DNA from: Colwellia sp. M166
GTDB lineage: Bacteria; Pseudomonadota; Gammaproteobacteria; Enterobacterales; Alteromonadaceae
Direction of reading: 5' to 3'
DNA: 64,000 bases
Assembly: GCF_024585285.1 (NCBI RefSeq)
Contig: NZ_CP040755.1
Coordinates: 124,001 to 188,000 of the forward strand
The notes beneath the pieces were generated by a model. The model searched no databases. It had not been told where the DNA came from and worked only from the letters and a program-made list of their open reading frames with translations. This document shows, piece after piece, positions 1-64,000 of the stretch (the first letter of the stretch is position 1; every line of letters starts with the position of its first letter). A program made the translations under genes and the position numbers.

Positions 1-1
1 G

Positions 2-310
2 CAGGCAGCAAAAGTTTTAGCTAGAAAGGTTGAACGCCAAGAATTAAATGCTGATGATATCACCGAAGCATCATTGCACGAACAGACAAGTCTGGCAGAG
101 CTTCCCGAATTAGATCTATTAATTAGAACCGGTGGTGATTATCGCATTAGTAACTTTTTGCTCTGGCAAGCAGCTTATGCAGAGTTGTACTTTACTGAAG
201 TACTTTGGCCCGATTTCAATGAAGCAGAGTTTACGAAAGCAATTACATTGTTTGATCAACGGGAACGACGTTTTGGCCAAACGAGTGAACAAGTAACTAA
301 TAAGAACTAA
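2..310 (+). CDS. uppS: Undecaprenyl diphosphate synthase, C-terminal part (5' end outside window)
   Basis: This is the C-terminal ~102 residues of the cis-prenyltransferase that condenses isopentenyl diphosphate onto farnesyl diphosphate to make the C55 carrier lipid for peptidoglycan and O-antigen. The reading frame is open from base 2. The diagnostic family motif [15 protein letters not shown] is visible, followed by the conserved [14 protein letters not shown] segment that closes the active-site and dimer region. It is the first gene of the uppS-cdsA-dxr-rseP-bamA order, which is conserved across gammaproteobacteria. The start codon is outside the window, so nothing can be said about its promoter. 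Confidence 0.95.
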
Positions 311-398
311 AAAATACTTAGGGATTATTTAACTTTCAGAGCGTGGTAAAAACTCAATTGAAAGCTTAAATTCCCGCGCATAAATTAAGGAATATCGT

Positions 399-1265
399 TT
401 GTTAAAACAACGTATCATGACGGCATTAATCCTCGCACCTGCTGCGATTCTGGCGATTTTTTATTTATCTCTCATTAACTTCGCAGCAGTTATGTTGGTC
501 GTTATGGCTATTGGTGCTTGGGAGTGGGGGCCACTCATGGGCTTTGCTAGCAAACCTCGGCGTTTAGTTTTTGTGGGTATCACTAGCATATTAATTGCAA
601 CCATCTGGTTTTTGATCCCTATCGAACAATTGTGGCACGCGCCAAAAGTTTTGTTGGAACAAGTCAATCTTGTGCTGTGGTTAGCTGTTGCTTGGTGGTT
701 ATTATCTGCCGGCTTAACCTTCTTATACCCGCGTTGTAGTACCTTTTGGTCAAGCCACCGTTCAGTGCGTGGACTTTTTGGCTGGTTAACGTTAATCCCA
801 ACATGGCTTGCTTTTATGGTACTTAGAAGCAGTGATTATCAAGTCGATACTTACCATGGCGCGCAATTATTGATGTTTCTTTTTTTGATGGTTTGGAGTG
901 CTGATGTTGGCGCATACTTTGTCGGAAAATCTATTGGCAAACGCAAGTTATTACCCAATGTAAGTCCAGGAAAAACCTTAGAGGGCTTTTTAGGTGGCGT
1001 TGTTTTTGCTTGTGCTACCGTCGCGATTGCCGGTTATTTTATTGATTGGTCTAATGAGCAATACCTTATTGTTATTCCAGTAACTATTTTAATTACTACT
1101 ATCTCAGTGTTAGGTGACTTGAATGAAAGCATGTTTAAGCGTCAAGCCGGTGTCAAAGATAGTGGTTCAATATTACCTGGGCATGGTGGCGTGCTTGATC
1201 GTATTGATAGTTTAACAGCGACCGCACCGATATATGCTTTATGTTACGCATATTTGGGTTGGTAA
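399..1265 (+). CDS. cdsA: Phosphatidate cytidylyltransferase (CDP-diglyceride synthase)
   Basis: Integral inner-membrane enzyme making CDP-diacylglycerol from phosphatidic acid and CTP, the branch point of phospholipid synthesis. The 288-aa length fits the family. Several hydrophobic segments are visible from the N-terminus ([16 protein letters not shown] onward). The C-terminal CDP-DG synthetase signature is intact: [20 protein letters not shown] followed by GVLDRIDS, with its metal-binding acidic residues. The start is a TTG at 399 preceded by a TAAGGA-like ribosome site. It lies ~90 bp after uppS and is followed after only 4 bp by dxr, so it is probably co-transcribed. Confidence 0.95.
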
Positions 1266-1269
1266 GAAA

Positions 1270-2469
1270 ATGCAAAAATTGTGTATTTTAGGCTCTACTG
1301 GCTCGATTGGTAAAAGTACCTTAGATGTTGTGCGGTTACATCCTAAAAAGTTTAATGTTGTCAGTCTTTCAGCACATGCTAGCGTCGATATTATGTTGGC
1401 TCAGTGTCTTGAATTTCATCCTGATAAAGTGGTGATGGTTTCTGAAGAGCATGCCAAATTATTGAAAATAAAACTTAGTGATGCCAAGTTGAATACCATT
1501 GAGGTGTTATCCGGCACTCGTGCTCTTGACATTATTGCACAAGAGCCGACAACGGATACTGTTATGGCTGCTATTGTTGGCGCATCAGGTTTACTGCCGA
1601 CATTAGCTGCAGTAGAAGCAGGTAAAAAAGTGCTGCTTGCAAATAAAGAAGCACTTGTCACTTCGGGCGCTATTTTTATTGCCGCCGTGAAACGTTCAGG
1701 TGCTCAATTATTACCGATTGATAGTGAACATAATGCCATATTTCAATGTTTACCGTTAAGTGCGCAGCAACAGCCGGGCTATTGTGACTTACCTAATGAA
1801 GGGGTCAGTAAAGTCTTATTAACTGGCTCAGGCGGACCGTTTAGAACTTGGCAGCAAGCGGATCTTGACACGGTGACACCGGATCAAGCTTGTGCTCATC
1901 CTAATTGGGATATGGGCCGTAAAATATCCGTTGATTCAGCGACGATGATGAACAAAGGTTTAGAGTTTATTGAAGCTAAGTGGCTGTTCAACCTCGAACC
2001 TGATGATATTCAAGTTGTGCTGCATCCACAAAGTACTATTCACTCTATGGTGCAATATAAAGACGGTTCCGTCATTGCTCAAATGGGCAACCCTGATATG
2101 CGTACACCCATAGCACATGCGTTGAGTTTTCCACAACGTATTGAGTCGGGTGTTGCAGCATTTGATTTCTTTTCAGCAAAATCTTTTGAATTTGAAGCTG
2201 TCGATTTCGCTAAGTATCCGAATTTAAAATTAGCTATTGACGCTTGCAAAAGTGGCCAAGGGGCGTGCACCGCTTTAAATGCCGCTAACGAAATTGCTGT
2301 TGATGCTTTTTTATGCGAAAAAATTAAATTTACTGATATTGTGAAAATAAATGAAACTTCCGTGAATAAATTTGTCTCAGAAAAGGTGACTTCTATAGAA
2401 GATGTTATTGCTCTAGACAGAAGTGTTAGAGTTTTTGCACGATCCTTGATAGCTGAATCCGAGCACTAA
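1270..2469 (+). CDS. dxr: 1-deoxy-D-xylulose 5-phosphate reductoisomerase
   Basis: Second step of the MEP isoprenoid pathway: DXP to 2-C-methylerythritol 4-phosphate using NADPH. I chose ATG 1270, which gives [17 protein letters not shown] and 399 aa, the usual length. An in-frame ATG at 1234 would run back into cdsA and add 12 non-conserved residues. Visible motifs are the NADPH-binding GSTGSIG near residue 8, the metal-binding DSEHNAIFQ near residue 153, and the substrate-loop segment [13 protein letters not shown]. It feeds the same prenyl pathway as the neighbouring uppS. Confidence 0.96.
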
Positions 2470-2494
2470 AGCAATTATAGAGTAGTAGAGTAGA

Positions 2495-3850
2495 ATGATA
2501 GATTTTGTATGGAACCTCGCGTCTTTTGTTGTTGCATTGGGTATTTTGATCACCGTTCATGAATACGGTCACTTTTGGGTGGCACGCAAAAATGGTGTGC
2601 AAGTGCAGCGTTTCTCCATTGGTTTTGGTAAGGCTATTTGGCGAAAGGTTGACCGTCATGGCACTGAGTTTGTTATCGCAATGATACCACTTGGTGGTTA
2701 TGTGAAAATGCTCGATAGTCGTGTTGATGATGTAAGTGCTGCGCAAATGGCTTATACATTTGATAATAAGTCAGTTTACCAACGTATTGCGATTATCGCC
2801 GCAGGACCTTTTGCTAATTTCGCTTTTGCAATTGTGGCCTTTTATTTAATGTTTTTAATTGGTGTGCCTAGTGTAAAACCTATTATTGGTGATGTGGTTG
2901 TTAACTCTATTGCCGCAAAAGCCCAATTACCGAAAAATAGTGAAATAGTTGCTATTTCAGGAGAAAAAACCGCTGATTGGCAAGATGTTAATTTAGCATT
3001 AGTCAGCGCTATCGGTGATAGTGATATTGTCTTGACCATAAAAGCACCCGATCGAACAGTAACGCAAGACTTTCGCTTAGATATGAAAAGTTGGGACTTT
3101 GCTCCAGAGAAAGAGTCAGCTATTACCAGTTTAGGTTTAGTGCCATACCGTGCTAATGTGTACGCAAAATTAGCTGTTGTCGCAGAAGGCAGCCCAGCTG
3201 AGAAAGCCGGTTTAAAAGTTAATGACGAATTACTTTCGCTTGCAGATAAAAATATTGACGGTCAATGGCAAGTGTTTTCAGATCTGATTAAACAATACCC
3301 AGCAAAAACTGTTGCTGTAACTGTATTGCGAGAAGGAAAGGTAGTAGAGCTTAGTGTTAAACCTGAAGCAAAAGCATATCAAGGTAAGGTTATTGGCTAT
3401 TTAGGCGTTCGACCAATATCAGATCCGTATCCTAAGGCATATTTATTTGAACATGTTTATGGCCCTATTAGCGCTCTTGAGCAAAGTGCTAGCAAAACCT
3501 GGAACTTAGTGGTGTTAAGTTTCGATATGATAGGTAAGCTAATTACTGGTGATGTGTCAGTGAAAAACTTAAGTGGTCCTATATCAATTGCGCAAGGTGC
3601 AGGTAGCAGTGCCGACTATGGTTTTGTATACTTTTTAGGCTTCTTAGCGCTAATTAGCATTAACCTTGGCATAATTAACCTTTTACCTTTACCGGTTTTA
3701 GACGGAGGACACTTATTTTATTATTTCGTAGAGCTTTTAACAGGGAAACCTGTACCGGAAAAAATACAAGAAATAGGTTTTAAATTTGGTACTATAGCGC
3801 TACTAAGCTTAATGAGTATCGCCATATTTAACGATTTATCGCGATTATAA
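2495..3850 (+). CDS. rseP: Site-2 protease RseP (regulated intramembrane zinc metalloprotease)
   Basis: Inner-membrane S2P protease that cleaves the anti-sigma factor RseA in the sigma-E envelope stress response and removes remnant signal peptides. The zinc motif HEYGH is at residues 22-26 in the first membrane segment, and the partner motif LPLPVLDGGH is near residue 400. Two PDZ domains lie between them in the periplasm, for example the stretch containing EGSPAEKAGLKVNDEL. At 451 aa it matches E. coli RseP. Its position directly before bamA is conserved and is consistent with its role in outer-membrane protein homeostasis. Confidence 0.95.
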   Translation: MIDFVWNLASFVVALGILITVHEYGHFWVARKNGVQVQRFSIGFGKAIWRKVDRHGTEFVIAMIPLGGYVKMLDSRVDDVSAAQMAYTFDNKSVYQRIAIIAAGPFANFAFAIVAFYLMFLIGVPSVKPIIGDVVVNSIAAKAQLPKNSEIVAISGEKTADWQDVNLALVSAIGDSDIVLTIKAPDRTVTQDFRLDMKSWDFAPEKESAITSLGLVPYRANVYAKLAVVAEGSPAEKAGLKVNDELLSLADKNIDGQWQVFSDLIKQYPAKTVAVTVLREGKVVELSVKPEAKAYQGKVIGYLGVRPISDPYPKAYLFEHVYGPISALEQSASKTWNLVVLSFDMIGKLITGDVSVKNLSGPISIAQGAGSSADYGFVYFLGFLALISINLGIINLLPLPVLDGGHLFYYFVELLTGKPVPEKIQEIGFKFGTIALLSLMSIAIFNDLSRL

Positions 3851-3877
3851 CTAGAAGAAGTATAAAGTTAATATTTT

Positions 3878-6352
3878 ATGATTATTAAAAAACTTGCCCT
3901 GGCGGTATTATTAGGTAGTTTGGGAACATCAGTGCAAGCAGCTGACGATTTTCAAGTAGAAAATATTCAAGTTAAAGGTTTACAGCGTGTAGCTTTAGGG
4001 GCTGCGTTAACGCATATTCCATTTAATGTTGGTGATAACTTAAACGACTTTCGTATCTCACAATCAATTAAGGCCCTTTATAAATCTGGTCACTTTAGTG
4101 ATGTTGTCGTGTCAAGAGACGGCAACACCGTTATTTACCGTGTTCGAGAGCGAGCGACAATTAGTGCGATAACTTTTGATGGTAATAAAGATTTAAAAGA
4201 CGAACAATTAACAGAAAGTCTTGATGGTAGTGATATTCGTGTTGGCGAAACGCTCGATATGACGGTTATTTCAGGCATTGAAGTCGGTTTAGAAGACTTC
4301 TATCACAGTGTCGGTAAATATAATGCTGATGTTAAAGCTAAAGTCACGCACTTACCGCGTAATCGCGTTAATATTGATTTTGCTTTTGAAGAAGGTGATG
4401 CCGCAGCAATAGAGCAAATTAATATCGTTGGTAACGAGAAGTTCTCTGATGTTGAGCTTTTAGAGCGTATAGAGCTGACTTATGACTCTCCTTGGTGGGA
4501 TTTCATGGCGCAAGACCGTTATCAAAAGCAAACTTTGCAAGGTGATATGGAAACCATTAAGAGTTATTACCTTGATCGAGGTTACTTACAATATAAAGTT
4601 GACTCCACTCAAGTTTCAATGACGCCAGATAAAAAGGCCGTTTATATCTCGCTCAATGTCACTGAAGGCGAGGTTTATACTGTTAGTGGTGTTGATTTTA
4701 TTGGCGATATGGCGGGTTTTGAAGAAACTATTCGTGCCATTACGCCAATTAGAACTGAAGAATTATACAACGGCGCGCTTGTTACCTATTCAGAAGAATT
4801 AATCAGTAAATTTTTAGGTCGTTATGGTTATGCTTATCCAAAAGTTGTGACTATTCCTGAAATTGACGAAGAAAACAAAACGGTAAAATTGGTGCTCTCG
4901 ATCGATCCGGGTAAACGAGTTTATGTTAATCGCATTAACTTTAAAGGTAACCATGTTACTGCTGAACATGTGTTACGTCGAGAAATGCGACAAATGGAAG
5001 GCGCATGGTTATCAAATGACTTAGTTGAAGGCTCTAAGGCTTGGTTACAGCGTTTACCTTATATGGAAACGGTTGAGTTTGAAACTAATCAGTTGCCAGG
5101 TGAAGATGACCTAGTTAATATTGATTTTGAAGTAAAAGAGCAGCCATCAGGTTCATTTACAGCCGGTATTGGTTATGGCTCTACAACCCAGTTAAGTTTA
5201 AATGCGGGTATACAACAAAATAACTTTTTAGGTACCGGTAATCGTTTAGGTTTTAGTATTAATACCTCTAGTTACTCTAGAAGTGCTAACGTTTCTTATA
5301 CCGACCCATACTTTACTGTTGATGGTGTTTCACTTGGTGGCAATATTTTCTATCAAGAGTTCGACGCGGGTAATGCTAACTTAGTTGAGTACAACAATAA
5401 GACTTACGGCGTGGGTATGACTTTAGGTTTTCCTATCAATGAGTATGTCCGTTTGAGCTTTGGTTTAGGTTATAAAAATAATGGTATTACACGTTTAGAA
5501 ACTTATGAACAAATTCAAAAGTTTTATGAATTATATTCAGACCCAGATGATCCAGATGGCGGCTTGAATTTTGAAAACTTTGATATGAATGTATCATTAT
5601 CACGATCTACGTTGAATCGCGGCACCTTCCCTAGTGATGGTTCACAGCAAACCTTGTCATATAAAATGACCACGCCGAATTCAGATGTTAATTATTTTAA
5701 GATTAATTTAGATACTAAATGGTATTTTCCGATAACACGTGATCAAAGCTGGACTGTTTTAGCTAAATTTCAGCTAGGTTATGGTAATGGTTATGGCTCT
5801 ACAGAAGGTAATGATCAAATTTTACCGTTTTGGGAGAACTTCAGAGCCGGTGGCTCTGGCACATTACGTGGCTTTGAGTCTAATACTGTCGGGCCTCGAG
5901 CTATATATCGCAGGCCAACATCTATTCCAGGTACGCCTGATTCTGTAGATACGGGTTCAGGGTGTTGCTTAGGCACGGATCATGATTTTATTCAGACCTC
6001 TCAGCGCTCTGTTGGTGGTAATGCTATTGCGCTTGCTGGACTTGAGCTTATTGTACCCACACCATTTTTAGATGAGGGCTATAGTAATAGTGTCCGCACT
6101 AGCTTCTTTATTGATGCCGGTAATGTTTGGGATACAGAGTTTAATCTCGATGATTATGATACGTTAGCAGATATCGAGTTAGCAAAACTTGCAGATTATT
6201 CTGATATTGGACGTTTTAGAGCCTCTGCCGGATTATCACTACAGTGGTTATCTCCAATGGGCCCCATGGTCTTTAGTTTTGCCAAAACCCTGAAAGAAGA
6301 AGAGGGTGATGATACTGAATTCTTCAGCTTTAATATTGGTCAAACTTTCTAA
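3878..6352 (+). CDS. bamA: Outer membrane protein assembly factor BamA
   Basis: Core Omp85 protein of the BAM complex that folds beta-barrel proteins into the outer membrane. A signal peptide occupies residues 1-21, with predicted cleavage after SVQA. Five POTRA repeats run to about residue 420, followed by the C-terminal barrel. The loop-6 LRGF motif (family consensus [VI]RGF) is near residue 664, and the protein ends in a barrel signal (FFSFNIGQTF) with terminal Phe. At 824 aa it is slightly longer than the E. coli protein. A CC pair lies in an extracellular-loop insertion just after the LRGF region. It sits between rseP and skp, the classical arrangement. Confidence 0.97.
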   Translation: MIIKKLALAVLLGSLGTSVQAADDFQVENIQVKGLQRVALGAALTHIPFNVGDNLNDFRISQSIKALYKSGHFSDVVVSRDGNTVIYRVRERATISAITFDGNKDLKDEQLTESLDGSDIRVGETLDMTVISGIEVGLEDFYHSVGKYNADVKAKVTHLPRNRVNIDFAFEEGDAAAIEQINIVGNEKFSDVELLERIELTYDSPWWDFMAQDRYQKQTLQGDMETIKSYYLDRGYLQYKVDSTQVSMTPDKKAVYISLNVTEGEVYTVSGVDFIGDMAGFEETIRAITPIRTEELYNGALVTYSEELISKFLGRYGYAYPKVVTIPEIDEENKTVKLVLSIDPGKRVYVNRINFKGNHVTAEHVLRREMRQMEGAWLSNDLVEGSKAWLQRLPYMETVEFETNQLPGEDDLVNIDFEVKEQPSGSFTAGIGYGSTTQLSLNAGIQQNNFLGTGNRLGFSINTSSYSRSANVSYTDPYFTVDGVSLGGNIFYQEFDAGNANLVEYNNKTYGVGMTLGFPINEYVRLSFGLGYKNNGITRLETYEQIQKFYELYSDPDDPDGGLNFENFDMNVSLSRSTLNRGTFPSDGSQQTLSYKMTTPNSDVNYFKINLDTKWYFPITRDQSWTVLAKFQLGYGNGYGSTEGNDQILPFWENFRAGGSGTLRGFESNTVGPRAIYRRPTSIPGTPDSVDTGSGCCLGTDHDFIQTSQRSVGGNAIALAGLELIVPTPFLDEGYSNSVRTSFFIDAGNVWDTEFNLDDYDTLADIELAKLADYSDIGRFRASAGLSLQWLSPMGPMVFSFAKTLKEEEGDDTEFFSFNIGQTF

Positions 6353-6493
6353 TCTACAGTAAATCGGGCGTTAGAAGCGATATAATTCTACGCTCTTTAG
6401 ATAAATAGGCTTGAACGAAATTACTTGAGACGGTATAACTACCGCATAACAAATAAAGATGAAAAATATTGTAAAATATTTTAGGAGTAAAAA

Positions 6494-7012
6494 TTGAAAA
6501 AATTGATTAAATCTATTGTGATTGCCACTGCAGCATCAAGCTTTTTATTAGCGAACTCAGCATTAGCCGCAGATCAAAAAATTGGCGTGGTGAATTTTCA
6601 AGAAGTCATGGGTAAAATTCCACAAACTGCAACTATCATGAAAAGCTTGGAAGAAGAGTTCAAAGATGAGAAAGCTGTACTTGCACAACTTGAGCAAGAT
6701 ATTAAATATCTTCAAGAAAAGCGCAAGCGCGACGGTTCTTTGATGAGTGCCAAAGAAGTTGGAGATTTAGAAGCTAAAATTGAAACGCTTTTTCACGATT
6801 ACCAAATGAAAGGTAAAGCCTTTCAGCAGAGCACTGGTACTAGAAAAAATGAAGAAACTAACAAAATTATCGCATTAGTTCGTCAAGCAATAGATAATAT
6901 TGCAACGAAGGGTGATTATGATTTAGTGCTTGAGCAAAGTGCAGTTGTTTATTCAAAGCCAGACAGTGTGATCACAGAAGAAGTGGTTAAACAAGTTAGC
7001 AAGTTGAAATAA
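6494..7012 (+). CDS. skp: Periplasmic chaperone Skp/OmpH
   Basis: Trimeric 'jellyfish' chaperone that carries unfolded outer-membrane proteins through the periplasm to BamA. It has a signal peptide with cleavage around ANSALA-AD (residue ~26), a short conserved IGVVNFQEVM strand, then a long charged coiled coil (residues ~60-120) forming the tentacles. At 172 aa it is the usual size. The start is a TTG at 6494 with a clear AGGAG site 8 bp upstream (6483-6487). The 141-bp gap after bamA could hold a separate promoter. No clear sigma-E site was identified. Confidence 0.93.
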   Translation: MKKLIKSIVIATAASSFLLANSALAADQKIGVVNFQEVMGKIPQTATIMKSLEEEFKDEKAVLAQLEQDIKYLQEKRKRDGSLMSAKEVGDLEAKIETLFHDYQMKGKAFQQSTGTRKNEETNKIIALVRQAIDNIATKGDYDLVLEQSAVVYSKPDSVITEEVVKQVSKLK

Positions 7013-7079
7013 TAATTTGTTTTAGGCAGAGAAAGTAAAAGTCATCGAAGCTTTTACTCTTTGCTTTCTCGTCTATTTT

Positions 7080-7109
7080 AATATTCCGAATCAACTGATT
7101 CGGAATATT
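7080..7109. repeat. Perfect 14-bp inverted repeat between skp and lpxD
   Basis: Two perfect 14-base arms (aatattccgaatca and its complement) are separated by only 2 bases. No T-run follows, so it is not a textbook terminator. An imperfect hairpin just upstream (about 7027-7070) and a small one downstream (TTAGCC/GGCTAA near 7113) make this whole spacer highly structured. It may be an mRNA-stabilising or processing hairpin between the abundant skp message and lpxD, or an operator. The role is not known. Confidence 0.6.
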
Positions 7110-7191
7110 GCGTTTAGCCCTTAAATGGCTAACACTTTTCTTTAAATCTATGCTTACAGTAATTAGATACCATTAAAAGAAGTTTATACTT

Positions 7192-8217
7192 ATGAGTTAT
7201 ATCCTTGCAGACATTGCAAAAAAAATAGGCGCGGCTGTTATAGGAGATGAGCAATGTGAGATATCCAGTATTGCCACCCTAACTTCTGCAACCTCAGGAC
7301 AAATCGCCTTTTTAGCCAATAGCAAATACAGTGCTCAATTAGCGACTACCCAAGCGAGCGCTGTTATTATCACAAAAGCTCAAACAAATTTATGTCAAAC
7401 CAATGCCTTGGTGATGGATAATCCTTATATGGGTTATGCCTTGGTTGCGCAGTTACTTGATACCACACCTAATCCAGCCAATAGTATACACCCTAGTGCC
7501 GTTATAGCGGATGGTGTTACTCTCGGTAAGGGCGTGACAATAGGTGCTAATGCTGTTATTGAAACCGGCGTTAATCTTGCTGATGGTGTTAGTATCGGAG
7601 CTGGCAGTTTTATAGGTATCGCAGCCCAAATTGGTGCTCACTCTAGCTTGTGGTCCAATGTCAGTATTTATCATGGTGTAGTTATTGGCGAACAATGTCT
7701 AGTTCATGCCAATACGGTTATCGGTGCAGATGGCTTTGGCTACGCAAACAATAAAGGTAGTTGGGTTAAAATACCACAATTAGGCACAGTGATTATTGGC
7801 GATAATGTCGAAATAGGCGCAAGTACTACCATTGACCGAGGTGCATTAGGTAACACTATCATTAAGAATGGTGTTATTTTAGATAACCAAATACAGATTG
7901 CTCATAATGTTGTGATCGGCGAGAATACAGCTATTGCAGCATGCAGTGTCATTGCTGGTAGTACTGAAATTGGTAAAAACTGTGTGATTGCGGGTTTAGT
8001 TGGTATAAATGGTCATATTAACATTACTGATGGCTGTGTATTTACCGGTATGACCATGGTAACAAAAGCGATATCTGAGTCCGGTGTATACTCATCAGGT
8101 ATGCCATGTCAGCCAAATAAAGAATGGCATAAAAACAATGCTAGAATTAAAAAGCTTGAATCGTTAACTAAACGATTAATGACCGTAGAAAAAGACATAG
8201 ACGCTTTAAAAAGCTAG
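7192..8217 (+). CDS. lpxD: UDP-3-O-acylglucosamine N-acyltransferase LpxD
   Basis: Third step of lipid A synthesis: adds an R-3-hydroxyacyl chain from ACP to the 2-amino group of UDP-3-O-acyl-GlcN. The N-terminal uridine-binding domain (residues ~1-100) is followed by left-handed beta-helix hexapeptide repeats rich in [IV]GxxxxIG patterns. A C-terminal helix then mediates ACP contact. The catalytic histidine is in QIQIAHNVVIG at about residue 237. The length of 341 aa equals the E. coli enzyme. The ATG start has an AAGAAG site upstream. It begins the lpxD-fabZ-lpxA-lpxB run. Confidence 0.96.
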   Translation: MSYILADIAKKIGAAVIGDEQCEISSIATLTSATSGQIAFLANSKYSAQLATTQASAVIITKAQTNLCQTNALVMDNPYMGYALVAQLLDTTPNPANSIHPSAVIADGVTLGKGVTIGANAVIETGVNLADGVSIGAGSFIGIAAQIGAHSSLWSNVSIYHGVVIGEQCLVHANTVIGADGFGYANNKGSWVKIPQLGTVIIGDNVEIGASTTIDRGALGNTIIKNGVILDNQIQIAHNVVIGENTAIAACSVIAGSTEIGKNCVIAGLVGINGHINITDGCVFTGMTMVTKAISESGVYSSGMPCQPNKEWHKNNARIKKLESLTKRLMTVEKDIDALKS

Positions 8218-8257
8218 CGCTAGCTCACGCCATAGTTAAGTAAAAAGAGGAAAAATT

Positions 8258-8710
8258 TTGGATTCGCAAAATAAAATTATTGATATCGAAGAAATTAAAT
8301 CACTTATTCCACATCGTTACCCGTTTTTATTAGTCGATAGAGTACTTGATTATACGCCAGGAAAATCAATCCATGCGATAAAAAATGTCACGGTTAATGA
8401 ACCTGCATTTATGGGCCATTTTCCGGGTTATTCTATTTTTCCTGGTGTACTAATTCTCGAAGCGCTTGCCCAAGCAAGCGGGATACTGGGTTTCAAATCA
8501 GTGGAAGATCAAAGTGATGGCGAATTGTTTTTATTTGCTTCAATTGATAAAGCAAAATTTAAAAAGCCTGTTCACCCTGGTGATACTATGCATTTGCATT
8601 TAGAGTTTATTAAAGAACGCCGTGGTATGTGGAAATTTTACGGTGAAGCGAAAGTTGATGGCAAAGTAGTTTGCTCAGCCGATTTGATGTGCGCAAGAAG
8701 AGTAATTTAA
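8258..8710 (+). CDS. fabZ: 3-hydroxyacyl-[ACP] dehydratase FabZ
   Basis: Hot-dog-fold dehydratase of type II fatty acid synthesis. It competes with LpxA for hydroxyacyl-ACP, which explains its place among the lpx genes. Motifs seen are [11 protein letters not shown] near the start and [20 protein letters not shown], giving the catalytic His54 and Glu68. At 150 aa it is normal length. The start is TTG at 8258 after an AGAGG site, and its stop is one base before the lpxA start, indicating translational coupling. Confidence 0.96.
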
Positions 8711-8711
8711 T

Positions 8712-9500
8712 ATGGATAATTCAACATCATTAATCCATCCGCAAGCGATTATTGAAGATGGTGCGGTTATCGGTAAAAATGTCAAAATAGGCCCTTGGAC
8801 CTATATAGCAGCCAATGTAGTTATTGGTGATGATTGTCATATTAGCTCACATGTGGTAATTAATGGACCGACGACGCTAGGCAAAGGCAATCGTATTTTT
8901 CAGTTTGCTTCGATTGGTGAAGATTGCCAAGATTTGAAGTATGCTGGCGAGCCAACAGAATTGGTGATCGGAGATAATAATACTTTCCGTGAATATTGCA
9001 CTGTTCACCGTGGTACTGTCCAAGATAATAGTTTAACGCAAATTGGTAGCAATAATTTATTTATGGCTTATACCCATATTGCGCATGATTGTATGGTGGG
9101 TAGTCACTGTATTATGGCCAATGGCGCTTCAATTGCCGGTCATGTGCATGTTGGTGACCACGCTATTATTGGTGGTATGACAGGTGTACATCAATTTTGT
9201 CATATTGGCGATCATTGTTTTGTTGGTGCCAATTCATTAATTCTTAAAGATATTCCTCCTTATGTTATGGCATCAGGTCAACCGGCAAAACCCTTTGGTT
9301 TGAATAGTGAAGGCTTAAAGCGTCGCGGTTTTGATAAAGATGTTATTTTGAATATCAAACGCGCTTATAAAGCCATTTATCGCCAAGGTCTAACGGTTGA
9401 TGAAGCAGTAAATAAAATTGCCGATTTGGATGGTGATATGGTTGAGTTAGCTATGTTTAGCGATTTTATTAAAAACTCTAGTCGTGGCATTATCCGTTAG
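8712..9500 (+). CDS. lpxA: UDP-N-acetylglucosamine acyltransferase LpxA
   Basis: First committed acylation of lipid A synthesis, transferring R-3-hydroxyacyl from ACP to UDP-GlcNAc. A left-handed beta-helix of hexapeptide repeats runs from the N-terminus. The catalytic His is in MAYTHIAHDC at residue 125, as in E. coli. The C-terminal helical domain contains the GLNSEGLKRRGF segment of the family. The length is 262 aa. It starts one base after the fabZ stop. Confidence 0.97.
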   Translation: MDNSTSLIHPQAIIEDGAVIGKNVKIGPWTYIAANVVIGDDCHISSHVVINGPTTLGKGNRIFQFASIGEDCQDLKYAGEPTELVIGDNNTFREYCTVHRGTVQDNSLTQIGSNNLFMAYTHIAHDCMVGSHCIMANGASIAGHVHVGDHAIIGGMTGVHQFCHIGDHCFVGANSLILKDIPPYVMASGQPAKPFGLNSEGLKRRGFDKDVILNIKRAYKAIYRQGLTVDEAVNKIADLDGDMVELAMFSDFIKNSSRGIIR

Positions 9501-9563
9501 TTATCCTGTGAGCAAAGCAACCCCAAAGGCTTTAGCAGCCAATAATTTACGACTAGTCAAAAT

Positions 9564-10712
9564 ATGAATAATTCAACAGTTACGTTCGCTATTGTTGTTG
9601 GCGAGCATTCAGGTGACACCTTAGGCGCTGGTTTAATGCAACAGCTCCAACAGCATTACCCCAAGGCAAAGTTTGTCGGTATTGGTGGTCCTAAAATGCT
9701 CGCACTAGGCTTTGATAGTCTATTTGACATGGAAGAGCTATCCGTAATGGGCGTATTTGAAGTGCTTGGCAGGCTAAGGCGCTTATTGCATATTAGAAAA
9801 TCTTTAGGTGAATATTTTATTGCCAATGAACCGAATGTTTTTATTGGCATTGATGCACCTGATTTTAATATTACTTTGGAAGGAACCTTAAAAGTTCAAG
9901 GAATAAAAACCGTGCACTATGTTAGTCCGTCTGTTTGGGCATGGCGTGAAAAAAGGATCTTTAAAATAGCCAAAGCCACCAATATGGTGCTGTCATTATT
10001 GCCTTTTGAAAAAGCGTTTTACGATAAACATCAAATACCTTGTACCTTCGTTGGGCACTCGCTTGCTGACGATATACCGTTAATTTCTGATAAATTACTT
10101 GCGCGAAAAGCCCTTGGGTTATCTGAATCTGCGAAAATACTGGCACTGATGCCTGGCAGTCGAGGCGGTGAATTGTCGAGATTAGTTGCGCCTTTTCTAC
10201 AAACAGCAATAAAACTATTAGCGAGCAAGCAGGCTAAATCTGCGGAGCTAAAATTTGTTGTTCCTATGGTCAGTGAGAAGAGAGCAGAGCAATTTCGCCA
10301 ACTGCATGAAAAAATAGCACCTGAATTACCAATTATCATAATTGTCGGTAAAACTCAGCAAGTTATGGCGGCCAGTGATTGTTTATTAACGGCATCAGGG
10401 ACAGTAACCTTAGAGGCGGCCTTAATAAAGCGTCCTATGGTGATTTGTTATAAGTTTAATCCATTAACTTATCATATGTTTAAAGGTTTTGTGAAGCTGA
10501 AGTGGTTTTCATTACCGAACCTGTTGGCCAATAAAAGTTTGGTGCCAGAATTGCTGCAAGGCAAAGTGACGGTTGACAACATTTTACCGTTAGTTGAAGA
10601 GCGGTTGTTTGAAGATCAATCTGCGTTGAATCAAGCTTATACAGATATTCACTTAATGCTGAAACAAAATGCCAGCGAACAAGCCGCCAAAGCTGTTATC
10701 GACTTATTATAA
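9564..10712 (+). CDS. lpxB: Lipid A disaccharide synthase LpxB
   Basis: GT19-family glycosyltransferase joining UDP-2,3-diacylglucosamine and lipid X into the beta-1,6 disaccharide of lipid A at the inner membrane. Recognisable segments are GEHSGDTLGAGLM (N-terminal), VSPSVWAWREKR, LALMPGSRGGEL and ASGTVTLEAAL. The length of 382 aa is typical. It is 63 bp after lpxA and 18 bp before rnhB in the same direction. Confidence 0.96.
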   Translation: MNNSTVTFAIVVGEHSGDTLGAGLMQQLQQHYPKAKFVGIGGPKMLALGFDSLFDMEELSVMGVFEVLGRLRRLLHIRKSLGEYFIANEPNVFIGIDAPDFNITLEGTLKVQGIKTVHYVSPSVWAWREKRIFKIAKATNMVLSLLPFEKAFYDKHQIPCTFVGHSLADDIPLISDKLLARKALGLSESAKILALMPGSRGGELSRLVAPFLQTAIKLLASKQAKSAELKFVVPMVSEKRAEQFRQLHEKIAPELPIIIIVGKTQQVMAASDCLLTASGTVTLEAALIKRPMVICYKFNPLTYHMFKGFVKLKWFSLPNLLANKSLVPELLQGKVTVDNILPLVEERLFEDQSALNQAYTDIHLMLKQNASEQAAKAVIDLL

Positions 10713-10730
10713 TTTTGAACCTGAGTAATT

Positions 10731-11381
10731 ATGCCAGCTGTTAAAAAAACGTTTGAACCTTTTGAATATCCTATCGCCTATTGCATCGCAGGTGTCGACG
10801 AAGTAGGGCGTGGCCCTTTAGTGGGGGATGTTGTAACAGCTGCTGTTATTTTAGACCCTGAGAATCCAATTGAAGGCTTAATGGACTCAAAAAAGCTTTC
10901 GGATAAAAAAAGACAACTATTGTCGATAGAAATTAAACAACGGGCCATTGCTTGGTCAATAGGTCGTGCATCACCTGAAGAAATAGATACCCTAAACATT
11001 CTCCACGCTACCATGCTTGCTATGCAGCGAGCAGTGCAAGGTTTGGCCGTACTTCCTGATCACGTATTAGTCGACGGTAATCGTTGTCCAACATTTGCTC
11101 ATGACGATGGTGTTATTGCTTGCCAAAGCGTTGTTAAAGGTGATGCCCGTGTTGCTGAAATTAGTGCTGCCTCTATTTTGGCTAAAGTGGTCAGAGACGA
11201 TGAAATGATCGCCTTAGATAAGTTATACCCTTATTATGGTTTCGCGCAACATAAGGGTTATCCCACTAAATTACATTTAGAAAAAATCATAGAATACGGT
11301 GTAATCGACTGCTATCGAAGAAGTTTTAAGCCGGTGGCCAATGTACTCGCTAATGCAGCAACGCATAATAAAAACAATTAG
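10731..11381 (+). CDS. rnhB: Ribonuclease HII
   Basis: Cleaves RNA in RNA-DNA hybrids and removes single ribonucleotides misincorporated in DNA. The family signature [14 protein letters not shown] lies near residue 23 and supplies the first two acidic catalytic residues. [12 protein letters not shown] further on is the other hallmark. At 216 aa it is the normal size. It lies between lpxB and dnaE, a conserved gammaproteobacterial arrangement, with only 8 bp to dnaE. Confidence 0.95.
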
Positions 11382-11389
11382 AGCACTAG

Positions 11390-14300
11390 ATGTCTGAATC
11401 TGAGTTCCCAATTTCTACTACTGAATCTTGTCAATTAGCTACTACGGGTAGTGATCCTAAGTTTATACATCTAAGAATACATAGTGATTATTCTATGTCT
11501 GATGGCTTAAAAAAAGTTAAGCCAATAGTTGCGCGTGCAGCAGAATTAAATATGCCAGCGATGGCGCTAACTGACCAAACTAACTTATGTGGTTTAGTGA
11601 AATATTATCATGCTGCGCATGGTGCAGGTCTGAAACCCATCATTGGTTGTGATTTTTGGGTAAAAAGTGCCGCGTTAGAAAATGAATTATCACGTTTAGT
11701 GGTTTTAACCACTAACAATGTTGGTTATAAAAATTTAACTGAATTGATCTCCAAAGCTTATTTACGTGGTCATATTCAAGGTAAAGCCGTATTAGACCGA
11801 GACTGGTTAATTGAACGAGCCGAAGGTTTAATTCTACTTTCCGGTGGCCGAGAAGGCGATGTCGGTAAAGCGCTATTAAAGGGTAATAGTGAGTTTGTTG
11901 ATGAAATGCTGGCGTTTTATCAACAATATTTTCCTCATTGTTATTATCTAGAGCTGATCAGAACAGGACGTAATGATGAAGAAAATTATATTCATCTAGC
12001 GCTTGAGCTAGCATCTCGTCACAATTTGCCGGTTGTTGCTACCAATGAGGTAATGTTTTTAAGTCCTGATGACTTTGATGCCCATGAAATACGTGTCGCG
12101 ATTCATGACGGCTTTACCTTAGATGACAAACGTCGTCCGAAAAAATACTCTAAAGAGCAATACCTACGAAGTGAAGAAGAAATGTTGGCACTTTTTGCTG
12201 ATATTCCAGAAGCACTAGCTAACTCAGTAGAAATTGCCAAACGTTGTAATGTTACTGTACGTTTAGGTGAATATGTTTTGCCTGACTTTCCAACTGAAGG
12301 CTTATCGATTGAGGACTATTTAGTTAAAGTTTCTGAAGAAGGTTTAGAAGAAAGGTTAGAATTTTTGTTTGATAAAGATGCGCCTGATTTTGCCGAGAAA
12401 CGTAAACCGTATGATGAACGTTTAGCCATCGAGTTAAAAGTGGTTAACAATATGGGGTTTCCTGGTTACTTCTTGATTGTAATGGAATTTATTCAGTGGA
12501 GTAAGGATAACAATATACCTGTTGGGCCAGGTCGTGGTTCAGGAGCCGGTTCATTAGTCGCGTATGCACAAAAAATAACCGACCTTGACCCGCTAGAATA
12601 TGATCTACTGTTTGAACGCTTTCTTAACCCTGAACGTGTTTCGATGCCAGATTTTGATATCGACTTTTGTATGGACCGTCGTGATGAGGTGATCGATCAC
12701 GTGGCTGAACTTTATGGTCGTGACGCAGTATCACAAATTATTACCTTTGGTACTATGGCTGCTAAAGCGGTAATTCGTGATGTGGGACGTGTGTTAGGGC
12801 ATCCTTATGGTTTTGTTGATCGGATATCAAAACTCATTCCGCCAACACCGGGGATGACCTTAGCCAAAGCGTTTGAAGAAGAGCCGAAATTACCGGAAGT
12901 ATACGCCCAAGACAGTGATGTAAGAGACCTGATTGATATGTGTCGCATATTAGAGGGTACAACACGAAACGCTGGTAAACATGCCGGTGGTGTTGTTATT
13001 TCTCCTACAACTATTACTGATTTCGCACCGCTTTACTGTGACGAAGAAGGTAAAAATCCGGTTACTCAGTTTGATAAAAATGATGTTGAAGATGCGGGCT
13101 TAGTTAAATTCGATTTCTTGGGGTTACGGACCTTAACTATTTTGCAGTGGGCTATTGAAATGGCTGATGTGAAATTATTAAGAGAAGGTAAAGCGCCAAT
13201 TGATATTGCGACTATCGATCTCGAAGATAAAGCCAGTTTTAAAGTTTTACTCAAATCGGAAACCACCGCGGTTTTCCAACTTGAATCTAGTGGTATGAAA
13301 TCACTCATCGCAAAACTTAAACCCGATTGTTTTGAAGATATTATCGCTCTTGTAGCACTGTTTAGACCTGGGCCTCTGCAATCAGGCATGGTAGACAACT
13401 TTATCGAGCGTAAGCATGGACGCGAAGCGATTAGTTATCCGGATGAAACTTGGCAGCACCTTGACTTAAAACCTATTCTTGAACCGACTTACGGTATTAT
13501 TTTATATCAAGAACAGGTCATGCAAATAGCACAGGTTTTAGCGGGTTACTCGCTTGGTGGCGCTGATATGTTGCGTCGTGCTATGGGTAAGAAAAAGCCA
13601 GAAGAAATGGCAAAACAACGAGCTGGTTTCGAAGCGGGTGCTATTGCGCGCGGTGTAGACGGCGAGTTAGCAATAAAAATATTCGACTTGGTTGAAAAGT
13701 TTGCTGGCTACGGTTTTAACAAATCTCATTCTGCCGCTTATGCCTTGGTGTCTTATCAGACGTTATGGATGAAAACACATTTTCCTGCGCCATTTATGGC
13801 GGCGGTTATGTCGGCTGATATGGATAATACAGATAAAATTGTTACCTTAGTTGATGAATGTGAAAATATGGGCTTGGATTTACTACCGCCTGACGTTAAC
13901 AGGGGGCAGTATAAGTTCACCGTCAATGAACAAGATCAAATCATTTATGGTATCGGTGCAATAAAAGGTGTCGGCGAAGGGCCGATAGAAGCCATTATTG
14001 CTGCTCGTGAAAGTGATGGTGAATTTGTTGATTTATTTGATTTTTGTGCCCGTGTCGATACCAAGAAAACCAATAAACGTGTTCTAGAAAAACTCATTAA
14101 AGCCGGCGCTATGGATGCACTTGGCCCGAAAACGGCAGCAGGTCCTCATCGTGCCGCATTATTTGAATCCTTGCCTGAAGCATTAAAAGCGGCCGAGCAA
14201 CATGCCAAAGCACAAGCGATTGGGCAAAATGATTTATTTGGTTTGATCAATGAAGAGCCTGAAGATAACCGCCAAGCCTTTAAAGATGTCCCTATGTGGC

Positions 14301-14947
14301 CAGAGCCCAAATGGCTTGATGGTGAAAAAGAAACTTTAGGATTATATTTAACCGGTCATCCAATTAACCGCTATTTAAGTGAAATTAGGCGCTATGCAAC
14401 AGGGCGTTTAGGAAGTTTACAGCCGACAAATAAAGATAAAACTACCGTAGCTGTGGGCTTAGTCTTAGCTGTGCGGGTGTTAGTGAATAAACGTGGTCGT
14501 CGTTGGGCGTTAGTGACACTTGATGATAAAAGTGCTCGAATGGATATACGATTATTCCCAGATGACTATGATAGATTTGCAGAATTGCTGATTTCTGATG
14601 CTATTTTGGTCTGTAGCGGACAGGTCAGCTTTGATGATTACTCTGGTGGTATTACAATGACTGCCCGAGATATTATGACCATTGCTGATGCTCGCGAAAA
14701 TTATGTCGCATCATTGGATTTGCAAATTGATAAAAATCAGCTTTCGGGGCGTTTTATCGAACGATTTACGGAGGTGTTAACACCTTATAAAGAAGGGATT
14801 TGCCCCGTTCGCGTTTTTTATCAAAGAGATGAGGCGCAAGGTATGCTAGAGTTAGGGGTACAGTGGCGTGTATCGCCAAGCGACCAGCTATTATACGATT
14901 TGAAAACCCTGTTGGGTGAAGAGCAAGTCGAGTTAAAATTTAAATAG
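11390..14947 (+). CDS. dnaE: DNA polymerase III subunit alpha
   Basis: Replicative polymerase subunit, 1185 aa (E. coli 1160). Domain order: an N-terminal PHP domain beginning [18 protein letters not shown], then a C-family palm/fingers with [10 protein letters not shown] carrying catalytic aspartates near residue 425. A helix-hairpin-helix region follows, then an OB fold around residues 1000-1080. A C-terminal beta-clamp and tau contact region ends the protein. The N-terminus carries about 20 extra poorly conserved residues. Embedding in the lpx cluster matches E. coli (lpxB-rnhB-dnaE-accA). Confidence 0.97.
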
Positions 14948-14999
14948 GTAGCGTTTATTAATAACGTTATTCAGAGACAACATAGGTAAGAGTAATCAT

Positions 15000-15956
15000 A
15001 TGTCATTAAATTTTTTAGATTTTGAGCTTCCAATTGCGGAACTTGAAGCGAAAATTGAAGAATTACAATTGGTCAACAATGGCCAAGAACTAGATCTTGA
15101 TTTAGAAGAGCAAATTTCTCAGTTACGAGAGAAAAATAATGAGCTAACTAAAAAGATTTTCTCTGGCTTAGATCCATGGCAAACTGCGCGTGTTGCCCGT
15201 CATCCTCAGCGTCCATACACGTTAGATTATTTGCCTCGTATTTTTACTGAATTCGATGAATTGGCAGGTGATAGAGCTTATGCTGATGATAGAGCAATTG
15301 TTGGCGGTACAGCACGTTTAGATGGTCGTCCTGTGATGATTATAGGTCATCAAAAAGGTCGTTCTACTAATGAAAAGGTTAAGCGCAACTTTGGTATGCC
15401 TCGTCCTGAGGGCTATCGTAAAGCTCTACGCCTAATGAAAATGGCAGAGCGTTTTAAAATGCCAATTATTACTTTCATCGACACGCCTGGAGCCTATCCT
15501 GGTATTGGTGCTGAAGAGCGTGGTCAAAGTGAAGCGATTGCCATGAACTTAAAAGTCATGTCACGTTTGAATGTGCCGATTATTTGTACTGTTATTGGTG
15601 AGGGTGGCTCTGGTGGCGCTTTAGCTATTGGTGTTGGTGACAAAGTCAATATGCTTGAATATTCTACTTATTCAGTGATCTCCCCTGAAGGTTGTGCCTC
15701 TATTTTATGGAAAACTGCCGAAAAAGCACCAACAGCAGCTGAAGCTATGGGTATTACCGCCAAACGTATTAAAGAACTCGGTCTTATTGATAGTGTGATT
15801 GAAGAGCCTTTAGGTGGCGCGCATCGCGATATGGATCAAATGGCGGCATATCTTAAGCAAGCCTTAAAATCTGATCTTGCTGAACTTGATAAGCTTTCAA
15901 GTGAAGAGTTAATTGAAAGCCGCTATGATAAATTAATGTCATTCGGTTATTGTTAA
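15000..15956 (+). CDS. accA: Acetyl-CoA carboxylase carboxyltransferase subunit alpha
   Basis: Alpha subunit of the carboxyltransferase that moves CO2 from carboxybiotin to acetyl-CoA to give malonyl-CoA. It forms a heterotetramer with AccD, which is not in this window. Seen are the N-terminal helical segment ([17 protein letters not shown]), the crotonase-like core with the oxyanion glycines ([12 protein letters not shown]), and [14 protein letters not shown]. The length of 318 aa equals the family norm. A Rho-independent terminator follows at once, closing the long + strand cluster. Confidence 0.97.
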
Positions 15957-15966
15957 TTTTATATTA

Positions 15967-15992
15967 AGCGACCTATTAAGGTCGTTTTTTAC
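15967..15992 (+). terminator. Rho-independent terminator after accA
   Basis: Stem CGACC (15969-15973) and GGTCG (15980-15984) with a TATTAA loop, followed directly by six T. It sits 11 bp after the accA stop codon. Confidence 0.85.
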
Positions 15993-16027
15993 TTTTGGCT
16001 TCTTATAGCTTTGCTTAATAACACTCT

Positions 16028-17425
16028 TTGGCGATATTTTTAAACTCTGTGAATACTATTGAATCAGCTCTGGTAAAGTGCTTTAACAGCGCGCCAGAGA
16101 AAAAAATTATTATAGCTTATAGCGGTGGTGTTGATTCACAAGTGTTGCTCGTTGCACTAGCAACACTAAAACAGCGAGAACAGTTATCAAATAACATTGT
16201 TGTCTGCCATGTCAACCATGGTTTAAGTCCAAATGCCGATTCATGGCAAGCCTTTGCGCAACAACAATGTGATCGGTATTCTTTACCGTTAATTACTCGC
16301 AAATTACAGCTAAAAAAACAACCGCAACAAAGCTTAGAAGCGATAGCGCGCGATGCCCGTTATCAAGTGCTAATACAGGCAAGTATTGAGCCGGCGTTTA
16401 TTGTTACCGGCCATCATCTTAATGACCAAACAGAAACTTTTTTATTAGCATTAAAGCGCGGCTCTGGTCTAAAAGGCTTATCAGCAATGCCTGAAAATTC
16501 AGTGTTAGCGCAGCATAATTTACTGCGTCCCTTGTTATCTGTGTCACGTGACGAAATCCTTTCTTACGCACAACAACATGAGCTGAGTTGGATTGAAGAT
16601 GAGTCTAATACTGACGAACACTACGATCGTAACTTTTTACGTCATCAAATTATCCCCGCATTATCTGAGCGTTGGCCAAGTATCAATAAAACCATTGCAC
16701 GCAGTGCTCGGCATTGTTTTGAAGCGCAACAGTTACTGAATGAATTGGCAGAGCAGGATTTAACAGTATGCCAGACAGCGCCAGACAAACTATCGATTGT
16801 TAAGCTTAATAGCCTTAGCGAAGCTCGACTGAAAAATCTTTTACGCCATTTTTTAGCGAATCATCAGCTGTTAATGCCCACAGGGCAGCAATTGGCACAA
16901 ATATGTCAGCAGCTTAATGCCAATAATGATAAATCGCCGGTTATTCAACTCGCTAATTGTTGTTTAAGAAGGTTTCAGCATGAGCTGTATTTGACTCATA
17001 TTTATCAAGATATTTCGTCATGGCAGCATACCATTGATGTAGATACCTTAGCGACTGAGCCATCAGTGAGTGTTGCACTTCCTGATCAATTAGGAGCCGT
17101 GAGTATATCGACAAACTCAAATACTAGTAACACTGACACTACTTGGCAAACAGCTATCAAGCAACCTAACGTTAGGCAATTAGTGACGATTCGCTTCGGC
17201 CATAATAACCCGACATGCTTACCTGAATATCGCCAACACTCACGCTCATTAAAAAAGGTTTTACAAGAGCTTGCTATACCACCATGGCAAAGAAAAAGAC
17301 TACCTTTCATATTTTATGATGATGAATTAGTTGCCGTAGTAGGGCACTTTGTTTGTCAGGGCTATTTGGCTGATAATGCAGATAACGATTATTTTATATC
17401 ATGGCAAAGTGAGCTGTCTTTTTAA
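16028..17425 (+). CDS. tilS: tRNA(Ile)-lysidine synthase TilS
   Basis: Converts C34 of the tRNA-Ile CAU anticodon to lysidine so that it reads AUA. The ATP-pyrophosphatase P-loop SGGVDS is near residue 36. The GHHLNDQTETFLLALKRGSG segment and the TilS-specific RNFLRHQIIP segment follow. The C-terminal TilS domain is present, giving 465 aa. The start is uncertain: TTG at 16028 gives MAIFLNSVNT, while GTG at 16049 would also work. Neither has a strong ribosome site. It is separated from accA by a terminator, so it probably has its own promoter. Confidence 0.93.
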   Translation: MAIFLNSVNTIESALVKCFNSAPEKKIIIAYSGGVDSQVLLVALATLKQREQLSNNIVVCHVNHGLSPNADSWQAFAQQQCDRYSLPLITRKLQLKKQPQQSLEAIARDARYQVLIQASIEPAFIVTGHHLNDQTETFLLALKRGSGLKGLSAMPENSVLAQHNLLRPLLSVSRDEILSYAQQHELSWIEDESNTDEHYDRNFLRHQIIPALSERWPSINKTIARSARHCFEAQQLLNELAEQDLTVCQTAPDKLSIVKLNSLSEARLKNLLRHFLANHQLLMPTGQQLAQICQQLNANNDKSPVIQLANCCLRRFQHELYLTHIYQDISSWQHTIDVDTLATEPSVSVALPDQLGAVSISTNSNTSNTDTTWQTAIKQPNVRQLVTIRFGHNNPTCLPEYRQHSRSLKKVLQELAIPPWQRKRLPFIFYDDELVAVVGHFVCQGYLADNADNDYFISWQSELSF

Positions 17426-17531
17426 AGTAACCCGATAACAAATAAACCAGACAGTGTCGGTAAATAAGTGGTAAAAAATTTCCTGACACGTTAGCGTAAT
17501 GATAAAAACAACAACTCAAATAAGAAAAACT

Positions 17532-18770
17532 ATGACAACAGAAAATACTGCTTTAGAAAAACCGTCAATTTTTAATAAGCTAAAATCGATTAATATTGTG
17601 AATCAAATCATTATTGCCATTGTTTTAGGCATAGGTTTAGCGATTATTTCTCCTGATATTGCCAAGTCATTTTCTATACTAGGGAGCTTATTTGTTAATG
17701 CATTGAAAGCTGTTGCGCCTATTTTGGTCTTAGTGTTGGTTGCTTCGTCCATCGCAAATCAAAAAGCGAACAGCGATGCCAATTTAACCCCTATTATTGG
17801 GCTTTATTTAGTGGGTACCATCAGTGCTGCATTAGTGGCGGTAGGATTGAGCTTTTTGTTCCCTGTGCAACTAACTCTGGATATTGCTGGCGCTAGTGCT
17901 AACCCGCCACAAGGCCTAGCTGAAGTATTAACAACCTTAGCGTTCAAAATTGTTGATAACCCTTTTAACGCTGTTATTACCGGTAACTTTATCGGTATTT
18001 TAGCTTGGGGTTTAGGATTAGGTTTTGCATTGAAAAAAGCTAGTGATACCAGCAAAGTGATGGTGCATGATTTTGCCGAAGCGATTTCCAGTGTGGTGAA
18101 GTTAGTTATTCGTTTCGCGCCTTTAGGTATTATGGGCTTAGTTGCTAATACCGTAGCAACCACAGGTTTTGATACACTAGGTGAGTTTAGTCATTTAGTA
18201 CTGGTACTTTTAGGAGCCATGTTGATTATTGCTTTAGTGGTTAACCCGTTAATTGTTTACTTTATTATGCGTAAAAACCCATATCCTTTAGTACTGACCT
18301 GTTTAAAAGAATCGGGCATTACCGCGTTTTTCACCCGTAGTTCTGCGGCCAATATTCCGGTAAATATGGAATTGTGTGAAAAACTTGATTTACACGAAGA
18401 TACTTATTCTGTTTCGATTCCCTTAGGCGCTACTATTAACATGGCTGGTGCGGCTATTACTATCACAGTGCTAACATTAGCGGCAGCCAACACCTTAAAT
18501 ATTGAAGTCGATTTTGCCACCGCTATTCTATTAAGTATTGTTGCTGCGGTATCGGCTTGCGGCGCTTCTGGCGTTGCTGGTGGCTCATTATTACTAATTC
18601 CACTCGCCTGTGGCTTATTTGGTATTAATACTGATATTGCCATGCAAGTCGTTGCTATTGGTTTTATTATTGGCGTAATTCAGGACTCAGCAGAAACTGC
18701 ACTTAATAGCTCAACCGATGTGGTTTTTACGGCAGCAGCCTCACACCATGCGACAAAAAATATAGATTAA
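17532..18770 (+). CDS. sstT: Serine/threonine:Na+ symporter SstT
   Basis: Dicarboxylate/amino acid:cation symporter (DAACS) family importer of serine and threonine driven by sodium. It aligns by eye with E. coli SstT along its whole length. Very similar segments include [39 protein letters not shown], and the C-terminal [17 protein letters not shown] with cation and substrate residues. I chose ATG 17532 ([10 protein letters not shown], 412 aa, family length). An upstream in-frame ATG at 17499 would add 11 residues. About eight transmembrane helices plus re-entrant hairpins are expected. Confidence 0.95.
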
Positions 18771-18785
18771 AAACTGTCCAATCGC

Positions 18786-18812
18786 TTTGCTGGTTCGTGA
18801 TGAACTGGCAAA
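18786..18812 (+). terminator. Stable hairpin after sstT (possible terminator without U-tract)
   Basis: An 11-bp stem, TTTGCTGGTTC paired with GAACTGGCAAA (two G-U wobbles), has a 5-base loop and starts 15 bp after the sstT stop. No T-run follows, so it may protect the mRNA 3' end rather than terminate. Confidence 0.45.
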
Positions 18813-18959
18813 GTACTCCGCCTGATTTTATAAAAATTGCCTAAATCTCCCTTTGTTAGCAATAAAAATTGCCGTTATTTCTTTTTAGTGCCGATCACCA
18901 CTTTTTAAATCGGTAAATTAGGAGCATAATAGCGCCAAAAATTTTGTGGGTATTTTATT

Positions 18960-19529
18960 ATGGTAACAGAACAAGCATTAAAACAACGTAGCAACTCAAG
19001 TTGTGAATTTTGTACATCAACTGATAATTTAACCGTACACCCAGTGCCACCAACGAGTGACTTGAGTGCGCAGCAAAGTATTTATTTATGTGATACTTGT
19101 TTAGCTCAAGTTGAAGGCACTGTTGCACTTGATGTTAACCATTTGCGTTGTTTAAGCGATGCTATGTGGAATCAAGAGCCAGCAGTTCAAGTGATGGCAT
19201 ATCGTATGTTGCATAAATTGTCAGCGGAAAGCTGGGCACAAGATGCGTTAGCTATGATCTACTTAGAAGATGATGTTAAAACCTGGGCAGAGCAGGGCAT
19301 TGCAGCAGCAGAGCGAGAAGGTCCAACACGAGACAGCAACGGTGCTGAGCTGCAAGACGGTGACAACGTAACTTTAATTAAAGATTTAAAAGTTAAAGGT
19401 GCAAACTTTACCGCTAAGCAAGGGACTATGGTGCGCGGCATTAGCTTGACGGACAATCCTGAGCATATCGAAGGTAAAGTTAACGGTACCCGTATTGTTT
19501 TAGTGGCTGCTTATTTAAAGAAAGCCTAG
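18960..19529 (+). CDS. PhnA/YjdM-family zinc-ribbon protein
   Basis: A 189-aa member of the PhnA (YjdM) family. The N-terminus has an unusually short zinc ribbon, CEFC near residue 15 and CDTC near residue 48. A helical middle follows, and the C-terminal ~70 residues (DSNGAELQDGDNVTLIKDL... KVKGANFTAKQGT) are the conserved PhnA beta-domain. E. coli PhnA is ~111 aa. This longer two-part version is common in marine gammaproteobacteria. The old link to phosphonoacetate hydrolase is not supported for YjdM, and the function is unknown. There is no phosphonate operon nearby. It ends at a strong bidirectional terminator. Confidence 0.85.
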   Translation: MVTEQALKQRSNSSCEFCTSTDNLTVHPVPPTSDLSAQQSIYLCDTCLAQVEGTVALDVNHLRCLSDAMWNQEPAVQVMAYRMLHKLSAESWAQDALAMIYLEDDVKTWAEQGIAAAEREGPTRDSNGAELQDGDNVTLIKDLKVKGANFTAKQGTMVRGISLTDNPEHIEGKVNGTRIVLVAAYLKKA

Positions 19530-19600
19530 CTTGTAAACCATCAAGCTTGTCACTAAAAGCTTTTAGCAAGTCACTTTTAGTATAAACTTTTGCAAAAATA

Positions 19601-19643
19601 AATAAAAAGCACTTACAGTTCAAGCTGGTAAGTGCTTTTTATT
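19601..19643. terminator. Bidirectional Rho-independent terminator
   Basis: Perfect 16-bp arms (19601-19616 and 19628-19643) begin with A-runs and end with T-runs, so they act on both strands. They lie between the convergent PhnA-like gene and the methyltransferase-like gene. Confidence 0.92.
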
Positions 19644-19666
19644 TGGCCTTGAATAAGTTACTAAGG

Positions 19667-20119
19667 TTATAACCAACGTCGAACTTTAAGGCTATAGTTG
19701 CTATATTCACTGCCAAATAGCTCCGTGAGTATGCGCTCTTCTGGGGTGATTTGATATTTACTGATGTAGAAGATAAATAGTGCGCATATCCCCAAGGTTA
19801 ATGGATTTGCTAAGTAACAAGCATAGGCAAGTAAGCCTAAAAGCATGGCTAAATACATCGGGTTACGTGAGTATTGATAAATACCGCTGTTAACTACCTG
19901 TGATGATGTTTCAGGCTTGCTGGGGTTAACCGTAGTTTTATGCTTGCGAAAGCTATAAATAGCGAAAAATCCAAGCAATAAAGCAATGAATAGTAAAAGT
20001 ATCGCTAAATAATCACTATAGGTTGCGCTATAGTTTAGCGTCGGAAAATAAATGCTCAGTAAAGTCATCAATGCAATGGCAATCAGCACTTGTACAACGG
20101 GGATTATTTTTAATTCCAT
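19667..20119 (-). CDS. Isoprenylcysteine carboxyl methyltransferase-family membrane protein
   Basis: A 150-aa protein with about four hydrophobic helices. The C-terminal motif block GIYQYSRNPMYLAMLLG ... ITPEERILTELFGSEYSNY ... VRRWL is the SAM-binding signature of ICMT/PEMT-type membrane methyltransferases. Bacterial members methylate unknown small or lipidic substrates, so the substrate here is unassigned. It is a single gene convergent with the PhnA-like gene and divergent from the EamA gene. Confidence 0.85.
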   Translation of the reverse strand: MELKIIPVVQVLIAIALMTLLSIYFPTLNYSATYSDYLAILLLFIALLLGFFAIYSFRKHKTTVNPSKPETSSQVVNSGIYQYSRNPMYLAMLLGLLAYACYLANPLTLGICALFIFYISKYQITPEERILTELFGSEYSNYSLKVRRWL

Positions 20120-20210
20120 TATATTGTCTTTTGGTTATTCGCTAATGTTTATTTAAATTATACGCAAATTATTTCAGTTTTTAAGTTATTTAATTTTTAA
20201 TCCAAGGGGA

Positions 20211-21107
20211 ATGTTTTTGCCTATTTCAGTGGCATATTTAGCTGTCGTAATTATTTGGTCAACAACACCACTCGGTATTGTTTGGAGTAGTGAAACGGTG
20301 CATCCGACATTAGCGGTTTTAATGCGTATGATCATCGCTATTGTGCCGGGTGTGATCATCATGAAATTTGCTAAGATTAAGCTACCTTTCTCGGGACAAG
20401 CGCTGAAAATATACAGTTATTCGTGCATTGGTGTTTTTGGTGGCATGCTGTTCTCTTATCTTTCAGCACAATATTTATCTTCTGGTTTGATGTCGTTGAT
20501 CTTTGGTTTATCACCGATACTTTCTGGATTACTCGCGCAAAAAATTCTTGCTGAGCCTAAATTCAGTAAAATAAAAATATTGGCTTTAACGGTGGCGCTA
20601 GTCGGTTTATCTGTGGTTTGTTTTGATAGCATTTCATTGAGTGAAGATAGTATTGTCGGTATTGGTCTTATTCTATTGGGGGTGTTTTTCTTTAGCCTCA
20701 GCGGAGTAATGGTTAAGAGTGTTGAAATTGACATTCACCCATTGGCGACAACGATTGGCGCGTTAACGTTTAGCGTGCCATTATTTGCCCTCGCTTGGTT
20801 CTTTGTTGATGGCACATTACCTTATCAGCAGTGGCAAACGCGTTCAATTTTAGCTATTTTATACCTCGGTATTTTTGGCTCTTTGGTTGGTTTTCTGGCT
20901 TATTTTTTTATTTTACAAAAATTAAGAGCGAGCACTGTGGCACTTATTACCATGATGACGCCTGTTTTTGCCTTATATCTAGGTGCGATGTTAAATAATG
21001 AGCCAGTTAGTTTGCATTTGTTGCTAGGGGCTTTGTTAGTGATGTGCGGCTTAGCACTTTATCAGTGGGGCGGTAAAGTCACGCTAAAGCAGCGTAAAGT
21101 AGGGTAA
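20211..21107 (+). CDS. EamA/DMT-family transporter
   Basis: A 298-aa drug/metabolite transporter with the typical duplicated five-helix EamA domain (residues ~5-135 and ~148-282). The inner repeat boundaries carry the usual motifs (AVVIIWSTTPLG at the start, MMTPVFALYLGAMLNNEPVS in repeat two). The start ATG has an AAGGGGA site. The substrate cannot be told from sequence. It is monocistronic and ends at a strong terminator. Confidence 0.88.
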   Translation: MFLPISVAYLAVVIIWSTTPLGIVWSSETVHPTLAVLMRMIIAIVPGVIIMKFAKIKLPFSGQALKIYSYSCIGVFGGMLFSYLSAQYLSSGLMSLIFGLSPILSGLLAQKILAEPKFSKIKILALTVALVGLSVVCFDSISLSEDSIVGIGLILLGVFFFSLSGVMVKSVEIDIHPLATTIGALTFSVPLFALAWFFVDGTLPYQQWQTRSILAILYLGIFGSLVGFLAYFFILQKLRASTVALITMMTPVFALYLGAMLNNEPVSLHLLLGALLVMCGLALYQWGGKVTLKQRKVG

Positions 21108-21189
21108 TGCGTGAGCTTATTTTAAGATGTGACTTTCAGCACAATTTTACAGTTTGAAGTGTCATAAGCAAAAAAGTATTAAAAATATA

Positions 21190-21220
21190 AAAACGCCAAA
21201 GACATTAGCTTTGGCGTTTT
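21190..21220. terminator. Bidirectional terminator between EamA gene and DUF885 gene
   Basis: Perfect 12-bp stem (AAAACGCCAAAG and complement) with a 7-base loop, flanked by A and T runs. It serves the two convergent genes. Confidence 0.9.
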
Positions 21221-21313
21221 AAAGAGCGCTGGCTGCACTTAGCGCATTCTTGCGTTAAGTGTTAACGTCGCGCTTTGTTCTCATCTGACTTGCAACGTTA
21301 ACGTATCAAGCTA

Positions 21314-23173
21314 TTAACGATTTTTAGCAATATAGTCATTCACCATATCTTCTAATACGTTAAGTGGTACCGCACCATTGGTAAGTACAACATCGTGAAA
21401 TTCACGGATATCAAATTTATCACCAAGTTGTTGTTTTGCTTTAGCGCGTAACTGAACAATCTTTAGCATGCCTATTTTATAAGCGGTTGCTTGTGATGGC
21501 ATAACCACATGACGTTCAACCATTTTCACTGCATCAGACTCTGCATTTGGCGTATTATCGACGTAATAGGCTAAACCTTGTGCACGTGTCCATTTTTTAT
21601 TATGGATACCCGTATCAACCACTAAGCGACAAGCGCGCCACAATTCCATCGCTAAGCGACCAAAATCAGAGTAAGGGTCTTGGTAAAAGCCGATTTCTTT
21701 TGGGATCATTTCTGAGTACAAACCCCAGCCTTCACTGTAAGCGGTGTAACCACCGAATTTCCTAAACTTTGGAATACTTTCTAATTCTTGTTTTAACGCG
21801 ATTTGCATATGATGACCTGGAATACCTTCATGATAAGCTAAGGCCTCCATTTGGTAGGTTGGCATGGCTTCCATGTCATAAAGGTTCGCATAGTAGATAC
21901 CCGGGCGAGAGCCATCAGGTGCTGGCTGCTGATAAAAGGCTTTACCTGCTGACTTTTCTCTAAAGGCTTCAACTTTTTTAACTTTTAAATCAGCTTTAGG
22001 CTTAGTGATAAAGAGCTGGTCTAATTCACCTTTCATGGTATTAATTAAGTCAGTGGCTTCAGTTAAGTAGCGTTGACGACCGGCATCATCACCCGCATAG
22101 TAAAACTGTGGGTCATGACGCATAAATGCGAAAAAATCAGTTAAGTTACCTTTAAAGCCGACTTTATTCATGATGACACGCATTTCATCATGAATACGCT
22201 TAACTTCATCTAAACCAATTTGGTGAATTTCATCAGCGGTTAAATCTGTGGTGGTGGTTCGGTTTAAGGCATTGTTATAAAACTTATCACCTTGTGGAAG
22301 TTTCCAAGCGCCATCGGTATTGTCGGCTTTTTTCTCAAGCTCAGTTAAATAGCTGACCAATTGTTGGTAACCGGCTTTAAACTCGTGGGTTAATGCTGAT
22401 GTTAACTCAGCCGTTAAAGCTTGCTTTTGTACATCAGAAATGTCTAATGTTGCTATTTTTTTATTAAAATCTGCGTATAAAGTGCTATCAGTACCTTCAT
22501 CAAAAGGTACACCTACGGTGAGGTTTTTCGAGTCACGAATAACATGTGCAAATACAAATTTTGGCGCAATAATACCTTTATCTGCTCTGATCTTGAGCTG
22601 CTGAATAAGTTGTTCAAGCAATAGTTTTGAATTTTTTACGCGCGCGATATAATCATGTGCTTGTTTTACCTCTTTAATACTATGTTGATTAATTAATAAT
22701 GCGGGGATGCTAGAGTGAACACCAAACATCTGATTAACTGGGTAATTATGATGGCGCCATTGATAATCAGCAATTTGTTGCTCGAGTTTTTGCGACAATA
22801 ATTTGAAGCTCAATTTAGTTTGCTTATCAACTTTTGTTATGTCGATAACTTGAATGCGTTGCAGGGCCTCTTTAGCAAAAGCTAATTCCTTCGTGCTATT
22901 TTCTTCTGAGAGATCTTGCCACTTGTCATAATCAGTTTTAATACCTAGATAAGTTTGCATGACAGGATTGCGATTAACACCTTCCATAAAAATAGCATCA
23001 AATAGTTCGTTTGCCGCTTGAGAAGCTAAAGCTGTACTATCAAGTTGCGTTGCAGAGTCAGCAGCAATGGTTTGTGCATTATTCGTTTTCGTCATGGATT
23101 CCGGCTCATTACTGCACGCTACGGCAAATATAGCCGACATAGAGATGACGATAAGTGATTTATTGAAGGTCAT
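21314..23173 (-). CDS. DUF885 family lipoprotein, putative metallopeptidase
   Basis: A 619-aa protein exported as a lipoprotein: the signal ends in a lipobox FAVAC with Cys20. The DUF885 domain fills the rest and includes the zinc-type motif YHEGIPGHHMQIAL near residue 447. A downstream GGYTAYSEGWGLYSE carries the presumed third ligand Glu. DUF885 proteins are predicted HExxH-like peptidases of unknown substrate and are usual in Alteromonadales. It is divergent from the GNAT gene. Confidence 0.87.
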   Translation of the reverse strand: MTFNKSLIVISMSAIFAVACSNEPESMTKTNNAQTIAADSATQLDSTALASQAANELFDAIFMEGVNRNPVMQTYLGIKTDYDKWQDLSEENSTKELAFAKEALQRIQVIDITKVDKQTKLSFKLLSQKLEQQIADYQWRHHNYPVNQMFGVHSSIPALLINQHSIKEVKQAHDYIARVKNSKLLLEQLIQQLKIRADKGIIAPKFVFAHVIRDSKNLTVGVPFDEGTDSTLYADFNKKIATLDISDVQKQALTAELTSALTHEFKAGYQQLVSYLTELEKKADNTDGAWKLPQGDKFYNNALNRTTTTDLTADEIHQIGLDEVKRIHDEMRVIMNKVGFKGNLTDFFAFMRHDPQFYYAGDDAGRQRYLTEATDLINTMKGELDQLFITKPKADLKVKKVEAFREKSAGKAFYQQPAPDGSRPGIYYANLYDMEAMPTYQMEALAYHEGIPGHHMQIALKQELESIPKFRKFGGYTAYSEGWGLYSEMIPKEIGFYQDPYSDFGRLAMELWRACRLVVDTGIHNKKWTRAQGLAYYVDNTPNAESDAVKMVERHVVMPSQATAYKIGMLKIVQLRAKAKQQLGDKFDIREFHDVVLTNGAVPLNVLEDMVNDYIAKNR

Positions 23174-23384
23174 GTGGTATTCCTATTTTAGTTTTATCAA
23201 CCATTTTGCCGTTATTGTTAGCAAGCAATCAAGTGCACCGCGCTCAATGGTGGCTTTTATGCGATAGCTTTCGGTTATGTTTTCTCGCTACCTTAGCTTA
23301 TGCTGAGTTCAGGTCATTTATGCTTTAACTCATTTATTAACTTGTTATAGTAGGGTTATGTTTTAGTACACTCTTTAATATTCG

Positions 23385-23861
23385 ATGTCTGAAGTGAGTA
23401 AGGTCTTTAAGAGGAAAAACAACGAGCAAGCGATTGTCAGCTTTCGGCGGGCAACGACAAGTGATAGAGCTTTTCTTTTACGATTAAGAAAAGCGTCGAT
23501 GACCGAACACTTGAGTAAGGCCGGTATTTACCTCGATGATATTGCGCATATGCAGCGGGTCGATGAATACTTTACCGATTCTCATATTATTTCTTATCAA
23601 GATACTGCGATCGGCTTATTAAAATTAGGGCAATTTCCCGATAAAATTCATCTAAGACAATTTCAATTATTACCTGAATATCATGGCTTAGGTATTGGTA
23701 GTCGAGTACTAGGGTTAGTTAAACGCAAAGCCCAAGAAAAACAACTCGCAATTACTTTAAATGTATTGTTAGATAATCCCGCTAAACAATTATATTTGCG
23801 CCACGGTTTTATTATTTGTGCGGAAAATGAACTTGAATATGCCATGCGTTGGCCCGGTTAA
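23385..23861 (+). CDS. GNAT-family N-acetyltransferase
   Basis: A 158-aa single-domain acetyltransferase. Visible are strand beta-4 (IHLRQFQLLPEYHGLGIGSRV) with the acetyl-CoA pyrophosphate-binding Q/G-x-G-x-G/S pattern near residue 100, and the C-terminal LNVLLDNPAKQLYLRHGFI segment. The N-terminal ~15 residues are charged and may precede the true start. The acceptor substrate is unknown. It is a single gene followed by a very strong terminator. Confidence 0.85.
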   Translation: MSEVSKVFKRKNNEQAIVSFRRATTSDRAFLLRLRKASMTEHLSKAGIYLDDIAHMQRVDEYFTDSHIISYQDTAIGLLKLGQFPDKIHLRQFQLLPEYHGLGIGSRVLGLVKRKAQEKQLAITLNVLLDNPAKQLYLRHGFIICAENELEYAMRWPG

Positions 23862-23930
23862 TTTCTGCTTAAAGATAACATCATACTGGATACTAGCTGG
23901 TACTAATTAAGCAAAAAATAAAATTCAGAG

Positions 23931-23969
23931 AATAAAAAACCAGCTTGTCTAGCAAGCTGGTTTTTTATT
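23931..23969. terminator. Bidirectional terminator after GNAT gene
   Basis: Perfect 17-bp arms (23931-23947, 23953-23969) around a TCTAG loop, with A-run and T-run flanks, between the convergent GNAT and M28 peptidase genes. Confidence 0.95.
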
Positions 23970-24019
23970 ATTTACAGTGGCCTCAATGTCAGGCACACGC
24001 TTAATTAATCTTTGATAGC

Positions 24020-25378
24020 TTAGTAAATTTTACCTTGTGCGCGAACTTTGGCTTTATCAATACGTGTTGGCGTAACCGTACTATCAACAAGTGATTGGGT
24101 AGCAACAGCTAATGATTCAATTACTTTATGCATTGAAGATAAGTCCAAACTGTTTATGTCGTCACTGGTTTGATGATAGTGCTGGTCTTTATCGAGCTGA
24201 GTACTACTAAAACTGTGAGCAGGTACACCTAAACGCGCTAATGTTGCATTGTCTGAGCGATAAAATAAGCCTTGTTCAGGGTAAGGGTCTTGATATATTT
24301 CGGTGTTTTGGGCGCTGAGCTTTTCATTGAGCAAAGCGCCTAAATTTGAGCGTTCCATCCCTGTCATCCATACCGTGCCGGCGCCAAATTTTGATGGTTT
24401 ACCGATCATCTCAATATTAATCATGGCAACGACGTTGTCAGGATTAAGTTGTTGTGAAAAGTATTTTGAACCAAAACCACCAATTTCTTCGGCAGTAAAG
24501 GCACTAAACATCAGGCTACGTTTATTATTGCCTTGCTTTGCGTAATATTGCGCTAAGTTAATGATAGCGGTGGTGCCTGATGCGTCATCATCAGCGCCGT
24601 TATATATTTGTTTGCCGTCTTCGGTGACGCCTAAGTGATCATAATGTGCTGAGTATAAAATTATTTCTTTGCCATGTTCAGTGTTAGCTGCCGGTAAGAT
24701 CCCCACCACGTTAGTTAATGCTTGCTCGGTAATTGTCGCACTGGCTTTGACGTTGTAAGTGTTAATTTCACCAACATCACTTAATACCATCACAATGGCA
24801 CCACGATGCTCAAGTGAAAGCTTAGTAATACCGCGATTAAAGTAATTTTGATAAGCATGAAAGCTTTTTGCATGTGCGTTATTAATGATAACTAAGTGCT
24901 GACCACCTTTTTGGTTTAGCGCGCTTAAGGTATCTCGCATATCATCGTTTTTGTTAATCACATGGACTTCAGCACCAGCTTGTTGCCAGTTCACTGACTC
25001 CATCGTGCTGGCTATAGCGAGGTTACCTTGGCTTATGTTGGCATTATTTATTGTTACGCTAAGCACTTGTGGTTGTATTTGACTGACGGTAAATTTTTGT
25101 AGAAAACTGCTACTTTGGTTATCAGCTTTTGCTGATGATAATGGTTGTAAACCTATATCAGTAAAACGTTTAGCAATATAGTTTGCTGCTCGGTCAATTT
25201 CCGGACTGAAACTTGCGCGACCTTCTAAATCATCAGCGGCAAGGTAGGTAATATCTTTGATCACTTGCTCAGCTGGGATGATTTCCGCAACATTGGGAAA
25301 GGCGCTAGTCATCGCTATTGCTGTCAGTAATGATTTGAGTTTGAAGCTGATGTTTTTCAAAGGTAATGTCTTTATCAT
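24020..25378 (-). CDS. M28-family zinc aminopeptidase, exported
   Basis: A 452-aa protein with an N-terminal hydrophobic signal and the characteristic ITYLAADDLEGR entry segment. The M28 co-catalytic zinc site is complete: H and D in SAHYDHLG, D in NGADDDASGTTAI, the E pair in FTAEEIGGFG, an acidic residue in NIEMIG, and the last His in the DQHYHQTSDD region. About 110 residues between the signal and the core (around 100-215) resemble the PA-like insert of this family. The likely role is periplasmic or secreted peptide scavenging. Confidence 0.88.
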   Translation of the reverse strand: MIKTLPLKNISFKLKSLLTAIAMTSAFPNVAEIIPAEQVIKDITYLAADDLEGRASFSPEIDRAANYIAKRFTDIGLQPLSSAKADNQSSSFLQKFTVSQIQPQVLSVTINNANISQGNLAIASTMESVNWQQAGAEVHVINKNDDMRDTLSALNQKGGQHLVIINNAHAKSFHAYQNYFNRGITKLSLEHRGAIVMVLSDVGEINTYNVKASATITEQALTNVVGILPAANTEHGKEIILYSAHYDHLGVTEDGKQIYNGADDDASGTTAIINLAQYYAKQGNNKRSLMFSAFTAEEIGGFGSKYFSQQLNPDNVVAMINIEMIGKPSKFGAGTVWMTGMERSNLGALLNEKLSAQNTEIYQDPYPEQGLFYRSDNATLARLGVPAHSFSSTQLDKDQHYHQTSDDINSLDLSSMHKVIESLAVATQSLVDSTVTPTRIDKAKVRAQGKIY

Positions 25379-25490
25379 AGTGATTAATATTGCCGTAACA
25401 GAGAAGTTAATAAAAAATTTACAATGTAAAGCTTTAAAATCAATAGCTAACGTTAGTTTCTGTTATGTATACTGATTTTAAGAAGCAAGA

Positions 25491-26024
25491 TTATTTGAGC
25501 TTAGTTAGCTCGATCAATAGCGTTTCGTCTCCGCAAGTCAGCCAGAACTGTCCGTCTTGAATACTCACTTGAAATTCCATTGAGCGGTCGGCCAGTTGTT
25601 CTAATGCTGTTGAAGTCTCTTCACTGAAGCTTTCAATCGATAATTTGTCGAATTGATTCAGTTTACCTTTAGACTGTTGCCACCATGTATCGACGCTACT
25701 ACCGTAACAGTAAAGTTTTACTTGTTGTGCGCGATTACAGGCTTTTTTCAGTCGTTTTTCATCTAGCTGGCCTAGTTCTATCCATAGCTCAATGACCTCA
25801 CTGTAATTTATTCGCCAAATAGCGGCTTCGTCTTCATCACTAACGCCTTTGCCAAACTGTAGGTTTTCACTGGCATTAAGCACATAGGCGATTAACCTGA
25901 TCATCATACGACGGTCAGTTTCTGAAGGGTGCTGCGCGATAGTTAATTGTAAAGTGTCATAATAATTACGATCCATATCAGATAAATGAATTGTCGCTTT
26001 ATTAATGGTTGATTTTAAGGCCAT
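25491..26024 (-). CDS. yaeQ: YaeQ family protein
   Basis: A 177-aa protein that aligns by eye with E. coli YaeQ. Shared parts are the MALKSTINKATIHLSDMDRN start, QHPSETDRRMMIRLIAYVL, LWIELGQLDEKRLKKAC and the C-terminal VSIQDGQFWLTCGDETL. The fold is related to PD-(D/E)XK nucleases. E. coli YaeQ was once proposed to act on RfaH-dependent transcription, but the function remains unsettled. It is a single gene. Confidence 0.9.
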   Translation of the reverse strand: MALKSTINKATIHLSDMDRNYYDTLQLTIAQHPSETDRRMMIRLIAYVLNASENLQFGKGVSDEDEAAIWRINYSEVIELWIELGQLDEKRLKKACNRAQQVKLYCYGSSVDTWWQQSKGKLNQFDKLSIESFSEETSTALEQLADRSMEFQVSIQDGQFWLTCGDETLLIELTKLK

Positions 26025-26229
26025 GGAGATTCTAAGTATTCTTTGAGTAATTAATTCAATATATTAACTTTTATTCAGCTCCCGTGATAGCAACAGACCC
26101 TAATTACTTTTAATTTATGCAATTACTATAGTATTAATGAATAGTTAGCATAACAGGGATTAATTGAGCTGCTCAGTCGATAGATGATAAGCTTTAGCTA
26201 TCTACCTCCGTTAATTGGAAATTATATTT

Positions 26230-27357
26230 ATGACGATACAATCATTTATTCCCCCACAGCGTACTTTAATGGGGCCTGGGCCATCAGATGTCAGTCAACG
26301 TGTACTGTCAGCATTAGCACGTCCAACCATTGGTCATTTAGATCCCACTTTTGTTGGTATGATGGATGAGGTTAAACAACTATTACAATATGCTTTTCAA
26401 ACGGCCAACAGTAATACTATGGCTATTTCAGCACCCGGCTCAGCGGGAATGGAAGCATGTTTTGTTAATTTAATTACCCCTGAAGATACTGTCGTGGTGT
26501 GTCGCAATGGTGTTTTTGGTGCGCGTATGATTGAAAATGTTACCCGCATTGGTGCCAAATTGGTGATTGTAGATTCACCATGGGGTAGAGCGGTTGAGCC
26601 GCAATTATTAGAAGATGCACTTAAACAGAATCCTCAAGCTAACTTTGTTGCTTTTGTTCATGCGGAAACGTCAACAGGTGCACGCTCTGATGCAAAAACT
26701 TTATGTGAAATAGCCAAACGCTATCAATGCTTAACGATTGTTGATGCCGTCACCTCATTGGGTGGTAGTGAGCTAAGAGTGGATGACTGGGGCATAGATG
26801 CGATTTATTCAGGCAGTCAAAAATGTTTGTCTTGTGTGCCGGGGATTTCACCGATAAGTTTTAGTGAACAAGCTAGTGAAGTGATTCGCAACAGAACACT
26901 GCCAGTGCAAAGTTGGTTTTTAGATCAATCACTGGTTATGGGCTATTGGTCAGGAGAGGGTAAACGAGCGTATCACCATACGGCGCCGGTTAACTCATTA
27001 TACGCCTTACATGAATCGCTATTAATGTTACAGCAAGAAGGCTTAGAAAACAGTTGGGCGCGTCATCAAACGCAACATAACAGCTTAGCTAAAGGCTTAA
27101 CTAAGCTAGGTTTGGATTTTATTGTGCCAGAAGATGAACGTCTACCACAACTCAATTCAGTATACATTCCTGAAGGTATTGATGACGCGAAAGTACGCCA
27201 ATATTTATTACAAGAATATAATTTAGAAATTGGTGCTGGCCTTGGACAGTTTGCCGGTCAAGCTTGGCGTATTGGTTTGATGGGCTTTACGGCGCGTAGT
27301 GAAAATGTGGCTTTGTGTTTAGCGGCATTGGATGATGCGTTAACTAAGTTTAGATAA
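26230..27357 (+). CDS. Class V aminotransferase (alanine-glyoxylate / serine-pyruvate type)
   Basis: A 375-aa PLP-dependent enzyme. I chose ATG 26230 (MTIQSFIPPQRTLMGPGPSD); the in-frame TTG 15 bp earlier adds nothing conserved. The family start motif LMGPGPSDVSQRV, the PLP contacts in SAPGSAGMEACFVNL, and the Schiff-base lysine in IYSGSQKCLSCVPG near residue 198 are present. The C-terminus LEIGAGLGQFAGQAWRIGLM is typical. It is probably a photorespiratory-like or serine-cycle transaminase. Substrate preference among alanine, serine and aspartate cannot be read from sequence. Confidence 0.88.
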   Translation: MTIQSFIPPQRTLMGPGPSDVSQRVLSALARPTIGHLDPTFVGMMDEVKQLLQYAFQTANSNTMAISAPGSAGMEACFVNLITPEDTVVVCRNGVFGARMIENVTRIGAKLVIVDSPWGRAVEPQLLEDALKQNPQANFVAFVHAETSTGARSDAKTLCEIAKRYQCLTIVDAVTSLGGSELRVDDWGIDAIYSGSQKCLSCVPGISPISFSEQASEVIRNRTLPVQSWFLDQSLVMGYWSGEGKRAYHHTAPVNSLYALHESLLMLQQEGLENSWARHQTQHNSLAKGLTKLGLDFIVPEDERLPQLNSVYIPEGIDDAKVRQYLLQEYNLEIGAGLGQFAGQAWRIGLMGFTARSENVALCLAALDDALTKFR

Positions 27358-27387
27358 GTAAATCATTTGATAATTGAGTCAATAATA

Positions 27388-27437
27388 AGCATTAAAATGG
27401 CAGCAAGACTACCTTAATAAAGGCCATTTTAGTGCTT
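27388..27437. terminator. Inverted repeat terminator between aminotransferase and glyoxalase genes
   Basis: 15-bp arms (27388-27402, 27423-27437) with one G-U and a 20-base loop. T-rich flanks on both sides suit two convergent genes. Confidence 0.65.
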
Positions 27438-27490
27438 ATCTCGTTTACTCAATAGCTATTTTAGAAACTGCCAATCTATTAAGTACCTGT

Positions 27491-27910
27491 TTACCAAGTG
27501 CCAGAGTTTTCCATACTAGCCCAAGGCTCTTGTGGTACTAAGCGTTCGCCTTTTTGCAGTAATTCGATAGAAACATTATCTGGCGATTTAATAAATGCCA
27601 TATAGCCGCAACGTGGTGGACGATTAATCGTAATGCCCGCTGCCATTAATTTTTCACATGTAGCGTAAATATCATCAACTTCATAGGCTAAGTGACCGAA
27701 ATTTCTGCCAACAGTATATTCTTCATCCGATCCCCAGTTATGTGTTAACTCTATTTCAGCAGCACCAGGCTCAGTGGCTAAAAATATTAAAGTAAATTCA
27801 CCTTCAGGTACATCAACACGACGAGTCTCTACTAAACCTAAGTGTTTGATGTAAAAATCGAGTGATTTATCCACGTCACTAACGCGGATCATAGTATGTA
27901 AAAATTTCAT
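27491..27910 (-). CDS. gloA: VOC-family lactoylglutathione lyase (glyoxalase I)
   Basis: A 139-aa glyoxalase-type protein detoxifying methylglyoxal as its glutathione hemithioacetal. The paired beta-alpha-beta3 modules carry the usual metal ligands: His in [10 protein letters not shown], Glu in [10 protein letters not shown], His in [10 protein letters not shown], and Glu in [11 protein letters not shown]. The length is close to E. coli GloA (135 aa). A plain VOC-family assignment is safest, with the glyoxalase I role likely from the metal ligands and spacing. Confidence 0.85.
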
Positions 27911-28428
27911 ATTGTACTCATTAATTTTATCTGTAAATTGGCATAAACCTTTACTAATGCAAGATCCATCCTGAGATTTTCTAACCGTATATCTGCCGAC
28001 TTTGTCGCATAAGCCAAGATGAATAATGGCTTATACTGATAATACTCGCTTTACCTCAACATGCTGACATCTTACTCATGATAGTTGTCAATCATTAATT
28101 GCTCGCTAAGATTAATTGCCTACTAAGTATGATCATTAAAAGTAATCGCAGATCCGTTTTTATAAGGCTCAAAAGGCAAAAAATACTAGCATATTTTCTG
28201 GTAATAAACTGAATAGTTTGTATGATTAATTTAACTTAAACGGCAAATGAATGCTCGTCAAAAGTAAAAATTTCCGTAAAAACAAGTCTGATATCTACTA
28301 GGTAAATTTAATTAACTATAGAGTAAGCAAATCAGACAGCACATATTGCCCTGAGTTGAGTCTGTTGGTGATGAATATTCGTTATAAAAAAGTATGCTCC
28401 TGTTATATTCTGACTTTATTGTAAATGG
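27911..28428. other. Intergenic region of 518 bp at the left edge of the accessory island
   Basis: No open frame with coding character was found. It contains a small hairpin (ATAAGCCA and TGGCTTAT, 28009-28034) without a T-run, probably upstream of gloA on the minus strand. The rest is AT-rich sequence downstream of the AEC gene. I looked for further attC half-sites here (TAAC/GTTA with paired arms) and saw none that convinced me. Confidence 0.5.
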
Positions 28429-29343
28429 TTAAAGTAACAGCGTTCCTAGTAGTGGCATAATAAGAAAGGCTATTAAAGTTTGTACTGTAATAATAGAGGC
28501 CATTGCTTCTGTGTCACCACCTAATTGGCGTGAAAGGATGTATGCAGAAGGAGCTGTTGGAGTCATAAATGCTATAATCAATACTGCAGCTGCTACTCCA
28601 GTAAGCCCCGTATATGATACAAAAGCAGCGGTAACTAATGGTTTTAACCCGAACTGTGCTATTGACGATAAAACGATGGGGCTAAAATGGCCTTTAATTC
28701 CTTCTAGCTTTAGTGCCGCTCCAACAGCTAAAAGTCCAAAAGGTAATGCAGCTCGACCAACTATTTCGAGAATATCTTCAACAATAATAGGTAATCCAAT
28801 GCCACTTAGGCTTATAAACCAGCCAATCGTACAACCTATGATTAGTGGGTTCCCAACAATTTCTTTTATAAATTGTAGCACTCCTTGAAATGAACCTTTC
28901 CCCCAGATTACAAACACTGAGATGCACCACAAATTGATTAAAACAATCATAAAACCAGCAGCAACAGAGCTCATTGCTAATCCCGTTGCACCGTACAAAC
29001 TTTGCGCAATAGCAAGTGTAATGTAAGTATTGAAGCGAACACCACCTTGGAAAATTGAAGTGAAAGTAGCATTATTCTTCGATAATACTTTCCGAAAAAC
29101 AATCAGCATCACTGCTGATGTCATTATTGTTCCAACAACAATTATTAACATCGATGGCCAAGGTGCGCCAGCAAGAGATTGTTTTCCAAGGGTTCTAATT
29201 AGCAAAGCTGGAAAAAGTACAAAATAGGTCAGTTTTTCCATGCCTGGCCAAGTTTCTTCCGGCAAGAATTTAATGCGCTTTAAAATAAATCCCAGCATTA
29301 TTAGAATCATTATGGGAATAAGAGCAGTAATAAAAATTATCAT
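28429..29343 (-). CDS. AEC-family (auxin efflux carrier-like) permease
   Basis: A 304-aa membrane protein with about ten hydrophobic helices in two repeats. The family's N-terminal MLGFILKRIKFLPEETWPGM and the C-terminal MTPTAPSAYILSRQLGGDTE helix-break segment are visible. Bacterial AEC members export or exchange malate or other small organic anions; the substrate here is unknown. It starts 43 bp after the lipoprotein gene, on the same strand, with no complete attC between them. It may be either the chromosomal flank or a truncated cassette neighbour. Confidence 0.85.
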   Translation of the reverse strand: MIIFITALIPIMILIMLGFILKRIKFLPEETWPGMEKLTYFVLFPALLIRTLGKQSLAGAPWPSMLIIVVGTIMTSAVMLIVFRKVLSKNNATFTSIFQGGVRFNTYITLAIAQSLYGATGLAMSSVAAGFMIVLINLWCISVFVIWGKGSFQGVLQFIKEIVGNPLIIGCTIGWFISLSGIGLPIIVEDILEIVGRAALPFGLLAVGAALKLEGIKGHFSPIVLSSIAQFGLKPLVTAAFVSYTGLTGVAAAVLIIAFMTPTAPSAYILSRQLGGDTEAMASIITVQTLIAFLIMPLLGTLLL

Positions 29344-29386
29344 TATGAATGCACTAAAATTTTACAGTTAAAGGGGTAGGCTTTTG

Positions 29387-29914
29387 TTATTTTGCTCTAG
29401 ATTTTATTATATGAAAAGAATATGCCATCTGCGCTGCGGAAGCTTTATTTAATTGGGCAGGATCAAAATTAAAATTATTATTATAAGCCGTTTCCAGTTG
29501 CTCTACAGGTTTTTGAGAATCATTGAATTTTGTTCCGTCCTCCCAAGTTGTTTCAACTTGCACATTGTCAATTTGAAAACTGTCATCTTGGTTTAAAGTA
29601 AACTGAAAAGTTTGCACGTTGGAGGCGATGTTAAAATAAGAAGCCTGTGCTTGTTCTTTTTTAGATAAAAGGCCTTTAGCTTTTTCCACGAAACCTAAAA
29701 TTTTATGGCTACAAGTAAATTGCACAACCGTCACGCCATTGTCGGTTTCAAAGGTTTCCCAGTTGCTATCGTTACAGCTTTTCCAATTATCTAAAGCCTG
29801 ACCAAGTGTTATAGTTTTATTAAAGTCCATGATTCCATCTTTGACAGAATCGATTTCACTACCACAACCCGTTAATGCTAAAGCTACTGGTAAAACTAAA
29901 AGTGCTTTTTTCAT
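29387..29914 (-). CDS. Small lipoprotein of unknown function, probable former gene cassette
   Basis: A 175-aa protein with a clear lipoprotein signal, lipobox LTGC with Cys17. The mature part is hydrophilic and has two Cys (CNDSNW, QFTCSHK) that could form a disulfide. No known domain was recognised. A good GGAGAAAG site lies 8 bp upstream. Reading in the gene's direction, its start is 55 bp after a GTTAGGC box (29975 to 29969), the typical R' end of an attC. Its stop codon TAA is part of a TAAC, as often at the R'' end of a cassette, but the rest of that attC is missing. Confidence 0.7.
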   Translation of the reverse strand: MKKALLVLPVALALTGCGSEIDSVKDGIMDFNKTITLGQALDNWKSCNDSNWETFETDNGVTVVQFTCSHKILGFVEKAKGLLSKKEQAQASYFNIASNVQTFQFTLNQDDSFQIDNVQVETTWEDGTKFNDSQKPVEQLETAYNNNFNFDPAQLNKASAAQMAYSFHIIKSRAK

Positions 29915-29975
29915 ATTTCTTTCTCCACGTCCTGTGAATGTATGGATGCTAGGCTTGGACGCATAAAAGCCTAAC

Positions 29976-31836
29976 GAGCCTGTAGAATTACTCGTTTTTA
30001 TTAAAATTAAATAATGAAAATACTCTAACTGGATTATTTTCTTTTAACAATCAAAAACGTTTACGTTTTTGCCGATTTTAATTTTGCATCGTTAAACATT
30101 TATTAATGGTGATGACTAAGTTGTTAATGTAGTTTTTAGGCTATTTTTGTGGTGTGATGTTAGGGTTTTAGGCCCTAATGCAGGCGACTTCTTAACTTTT
30201 CAATGTTATGAACAAGGCAATACATTTGCCATTGGGTGTTCACTTTATCTTGCCCGCGCAAGGTGAATTTATTCATGCCTTTGTTGACAGTAATATTGCC
30301 AAATATGGGTTCTATTGCGCCTAACCTTTTACTGTATTGCCGTCGCCCAATTGAACTGTCTATTTTTACCTTCATTCGGTCACTGTGACTGATATTTTGC
30401 GCTAGGTTTGTTAAGAACTGGACTTGTCGACCGGTTGATTTAGGGGGCTTTCGCATACATTGCCTTTGTAATGGACAAACGCGACAGTCTTTTAAATATC
30501 CCGTAAATCGACTGTAGCTTCTGCCATCAGTGATAATGCCCGCACTTTGTCGCCATAGGGGTTTGCCCGCAGGGCAAACACAGGTATTAGTTGTGGGGTC
30601 AAAATGAAAACTCTCGCGCGTGAATAATCGAGGCCTGCCTTTACTGCGTTTTAATCGCCGTTTCTCTTGCTCGGTATGATAGGTTTCACTGGTTTTAAAA
30701 AGCGGGTTTCGACTTCTAAATTGTGTATCCGCGATATAACTGTCTAACCCGGTTGTGGCGATATATTCAAGGTTAGCTTCACTATGAAAGCCGCTGTCTG
30801 CGGTAAATTTAGCGGTTTCAAAAGCGTTTGGCGTACCGAGTTTTTCTAATTGATGATGAAGTTGTTCTATGGCAGGTTTTAAGGTTTGTTGCTCGCCAAC
30901 ACTGCCCCATGTTTGCGCTTGAAGAATGATTTGATGCCGGTCGTCGTTAATGGCAATACCGTTATAACCTTGAATGGTGCCTTTGCTGGTGGTCATTTTA
31001 GCGCTGTCGTTATCGGTAATATTGCTTTTCACGGGTTTACCTCGGCTACCGAGTTTTTCCTGATGAGTAGCCATGAACTCGCTGATTTTACTGGCGCTAT
31101 TATCAAGTTTCGCTTTTTGCTTTAAGTCATGGCTGACTTCATCACCGCTCATGCCATCTTGTGCTTGATGCCTCGCCAATATACGTTGGCTGGCTTTACG
31201 TAATTTCACTTCCTTACGCTTTAGCTCTTCAAACGTGCCACTGTATTCCTTACTCGCGTTTGATTTGATTTTACAACCATCGATAGCAAACATATGGCGA
31301 CCAATGAGGCCTTCTTTATCACATATCATTAATACTTGGGTAAATAGCGGTTCAATTTGGTCTTTCATCCGCGCGACGAATGCGGCAATCGATGTGTAAT
31401 GTGGCTGAACATCACCCGATAAACTCATAAAGGTAATGTTCGTTTCACAGGCGTTGGCAATGCGGCGACTACTGATAAAGCCACGAGAATAACCAAAGAG
31501 GATTATTTTTAGCATCACGGACGGAGAATAGGCGGCTGCGCCGCCTTTATCGTTACAATACCATTGTTCAAAGCCCGATAAATCAAGATGGTTATCAACA
31601 ATATGCGCAAGCGCATATTCAAAGGTGCCGGGGATTATTTACTGTGAAAAATCAATGGGAATGAATTTACTTTGACAGGATAAATCAGGTTTATAGTTAG
31701 CCATGTGAATTCACTTTCGCCGGATAATATCTATTAGATCACAGACAAGAATATCGCGTAAGGTTAAAAAACAAACAAATCACAAAATATAAAAAAAAAC
31801 GTAAAAACGTCTTTTTTGGAGAAATTCTACAGCCTC
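29976..31836. mobile_element. IS1182-family insertion sequence, 1861 bp, inserted in an attC R' box
   Basis: Terminal inverted repeats: left GAGCCTGTAGAATTACTC (29976 on), right end reading inward from 31836 GAGGCTGTAGAATTTCTC, 16 of 18 identical. Both ends are flanked by AAC (29973-29975 and 31837-31839), compatible with a 3-bp target duplication. Removing the element joins GCCTAAC to GCCGTTTTAAGCGGC, restoring a canonical attC end. It carries one minus-strand transposase reading frame, interrupted by a stop near its start. Confidence 0.85.
30175..31704 (-). pseudogene. IS1182-family transposase with an early in-frame stop
   Basis: The full frame would run from ATG 31704 (MANYKPDLSCQSKFIPIDFS) to 30175, about 509 codons. 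Codon 22 is TAA (31641-31639), where the family usually has Gln, so a CAA-to-TAA change is the simplest explanation. The remaining frame from Met63 (31518) is intact for 447 aa. It includes FGYSRGFISSRRIANACE, the DUF772/DDE core with TADSGFHSEANLEYI, and a Cys-rich CVCPAGKPLW ... CRVCPLQRQC segment. Restart at Met63 would lose the N-terminal domain, so activity is doubtful. Confidence 0.85.
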
Positions 31837-31934
31837 AACGCCGTTTTAAGCGGCAAATTGCAGTTGGCTAAAATAAGTGAGGCACGAACAAAAAGCCAAC
31901 TGTAATTTGTCCGACTTGAAAACCCTTGTTAGCA
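31837..31934 (-). repeat. Integron attC recombination site (attC-A), R' box split by the IS
   Basis: Read on the minus strand, the R'' box TGCTAAC (31934-31928) is followed by L'' TTCAAGTCGGACA, a long hairpin core, L' TGCCGCTTAA, and the R' box GCGTT interrupted at its AAC. The arms 31854-31869 and 31894-31909 pair over 16 bp with one wobble, around a 24-base loop. The outer parts AAGCGG-CAAATT and AAGTCGGACAAATT pair except for two unpaired bases. Such extrahelical bases are what the integrase recognises in single-stranded attC. It directly follows the 63-aa ORF in its transcription direction. Confidence 0.85.
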
Positions 31935-31949
31935 GTACGTTGCGACTTA

Positions 31950-32141
31950 CTACGTATTAGCTAGATTAAATAAATAGAACCCAAAACCACCAAGTAAACT
32001 ACAGCCCAAAATAACCATGGCTGTAAGAGTTTTTGATTGTGTCATTGAGCCTAAAAGTGCAAACCACCACTCAAACTCTAATGCCTGTTTGAGAGTAAAT
32101 GAGGTAGGCATTTCTTTCATTCTCGACTTGTTATCATCCAT
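31950..32141 (-). CDS. 63-aa single-pass membrane protein carried as an integron cassette
   Basis: Unrecognised protein. A basic and acidic N-terminus (MDDNKSRMKEM) is followed by an amphipathic stretch with a WW pair and one clear membrane segment (residues ~39-58, LTAMVILGCSLLGGFGFYLF). It has a good GGAG ribosome site 10 bp before the ATG. Its start is ~40 bp after the GTTAGC R' box of attC-B, once the MITE is removed, and its stop is ~15 bp before the R'' box of attC-A. That is the exact architecture of a one-gene cassette. Small membrane proteins are frequent cassette cargo; no function can be assigned. Confidence 0.65.
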   Translation of the reverse strand: MDDNKSRMKEMPTSFTLKQALEFEWWFALLGSMTQSKTLTAMVILGCSLLGGFGFYLFNLANT

Positions 32142-32184
32142 AAATACAACTCCAAATGTTCAGTAAATTGATTGTACTGCTAAC

Positions 32185-32330
32185 GAGACTGTAGAATAAC
32201 TCTAATAGCCAAATTCAATTAAAAAACGAGCTCCTGTAATTAACTCTATGCGTTTTTAAAGCATTAGGTAATGCATTTGGAACCCATAAAACAGGCTGTT
32301 TTTCTTAAAAATGAGTAATTCTACAGCCTC
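32185..32330. mobile_element. 146-bp MITE with IS1182-type ends, inserted in an attC R' box
   Basis: Non-coding element with ends GAGACTGTAGAATAACTC (32185 on) and, inward from 32330, GAGGCTGTAGAATTACTC. The latter is nearly identical to the left end of the neighbouring IS1182-type element and continues with ATTTTTA versus GTTTTTA. It is flanked by AAC on both sides (32182-32184, 32331-32333). Removing it rejoins GCTAAC with GCTTTGCTAAGCGG, restoring the R' end of attC-B. It is presumably mobilised by an IS1182-type transposase. Confidence 0.82.
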
Positions 32331-32416
32331 AACGCTTTGCTAAGCGGCTAAAAATGGCTGGCTATAATTGCGAGGAACGAGCACAGCCAGCTGTTTGTGT
32401 CCGTTCAAGCAACTTG
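32331..32416 (-). repeat. Integron attC site (attC-B), larger part; R' split by MITE, R'' split by IS1111-type element
   Basis: Minus-strand order: (R'' half beyond the IS110 element), GCTTGAACGGACA, then a hairpin whose arms carry GGCTGGCT (+ strand) and AGCCAGCT. An L' segment TAGCCGCTTAGC and GCGTT follow. The hairpin occupies the same place as in attC-A, but the stem has changed in a paired way (TTGGCT/AGCCAA to CTGGCT/AGCCAG), showing that structure is conserved. CGG-C versus CGGAC again leaves an unpaired A. The full site would be about 100 bp. Confidence 0.8.
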
Positions 32417-32493
32417 ATACTAATTGAGCCTTCTCCCCGAAGTCTAGCACTGAGCTAAACTTCAAGGCGACCAAACCAAAAGGAGAAAGCTCA

Positions 32494-33537
32494 ATGAAAT
32501 TCTATACTACTTTACATAAATATTATTGCGGAATCGATCTACATGCACGACTTTTATATGTTTGCATACTTGATGAACATGGTAATAAAGTCGTTCATCA
32601 GAAAATAAAAGCCGATCCTCATCAGTTACACAAGCTGCTCAAACCCTATATTGGACAGGTGGTGGTTGGAGTTGAGTGCATGCATTGCTGGTATTGGGTC
32701 AGTGACTTTTGTCGTGAGATAAATGTTGAGTTTATTTTAGGCCATGCGCTTTATATGAAAGCTATTCATGGCGGAAAAGCTAAAAACGATAAGATAGACT
32801 CCTATAAAATTGCTAGCCTAATGCGCGGAGGGAATTTCCCACTTGCCTACAATTACCCAGCAGAAACACGCGCAACCAGAGATTTACTCAGAAGACGCAC
32901 CTACGTTATGCGACATGGAAGTGAATTAAAAGCTCACGTCGTAAACACCGACAGCCAATATAACTTACCCGCTCAATCACTTAATTTAAAAAATGTCAGT
33001 GCCCGTGACGGACTGCGAGATTATTATGATGATCCTGTTGTACAACGGATGATAGCACTCGACATGAACATCCTAGATTGCTACATCAGAGAGCTAAAGC
33101 ATGTTGAGTCATTTATCGAAGGAAAAGCCAAAGAACATTATGGTGCACTACTCAATATCGTTCGAACATTCCCAGGTATTGGTCAAATTCTAGCATTAAC
33201 CATTTTATATGAAATTGGCGACATCAACCGTTTTCCCAGCGTTCAACAGTTTGCTTCTTATTCACGATTAGTGAAATGCAAAGCAGAGTCTGCAGGGAAA
33301 ACCTATGGTACTAGCGGTAATAAAATCGGTAATGGTTATCTGAAGTGGGCTTTTAGTGAAGCCGCGGTGCTTTATCTTCGCGGTAATGACAACGCTAAAC
33401 GCTATCTAGCTAAATTACAAAAACGCATGAGTAAAGGTAAAGCATTATCAGCACTTGCACATAAAATTGGTCGCTGTGTTTACTTCATGCTTCGGGATAG
33501 ACAGGTTTTTGATGAAAATAAATTTTTAAAAGGTTAA
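32494..33537 (+). CDS. IS110/IS1111-family RNA-guided DEDD recombinase (transposase)
   Basis: A 347-aa protein. The N-terminal RuvC-like DEDD domain shows D15 (YYCGIDLHAR), E61 (VVGVECMH), D99 and D102 (KNDKIDSYK). The C-terminal Transposase_20 domain (residues ~220-310) shows FPGIGQILALTILYEIGDIN, FPSVQQFASYSRLV and SGNKIGNGYLKWAF, with conserved serines. It has a strong AGGAG ribosome site. IS110-family enzymes are known to use an IS-encoded bridge/seek RNA to choose the target. The reading frame is intact and both ends are present, so the element may be active. Confidence 0.92.
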   Translation: MKFYTTLHKYYCGIDLHARLLYVCILDEHGNKVVHQKIKADPHQLHKLLKPYIGQVVVGVECMHCWYWVSDFCREINVEFILGHALYMKAIHGGKAKNDKIDSYKIASLMRGGNFPLAYNYPAETRATRDLLRRRTYVMRHGSELKAHVVNTDSQYNLPAQSLNLKNVSARDGLRDYYDDPVVQRMIALDMNILDCYIRELKHVESFIEGKAKEHYGALLNIVRTFPGIGQILALTILYEIGDINRFPSVQQFASYSRLVKCKAESAGKTYGTSGNKIGNGYLKWAFSEAAVLYLRGNDNAKRYLAKLQKRMSKGKALSALAHKIGRCVYFMLRDRQVFDENKFLKG

Positions 33538-33989
33538 GTCGCACAATGGCGAGAGCTGAACACCTAACTGGATGAGTAAGAGCATCTGATTAATCATCGC
33601 CCCCGTTAACTGAAAGTTGATGATTATTATGCCGAGTAGTCCAAGCCACTTTGCTTGATTAGACTCGCCATTGGTGCGCATTATTGCAATGAGCAAGCGC
33701 GTTTACACCTTAACTGAGTCTTAAACTAACTGAACTGTGCCCAAAGGCACTGAGTCATCATGCTTGAATAGTACCAGCGTAAGGTTAACCGATAAATGTC
33801 TAGTGCCCCTACTTAACATATGGATAGACAGAGTAGGCAGTGATGAGATCACACTAAGAGAGCCTCTATATGTGTTTGCCGTAAACCGTTGTTTAATGGC
33901 TAATTGACATAGCGAAGTAGATGAACTTGTGAATTGAATGAACAATTAGCTGCCTAACGGCAGCTAAATAAAACCCTATTGCCTATTGA
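33538..33989 (+). ncRNA. Candidate bridge/seek RNA region in the right end of the IS1111-type element
   Basis: 452 bp without a convincing gene between the recombinase stop and the right inverted repeat; IS1111-group elements place their guide RNA here. Strong nested pairing is visible: an outer stem 33540-33553 with 33664-33678 (14 bp, one bulge) and an inner stem 33591-33598 with 33619-33626 (8 bp, 20-base loop). Further 3' sequence to 33989 also has small palindromes. CTTGATTAG at 33654-33662 resembles the reconstructed attC junction CTTGTTAG and could be part of a guide, but this is only a visual match. The 74-aa frame on the other strand (33721-33945) lacks coding character. Confidence 0.45.
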
Positions 33990-34010
33990 CGGGAATAAGG
34001 CTCATATGTG

Positions 34011-34712
34011 TTAGAGCGCGACCAATTCAGCTAGTTTTGCTGCGATATTTTTTATCGGATCTTCTGCGGTGTCTAAGCCACTTCGGGATCCAAGTAATGG
34101 ACTAGCATCGCGAAGATCATCATATGTTGTATCGTGTACAATAGGAACGAGAAGGTCTGTCGCTAGAAGTGCAGAAAGCTCTTTGTCGGCAACACCTTCT
34201 CCTGCAATACGATTTAAAAACGATGGAGTAACCAAAACGATACCGATTCGTGATTTTACCAACCCTTTATCGATCTCACGGAGTAAGTTGGAACCAAGGA
34301 GAACGTCCTTTTCACTGAACCAAACAGAAACTCCGAGAGACTCGAGAAGATCGTGTAACTCTTTAGCCACACCTTTTCGGTCATCCCACGCGTGACATAG
34401 AAATATGTCTCGTAAATCAGGTTTAGAAGCTCGTCTCTCTACGTTTGCACGAACTGGCGTGAGCGTTCGCACATCAGTAGAATTGTACGCCACAGATGAC
34501 CCAGCTTTTGACCAACGTGGTCTAGCGCTACTAGAACCACCGCTACTTCCAGAGCCGCTGGGGCGACTTCCGCCAGAGGAGTATGACGAAGGTGAATATG
34601 ATGATGGGGATGAGTACCCACCGTAGCTACGACCTCGGCTACTACATGCAGGGCATGCCGCTGCTCCACTCGCTGTACGATGTCCATTACTTGGTGCTGT
34701 GCATCTTGCCAT
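34011..34712 (-). CDS. TIR-domain protein with N-terminal Cys/His motif, candidate cassette-borne defence effector
   Basis: A 233-aa protein. N-terminus: C4-x6-H-x8-C20-x2-C23 (GAAACPACSS), likely a small metal-binding knuckle, then a Ser/Gly/Tyr/Pro-rich linker (~25-75). The C-terminal TIR domain (~102-233) shows DIFLCHAWDD (box 1), SVWFSEKDVLLGSNLLREI (box 2 region), GIVLVTPSFLN and a DKELSALL helix. Glu178 there is a plausible NADase residue. Bacterial TIR domains often deplete NAD or make cyclic-ADPR signals in anti-phage defence. It has an AAGGA ribosome site and visibly higher G+C than its surroundings. Its stop codon overlaps the R'' box of attC-B, the mark of a cassette. No Thoeris ThsA partner is seen. 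Confidence 0.82.
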   Translation of the reverse strand: MARCTAPSNGHRTASGAAACPACSSRGRSYGGYSSPSSYSPSSYSSGGSRPSGSGSSGGSSSARPRWSKAGSSVAYNSTDVRTLTPVRANVERRASKPDLRDIFLCHAWDDRKGVAKELHDLLESLGVSVWFSEKDVLLGSNLLREIDKGLVKSRIGIVLVTPSFLNRIAGEGVADKELSALLATDLLVPIVHDTTYDDLRDASPLLGSRSGLDTAEDPIKNIAAKLAELVAL

Positions 34713-35248
34713 CTTTTTATTATCCTTTTTTGTAATGTTCTTTAGATTGAGTTATAAGCCTTACTGTATCAAAACTTGAAATTTAGCGACGAAATGTGCA
34801 GTTCATCCTAGCGCTCTAACAGCTTTATCAGAGGACACTTTCCTCTTTTCCTACCAGAAAGTTTCCATCTTATTTATTTAACCTATTAATAACAAATCTT
34901 TGCAGCTATTACCACTCATTGCCTACAGATAAAGCGCACGATTTGTTCTTTGGACGAAATGAGGAAACGTTCCTCATTTCGTGACTTGGGAGGAAAGCAC
35001 ACAAAAATATATAAACAGTGAACTAATTTTGCCAAATGAAACATTAGAAAACATAGGATGAAGGCATTAAGGCTAAAGTCTGTGCATTAATATGTTAAAT
35101 TTTCTCATCGTGTGACGTGTTTCTCATTATTTGTGACGATCCACATATTGCCAGTTGAACTTTACATTTTTTGCCATTGCTGACAATAATTGTTAATTAG
35201 CTTCTCGACTGCTATAAGTCATTTTAATGTTTCTATCATCAGAAAAAT
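34713..35248. other. Non-coding region upstream of the TIR gene, 536 bp
   Basis: No gene found. It should hold the TIR promoter (minus strand), but no clear -35/-10 pair was picked. It contains a perfect 13-bp inverted repeat (listed separately). On the minus strand there is GTTAGAGC at 34820-34813, which could be the R' end of an upstream attC or attI for the TIR cassette. No paired arms of a full attC are visible next to it and no integrase gene lies in the window. Confidence 0.4.
34954..34982. repeat. Perfect 13-bp inverted repeat upstream of the TIR gene
   Basis: Arms ACGAAATGAGGAA and TTCCTCATTTCGT are separated by 3 bases. The half motif is echoed nearby as AGAGGACACTTTCCTCT (34830-34846) and GGAGGAAAG (34989-34997). 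There is no T-run, so an operator or structured RNA is as likely as a terminator. The function is unknown. Confidence 0.6.
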
Positions 35249-36127
35249 TTAACAGTTAGCGGTTTTATTTTGTTGGCTTTTTTGATGAAATTTATTATTC
35301 ACTATTAACGCTAATAAAATGATTGTCCCACCAATGGTTAGACGAACAATATCTGCGTCGCGGTTCCAAAAAATTACATTTACTATAATACCTGCCGGGA
35401 TTAATAAGTTATTGGCTACCGCTAGTGTGCCAACACTCACCTGTGTTGCTCCTTTATTCCAAGCAAAATAGCCCAGACCAGAAGCTACAATGCCGAGGTA
35501 AACTAAAATAGTCCACTGTAATGAGGTTGTCGGCAATTTATCGGGGTTGCCAAGCAGTAAGTAACAAGGAGTAACAACGGTTAATGCGCCAATAAAAAAC
35601 CAACCAAATACCGTGCGTTGTGGTAAATCTGTAGGTTCTTTTGCCAAGGTACGCTTATAGCTAACTTGTCCAACGGCAAAACAGATATTGGCGGCTTGCA
35701 CAATTAATAAACCGGTTAAAAAACCTTCGTCTATCCCTTGGTAGCGAATGGTAATAGCACCAATAACCGCAAGCAATGAGCTAAGAATAAAGCCGATATT
35801 AAGTTGGCGGTCAAGTAGGTCATTAAAAAGTGTTATGTAAATGGGGGTCATTACCGTAAAAAGTAAAACTTCAGGTACTGAAAGATATAAAAAGGATTGG
35901 TAATAAAAGCCATACATGATGCCTAATTGAAATGCTCCACATAGCATCAGTTGTAAAGCGACTTTTACTTTGATTTGACCTAGCTTTAAAAAAGGCAAAA
36001 AAACTAACGTAGCAAGTGCCACTCGGATCAATACTGAAAACCAAGCATCAACTTGTCCTGCAAGATAGACGCCGATCAAACTAAAAGAAAATGCCCACAT
36101 TAGCGTGACGGCAATAAGCATTGGCAT
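35249..36127 (-). CDS. EamA/DMT-family transporter
   Basis: A 292-aa, ten-helix drug/metabolite transporter with two EamA repeats. Seen are LIAVTLMWAFSFSLIGVYLAG at the start and the end-of-repeat motif MTPIYITLFNDLLDRQLN, then VYLGIVASGLGYFAWNKGAT in repeat two. It is closest in feel to the RhaT/YdcZ-like carboxylate/amino acid transporters. The substrate is unknown. Unlike the EamA protein at 20.2 kb it has no obvious sequence closeness to it, so it is not a recent duplicate. Confidence 0.86.
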   Translation of the reverse strand: MPMLIAVTLMWAFSFSLIGVYLAGQVDAWFSVLIRVALATLVFLPFLKLGQIKVKVALQLMLCGAFQLGIMYGFYYQSFLYLSVPEVLLFTVMTPIYITLFNDLLDRQLNIGFILSSLLAVIGAITIRYQGIDEGFLTGLLIVQAANICFAVGQVSYKRTLAKEPTDLPQRTVFGWFFIGALTVVTPCYLLLGNPDKLPTTSLQWTILVYLGIVASGLGYFAWNKGATQVSVGTLAVANNLLIPAGIIVNVIFWNRDADIVRLTIGGTIILLALIVNNKFHQKSQQNKTANC

Positions 36128-36260
36128 GTAAACACGCTCCGTATAGGTAAAATTTTGCTAGTTTACCGACTTCTCTAATTTGGGTATATCTGTTTACAAA
36201 AATAAATAAACCATTGCGGTAAAAATAAGTATCATAATATTATTAAAGCAATATTACGGT

Positions 36261-36845
36261 TTAGAATATGTTGCTAAAACCCCAGGCAAGCAAAACTGTT
36301 ACAGTGAGTATGATAAGTGCTTTCACTTTGTGTTTTCGCAGCATGTATTCTGCTTTATCACCGGCATAGTACACTAAAATAGCTAAACCAAAATAACGAA
36401 TAGCACGGGCGATAATCGCGGCAATTAAAAATAGTGTTAGTGAGTACTTGGTCGCACCAGCGGCTAGCATGGCTATCTGAAACGGAATCGGCACAATGCC
36501 CAAAGTGAGTACAAACCAAAAGCCTTGGTTTTGCATTTTTTGCTTTATAATTTCAAATTGCTCAGGATTTGAAAATGTACTAATAATCCAATCACCAACG
36601 GCATCAAATAAATAATAGCCTAATGCATAACCAAATAAAGCGCCAACAATACAACCTACTGTTGCCATGAGCGCAATTAACCATAATTTGTCACGGCGTG
36701 CTTGCATTAACGGCACTAACACGGCTTCTAAAGGTATAGGCACTATGGTGGATTCTAAAAAAGATGCTGTGGTAATGCCACTCAGCATGTGTTTAGAGTC
36801 GATGAATTGACGAGTCTTGTTTTTAAGCTTTTTTTGAATAGCCAC
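36261..36845 (-). CDS. yqaA: YqaA family / DedA-like (VTT domain) membrane protein
   Basis: A 194-aa integral membrane protein. The SNARE-associated/VTT core is visible: FLESTIVPIPLEAVLVPL, the glycine-rich helix GCIVGALFGYALGYYLFDAVG, and the second half GIVPIPFQIAMLAAGA with an amphipathic re-entrant region. DedA-family proteins flip or recycle phospholipids and undecaprenyl phosphate; the specific role of YqaA is not settled. It is a single gene upstream of the nth-rsx block, on the same strand. Confidence 0.85.
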   Translation of the reverse strand: MAIQKKLKNKTRQFIDSKHMLSGITTASFLESTIVPIPLEAVLVPLMQARRDKLWLIALMATVGCIVGALFGYALGYYLFDAVGDWIISTFSNPEQFEIIKQKMQNQGFWFVLTLGIVPIPFQIAMLAAGATKYSLTLFLIAAIIARAIRYFGLAILVYYAGDKAEYMLRKHKVKALIILTVTVLLAWGFSNIF

Positions 36846-37089
36846 AAAGGTCCTTTAAGTCGATATTTAGATAATACCTATTTAGGCTGTGTATTATACA
36901 GACCGAATGATAATAAAATAGACGTTGTTAATGGACGGATAGGTTTATTAAATTAAGTTTGATAACGAGAGAAGTTAAGCTGCGAGTTATAAATTAACGA
37001 AAATTTAAGACTCGATTTTTTAGTTATATAAGTCATCAATAATAAAGTATTGAAATTATTCATTTTTAACGCAGATTGCTTTTAGCTTT

Positions 37090-37752
37090 TTAATCTTCAG
37101 ATTTGTCTTTAAAGTCACAAAGATCTTCAATAATACAAGAGCCGCATTTCGGTGTTCTTGCTGTGCAAGTATATCTGCCATGTAAAATAAACCAATGATG
37201 TAAGTTAAACATGAACTCGGTTTTGTTCGGAGTGTTTTTGATAATAGCTTGTTCTGTTTGCTCAACCGTCTTACCTTTAGCATAGCCGGTACGATTGGCA
37301 AGCCTTTGAATATGCGTATCAACCGCTAGAAAATATTTACCTTCATTATCCTTTAGCCAGCCAAAAGCTGTATTAAGTACTACGTTAGCGGTTTTTCTGC
37401 CAACACCGGGTAAGGCTTCAAGTGCTGCTCTATTTTCTGGCACTTCGCCGCCATGCAAGTCAATCAACATTTGGCAAGTTTTCAGGGTGTTAGCTGCTTT
37501 GGTATTAAATAAACCAATGGTTTTGATGTAAGATTTTAAGCCATCAAGACCAAGGTTAAGTATGGCCTGTGGGGTATTAGCAACAGGGTATAGCTTATCG
37601 GTTGCTTTATTAACACTCACATCGGTGGCCTGAGCCGATAACAACACGGCAATTAATAACTCAAACGGGCTGGAAAAATTTAGCTCAGTGGTTGGCGTTG
37701 GATTGTCATCCCTTAAGCGGGTTAATATTTCTAGTCGTTTTGCTTTATTCAT
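37090..37752 (-). CDS. nth: Endonuclease III
   Basis: Base-excision repair glycosylase/AP lyase for oxidised pyrimidines. The helix-hairpin-helix LPGVGRKTANVVLNTAFG carries the catalytic Lys near residue 120. Catalytic Asp is in FLAVDTHIQRLANRTG. The C-terminal [4Fe-4S] motif C-x6-C-x2-C-x5-C (CTARTPKCGSCIIEDLC) is complete. At 220 aa it is slightly longer than E. coli Nth. It is the last gene after rsxE, the same order as in E. coli (rsxABCDGE-nth). Confidence 0.97.
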   Translation of the reverse strand: MNKAKRLEILTRLRDDNPTPTTELNFSSPFELLIAVLLSAQATDVSVNKATDKLYPVANTPQAILNLGLDGLKSYIKTIGLFNTKAANTLKTCQMLIDLHGGEVPENRAALEALPGVGRKTANVVLNTAFGWLKDNEGKYFLAVDTHIQRLANRTGYAKGKTVEQTEQAIIKNTPNKTEFMFNLHHWFILHGRYTCTARTPKCGSCIIEDLCDFKDKSED

Positions 37753-37824
37753 CAGGCTTATATATCACTATTGTTATGGTAAAACGTTGTAGCGTTGCGC
37801 TTGCTATAGTTGTTTTATGCTTAT

Positions 37825-38529
37825 CTAGCTTTCAAAATTAACACGAACACGTTCAATAGCTTGTTCTAATTTTTTCGGTTTCGCTTGTGCTATTTTGTTA
37901 TCAATCGCATTTTTACCGGCGATCAAAAAGCCCATGGCAATAAAAGCACCTGGTGGCAATATGGCGAGTAAAAACTGGCTATCAAGATGATAAACTTGTA
38001 TTTTTAAGTCGCTTGCCCATGCACCTAACAGTAAATTTGCACCATCAAATAAGGTGCCTTGGCCAAGAATTTCACGTATTGCACCTAATACCACTAATAC
38101 GGTTAAAAATCCTAAGCCCATCATTAAACCGTCAAAGCTAGCTTGCTTAATGGGGTTTTTAGAGGCGTAAGCTTCGGCACGGCCAATAATGGCGCAGTTA
38201 GTTACTATTAATGGTAGAAAAATCCCTAAAGATTGATACAAGCCGTAAGTATAAGCGTTCATGAGTAACTGAACACAAGTTACAAAAGCGGCGATGATCA
38301 AGACAAAAATGGGAATACGAATTTCTTTTGGCACCCATTGTCTAATGGCCGATACGGTGGCATTTGAACAAATTAAAACAAACATGGTTGCAATACCTAA
38401 ACCTAGGGCATTAACCACTGTTGAGGTCACCGCTAGTAAAGGACAAAGACCAAGCAATTGTACTAACCCCGGATTGTTTTTCCATAAGCCTTGCCAAGCG
38501 AGTTCTTTATATTCAGGGTTAATTTTCAT
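37825..38529 (-). CDS. rsxE: Rsx/Rnf electron transport complex subunit E
   Basis: Integral membrane subunit (234 aa, six helices) of the ion-translocating ferredoxin:NAD oxidoreductase-like complex. It is homologous to RnfE and NqrD. Seen are the [24 protein letters not shown] entry and the [16 protein letters not shown] segment with the Cys that helps bind the intramembrane iron centre shared with RsxA. Its start overlaps the rsxG stop by one base. Confidence 0.95.
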
Positions 38530-39167
38530 TATTTGCTCTCACAATTACTGGCATTAGAAAAAATATCTGCTTGATTAGCTTTAAAGTAGCTGATGGTTTT
38601 TTTAACTGTTTGTACTACCGCTCTGGGCGTAATGGTTGCGCCAGTAAATTGGTCAAACATACCACCGTCTTTAATAACAGCCCAACGGGTATCATTGTTA
38701 TCAAGCATTTTTTTGCCTGAGAATTTTTCAATCCAAGAACTTTTTCTTAATTCGATTTTATCACCTAAGCCCGGCGTTTCTTTGTGATCTAAAGCTCTAA
38801 CACCGCTGACACTGCCATCAATATTTATCGCAATTAATAATTCAATATTGCCGCTATAACCATTAGGCGCTATGGCTTTTATCGCTGCAGCGGTTGATAC
38901 GCCGTTAAGTCGCGCGCGGTAGATAACATCGACCAATAAGTCAGTATTATTATCAGCAGGGGCGATAATACAGTCGCGAAACATTTCATTATCATGACTG
39001 TTTTTTGGAATAATCTCATTTAATTGCTTTATCAATTGCTGCTGTGCCTGCATGTTAATACGATCTTTAGTCAGTAAATGCACCAAACCAACCGAGAATG
39101 TACAAACAATAGCGAACAGAGCAAGTATTTTTGCATTTTTACTGATAGCAGGGAGTAATGTCGACAT
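38529..39167 (-). CDS. rsxG: Rsx/Rnf electron transport complex subunit G
   Basis: A 212-aa periplasmic-facing flavoprotein with one N-terminal membrane helix ([19 protein letters not shown]). The covalent FMN attachment motif is [15 protein letters not shown] near residue 180, with Thr as flavin-binding residue. The preceding [20 protein letters not shown] is the family signature. It overlaps both neighbours by a single base, so it is translationally coupled. Confidence 0.95.
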
Positions 39168-40240
39168 TATTTTTTTACCCCTAACTTGTGGCCATAGGTT
39201 CTAGGACGAGTATATTGGTCAATAAGAGGTGCCGCCATATTACATAATAAAACCGCAAAAGCGACCCCGTCAGGATAACCACCAAACTTTCTGATCAAGT
39301 AAACTAATAGGCCAGCAAGTGCGCCAAAGATGAGACGGCCTTTAACACTTGTTGCGCCAGAAACCGGATCGGTTAGGATGAAAAATGCCCCTAACATAGT
39401 GGCACCAGTAAACCAGTGAAACATAGTTGAAGCACTGCTATCTGGGCTGATAATAAAGGCAATGAAACTACAGATAAATAGACTTGATAAAAAGCTTAAT
39501 GGTGTGGTCCAGTGAATAGCTTTTTTACTCAACAAAAATAAGCCACCAAGTAAAAATCCGGCATTTATCCATTCCCAACCTAAACCAAAATGTTTCCCTA
39601 TGGTTGGCGCTTGCATACTTTCAACTACCGTCAAACCTAAGGTGAGGTTGGTTTTTACGGTATCAAGCGGTGTTGCCATGGTAAAACCATCAATGTGGGT
39701 GCGAATTTGCTCAACAGAGTAACCTTGTGGTGTATAACCGGTGAAAATCACTGAGAAGGTATCACTTAACTGGATGTCCATTGCCAATAATGACAATGGT
39801 GGTTGCCATTGTGTCATCTGTACGGGAAATGAAATCAACAGCATGACATAAGCAGCCATTGCTGGGTTAAAAGGGTTATGGCCTAAACCGCCGTACAGTT
39901 GCTTAACAACAATAATTGCGAATAAACTGCCGATAATGGTTATCCACCAAGGTGCTAATGCCGGTAAACTGATACCGAGTAATACCGCGGTTAATATTGC
40001 ACTACCATCAAATAACTGCGTAGTTATTTTTTTATTTCGTAATGATAATACGGTGAACTCTGCAATAAGTGCTGTGGCTATGGCTAACGAAATATGAATT
40101 AAGTTACCCCAACCGAAAAAATACCACTGGGCGAAAATGCCGGGAATTGTGGCATAAATCACCATTCTCATTAAGGCTGAGGTTTCGCTTTGTTGATGAT
40201 TGTGTGGGGAACTTGCTATCCAAAATGCCATGGTGTTCAA
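39167..40240 (-). CDS. rsxD: Rsx/Rnf electron transport complex subunit D
   Basis: A 357-aa membrane subunit homologous to RnfD and NqrB. N-terminal FWIASSPHNHQQSETSALMR, the LYGGLGHNPFNPAMAAYVML riboflavin/FMN region, and the covalent FMN motif DPVSGATSVKGR near residue 294 are seen. About ten transmembrane helices are expected. It starts directly after the rsxC stop. Confidence 0.95.
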   Translation of the reverse strand: MNTMAFWIASSPHNHQQSETSALMRMVIYATIPGIFAQWYFFGWGNLIHISLAIATALIAEFTVLSLRNKKITTQLFDGSAILTAVLLGISLPALAPWWITIIGSLFAIIVVKQLYGGLGHNPFNPAMAAYVMLLISFPVQMTQWQPPLSLLAMDIQLSDTFSVIFTGYTPQGYSVEQIRTHIDGFTMATPLDTVKTNLTLGLTVVESMQAPTIGKHFGLGWEWINAGFLLGGLFLLSKKAIHWTTPLSFLSSLFICSFIAFIISPDSSASTMFHWFTGATMLGAFFILTDPVSGATSVKGRLIFGALAGLLVYLIRKFGGYPDGVAFAVLLCNMAAPLIDQYTRPRTYGHKLGVKK

Positions 40241-42481
40241 TTACTCTAAAAGTTGTGATTTAGCGGCTGAAGTAGCCAATTTTTTTGCTTTCGCTTTTGC
40301 AACGGCAGCAGCTATGCGGGCTTTTTTGTCATTCGCAGGTGTAGCTTCAGTGGTGAGCTTTTCATCAAGCTTGGTTTCAGCGTCTTTTTCAGCCTCTGCT
40401 GCCGTTGCGCTTACTGTCGACTCAGCTACTAGCTCTACTGTTTCACTCGCTGCTTCTTGTTGTACCTTTTCTGCCAATTTTTTTGCTTTCGCTTTTGCAA
40501 TAGCAGCAGCTATGCGGGCTTTTTTATCATTCACAGGTGTAGCTTCAGTGGTGAGCTTTTCATCAAGCTTGGTTTCAGCGTCTTTTTCTGTCTCTGCTCC
40601 CGTTGCACTCACTGTTGACTCAGCTACTAGGTCTACTGTTTCACTCGCTGCTTCTTGCTGTACCTTTTCTGCCAATTTTTTTGCTTTCGCTTTTGCAATA
40701 GCAGCAGCCACTTTGGCTTTTTTATCATTTACAGGCGCAGCTTCAGTCGTTGTCGCTAAGGTTGCATTATCAGGCGCTTGATTTTCAGCGGCCTGATTTT
40801 TTTGTGCTAATTTTTTTGCCTTAGCTCTGGCGATCGCATTCGCCACTTGGCTTTTACTGTCGTCAATTTGCGCAGCTGGTGCGTTGATAGTCTCTGGGCT
40901 ATTTTCACTGTTATTAGTTTGTGCTTTTTTTGCTTTTACACGAGCAAGGGCCGCGGCAACAGCAGATTTTTCTGATTTGGCTTCCGTGGTACCTGCATTC
41001 ATTCTAGCTTTACGTGCTTCGGCTGCAATTCTATGTTTTTCTGCACGAGCAATTTTTTCGCGCTCAAGACGTAATTTACGCGCTTCAAATCTCACTTTTG
41101 CTTTTTCAGCTTTAATGTCGAGTAGTTTCTGTTGGCGAATTTCAGCTTTTGCTACCCGATAATAGTGCACTAAAGGAATTTGGCTTGGACAGACGTAAGC
41201 ACAAGCTCCGCATTCAATACAATCAAACAAATTAAGCATTTCGAGTTGTGATTGATCTTTTGCTTTCGCACTCCACTGCAATTCTTGTGGCAATAATTGT
41301 GCAGGGCAAACATCAGCGCATTGCCCACAACGAATGCACTCTACCTCTTTACTGCTGGTTGAGGAAAAGGGCGAGGCTATTTCAATTTCACTGGGCGCTA
41401 AAATACAGTTAGTGGTTTTTATTACTGGAATTTGATCATTAGCTAAACTAAAGCCCATCATAGGGCCGCCCATAATCAAATGCTTATCTTGGCTATTACT
41501 GTAGCCACATTGCTGGGTTAAATAACCCACGGGAGTACCAATAAGTGCCCAAACGTTTTGTGGTTTATCAAGCGCTTGACCACTAACCGTGACCACACGT
41601 TTGATCAGTGGTGTGTCGTTAATCACCGCGTCAGCAATAGCAAAACAAGTGGCAATATTTTGCATGACCATACCTAATGAGCTAGGCAATACGCCACTGG
41701 GAACTTCTTGCCCAGTTAATATCTTAATCAGTTGTTTTTCGCCGCCGCTAGGGTACTTTGTCGGGATAACACAGACATGAATATGATCAATATCAGCGGT
41801 AACTTTTTTTAATACTTCAATCGCTTTTGCTTTATTGTCTTCAATACCGATAAGAATATTTTTCGGTGCGAGAAGATGATCTAAAATTTTAATGCCATCT
41901 AAAATCGTTGGGCTATGCTCTTGGATCAATAAGTCATCAGCTGTGATATAAGGTTCGCATTCAACCGCATTGATTATCAAATAGTCTATTTTTGCTAAGG
42001 TTGAAACTTTTACTTGTGTAGGAAAACCAGCGCCGCCCATACCGCTAATACCAGCATCAGCAATTTTTTCTAAAATTTGCGCTTTACTGAGTAATTGAAA
42101 GTCAGGACAGATGTGGCGCTCTTGCCAAGTATCTTCACCATCAGGTGTTAAAATCACACAGTTTTCACTCAGGCCAGAAGGATGAGGAATAGCCATAGAT
42201 TGAATTGCTGTGATTGTGCCACTGGTGGGCGCATGAATAGGCAATGACATCGGGCTGTCACTGGTACTTAACATTTGTCCTTTTAGGACTTTATCACCAA
42301 TGCTAACAATTAAATCTCCCGCTTGGCCAATATGCTGGCGCAGAGGAATAATTAATTGCTCAGGAATTTGTGCACTTGCAATAGGTTTGGTGCAGGTAAG
42401 GAATTTCTGCTCTGGCGGATGAATACCGCCATGAAACTGTGAAAACCTTCCTTTTTGTATACGTTCAATTACCGATTCCAC
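40241..42481 (-). CDS. rsxC: Rsx/Rnf electron transport complex subunit C, with repeat-rich C-terminus
   Basis: A 746-aa soluble NADH/FMN and Fe-S subunit. The N-terminal barrel-sandwich domain begins FSQFHGGIHPPEQK. The NADH/FMN-binding region follows (AGISGMGGAGFPTQVK, NAVECEPYITADD). Two [4Fe-4S] sites are present: CIRCGQCADVCPAQ and CIECGACAYVCPSQ (~380-420). From about residue 445 an Ala/Lys/Glu-rich coiled tail carries two 66-aa repeats and a third partial copy. Such tails vary greatly between gammaproteobacterial RsxC proteins and are absent from many RnfC. Confidence 0.95.
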   Translation of the reverse strand: MESVIERIQKGRFSQFHGGIHPPEQKFLTCTKPIASAQIPEQLIIPLRQHIGQAGDLIVSIGDKVLKGQMLSTSDSPMSLPIHAPTSGTITAIQSMAIPHPSGLSENCVILTPDGEDTWQERHICPDFQLLSKAQILEKIADAGISGMGGAGFPTQVKVSTLAKIDYLIINAVECEPYITADDLLIQEHSPTILDGIKILDHLLAPKNILIGIEDNKAKAIEVLKKVTADIDHIHVCVIPTKYPSGGEKQLIKILTGQEVPSGVLPSSLGMVMQNIATCFAIADAVINDTPLIKRVVTVSGQALDKPQNVWALIGTPVGYLTQQCGYSNSQDKHLIMGGPMMGFSLANDQIPVIKTTNCILAPSEIEIASPFSSTSSKEVECIRCGQCADVCPAQLLPQELQWSAKAKDQSQLEMLNLFDCIECGACAYVCPSQIPLVHYYRVAKAEIRQQKLLDIKAEKAKVRFEARKLRLEREKIARAEKHRIAAEARKARMNAGTTEAKSEKSAVAAALARVKAKKAQTNNSENSPETINAPAAQIDDSKSQVANAIARAKAKKLAQKNQAAENQAPDNATLATTTEAAPVNDKKAKVAAAIAKAKAKKLAEKVQQEAASETVDLVAESTVSATGAETEKDAETKLDEKLTTEATPVNDKKARIAAAIAKAKAKKLAEKVQQEAASETVELVAESTVSATAAEAEKDAETKLDEKLTTEATPANDKKARIAAAVAKAKAKKLATSAAKSQLLE
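40244..40723 (-). repeat. rsxC: Tandem 198-bp repeats encoding the RsxC C-terminal tail
   Basis: Two nearly identical 66-codon units (40526-40723 and 40328-40525) begin KKA[KR][VI]AAAIAKAKAKKLAEK and end KLTTEATP[VA]ND. They are followed by a partial third copy (40244-40327). The DNA copies differ at a few sites only (for example DLVAES versus ELVAES), so copy number could change by recombination or slippage. Confidence 0.9.
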
Positions 42482-42492
42482 CCAAACCTCAT

Positions 42493-43047
42493 CTAATCTA
42501 TTTGTACAACAGGAATATTATTTAAATCCCATTGCCAGTTCTGTGTTGTTGTAGCAACAGGGATCATTTCTATACAGTCTACTGGGCAAGGTGCGACACA
42601 TAAATCACAACCTGTACACTCGTCTGCTATAATCGTATGCATTTGTTTTGTTGTGCCTATAATGGCGTCAACAGGGCAGGCTTGAATACACTTGGTACAG
42701 CCAATGCAATCTTCTTCTATAATAAAAGCAACTTTCGGTGAATTATCTGTTTCGTGATTTCCATCTAATGGTTGAACTTCAACCCCCATTAAATCAGCAA
42801 TTTTTTTGATGGTGTCTTCACCACCTGGTGCACATTTATTGATTGCTTCACCGTTTGCAACAGCTTCGGCATAAGGTTTACAACCCGGATAGCCACATTG
42901 GCCACATTGCGTTTGTGGTAGTAGCGCGTCCAGTTGCTCTGCAAGCGGGTCACCTTCTACTTTAAATCGTACTGAAGCGAAACCTAATAAAGCGCCAAAT
43001 AATGCCGCCATGGCACCAAGGACTAATATTGCAATAAGAGTACTCAT
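42493..43047 (-). CDS. rsxB: Rsx/Rnf electron transport complex subunit B
   Basis: A 184-aa membrane-anchored ferredoxin-like subunit. An N-terminal helix is followed by the four-Cys motif [16 protein letters not shown] ... C. Two classical [4Fe-4S] motifs follow, [16 protein letters not shown] and [16 protein letters not shown]. It passes electrons between RsxC and the membrane flavins/iron centre. It overlaps the end of rsxA and lies 11 bp before rsxC. Confidence 0.96.
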
Positions 43048-43628
43048 TAAAACTTAACCAACCCTGTAAAGCCCATAAATGCTAATGACATTAAACCCGC
43101 GGTGATCATGGCTATTGCTGAGCCTTTAAATGGCGTTGGCACGTCAGCATTGGCCAATTTTTCACGCATAGCAGAAAACATGATTAATACTAAAGAAAAG
43201 CCAACGGCTGCGCCAAAACCATAGATAATGGATTCGAAAAAATTATGTTGTTCTTGAAGGTTTAGTAGCGCTACCCCTAATACTGCACAGTTAGTGGTGA
43301 TCAAGGGCAAGAATATACCTAATGTACGGTAGAGATTGGCACTGGTTTTATGGACCACCATTTCAGTAAATTGCACCACAACGGCGATCACTAAAATAAA
43401 ACTCATGGTGGTTAAATACTCTAAGCCTAATGGCGCTAAAATATAACTATTAACAATGTAGCTTAATAAAGATGCCAAGGTCATGACAAACGTTGTCGCG
43501 AACGACATGCCGATAGCGGTTTCAATCTTGGATGACACGCCCATAAAGGGGCATAAGCCAAGAAACTTAACCAAGACAAAGTTATTTACTAATACAGTGC
43601 CAACGAGTAGCAGAAGATAATCAGTCAT
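43047..43628 (-). CDS. rsxA: Rsx/Rnf electron transport complex subunit A
   Basis: First gene of the operon: 193-aa, six-helix membrane subunit, a pseudo-twofold partner of RsxE. Seen are [23 protein letters not shown] and [14 protein letters not shown], each with a Cys of the shared intramembrane [2Fe-2S] site. In E. coli the complex keeps SoxR reduced; in marine bacteria it couples Na+/H+ gradients to ferredoxin/NADH redox. Confidence 0.96.
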
Positions 43629-43876
43629 TCGATCAATATTTTACCGTGAAAATTCGCACTATTATCCGTGTTTATCTAGCAATAAACAACATATGAAGCG
43701 TAGGGTTATTCATTTTTATCAGCAGATGTTTATTTGTGATCAAGAAATGCCTTCAAAGGTATACTACCTTATGATAAATCATTACTTTATTTGATGTCGT
43801 TTACAGCAGGCGATAAATAAAGCGTTCTTAATGCATCGTTTATTACTTAAGAGCGCTAATATTGGAATAGACCAAG

Positions 43877-45763
43877 CTACATTGCTGAAATGTTTTTAGG
43901 TTTACCGATATAAAACCCCTGACAGCCATCAACAAATAGCTTTTCAAGGGTGAACTTTTCTTCTTGGCTTTCAACGCTTTCAGCCAAAACGCTAATGCTT
44001 AATCTATGGGCTAAATCTACCATTAAACGTAAGAAGTACTGATTGTTTTTATCTTCATCTATCTCACGGGTATAGGTACTATCCATTTTAATAAAATCAG
44101 GTTTTAAATCTCGAAAGAATTTAAATGACGTTAGCCCGACACCAAAACGCTCAACGGTAATGCGTGCACCCACTCGGTGGATCATATCAATAAAGTTTTT
44201 ACTGGTTTTAATGTTTTGTTGTAAGCCGTGTTCGGTGATTTCAAAAACTAACTTGGCGGCAACGGCAGAGTCACGTAGTAAACGTCTTTCTAACCAAATT
44301 AAGAAATGGCCATCGTTTATTGAACGGGCACTAACGTTAATACCAAAAAAGCTATCGAGCATATTCTTTTCAGTGATCTCTTTAATCGCAGCTTCAATAA
44401 TCATTTTATCAACCGCAACGATTTTATCGAGTTTTTCAGCCATAGCAAAAAAAGAAGCTGTGGGTAGAAGATCATTATTACTATTGATAAAGCGCGCTAA
44501 AATTTCGCCGTATACGCGATTATTTGGGCTGCTGGGTTTAATTGTTTGAACGAGCAAGTTAACTCTTTGATTCTCAATTACATTATCAATTTCTTGACGC
44601 CAGTTTTGGTTGCCGTAACTGGCGCTACTGTTTGCTAAAATACTGCTGTCTGTTTGTGCAAACCAGGCATTAATTTGCTGTGTTTGGGCAATACTTATAC
44701 CGGTATCAGCTAAAGCTAAAAGCTCACCCAAAGGCTTATCGCTATCAAAATAAACCATGCCAGTATAACCAACAGAATCTAAGTCAGATGCTTGTTGATA
44801 TTCATTGAAGCGACCGGTTAAATCGCTGGCAAAGTTTTCTGCGGCTTTTAAGGTAATGTTAGGGATTAATGTTGCAAAATCAGAACTGTTTAAACGAAAC
44901 ACTTGCGCACCGTTATATCGGCTTATGGCATGTTTCATTATCTCAGCGACATTACGAATATAGCTATCACCCTCATGATAACCGTGAATTTGGTTAATTG
45001 TTTGTAATTCCGAGCAACGGGTAATGGCTAAAACACCAAAGTCAGAGCGACTTTCAACATTTTCAAAAAACTGAATAAAACGGTTACGATTTTCTAATTG
45101 AGTAATCGGTTCAATGTAAGCATCTTTCTCTAGTATGGCGGTTGCACTAACTTTATTGGCAATAAGTGCTTTGATCTCAGACAAGTGTTGTTGAATTTCA
45201 GGTAAATCTATTTCATTATCTGCAATTTCATCATCGTTATTTTCACCGGTAATAACACTTGCGAGGTCTCGTTTTATTTGCTGATTAATTTTTCCTGCCA
45301 AACGACGATAGCGCCCAATACTGAATGATGCTGCAATAACAATGAATATAATACTCAAAACAAATACCGCCAATATTGTATTGCGTAGTAAAATCAAACT
45401 GTCTCTTACATCTAATTGATAACGTATGGTTAACGATGAGTTAGGCAGTATTACCTCATTAATAGGGGCTAATACTAACTCGTCCAATAGCATTGGGCTT
45501 TGCTGTTGGTTGACAATAACAGCTCCCTCTTTATTGATGATATTGAGAAAATGGTAACGATTGAAGTGTGCTAAATGTTTAACAAGTTCTTCGTGGTTAA
45601 TAAATTGTGTTTTTTGCTCTAGAGAGAGTAGGGTTTGCTGGTGTTGATTTTGTTGCCCTGATGTTTGTAGTGCCAATAGCACTATACTAGCAAGCGCCAC
45701 GCAGGCACTAAAGCCTAAAGCAAAAAGAAAGTTTCTTAAAAGTAATTGAGAATATGAATACAT
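43877..45763 (-). CDS. CsrD-like protein with degenerate GGDEF and EAL domains
   Basis: A 628-aa inner-membrane protein. Helices lie at ~10-32 and ~128-148 around a periplasmic sensor part, followed by a HAMP-like segment, GGDEF (~215-365) and EAL (~385-625). Both active sites look dead: GGDEF is replaced by LNSSDF, EAL by EIL, and the DDFG motif by ERFG. The layout and the SSDFATLIPNITLKAAE segment recall E. coli CsrD and Vibrio MshH. Those proteins do not make or cleave c-di-GMP but promote RNase E turnover of CsrB/C RNAs. A plain GGDEF-EAL sensor is the alternative. Confidence 0.72.
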   Translation of the reverse strand: MYSYSQLLLRNFLFALGFSACVALASIVLLALQTSGQQNQHQQTLLSLEQKTQFINHEELVKHLAHFNRYHFLNIINKEGAVIVNQQQSPMLLDELVLAPINEVILPNSSLTIRYQLDVRDSLILLRNTILAVFVLSIIFIVIAASFSIGRYRRLAGKINQQIKRDLASVITGENNDDEIADNEIDLPEIQQHLSEIKALIANKVSATAILEKDAYIEPITQLENRNRFIQFFENVESRSDFGVLAITRCSELQTINQIHGYHEGDSYIRNVAEIMKHAISRYNGAQVFRLNSSDFATLIPNITLKAAENFASDLTGRFNEYQQASDLDSVGYTGMVYFDSDKPLGELLALADTGISIAQTQQINAWFAQTDSSILANSSASYGNQNWRQEIDNVIENQRVNLLVQTIKPSSPNNRVYGEILARFINSNNDLLPTASFFAMAEKLDKIVAVDKMIIEAAIKEITEKNMLDSFFGINVSARSINDGHFLIWLERRLLRDSAVAAKLVFEITEHGLQQNIKTSKNFIDMIHRVGARITVERFGVGLTSFKFFRDLKPDFIKMDSTYTREIDEDKNNQYFLRLMVDLAHRLSISVLAESVESQEEKFTLEKLFVDGCQGFYIGKPKNISAM

Positions 45764-45969
45764 ATAATTCCAAAATGCTGCTAAGTGCCGTTATAATGAT
45801 AACAAAATAATTACAGTTAATTATTTTTAACATGAATGGAACTAATTTACTAACTATCTGATTATGCCGCAATAATTTTTAGTCTCTTGTTGAATAATTT
45901 TTACTTTGTTTTCTGCTTAAATTACGGTGGTTTTACGATGCCGTTTTGGCATTGCTTACTAAAATTAAC

Positions 45970-45998
45970 TTGCTATAAAAATAGCAAGTCTATATAAT
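45970..45998 (+). promoter_or_regulatory. Predicted sigma-70 promoter of the rimP leader
   Basis: -35 TTGCTA (45970-45975), 17-bp spacer, -10 TATAAT (45993-45998). An inverted repeat CTTGCTAT/ATAGCAAG (45969-45988) overlaps the -35 box and spacer and could bind a regulator. Confidence 0.65.
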
Positions 45999-46004
45999 TT
46001 GCGC

Positions 46005-46150
46005 AGCTTGAATATAGCAATATTTCACTGAATAGATTTTTATCGCTGTTAGATAGATTTTCTAAGATATTGTTATACAGAACCAAGAGAGTTATTGCTT
46101 GGTTTACATCGTGGGTTCAGTGAATAAGCCCCGCGTAATGGGGCTTTTTT
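46005..46150 (+). ncRNA. Candidate ~146-nt leader or small RNA upstream of rimP
   Basis: Defined by the promoter at 45970-45998 and the terminator at 46126-46150. It contains a hairpin AACCAAG/CTTGGTT (46081-46103) and no ORF with a ribosome site. It may be an attenuator controlling the rimP-nusA-infB operon or an independent sRNA. I do not recognise a known RNA family. Confidence 0.4.
46126..46150 (+). terminator. Rho-independent terminator in the rimP leader
   Basis: AAGCCCC and GGGGCTT pair around a 7-base loop, followed by T6. It lies ~100 bp before the rimP start, so transcription into the operon must pass or start after it. Confidence 0.85.
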
Positions 46151-46250
46151 GTATCTTAACAATGTGAAAAGGTGCAATAACAGCAAGGTAAATCGCTGGG
46201 CTATATGCCCTTTTTTTGTTTCTGAACTCTTCCAAATTGGAGAAAAATGA

Positions 46251-46712
46251 TTGGCTAAATTTGAACATAAATTAACCGCAATGTTACGTCCTGCCGTTGA
46301 AGAAACGGGTAAGGAATTATTAGGCGTTGAATTTATTAGTGCCGGTAACCATTCGGTTTTACGCTTATTTATCGACCATGAAAATGGTATCGATGTTGAT
46401 GACTGCGCAGAAGTGAGTCGTCAAGTAGGGGCTATTCTCGATGTAGAAGACCCGATCAGTAGTGAATATAGCTTAGAAGTTTCATCACCAGGGCTTGATC
46501 GGCCATTATTCGACAAAGCGCATTTTGAAGCGGTTGTTGATGAAACCGTAGAAGTAAAAATATCAATGCCATTAAATGGCCGTCGCAAGTTTAAAGGTAA
46601 ATTAATTGCCGTTGAAAACGACAGCTTAATTGTCATGGTGGATAATGAGGAATATGAGCTCGTTATCAGTAACATAGACAAGGCTCACCTTGTTTTTAAC
46701 CATAAAAAATAA
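46251..46712 (+). CDS. rimP: Ribosome maturation factor RimP
   Basis: A 153-aa 30S assembly factor. Visible are the N-terminal GVEFISAGNHSVLRLFIDHENG, SRQVGAILDVEDPISSEYSLEVSSPGLDRPL (the family hallmark, split here across several motifs), and a C-terminal Sm-like domain. The start is a TTG at 46251 with a GGAGA site 7 bp upstream. It is the first gene of the rimP-nusA-infB-rbfA-truB-rpsO operon. Confidence 0.94.
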   Translation: MAKFEHKLTAMLRPAVEETGKELLGVEFISAGNHSVLRLFIDHENGIDVDDCAEVSRQVGAILDVEDPISSEYSLEVSSPGLDRPLFDKAHFEAVVDETVEVKISMPLNGRRKFKGKLIAVENDSLIVMVDNEEYELVISNIDKAHLVFNHKK

Positions 46713-46741
46713 ATTTAAAATACTGAGAAAGGCTAACTAGC

Positions 46742-48238
46742 ATGAGTAAGGAAATATTACTGGTTGTAGATGCTGTTTCTAATGAAAAGGCATTACCACG
46801 AGAAAGCATTTTTGAAGCGATGGAAACCGCTTTAGAAACAGCGACTAAAAAGAAATATGAAGGCGATATCGTCGTTCGTGTCAGTATTGATCGCACAACA
46901 GGTGAATTTGACACTTTCCGTCGTTGGTTAATCGTTGGAGAAAGCGATACGCCAATGGAAAATCCGTATGCTGAAATTAGTTTAGCAGCGGCGCAATATG
47001 ATGAGCCAGAATTAAACATTGGTGATTATGTTGAAGAACAAATTGAATCGGTTAAGTTTGACCGTGTAACAACACAAACGGCAAAACAAGTAATCGTACA
47101 AAAGATTCGTGAAGCTGAACGTGGTTTAATTGTTGATGCTTATCAAGAGCAAATCGGCGAAATCATTACCGGCGTAGTGAAAAAAGCGAGTCGTGATAGC
47201 GTGATTTTAGATTTAGGTAACAATGCCGAAGCGATTGTTTACCGTGACGATATGTTACCACGTGAAAGTTTCCGTCCAGGCGATCGTATTCGCGGTTTAT
47301 TGTATGAAATTAAACCTGAAGCACGTGGCGCGCAATTATTTGTTAGCCGTACTAAACCTGAAATGTTAATTGAATTATTTCGTGTTGAAGTACCAGAAAT
47401 TGGCGAAGAAATGCTTGAGATTAAAGGCGCAGCTCGCGACCCTGGTTCTCGTGCAAAAATCTCTGTAAAAAGTAACGACAAACGCATCGATCCTGTTGGT
47501 GCTTGTGTTGGTATGCGTGGTTCACGTGTACAAGCCGTTTCAAGTGAGTTAGGCGGCGAACGTGTTGATATCGTTTTATACGATGACAACCCAGCACAAT
47601 ACGTTATTAATGCAATGGCTCCTGCGGAAGTTGCTTCTATCATTGTTGATGAAGACAAAAACACCATGGATATTGCCGTTGAAGAAGGTAATTTAGCTAT
47701 GGCGATCGGTCGTAGTGGTCAAAACGTACGTTTAGCTAGCCAGTTAACTGGTTGGGAACTTAACGTCATGACTGTTGCTGACATGAACGAAAAGCACCAA
47801 GCTGAGAACGATAAAGTGTTAACTTTATTTGTTGATAAGCTCGATCTTGATGAAGATTTTGCCTTGATGTTAGTTGAAGAAGGTTTTACTTCATTAGAAG
47901 AAATTGCCTACGTACCTGTATCAGAAATGCTTGACATTGACGGTATGGACGAAGACACAATTGAAGAATTACGTGAACGTGCAAAAGCGGCTATTACGAC
48001 TCAAGCATTAGCAAGTGAAGAAACACTTGAAGGTGCCGAGCCAGCGCAAGATCTATTAGACCTTGCCGGTTTAGAGCGTCACTTAGCATTTGTTCTAGCA
48101 AGCCGAGGTGTGAGAACACTTGAAGATCTTGCAGAACAAGGCGTTGATGAAATATCAGATATTGAAGACTTAGATGAAACCAAAGCGGGAGAGCTAATTA
48201 TGGCTGCTCGTAATATTTGTTGGTTTAACGAAGAATAA
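46742..48238 (+). CDS. nusA: Transcription termination/antitermination protein NusA
   Basis: A 498-aa RNA polymerase-binding elongation factor. Order: N-terminal RNAP-binding domain ([20 protein letters not shown]), S1 domain (~135-200), KH1/KH2 ([38 protein letters not shown]), then two C-terminal acidic repeats (~365-495) as in E. coli. It is 29 bp after rimP. Confidence 0.97.
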
Positions 48239-48259
48239 CTCACCGGGAGAAAAATATAG

Positions 48260-50944
48260 ATGGCATCAGTAACAGTAGAACAACTTGCCAATGAAATCGG
48301 TACACCGGTGGATCGCTTAGTGAGCCAATTGGCTGACTCTGGCGTGAATAAATCGGCAACCGATTCTGTTTCGCAAGAAGAAAAAGAAGCACTACTTGAC
48401 CACTTGAAAAAACAACATGGTGATGATTCAACGGCTAGCCCAAGTAAAATGACGCTTAGCCGTAAGAAAAAATCTACTTTAGTACTTGGTCATGGTAGTA
48501 AAGCAAAATCAGTACAAGTCGAAGTACGTAAAAAACGTACTTATGTAAAACGTAGTGATTTAGAAGAGCAACAACAAGCAGAAGTGGAAGCGAAAGCAGC
48601 TGAAGAAGCTCGTGTTCAAGCAGAAGTTGAAGCGAAAGCTAAAGCAGAAGCAGACGCAAAAGAAGCTGAAAATGCGCGTGCTGTTGCAGCGGTTAAAGCA
48701 GAAGTTCAAGCAGAAGCCAAAGCAGAAGCCAAAGTTGAAGCCGAAGCTAAAGCTAAGCAAGCAGCTGTCGCTAAAGCGAAAAACCTTGAAGAGTCAGCCG
48801 CTAAGCCAGCACCAGCTGCTGAAACCGAAGAAGCTAAAAAGTTACGTCTACAACAAGAAGCGGAATTAACAGCAAAAGCTGAAGAAGAAGCTAAATTGTC
48901 TGCAGAAGTAGCACGTAAACTTGCTGAAGAAAATGAAGCTCGTTGGAAAGAGCAAGAAGCAGAACGTAAGGCGAAAGAAAAAGAAGTGGTACATTTAACT
49001 TCTTCAAAATACGCTCAAGAAGCTGAAGATAAAAGTGATTCAGCGGATGAAAGTGGCCGTCGTCGTAAGAAGAAAAAACCAGCCGGTCAAGACAGAAATA
49101 ACCGCGGACGTAATGCAAGAGGCAAAGGCAAGTTAGGCTTATCTTCTCCTCAAAGTTTAAAACATGGTTTTACAAAACCAGTTGAAATTAAGCTTAATGA
49201 AGTACGCATCGGTGAAACCATTTCGGTTGCAGAGCTAGCCAATAAAATGTCTGTTAAAGGCGCTGAAGTTGTAAAAGCTATGTTCAAAATGGGTGCTATG
49301 GCAACCATTAACCAAGTGATTGACCAAGAAACTGCCGCACTGGTTGCAGAAGAAATGGGTCGTGAAGTGGTCTTAGTGAAAGAAAATGCCCTTGAAGAAG
49401 CGGTATTATCTGATCGTGGTCATTCTGGTGAAGCGATTACTCGTGCCCCTGTTGTTACTATTATGGGTCATGTTGATCACGGTAAAACGTCATTACTTGA
49501 TCACATCCGTGAAGCGAAAGTTGCTGCTGGCGAAGCCGGTGGTATTACTCAGCATATTGGTGCATACCATGTAGAAACAGGTCACGGAATGATTACATTC
49601 CTTGATACTCCAGGTCATGCTGCGTTTACAGCTATGCGTTCACGTGGTGCTAAAGCAACTGATATCGTTATCATTGTTGTTGCTGCTGATGATGGTGTAA
49701 TGCCACAAACAATTGAAGCTATCCAGCATGCTAAAGCATCTGAAGCGCCAATTATCATCGCTGTTAACAAAATGGATAAAGAAGGTGCTGATCCGGACCG
49801 TGTTAAGAGTGAATTATCACAACATGACGTATTGTCTGAAGAGTGGGGCGGAGACGTTCAATTCTGTCACGTTTCAGCTAAAACAGGTCTTGGTATTGAT
49901 GAACTACTTGACGCTATCTTACTTCAGTCTGAAGTATTAGAGCTTACGGCTGTTGTTGATAAAATGGCAAACGGTGTTGTGGTTGAATCTAAACTTGATA
50001 AAGGCCGTGGTCCAGTAGCGACTATTCTTGTTCAAGAAGGTACATTGAACCAAGGTGATATCGTACTTTGTGGTTTAGAATACGGTCGTGTTCGTGCCAT
50101 GCGTGATGAAAACGGCAAAGAAATTCAATCTGCAGGTCCATCTATTCCAGTAGAAATTATTGGCTTAAGTGGTGTACCCATTTCAGGTGATGAAGCAACA
50201 GTTGTTAAAGATGAAAAGAAAGCGCGTGAAGTTGCTTTATTCCGTCAAGGTAAATTCCGTGATGTGAAACTTGCTCGTCAACAGAAGTCTAAACTTGAAA
50301 ACATGTTTGCTAACATGGCTACAGGTGAAGTTTCTGAAGTAAATGTTGTACTTAAGTCTGATGTACAAGGTTCACTTGAAGCGATATCTGACTCACTACT
50401 TAAACTTTCTACTGATGAAGTGAAAGTACGTATTATCGGTAGTGGTGTTGGTGCGATTACTGAAACTGATGCAACATTAGCAGCAGCGTCAAACGCAATC
50501 GTAGTTGGCTTTAACGTTCGTGCTGATGCAACTGCACGTAAAGTAATTGAGTCTGAGAAGATTGATTTACGTTACTACAGTGTTATCTATGCCTTGATTG
50601 ATGAAGTTAAATCAGCAATGAGCGGTATGCTTGCTCCTGAATTTAAACAAGAAATCATTGGTTTGGCACAAGTACGTGATGTATTTAAGTCACCTAAAAT
50701 TGGCGCAATCGCTGGTTGTATGGTTACTGAAGGTCTTATCAAACGTTCAGCACCAATTCGTGTACTACGTGAAAACGTGGTTATTTACGAAGGTGAGTTG
50801 GAATCTCTACGTCGCTTTAAAGATGATGTAGCAGAAGTTCGTAACGGTACTGAGTGTGGTATCGGTGTTAAGAACTACAACGACGTACGCGTTGGTGACC
50901 AAATTGAAGTATTTGAAACCGTAGAAATACAACGTACATTGTAA
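48260..50944 (+). CDS. infB: Translation initiation factor IF-2
   Basis: An 894-aa GTPase that places fMet-tRNA on the 30S subunit. The N-terminus has an IF2_N fold (~1-50). A long Ala/Glu/Lys coiled region (~95-265) rich in AEAKAEAE-type repeats follows, then a basic [11 protein letters not shown] patch and a second IF2_N domain. The G domain has [12 protein letters not shown] (G1), DTPGHAAF (G3) and NKMDK (G4), followed by domains II-IV. GTG/ATG internal starts for shorter forms may exist as in E. coli but were not singled out. Confidence 0.97.
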
Positions 50945-51067
50945 TTAATATTATTACTGTTGTTAACGATAGTTGCATCAAAAGTACTCATTGACATGCG
51001 TCAACTGCGTGCTTTTTCTTTGCTCTAGTTATCAACAGCTTCAATATTTAATCACAATCGATTTATT

Positions 51068-51094
51068 AAAATGGGGGCTTGGCCTCCATTTTTT
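51068..51094 (+). terminator. Rho-independent terminator between infB and rbfA
   Basis: 10-bp stem (AAAATGGGGG with CCTCCATTTT, one G-U), CTTGG loop, then T-run. It lies ~120 bp after infB and ~58 bp before rbfA, so it may trim expression of the distal genes. Confidence 0.75.
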
Positions 51095-51151
51095 GCTATA
51101 AAATTTATCTAACTTATTGATAGGTTTATAGCGTTATTAGGAGTAGCCATC

Positions 51152-51568
51152 ATGGCAAGAGAATTTGCTCGTACCGATCGAGTTGCACAAGAAATTCAAA
51201 AAGAAATCGCGATGATTATTCAACGCGAAGTGAAAGATCCACGTTTAGGTATGGTCACGGTTAATGCCGTAGAAATTACCCGTGATTTAGCTTATGCAAA
51301 AATCTTTGTTACTTTCTTTACTTTGGAAGGTCAAAACGTTGATGTTTCCATTGAAGTACTAAATGAAGCAGCAAGTTACATTCGTACGTTACTCGCTAAG
51401 CGTATCAATGCGCGTATTATGCCTGAACTTAGATTTATTTATGATAGCTCTATGGTTGAAGGTGTACGCATGGGTAACTTAGTTGATAAAGCGGTTGCCC
51501 AAGACATGAAAAACCATGAAGGCGATCTAAGCGAAACTGATGTAGACGAAGCTCCAGAGAGTGAATAG
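51152..51568 (+). CDS. rbfA: Ribosome-binding factor A
   Basis: A 138-aa KH-type factor binding free 30S subunits for 16S 5' maturation and cold adaptation. Family segments [20 protein letters not shown] and [17 protein letters not shown] are present. The C-terminal tail is acidic. It has a TAGGAGTA ribosome site. It is 2 bp before truB. Confidence 0.96.
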
Positions 51569-51570
51569 CG

Positions 51571-52515
51571 ATGGCGAAAAAAAGAAAAGGTCGTGCAATT
51601 AACGGCGTTTTACTCCTTGATAAGCCATACGATATGTCATCGAATAGTGCTTTACAAAAAGTTAAACGCATTTATTTTGCTCAAAAAGCTGGCCATACCG
51701 GCGCCTTAGATCCCCTTGCGACGGGTATGTTGCCGATATGTTTAGGTGAAGGAACTAAGTTTTCGCAATTTTTACTTGATACAGATAAAACTTATCAAGT
51801 AACGGCTAAGCTAGGTGTTCGTACTACGACTAGTGATATCGATGGTGAGGTTGTTAGTGAAAGAGCTGTAGATGTTAGTGCTGAGCAATTAGCGATAGCA
51901 TTAGATTCATTTCGCGGCATGACAAAACAAATCCCATCAATGTACTCAGCGTTAAAGTATCAAGGACAACCGCTTTACAAGTATGCGCGTGAAGGTATTG
52001 AAGTGCCGAGAGAGTCTCGTGATATTACTGTTTTTCGCTTAGATTTATTGCGTTTTGAAGGTGATGAAGTTGATTTAGATATTCATGTATCTAAAGGCAC
52101 TTATATTCGCACTATTATTGATGATTTAGGTGAGTTGTTAGGCTGTGGTGCGCATGTTGCTCAATTGCACCGTAGTGCGGTAGGTAATTATCCAACTGAT
52201 CGCATGGTCAGCATGGCGCAATTAGAAGCTTTACTTGCACAAGCAGAAAGCGAAGAGCTTGCACCATCAGTTTATTTAGATCCTTTGCTATTACCTATGA
52301 CATCGGCATGTGATGGCATTCCCGTGGTATTTGTCGACGATATGTCAGCAAATTTTTTACGCCATGGTAATCCAGTACAATGCTCTAATGCGCCAAGCGA
52401 CGGTTTAGTACAAGTATTTATTGGTGATGATGTGGAAAGCGGGGAGTTTATTGGCATCGGTTTTATTGATGATGACGGTTTAGTTGCCCCGAAACGAATC
52501 ACGGTTGTTAGTTAA
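51571..52515 (+). CDS. truB: tRNA pseudouridine(55) synthase TruB
   Basis: A 314-aa enzyme making the universal psi55 of tRNA. The catalytic motif [20 protein letters not shown] carries Asp in GALDPLA near residue 47. The [20 protein letters not shown] segment follows, and a C-terminal PUA-like domain ends the protein. A normal member of the operon. Confidence 0.97.
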
Positions 52516-52655
52516 ATTAAAGCCTATGCGTAGGCTGGGGTAGTAAAAGTTGCAATTGTCGCTATTATTGCTAGAATACGCGCTCTTTAGAACGTCTTGC
52601 TGATTTAGTGTTCGGCTCGACGCGATTTTTAAACACTAAAATTAAGGTAAATATT

Positions 52656-52925
52656 ATGTCTTTAAATGCTGCTGAAAAAGCTGCTATCGTTGCAGAATAC
52701 GCACAAGCTGAAGGTGACACTGGTTCTCCAGAAGTACAAGTTGCTTTGTTAACTACACAAATCAACCACTTACAAGGTCACTTCAAACAGCACATCCATG
52801 ATCACCACTCACGTCGTGGTTTATTACGCATGGTAAGCCAACGTCGTAAATTACTTGATTACTTAAAAGGCAAAAACGTTACACGTTATACTGCTTTGAT
52901 CGGTAAATTAGGTCTACGTCGTTAA
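52656..52925 (+). CDS. rpsO: 30S ribosomal protein S15
   Basis: An 89-aa ribosomal protein. I chose ATG 52656 ([15 protein letters not shown]); an upstream in-frame start at 52608 adds residues not found in S15. Conserved parts are [34 protein letters not shown] and the ending IGKLGLRR. In E. coli S15 represses its own translation by a pseudoknot at its start. The 5' leader here is long enough for this, but I did not verify a pseudoknot. Confidence 0.98.
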
Positions 52926-52958
52926 GACAAGCTTTATTAAATAAAAGCAAAGATTTTC

Positions 52959-52972
52959 AAAAGGAGCCTAAT
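52959..52972 (+). terminator. rpsO terminator, left half; right half is 54411-54422, split by the IS4 element
   Basis: AAAAGGAGCC (52959-52968) would pair with GGCTCCTTTT (54411-54420) and is followed there by more T. The would-be loop TAAT appears on both sides of the inserted element (52969-52972, 54407-54410), that is, as its target duplication. Confidence 0.85.
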
Positions 52973-53028
52973 GGCTAATGCCGATCAGTTAAGATAACGA
53001 TCGGTTGACCGATCCAAAAGATCATGCA

Positions 53029-53064
53029 AAATCCGTAGTTAGGTAACTAACTACGGATTTTTTT
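53029..53064 (+). terminator. Terminator-like hairpin at the left end of the IS4 element
   Basis: A 14-bp perfect stem (53029-53042, 53047-53060) with GTAA loop and T7 ending immediately before the transposase start codon. It would stop read-through from the host operon into the transposase, a common IS safeguard. Confidence 0.8.
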
Positions 53065-54385
53065 GTGAATATTGAACAAGCACTACAGACGACACTTGAA
53101 GAAAGTAACCGATACCATACCTTCGAAAAACTATCAGAAATCCTTTCTCCTGAAATCATTGAACAAGGCTTTGAAAAGGCTGGCATTGCTACGGTTCGCA
53201 AACGTAGGCTACCACTGGAAGCGGTTTTATGGTCAGTGATTGGTATGGCTTTATTTAGAAAAAGAGTCTGTTTGGAATATTGCCACTAAGTTAGACATCA
53301 TGTTACCTGGCAAGAGTCAGCTTGTTGCTCCCAGTGCTATGGTTCAAGCCAGACAACGCTTAGGCGATGATTCGGTTAAACAAGTCTTCAATAAATCTGC
53401 ACAAGCAATGTATAAACAACACGAATTTGAAACATGGAATGGTTTGAACCTATTGGCTGTGGACGGTGTGGTCTGGCGAACACCTGACACCCCAGATAAT
53501 CGTAAAGCATTTTCTTCTGGCAGCAACCAATATGGTGACACAGCCTTTCCACAAATCCGTATGGTCTGCCATATGGAGCTTACCAGTCATCAACTACTCA
53601 GTAGTGAGTTTGATAATTACAAAACGAATGAAATGAAGCTAGCTGAGCGTTTGATTGAACGCACACCTGATAACTCTCTTACTATGTTTGATAAAGGATA
53701 TTATTCACTTGGGATGCTTAATCGTTGGCACCAAACGGGGAGTGATCGACATTGGTTGATCCCAGCAAGACCGGACTTACAGTATGAAATTATCACATCG
53801 GTTGGTAAAAATGACCATATCATTGCATTGAAAACAACAAAGCATGCACAAAAGAATTTTCCAGATGTACCTGAAATCATTAACGCCAGATTAATCAGTA
53901 AAACAATAAAGGGTAAAAGCTATCGCATATTAACGTCAATGACAGATAGATTGCGGTTTCCTGGCAACGAAATTGTTGAGTTATACTGCCATCGATGGGA
54001 GATAGAACTCGGGTTTAGGGAAATAAAACAAACGATGCTTAATAGTGCATACCATTTGAGAAGTAAGCGTCCTGATATGGTTCGCCAGGAGCTATGGGGC
54101 GTATTACTCGCCTATAATTTAATACGAAGAATTATGACGATGGCGGCGAAAGAAACAGGTATATGGCCAAATCAGCTGAGTTTCTCGAGTAGTTCGATGG
54201 CAGTGGTTCAGTATTTTTCGTCAATATCAATAATGAGCCCCGGTAATATTCCTATGCATTGGGATCATTTACTTAAAACCCTGCTCTTATTCAAACTTCC
54301 GACGAGGCGGGAAGATAGAAAATATCCCCGCTGGGTGAAACCCAAACCATCTAAATACCCTCATAAAAAGAAAAATGCCAGTTAG
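53065..54385 (+). pseudogene. IS4-family transposase, frameshifted
   Basis: N-terminal part (from GTG 53065, MNIEQALQTTLEESNRYHTF) and C-terminal part (from about 53264, ending [11 protein letters not shown] at 54385) are in different frames. The join is at AGAAAAAGAG (53257-53266). Four A instead of five would give [12 protein letters not shown], the family sequence, so one A was gained. The DDE core retains [18 protein letters not shown] and the YREK signature in [15 protein letters not shown]. The GTG start has no visible ribosome site. It is probably inactive unless the frame is restored by slippage on the A5 run. Confidence 0.88.
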
Positions 54386-54594
54386 CTTAACTGACTGGCA
54401 TTAGCCTAATGGCTCCTTTTTTATCTACTGAGTTTTTATTCTCTGGTTTGAGTAATAAAATTCGAGCTATAAATAACCCCAGTTCGGCTTAAGCTACTTT
54501 ACCCAACAATGCTATGAATCAACAGGTTATAAAGTCCATTAACCCGAACTGAGGTTAAATGAACTTTGCTTTGATTATAAGCGAGCTGACAAAC

Positions 54595-56883
54595 TTATAC
54601 TTCAGTCTCAAGTTTCAACATCACCGGAATAGATTTATAAGTTGGCGTGCCGCAATCGTCAGCAATACTTTCTAATGGCACGAGTGGGTTCGTTTCTGGA
54701 TAATAGGCCGCGATGCAACCAGCAGGTATTTGATAGCTCACCACTCTAAATCCAGAAACAGAACGTTTTATATTATCATTTGATACGGTTATTATACTGA
54801 CCAAGTCACCATCTTGTAGGCGTTGACTTCCCATATCTTCACTATTTGCAAAAACCACTTTCCGCTGCCCATGGATGCCTCGGTAACGATCATCAAGGCC
54901 ATAGATCGAGGTATTATATTGATCATGCGAGCGTAACGTTTGTAATGTCAGTATCGGGTGTGATGATGGACTTTCTAATATCGGAGAAGATAAATGGCTG
55001 GGTAAAATTGCGCTTGAAAAGGTGGCTTTACCGGTAGGTGTTTTCCATTCACGCTGTGCCGCTGAATTTTGCAGATAAAAACCACGTTCAGTTTCAATAC
55101 GTTGGTTGTAGTTTTTAAAACCAGGGATCACGGCAGAAATTTCATCACGAATCAAGCTATAATCAGTGCTAAGTTTAGTCCAATCTACGATTTCATCGCC
55201 CAATGTTGCCGTAGCAATACCCGTGATAATGGCGACTTCAGAGCGCAACTGCTCAGAGGCTGGCTCATTCTGTCCACGTGAACTGTGCACCATGCTCATA
55301 GAGTCTTCAACAGTAATTTGCTGCGGACCACTGGACTGTTGATCTATTTCAGTACGGCCAATACAAGGCAGAATCAAGGCGGATTTTCCGGTTATTACAT
55401 GGCTTCGGTTCAACTTTGTACTGATTTGCACGGTCAATTCGCATTGCTGTAGAGCTTGGTAAGTGCGCGTAGTATCTGGTGTTGCTGCTGCGAAATTACC
55501 GCCAAGCCCGATGAATACTTTCGCTTTTCCTGCCAGCATTGCATGAATAGAATCTACGGTATTAAAGCCTGATTCTTTTGGTGGTTCAAAATTGTATCTT
55601 GCTTTAAGCGCTGCTAAAAATGCTATTGATGGTTGCTCATCGATACCGACAGTGCGGTTTCCTTGAACATTAGAATGGCCTCTTACTGGACAAGCACCAG
55701 CGCCGACTTTACCTATATTACCTCTTAATAACAGGACATTAATTAATTCACCTACCGTTGCAACCGAGTGTCGGTGCTGGGTGATCCCCATCGCCCAAGT
55801 AAAAATGACTTTTTGGCTATTACTATAGATGTCGACCATCTGTTCTATTTCTGCGCGAGTTATACCACTTTGCTGTGTTATTTCATCCCAAGAGCTGTCG
55901 ATTACTGTTTGCTGATAATCTTCAAAGCCATGACAATGTTCGCTGATAAATGTTTGGTCTAATATGCTGCTATCATGTACCGATTTTTCAAATAGCCCTT
56001 TAGCAATACCACGCAGTATTGCCATATCACCACCCAATTTTGGCGTAAAATAGTATTGACTGATATCTGTGCTTGAAAACAAGATCATTTCTTTAGGGCT
56101 TTGTGGATCGGCAAACTTTTGTAGCCCTTGCTCTTTTAAATTATTGATAGCCACAATGCGAGCACCACGTTTTCTGGCTTTACGCAGGGTTGCTAGCATA
56201 CGAGGGTGGTTGGTTCCCGGGTTTTGACCAAAAACAAAAATAGCGTCAGCATGCTCAAAGTCTTGCATTGTGACGGTTCCTTTGCCAATACCGATACTGC
56301 GCGTCATGCCCACACCAGAGGCTTCATGACACATATTTGAGCAATCAGGAAAGTTGTTAGTGCCAAATGTTCGACCAAAAAGTTGATATAAATAGGCAAC
56401 TTCATTACTGGCTCTGCCGGAGGTGTAAAATAATGCTTGATCAGGTGAAGGTAATTTTTTCAGATTTTTTGCAATTAACTCAAATGCAAGCTGCCAACTT
56501 ACTGGATGATAGTGATTGTCTCGACCATCATATAACATCGGCTCTGTTAATCGGCCACTGTTTTCCAGTGAATGATCATCCCATTGCTGTAATTGGCTTA
56601 CGGAATGTTGCTTGAAAAAATCTCTATCCACTCGCTTGCTTGTAGCTTCCCAGGCAATAGCTTTTACGCCATTTTCACAAAAATCAATTTTACCGGCATG
56701 AATATCATCTCCCCATGCGCAACCGGGGCAGTCGAATCCGCCGGGCTGATTGGCTTTAAGTAATGCCTTGACACTTTTCATCGCACCTTCACTACGAATT
56801 AGGTGTTTAGCTGAACTTTTCAAGGCGCCCCAGCCCCCTGCTGGTGAAGAATAAGGCGGTTTATGGTTATTTGAATTAGGCAT
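54595..56883 (-). CDS. ydeP: YdeP/FdhF-family molybdopterin oxidoreductase
   Basis: A 762-aa bis-MGD enzyme of the formate dehydrogenase H-like superfamily, close in sequence to E. coli YdeP. I chose ATG 56883 (MPNSNNHKPPYSSPAGG) with an AGAGAAG site; a start 27 bp upstream overlaps fdhD. Seen are the N-terminal CPGCAWGD, the Cys at the position of the metal ligand in FPDCSNMCHEASGVG, and a C-terminal molybdopterin dinucleotide-binding domain (LTLQTLRSHDQYNTSIYGL). YdeP is linked to acid resistance in E. coli, but its reaction is unknown. It lies directly after fdhD, whose product inserts sulfur into the Mo cofactor of such enzymes. Confidence 0.9.
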   Translation of the reverse strand: MPNSNNHKPPYSSPAGGWGALKSSAKHLIRSEGAMKSVKALLKANQPGGFDCPGCAWGDDIHAGKIDFCENGVKAIAWEATSKRVDRDFFKQHSVSQLQQWDDHSLENSGRLTEPMLYDGRDNHYHPVSWQLAFELIAKNLKKLPSPDQALFYTSGRASNEVAYLYQLFGRTFGTNNFPDCSNMCHEASGVGMTRSIGIGKGTVTMQDFEHADAIFVFGQNPGTNHPRMLATLRKARKRGARIVAINNLKEQGLQKFADPQSPKEMILFSSTDISQYYFTPKLGGDMAILRGIAKGLFEKSVHDSSILDQTFISEHCHGFEDYQQTVIDSSWDEITQQSGITRAEIEQMVDIYSNSQKVIFTWAMGITQHRHSVATVGELINVLLLRGNIGKVGAGACPVRGHSNVQGNRTVGIDEQPSIAFLAALKARYNFEPPKESGFNTVDSIHAMLAGKAKVFIGLGGNFAAATPDTTRTYQALQQCELTVQISTKLNRSHVITGKSALILPCIGRTEIDQQSSGPQQITVEDSMSMVHSSRGQNEPASEQLRSEVAIITGIATATLGDEIVDWTKLSTDYSLIRDEISAVIPGFKNYNQRIETERGFYLQNSAAQREWKTPTGKATFSSAILPSHLSSPILESPSSHPILTLQTLRSHDQYNTSIYGLDDRYRGIHGQRKVVFANSEDMGSQRLQDGDLVSIITVSNDNIKRSVSGFRVVSYQIPAGCIAAYYPETNPLVPLESIADDCGTPTYKSIPVMLKLETEV

Positions 56884-56902
56884 GACTTCTCTTGATTGCT
56901 TT

Positions 56903-57700
56903 TTAAGCAAAACGTTTAAGTTGATGATGTTGAAAGCTAAATAATACTAAGCCGCTTTGCTCAGCTGAAGTTACGGCGAGATCTGTTGGCTGAGATAAAG
57001 TGATTAACACCGGAATTTTGGCTCGCGCAGCTTTCATGACCAAATCATGGCTACAGCGACTGGTTAATAATGCAAAGCCAGCAACTCTTTCTTGCTTATT
57101 ACTGTATAGGCTACCAATAAGTTTATCGAGTGCGGAATGCCGTCCAACATCTTCTCTGACGGCAATCACTTTAGCCTGTAGATCGAAGTACACGGCAGTG
57201 TGGTTACCCTTGATACCGTTATGGTTTTCTTGTATTTGTGATAAAGTATCACGTGCTTTGATAATCATATCTACAGAAGGTAAAATAGCGCTAGTTTGAG
57301 TTTTAGTAGGCAGTGCCATTACTTCATTAATCGACTCAAGACCACAAAGGCCACAGCCACTCGGGCCGGCCATAGTTCTTCGTCTTTGTTTTAAGCGGTG
57401 CTCAGTTCTAGACAGTACCTGCAGATCGAGTTGCCAACCTAAGGATTGTTTTTCAATCACAATATCTAACACTTCTGCGGTTGAATTAATTAATCCTTCC
57501 GTCAGGGCAAAACCTAAAGCGAAGTCATGTAAATCATTTGGAGAAACCATCATTACCGATTGACTAATGCCATTAAAACAAACAGCAACTGCAACTTCTG
57601 ATAGTTTGGCTTGATGCAATAAGTCGAAAGACGATGCTGTATTCATTGTCATAATGTTCCCGTTATTAGCATTATTAGCATTATTAGCGTTATTGCACAT
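56903..57700 (-). CDS. fdhD: Sulfur carrier protein FdhD
   Basis: A 265-aa protein that transfers sulfur from IscS to the Mo-bisMGD cofactor of formate dehydrogenase-type enzymes. The CxxC active-site motif is in GPSGCGLCGLES near residue 118. REDVGRHSALDKLIGSL, the cofactor-binding part, is conserved. The first ~16 residues (NNANNANNANNGN) come from a 9-bp tandem repeat, so the true start may be ATG 57652 or 57646. It is transcribed with the ydeP-like gene. Confidence 0.92.
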   Translation of the reverse strand: MCNNANNANNANNGNIMTMNTASSFDLLHQAKLSEVAVAVCFNGISQSVMMVSPNDLHDFALGFALTEGLINSTAEVLDIVIEKQSLGWQLDLQVLSRTEHRLKQRRRTMAGPSGCGLCGLESINEVMALPTKTQTSAILPSVDMIIKARDTLSQIQENHNGIKGNHTAVYFDLQAKVIAVREDVGRHSALDKLIGSLYSNKQERVAGFALLTSRCSHDLVMKAARAKIPVLITLSQPTDLAVTSAEQSGLVLFSFQHHQLKRFA

Positions 57701-57984
57701 TCATTGCATGAACTAAACCGTGAGAATAAATATTCAGATAAAATTGATGTGTGAACAGTCATGTATATGATACGTAAATTTATCTGGAATTAATCATAAA
57801 AGTATCAAATAAGGTGATTTTATCTTGGTTAAATGTTGTCAAAGATGAAGCAGTGTAGAGATATTGAAATAATTCTTCAGTTTGGTCACTTACTAAATTG
57901 CAACCAACGCTATTATTACGCTAAGTCAAAGAATGATTTGCTGATTAAGTTAAAATCTCATTAATTTCTGATGAGGACTTTTTT

Positions 57985-58437
57985 ATGACATCTATCCCTG
58001 AATTTATGACTGCTAAACACCGTGAATGTGATGAGTTTTTTATTGCCGCCGAAAATGCAATTACAGAAGATAATTGGCCATTAGCTAACCAAAGCTTTCA
58101 GCAATTTTCTGAAGAATTAGCATTACATTTTCAAGCAGAAGAAAATATTCTATTTCCTGAATTTGAACAAGCCACCGGTATTACTCAAGGACCTACGCAA
58201 GTGATGCGTGGTGAACATCAACAAATGCGTGCTTTAGTGGCTGATTTATTACAGGCACTCAGTGTCGAAGATAAAGATGCTTATATTGGTGCGTCAGAAA
58301 CCCTTATGGTATTAATGCAGCAGCATAATATGAAAGAAGAAATGATGTTATATCCCATGACACAGCAGCGTGTACCTGCGCCTGATGCCTTGTTAACTCA
58401 AGTTATTGAGCATTGCCAAATAGCTGAAAATAGCTAA
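57985..58437 (+). CDS. Hemerythrin HHE domain protein
   Basis: A 150-aa four-helix di-iron protein. Ligand pattern: H12 region (TAKHRECDE), HFQAEENILFPEF, MRGEHQQMRAL, QQHNMKEEMMLYP. Such proteins bind O2 or NO or support iron-sulfur repair. It starts a + strand set with DUF2249 and a 12-helix membrane protein, an association seen in nitrosative/microaerobic gene sets of proteobacteria. It is divergent from fdhD with 284 bp between them. No clear FNR or NsrR site was identified. Confidence 0.9.
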   Translation: MTSIPEFMTAKHRECDEFFIAAENAITEDNWPLANQSFQQFSEELALHFQAEENILFPEFEQATGITQGPTQVMRGEHQQMRALVADLLQALSVEDKDAYIGASETLMVLMQQHNMKEEMMLYPMTQQRVPAPDALLTQVIEHCQIAENS

Positions 58438-58446
58438 TTAGTCGTG

Positions 58447-58713
58447 ATGAAAATAATGGCAGTAAATGTCAGTGCATTGGCGCCGCCTGAGCCAATGCAG
58501 GTGATTTTATCTGCACTTGCCCAGTTACCAAATGGCGCTGTGCTGAAAGTAAGCCATCGGCGAGAGCCGTTTCCATTATATGAACGACTGGTTGCTAATG
58601 GCTGGTTGTACCATAGTAAGCAAGTCTTAGATGAGAACTTTGTTATTTATATCGCAAAAGAGATTGATAAACAGCAGTTTAGCGCTTTTATCGACTCAGA
58701 TATTGAGTTGTAA
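58447..58713 (+). CDS. DUF2249 domain protein
   Basis: An 88-aa (or 89-aa from GTG 58444) protein with the DUF2249 core: DVSALAPPEP-like NVSALAPPEPMQVILSAL, then VLKVSHRREPFPLYERL and GWLYHSKQ. Similar in fold to the SirA/TusA-like domain. It lies 9 bp after the hemerythrin gene and is regularly found beside HHE proteins in denitrifying or NO-stress contexts. The function is undefined. Confidence 0.85.
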   Translation: MKIMAVNVSALAPPEPMQVILSALAQLPNGAVLKVSHRREPFPLYERLVANGWLYHSKQVLDENFVIYIAKEIDKQQFSAFIDSDIEL

Positions 58714-58769
58714 ACGCTTTATCGAGCTGTTGTTGTCATTACTGAAAATTTAACCTTTGCAGATTACTC

Positions 58770-60083
58770 ATGAATATCGCTAATTTATCATTTAGTGCCT
58801 TACCACCCATCAGCGTACCATTTCGTTATTTCATTAGTGCGGTTATTTTTTTGCTGATAACGGCACTTTTGATACTGACTTCGGGTGAGACAATTTGGCT
58901 GAATCGATGGCAGCCAACTTTGTTAGCGGTGACCCATTTATTTACCTTAGGCTCTGTTTCAATGGTGATGATGGGAGCTATCTACCAATTTCTCCCGGTT
59001 ATTGGTGGCGTAGGTATCGCTAATGTCCGCATTGTTGCTACGCTATCTCATAGTTTACATACCCTAGGCACATTAGTTTTGGCATGGAGTTTTATTTTTC
59101 CAAGTACCTTAGCTCATATTATCGCTATGTTAGCGTTAGGCCTTGGTTTTTCTGGTTATATTTTTTCGGTTATTCAAGTCTTAGTTAAAAAACTGAGCCA
59201 AGGGCAGACCATTATTGGTATCAGGCTTGCGATGTTATCGTTAATTTCTGTTGTACTGTTAGGCTTACTTTTTATTGCGCAACGTAGCTTAATACTCGAT
59301 GTAAACATCAGTTTTTTGACCGATAAAAATTATACCGATATACATGCTTTATTGGGTGGTTTTGGTTGGGCAGGGCTATTGATTTTGGCGGTAAGCTTAC
59401 AAATCATTCCGATGTTTCATGTTACGCCAAATTTCCCTAAATGGCTGGGGAAATATCTACCAAGCGTTTTAGTTCTATTGTTATTACTGTTGTTTATTTT
59501 TAAACCCAATAGTACCGGTGGCCAGTTAATTATTGCACTGGTGTTAGTGCTGTACAGTATTTTTAATCTAGCCTTTTTAAGACTATTTAAGCAGCGAAAG
59601 CGTAAAGTTGTGGATACCAGTGTTAGTTTTTGGCAATTTTCCGGCATCAGTTTTTTGGCTTTGAGTTGTTTATACTTTTTACCGGATGTTTTTTATCAGC
59701 AAATATTCGCTGGCAATAAGGCCTTGGCTCTTAGTGCTGTGTTTAGCTATTTTTATCTGCTTAGTATTATCGAGGCGATGTTGTTAAAAATAATGCCTTT
59801 TTTAACCTACACGCATTTGCAAAACCTATGTTTAGTAGATTTTAATGCGATGAGCTATTTACCGCATATGCATGAATTATTGCTGAAAAAACATGGTCAA
59901 ATGTTGTTTAAATTACATGTTATTTCTTGTTTTTTCCTGATATTGACGATTGCCATAGCAAGTTTTTATGCTTTATTTGCAATAGCTATGTTGGTTGAAT
60001 TTAGCTGGCTACTTTTCCTAATGCTTCGCAGCTTATACTTATATCGACAGTGCTTAGCAAAAATAAAAAATAATACCCTTTAA
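58770..60083 (+). CDS. Polytopic membrane protein related to the haem-copper oxidase subunit I / NnrS-like group
   Basis: A 437-aa protein with about 12 hydrophobic helices. Its spaced histidines (AVTHLFTLGSVSMVMMGAIYQF, ATLSHSLHTLGTL, DIHALLGGFGWAGLL, PMFHVTPNF) recall haem-ligating positions of cbb3-like or NnrS-like membrane proteins. It is usually found with hemerythrin and DUF2249 genes, as here. It may be a haem-containing NO-responsive membrane protein, but no activity can be assigned. The NnrS label is tentative. Confidence 0.6.
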   Translation: MNIANLSFSALPPISVPFRYFISAVIFLLITALLILTSGETIWLNRWQPTLLAVTHLFTLGSVSMVMMGAIYQFLPVIGGVGIANVRIVATLSHSLHTLGTLVLAWSFIFPSTLAHIIAMLALGLGFSGYIFSVIQVLVKKLSQGQTIIGIRLAMLSLISVVLLGLLFIAQRSLILDVNISFLTDKNYTDIHALLGGFGWAGLLILAVSLQIIPMFHVTPNFPKWLGKYLPSVLVLLLLLLFIFKPNSTGGQLIIALVLVLYSIFNLAFLRLFKQRKRKVVDTSVSFWQFSGISFLALSCLYFLPDVFYQQIFAGNKALALSAVFSYFYLLSIIEAMLLKIMPFLTYTHLQNLCLVDFNAMSYLPHMHELLLKKHGQMLFKLHVISCFFLILTIAIASFYALFAIAMLVEFSWLLFLMLRSLYLYRQCLAKIKNNTL

Positions 60084-60414
60084 ATACTGTTTTTACCGTT
60101 AAGACTTATCGATGAATATTTGTTCGTTCAGGCCCTGTAAACACTAAATGACGGCTGAGAATCGTGCTTTTTGGCGTTTAAATTCAACATTTTTGCTTTC
60201 GCGCTAGTAAAAACATAACTGTTAAGTATAATGTGCGTGCAAATTTTGTATTTGCAAAAAACTAATCAATCAAACTGTATAATTTTTTGTTCAACTTAGT
60301 GCGTAACTTATCGGTTAGCAGCTAAATATTTTAATGGATATTTAAGTCTTTAACTAAGTGAATAAATAATTGTACAGATTGATTAAAATCTAAAAATATT
60401 TAAGGAACTACTTT
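60084..60414. other. pnp: 331-bp leader region of pnp
   Basis: AT-rich. Two TATAAT-like boxes (60227-60232 and 60278-60283) lack well-spaced -35 boxes, so the promoter is not fixed. In E. coli the pnp leader forms an RNase III-cleaved stem that PNPase uses for autoregulation. I did not see a comparably long perfect stem here. The ribosome site AAGGA (60401-60405) precedes the ATG. Confidence 0.45.
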
Positions 60415-62538
60415 ATGTTCAAACCAGTTACTAAAACTTTTGAATTCGGTCAACATACCGTTACTTTAGAAACGGGCGTTATTGCTCGTCAAGCCACTTG
60501 TGCTGTTATGGCTAGCATGGACGATACCTCAGTATTAGTCTCAGTTGTTGGTAAAAAAGAAGCAAAGCCGGGTCAAGACTTTTTTCCACTAACGGTTAAC
60601 TACCAAGAGCGTACATACGCTGCTGGTAAAATCCCTGGTGGCTTTTTCAAACGTGAAGGTCGTCCTTCAGAAGAAGAAACATTAATTGCTCGTTTGATTG
60701 ACCGTCCAATTCGTCCATTATTCCCAGAAGGGTTTACTAACGAAGTTCAAGTGATCATCACGGTTGTTTCTGCTAACCCAGAAATTGCCCCAGATATTAT
60801 TTCTTTATTAGGTACCTCTGCAGCATTAGCTATTTCAGGTATGCCTTTTAGTGGTCCTGTTGGCGCAGCGCGCGTTGGTTACACTGACGGCAAATACATT
60901 TTAAACCCATTACAGTCTGAACTTGCTAGCTCACAACTTGATTTAGTTGTTTCTGGTACTGATTCTGCGGTATTAATGGTTGAGTCAGAAGCTGATGTGC
61001 TTTCTGAAGAAGTTATGCTTGGCGCTGTAGTATACGGTCATGAGCAAATGCAAACAGCTATCACCGCGATTAAAGAAATGGCTGCTGAAGTTAATAACCC
61101 TAAATGGGAATGGACTGCACCGGTTAAGAACGCTGATTTAGTTGCTAAAATTGCTGAGCTTTCAGAAGCAGCAGTAAACGAAGCTTACCAAATTACTGAA
61201 AAAGCAGTGCGTTATGAAAAAATTGCTGAAATTCGCAACGGTGTAATTGCACAATTGCTTGAAGCTGACGCTGAACTTGACGTACAAGATGCAAAAGACT
61301 TATTCCACGACTTAGAGAAAACGGTTGTTCGTGGCCGTATCACCCAAGGTCACCCTCGTATTGATGGTCGTGATCCTGAAATGATCCGCGCTTTAGACGT
61401 CATGACAGGTGTGCTACCACGTACTCATGGCTCTGCTGTATTTACTCGTGGTGAAACTCAAGCCCTAGTTGCAGCTACGTTAGGTACACAACGTGATGCA
61501 CAACGCCTTGATACTATTATGGGTGAGAAAACTGACAGCTTCATGCTGCATTATAACTTCCCTCCATACTGTGTTGGTGAAACGGGTTTTGTTGGTTCAC
61601 CTAAGCGTCGTGAAATCGGCCATGGTCGTCTAGCAAAACGTGGTATGTTGGCTGTTATGCCTTCTGCGGAAGACTTCCCATATTCAGTTCGTGTTGTATC
61701 TGAAATTACTGAATCTAACGGTTCATCTTCAATGGCTTCTGTTTGTGGTACGTCATTAGCATTGATGGATGCTGGTGTACCAATTAAAGCGTCTGTTGCT
61801 GGTATTGCTATGGGTCTAGTTAAAGAAGGTGACAACTTTGTGGTACTTTCTGACATTTTAGGTGATGAAGATCACTTAGGTGACATGGACTTTAAAGTAG
61901 CCGGTACTACCGGTGGTATTACTGCCCTGCAAATGGACATTAAGATTGAAGGTATTACGCAAGAAATCATGCAAATTGCTTTAAACCAAGCAAAAGCAGC
62001 GCGTACTCATATCTTAAGTGTTATGGATGAAGCGATTGGCGGACATCGTGATGATATCTCGCAATTTGCTCCACGTATTCATACCATGAAAGTTCCACAA
62101 GATAAAATCCGTGACATTATCGGTAAAGGTGGCGCAACAATTCGTCAGTTAACTGAAGAAACGGGCACTACCATTGAAATTGAAGATGACGGTACGGTTA
62201 AAATTGCAGCAACTGACGGCGAACAAGCTAAAGATGCCATTGCTCGTATTACTGCACTGACAGCAGAAATTGAAGTAGGTACTATATACACAGGTAAAGT
62301 GGTACGTATCGTAGACTTCGGTGCTTTTGTTAACGTCTTACCAGGTAAAGATGGTTTGGTACACATTTCTCAAATCTCTGAAGAACGTGTTAACGCTGTT
62401 AGCGATGTATTAACAGAAGGTCAAGACGTAACTGTTAAAGTACTTGAAGTTGACCGTCAAGGCCGTGTACGTTTAAGCATGAAAGAAGCTGCTGAAAAGC
62501 CGGCTACACCAGCGCCTGAAGCTGACAACGCAGAGTAA
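60415..62538 (+). CDS. pnp: Polyribonucleotide nucleotidyltransferase (PNPase)
   Basis: A 707-aa 3'-5' phosphorolytic exoribonuclease of the degradosome. Two RNase PH domains are seen ([20 protein letters not shown] in the first; [27 protein letters not shown] sequence, split over 61557-61626, in the second) with catalytic acids in [18 protein letters not shown] ([12 protein letters not shown]) and S1 ([20 protein letters not shown]) domains follow. In E. coli it follows rpsO directly; here 7.5 kb intervenes. Confidence 0.97.
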
Positions 62539-62601
62539 TTTGCCTGCTGTAAATTAAGTTCATTAGCTGTATGACTAAAATATAGCTAATATCTTGTCGA
62601 T

Positions 62602-62630
62602 AAAAAGGGAGCTTAATTGCTCCCTTTTTT
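62602..62630 (+). terminator. Rho-independent terminator after pnp
   Basis: AAAAAGGGAGC with GCTCCCTTTTTT, six-base loop, T6. It starts 64 bp after the pnp stop and 43 bp before nlpI. Confidence 0.9.
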
Positions 62631-62672
62631 ATATACTCATGAGCATAAATACCCACTAGGATTCTGTTTTTC

Positions 62673-63590
62673 GTGCGCTTACTTCTTAAAAATAAATTTC
62701 CCCAGGCTATATTATCCAAAGTATTACTGGTTTCAGGCTTATTATTCGCCCAAGGTTGTACTACCACTAATGATCAACACTCAGTTATAGGTGAGCTGAT
62801 CATTGCTGAACCCATTGCCATTAACGTTAAAGATGAAATAGCGCTAGAGCGCTTAACTCAAGTGCTACAGCGAGCTAAGATTAATGACGAGCAGCGGGCT
62901 GAGTTGTATTATCAACGTGGTATTAAATATGATAAATTCGGCTTGCGAGCATTGGCACATAATGACTTTAACCAAGCGATTAATTTAAAGCCCGATATGG
63001 TAGATGCTTATAACTTTTTAGGTATACACTTTATTCAGCTACAAGAATTTAATCAGTCATATGATGCCTTTGACTCAGTCATCGAATTGGACCCTAATTA
63101 TCAATTTGCTTATTTTAATCGTGGTGTCGCTTTATATTATGGCGGTCGACCCAACTTAGCGGTAGATGACTTTAAAGCCTTTAAAGCATACCAAGTCAAT
63201 GATCCTTACCGTGTGCTATGGCAATATTTAGCTAATGTCGAGTTAGATCAACAACAAGCTGAGCAAGATTTGATTGCTTCGGCAAAATTAATTGATGACA
63301 GCGTTTGGGCAAAAAATGTTATTAATCTCTACTTAGGTAAAATGAGTCAAGAGCTCTTTATTAAGCTTTTAACGGAAAATATTCATACCAACCAAGCGCT
63401 AACAGAGCGTTTGTGTGAAGCGTATTTTTATTTAGGCAAATATAGTCAAATGCAGGGAGATGTAAATGCGGCAATTAACTTTTTTAAACTTGCCATGAGC
63501 ACTAATGTTTATGAATTTGTCGAGCATAGATACGCCAAACTTGAGCTTGATCTCATGCGTCAAAATTTACAACAAAACAGTACACCGTAA
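62673..63590 (+). CDS. nlpI: TPR lipoprotein NlpI
   Basis: A 305-aa outer-membrane lipoprotein adaptor for periplasmic murein hydrolases such as Spr/MepS degradation by Prc. GTG start at 62673. Signal with lipobox FAQGC, Cys29. Tetratricopeptide repeats follow (AELYYQRGIKYDKFGLRALA, DAYNFLGIHFIQLQEFNQSY, FAYFNRGVALYYGGRPNLAV). The family-specific C-terminal EAYFYLGKYSQMQGDVNAAI is conserved. The pnp-nlpI neighbourhood is the same as in E. coli. Confidence 0.92.
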   Translation: MRLLLKNKFPQAILSKVLLVSGLLFAQGCTTTNDQHSVIGELIIAEPIAINVKDEIALERLTQVLQRAKINDEQRAELYYQRGIKYDKFGLRALAHNDFNQAINLKPDMVDAYNFLGIHFIQLQEFNQSYDAFDSVIELDPNYQFAYFNRGVALYYGGRPNLAVDDFKAFKAYQVNDPYRVLWQYLANVELDQQQAEQDLIASAKLIDDSVWAKNVINLYLGKMSQELFIKLLTENIHTNQALTERLCEAYFYLGKYSQMQGDVNAAINFFKLAMSTNVYEFVEHRYAKLELDLMRQNLQQNSTP

Positions 63591-63604
63591 ATACGTAGTA
63601 GTAG

Positions 63605-64000
63605 ATGACTAGCGGTAAAAAAATCACTATCACATTGATAAGCTTAGCGATGTTTATATTGCTAAGCTTATTTTTTTTCATCGCTGAGTATCGTGATAAA
63701 ATCAACCAAGCCACTATCACTCGCCAACAATTATCGTTACTCGAAACTTTTGATATTTTCACTAATACTGATGAACGATTAAGACAATTATTAAATAATA
63801 GCAATCGTCAGGCATGGTTACATTTAGCAAAGCTGCATGCCAATAATAGTGCCGATACTGCTTACCAGTTAGCAGAATATTTTCATCAGCATCAACAAAT
63901 TCAGGCAGCACAACTTTGGTACCGGCTAGCGATACGCCAACACCACACCCCAGCAAGAATAGCACTTGCGAGTAGCTATTTTGCACAGCAGCAATACTCG
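63605..64000 (+). CDS. Membrane-anchored helical-repeat protein, N-terminal part (runs off the window)
   Basis: Open frame of 132 codons from ATG 63605 to the window end with no stop. It has one N-terminal signal-anchor helix (ITLISLAMFILLSLFFFIAE). A coiled stretch follows, then alpha-helical repeats of TPR or Sel1 type (AWLHLAKLHANNSADTAYQL, IQAAQLWYRLAIRQHHTPAR). It starts 15 bp after the nlpI stop, so it is probably co-transcribed. Probably a periplasm-facing scaffold protein; the family cannot be fixed from this part. Confidence 0.65.
   Translation, partial: MTSGKKITITLISLAMFILLSLFFFIAEYRDKINQATITRQQLSLLETFDIFTNTDERLRQLLNNSNRQAWLHLAKLHANNSADTAYQLAEYFHQHQQIQAAQLWYRLAIRQHHTPARIALASSYFAQQQYS

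Follow-up and report, generated by a model that had tools for sequence, protein, structure and literature searches.

Why should an insertion sequence (IS) and a short non-coding element with the same kind of ends occupy the same nucleotide of two different integron attC sites? The question is raised by a 64,000-nt stretch of Colwellia sp. M166 DNA (hereafter the window), bases 124001–188000 of a 4.84-Mb single-contig genome. Each insertion immediately follows the R′ GTT and duplicates this triplet, and the elements share one orientation. On comparative sequence evidence, it is very probable that this IS and its MITE represent a subgroup of IS1182 elements, with a DDE transposase, whose main insertion target is attC.

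Two elements at the R′ boxes of two attC sites

The IS (positions 29976–31836, 1861 bp, minus strand) was assigned to its family by profile and has a second genomic copy, and its transposase gene (tnp; 30175–31704, minus strand, 509 codons plus stop) is co-directional with the cassettes. The window gene is interrupted by an in-frame TAA at codon 22 (31639–31641), and Pfam domains PF13751 and PF01609 (DDE) were found in the 447-aa ORF downstream of this stop; a second 1861-bp copy in the same genome, at 99% identity, lacks the codon 22 stop. The IS ends are GAGCCTGTAGAATTACTC on the next-cassette side (29976–29993, plus strand) and GAGGCTGTAGAATTTCTC on the attC side (31819–31836, minus strand). 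The MITE (32185–32330, 146 bp, minus strand) is non-coding and has ends of the same kind, GAGACTGTAGAATAACTC and GAGGCTGTAGAATTACTC, sharing both terminal repeats and duplication with the autonomous IS. An 18-mer end given in the initial annotation fits all four IS and MITE ends with 0–1 mismatch. AAC (GTT on the cassette strand) flanks the IS at 29973–29975 on the next-cassette side and 31837–31839 on the attC side, both identified as duplications from empty sites in relatives, and flanks the MITE at 32182–32184 (next-cassette side) and 32331–32333 (attC side), as read from the sequence. The boundaries, shared ends, and flanking AAC of that annotation were all confirmed.

Both attC sites lie on the minus strand and were scored with R2, a covariance model described below. 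attC 1 (31837–31938; 88.8 bits) has near-identical empty copies in other genomes; its R″ box, TGCTAAC, occupies 31928–31934, and its R′ box is divided between GTT (31837–31839) and AGGC beyond the IS (29969–29972). attC 2 (32331–32426; 73.3 bits) has its R′ box occupied by the MITE. A cassette ORF of 63 aa (31950–32141, minus strand), without a Pfam match, lies between the two, and naming the struck box R′, as had been done initially, is correct if cassettes are read on the minus strand, as this ORF suggests. On that strand, the IS is preceded by ...GGCGTT (attC) and followed by GTTAGGC, and the MITE is preceded by ...AGCGTT (attC) and followed by GTTAGCA. GTTRRRY strings number 153 on both strands of the window; the IS and MITE occupy the two that fall within these attCs, which are the only attCs listed by R2 in the window at E ≤ 1. 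Two genes of the genome score above the integron integrase model cut-off, both distant from the window. The R″ (5′) end of attC 2 is directly adjoined by an IS110-family element (in the region 32427–33660; transposase gene 32494–33537, plus strand), separate from the IS1182 unit; attC 2 has one mobile element per end, IS110-family and MITE, mutually unrelated. A TIR-domain protein gene (34011–34712) neighbors this small attC cluster.

Evidence for the empty state is drawn from near-identical attCs elsewhere, because a search of 118 family genomes gave no empty ortholog of the window locus: flank 29345–29975 matched two, the genome itself and one at 77%. Uninserted attCs at least 90% like attC 1 contain CGTT once in 13 of 14 cases, and four empty attCs at 99–100% identity read GGCGTT followed by ATGC, AGCT, ATTT, or ATAT; the exception, a near-identical empty attC (L259), has GGCTAC and lacks GTT. 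The cassette beyond the IS at L128 has an empty homolog, GGGCGTTATGTGCCGT, in L108 (85% over 122 nt). GTTGTT was found in 0 of 80 uninserted attCs. On the cassette side of insertions, GTT is followed by A in 69 of 72 cases (four tandem cases left out), and the same is seen in 81% of uninserted attCs. This comparison identifies the duplication as AAC/GTT, in agreement with the flanks noted at the outset.

attC sites beside related copies

When up to 2 mismatches were allowed, the end pattern occurred in 46 of 98 related genomes; some of these matches are due to chance, as a reversed control pattern also matches. The loci fetched were real-looking matches among the matches listed, plus 37 loci with transposase relatives from Colwellia, Psychromonas, Psychrosphaera, Pseudoalteromonas, Marinomonas, Thalassotalea, and others; single 2-mismatch matches (L123–L126) were read as chance and set aside. 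R2 was built from 65 of 98 attCs without an IS1182-type insertion (one of its training attCs, at L127 5713, bears an IS110-like end), and is not wholly independent of insertions since its attCs were found with R1, which had been trained on 23 targeted attCs. Loci L070–L163 yielded 59 end pairs, of which 58 are distinct (L115 and L143 being the same), with single unpaired ends uncounted. Of these 58 pairs, 47 have the end of an R2 attC at a single element end, none have one at both ends, and 11 have one at neither. The position is exact to the base in 46 of the 47 and off by 9 nt in L131; 44 matches have E ≤ 0.01, and three weak ones (L107, L128, and L138) lie above 0.01. By comparison, an R2 attC end was present within 12 nt of 162 of 22267 other GTTs (0.7%) in the same loci. 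Among the 11 uncalled pairs, L081, L088, and L134 are tandem copies whose attC-side neighbor is another copy, L117 and L132 resemble attCs of other types, and the remainder are L075, L089, L093, L099, L136, and L144, the last a Marinomonas copy inside a coding gene.

A model-free measure gave a similar picture: the median fold-stability z-score of 70–130-nt flanks was −2.63 for the 76 flanks on the GTT side and −0.62 for the 74 on the opposite side (Mann–Whitney p = 7e-13). A generic box-and-stem test across both clades (the second is described below) counted 30 of 76 elements, versus 47 of 600 controls, with 18 or more stem pairs, a weak test because R″ boxes vary, and the argument for targeting therefore rests on R2 and the fold z-scores. 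Combined with orientation and the empty sites, the R2 counts strongly support the initial proposal that this IS1182 lineage and its MITEs target attC; the flanks of other copies are mostly attC rather than unrelated AAC sites.

Within the window's own genome, end-pattern and DNA searches identified seven attC-side ends, five of which abut one of at least 21 R2 attCs (150 of 3069 first-look candidates were scored by R2). The flank of the copy end at 260223 is attC-like by eye and was missed by R2, and that at 414404 has an attC-like 3′ arm only; fragments (e.g., 2450922) were left out of judgment. Neighboring the intact IS copy is a 303-aa ORF (L002 412–1323, minus strand) with a weak integron-integrase profile match, by our reading a tyrosine recombinase, and further subthreshold integron-integrase matches occur near attCs of this genome.

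Orientation is nearly invariant. Of 51 copies that carry tnp and are flanked by GTT, 50 have this triplet 5′ of the gene, whose promoter side faces the attC stem; the sole exception (L246) is a reversed Catenovulum plasmid copy with a shortened gene. Five Psychromonas copies (L130, L131, L133, L141, and L142) have identical 18-bp ends and still exhibit the fixed orientation, and the outer 18 bp alone therefore cannot set it. Under a looser pairing rule that admits some false pairs, 78 of 100 distinct pairs have GTT/AAC on the two sides, the count retaining 22 without it, many of which were read as false pairings or fragments. Non-coding pairs in relatives measure mostly 145–149 or 175–178 bp. 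Head-to-tail tandem IS or MITE copies with a single GTT/AAC between them were observed in seven loci (L081, L088, L112, L121, L134, L186, and L199), suggesting that the GTT next to a first insertion can be reused as a target.

Proposed recognition of attC and joining at GTT

In the mechanism that we propose, the transposase would bind the L′–R′ arm of attC (the C-rich/TTA/GGCGTT segment, with a possible small hairpin), GTT would be cut with a 3-nt stagger and the element ends joined there, and MITEs with the same ends would be mobilized in trans. In the attC-GTT-GAG junction the GTTRRRY core is kept up to its sixth letter, and an attC may therefore remain usable after insertion. Comparison of flanks suggests the L′–R′ arm as the best candidate for the recognized part, and it may suffice; some copies resemble the 3′ arm only, and the whole folded attC is perhaps dispensable. 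A folded single strand, as envisaged in the initial annotation, is a possible form of the target.

A serious contender, somewhat short of an even chance, is that the L′–R′ sequence, a 3′ arm of roughly 20 bp, is recognized by the transposase in double-stranded form, and that folding of the complete attC is irrelevant. In the 25 bases that precede the insertion point, targeted and untargeted attCs are similar, and in the 3′ arm their letters are near-identical. When 15 hand-picked flanks uncalled by R2 were ranked with a matrix of the attC 3′ arm, 7 of the 10 from the window subclade (L075, L093, L099, L103, L132, L144, and L246) fell in the best 3% of 18587 GTTR sites, a background that includes the attCs themselves; L093 ends in TTT and L099 in GCT. 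Set against this reading, most insertions have the remainder of the attC as well (47 of 58, and L132 may be a full attC too), and 0 of 5 diverged-clade flanks fit, with a matrix drawn from attCs of Colwellia relatives only.

More doubtful is the proposal, made by analogy with hairpin use by IS1272, that the target would be a small hairpin, GCCYC-TTANN-GRGGC, situated just before the R′ GTT. IS1272 inserts at inverted repeats (PMC5678879, PMC4923244), and the five stem pairs of the candidate hairpin covary across 108 attCs (L070–L163), with 3.69 pairs versus 3.23 ± 0.06 with shuffled partners and a maximum of 3.44 in 1000 shuffles. However, targeted attCs are barely richer in pairs than untargeted ones by one count (3.98 versus 3.51; p = 0.045) and slightly poorer by another (4.15 versus 4.33), and IS1272 removes its target without duplication, whereas here the stem stays and GTT is duplicated.

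Placement by the integron integrase, through an excised circle whose GTT junction recombines with R′ (G^TT), appears improbable. The R′ GTT is the triplet cut by the integron integrase, and recombination there would explain GTT on both sides and the fixed orientation without any duplication; tandem copies with one GTT between them also exist. Yet IS and MITEs share conserved 18-bp ends, which an integrase would not need, and a DDE transposase is present and conserved. In addition, L144, L224, and L225 have GTT on both sides without a visible attC, which is unexpected since one partner in integrase recombination must be an attC. Chance, or insertion merely tolerated in cassette arrays, which are largely dispensable DNA, has a negligible likelihood given dozens of copies at the same nucleotide in the same orientation.

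An IS1182 lineage and other elements that target attC

With the IS1182 profile NF033551, the intact transposase of the window lineage scored 257.9 bits and a diverged relative (L177) 272.1 bits, and IS1182 was by far the best family for both; the designation "IS1182-type" in the initial annotation thus stands as the best family by profile, although the intact copy lies below the curated cut-off of 270. Among 16 transposases, residues D142 and D303 do not vary and E465 hardly does, and by our reading these are the putative catalytic triad. Terminal repeats share a GGCTGT core, GAGGCTGTAGAA here and AGGAGGCTGTCCGA (L238) and CCAGGCTGTGTGAA (L239) in outgroups, and that of a third outgroup (L240) differs from this pattern.

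The L177 transposase, at 45% identity, is also located at an attC R′ box by eye, and when it was used in a class-level search, 30 of 369 genomes gave a match, including that of the window. A diverged clade, sharing about 40–45% identity with the window lineage, occurs in other families of the class. Among its 21 copies for which both ends were observed (L202 and L212, at contig ends, being left out), 16 are at attC by eye (L177, L194, L195, L196, L197, L199, L200, L205, L207, L209, L222, L226, L229, L231, L232, and L235), at attCs of other types, which range from long to short; in L222 the far flank has GAC in place of the terminal AAC. No clear attC was seen by eye at L198, L224, L225, L227, or L234. 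Genome G535 has four near-identical copies, two of which, L224 and L225, are flanked by GTT at each end and have an attC side without a visible attC; their other side resembles a cassette start (GTTATG and GTTAGT).

In a tree, 41 ingroup transposases formed one branch (100/100) apart from three outgroup IS1182 transposases (22–27% identity), whose elements lack an attC by eye within 60 nt on each side. Rows labeled as attC-sited occur in four of five ingroup sub-branches and are absent from the fifth (L202, L212, and L234); these labels were set by eye, unlabeled rows stand among labeled ones, and some branches are long. Three of 35 plasmid records carry relatives at 62–72% identity, and 32 fall below 60%, near 24–28% among the matches listed. 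A broader and tentative extension is that a DDE lineage found throughout Gammaproteobacteria reads the integron core site and leaves GTT both at the stem and at the next cassette, keeping the attC recombinable. If so, IS and MITEs would be passengers that integrons shuffle like cassettes rather than destroyers of attC. Elements that seek attC influence which cassettes integrons can move and express. The present ones also offer a way to ask whether a DDE transposase can read a folded or half attC, and whether an attC survives insertion.

To our knowledge, attC targeting has no earlier report for this kind of transposase. No report of IS1182 in attC was found among the papers listed in a literature search conducted partly on titles and the beginnings of abstracts, with most subscription journals outside its scope. 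Targeting of attC as such is established for IS1111-type elements and for group IIC introns; what would be new is that a DDE subgroup of IS1182, with its MITEs, inserts specifically at attC. The DDE transposase would represent a third, unrelated solution beside the attC-seeking elements found in print, namely RNA-guided DEDD insertion sequences and group II introns, making attC a convergent target, and here it would be a simple enzyme with a narrow, oriented one.

IS1111-type elements, as described in PMC11187229, are directed by a seekRNA to one end of certain attCs without target duplication. The IS1111-attC group (ISKpn4, ISPst6, and ISPa25) resembles the present elements in using one attC end and one orientation, but has a DEDD transposase, a seekRNA, and no duplication, whereas the window IS has a DDE transposase, duplicates GTT, and has no known guide RNA. 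An 11-mer, GGTATGACTCC, which starts IS110/IS1111-like elements, abuts an attC GTT in three of five places found (L127 5813, L101 991, and L119 2263), the same spot as used by the IS1182 elements; behind it in L127 and L096 lies an IS110/IS1111-like transposase of 374–384 aa (family assigned by eye).

IS1272 and other IS1182 members share the transposase family (NF033551, PF13751) and a preference for inverted-repeat DNA. IS1272 replaces hairpins of any sequence without duplication (PMC5678879), and the IS1272 transposon TnSha1 occurs in both orientations at one target (PMC4923244). In contrast to insertion at any hairpin, in either orientation and without duplication, the present elements are found mainly at attC in one orientation and with a duplication, the attC stem remaining intact, with GTT on both sides of the insertion.

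Group IIC-attC introns are likewise attC-specific mobile elements. They are retroelements that insert in the attC bottom strand and lie opposite to the cassettes (PMC7923331), whereas the elements of the window lineage are DNA transposons co-directional with the cassettes.
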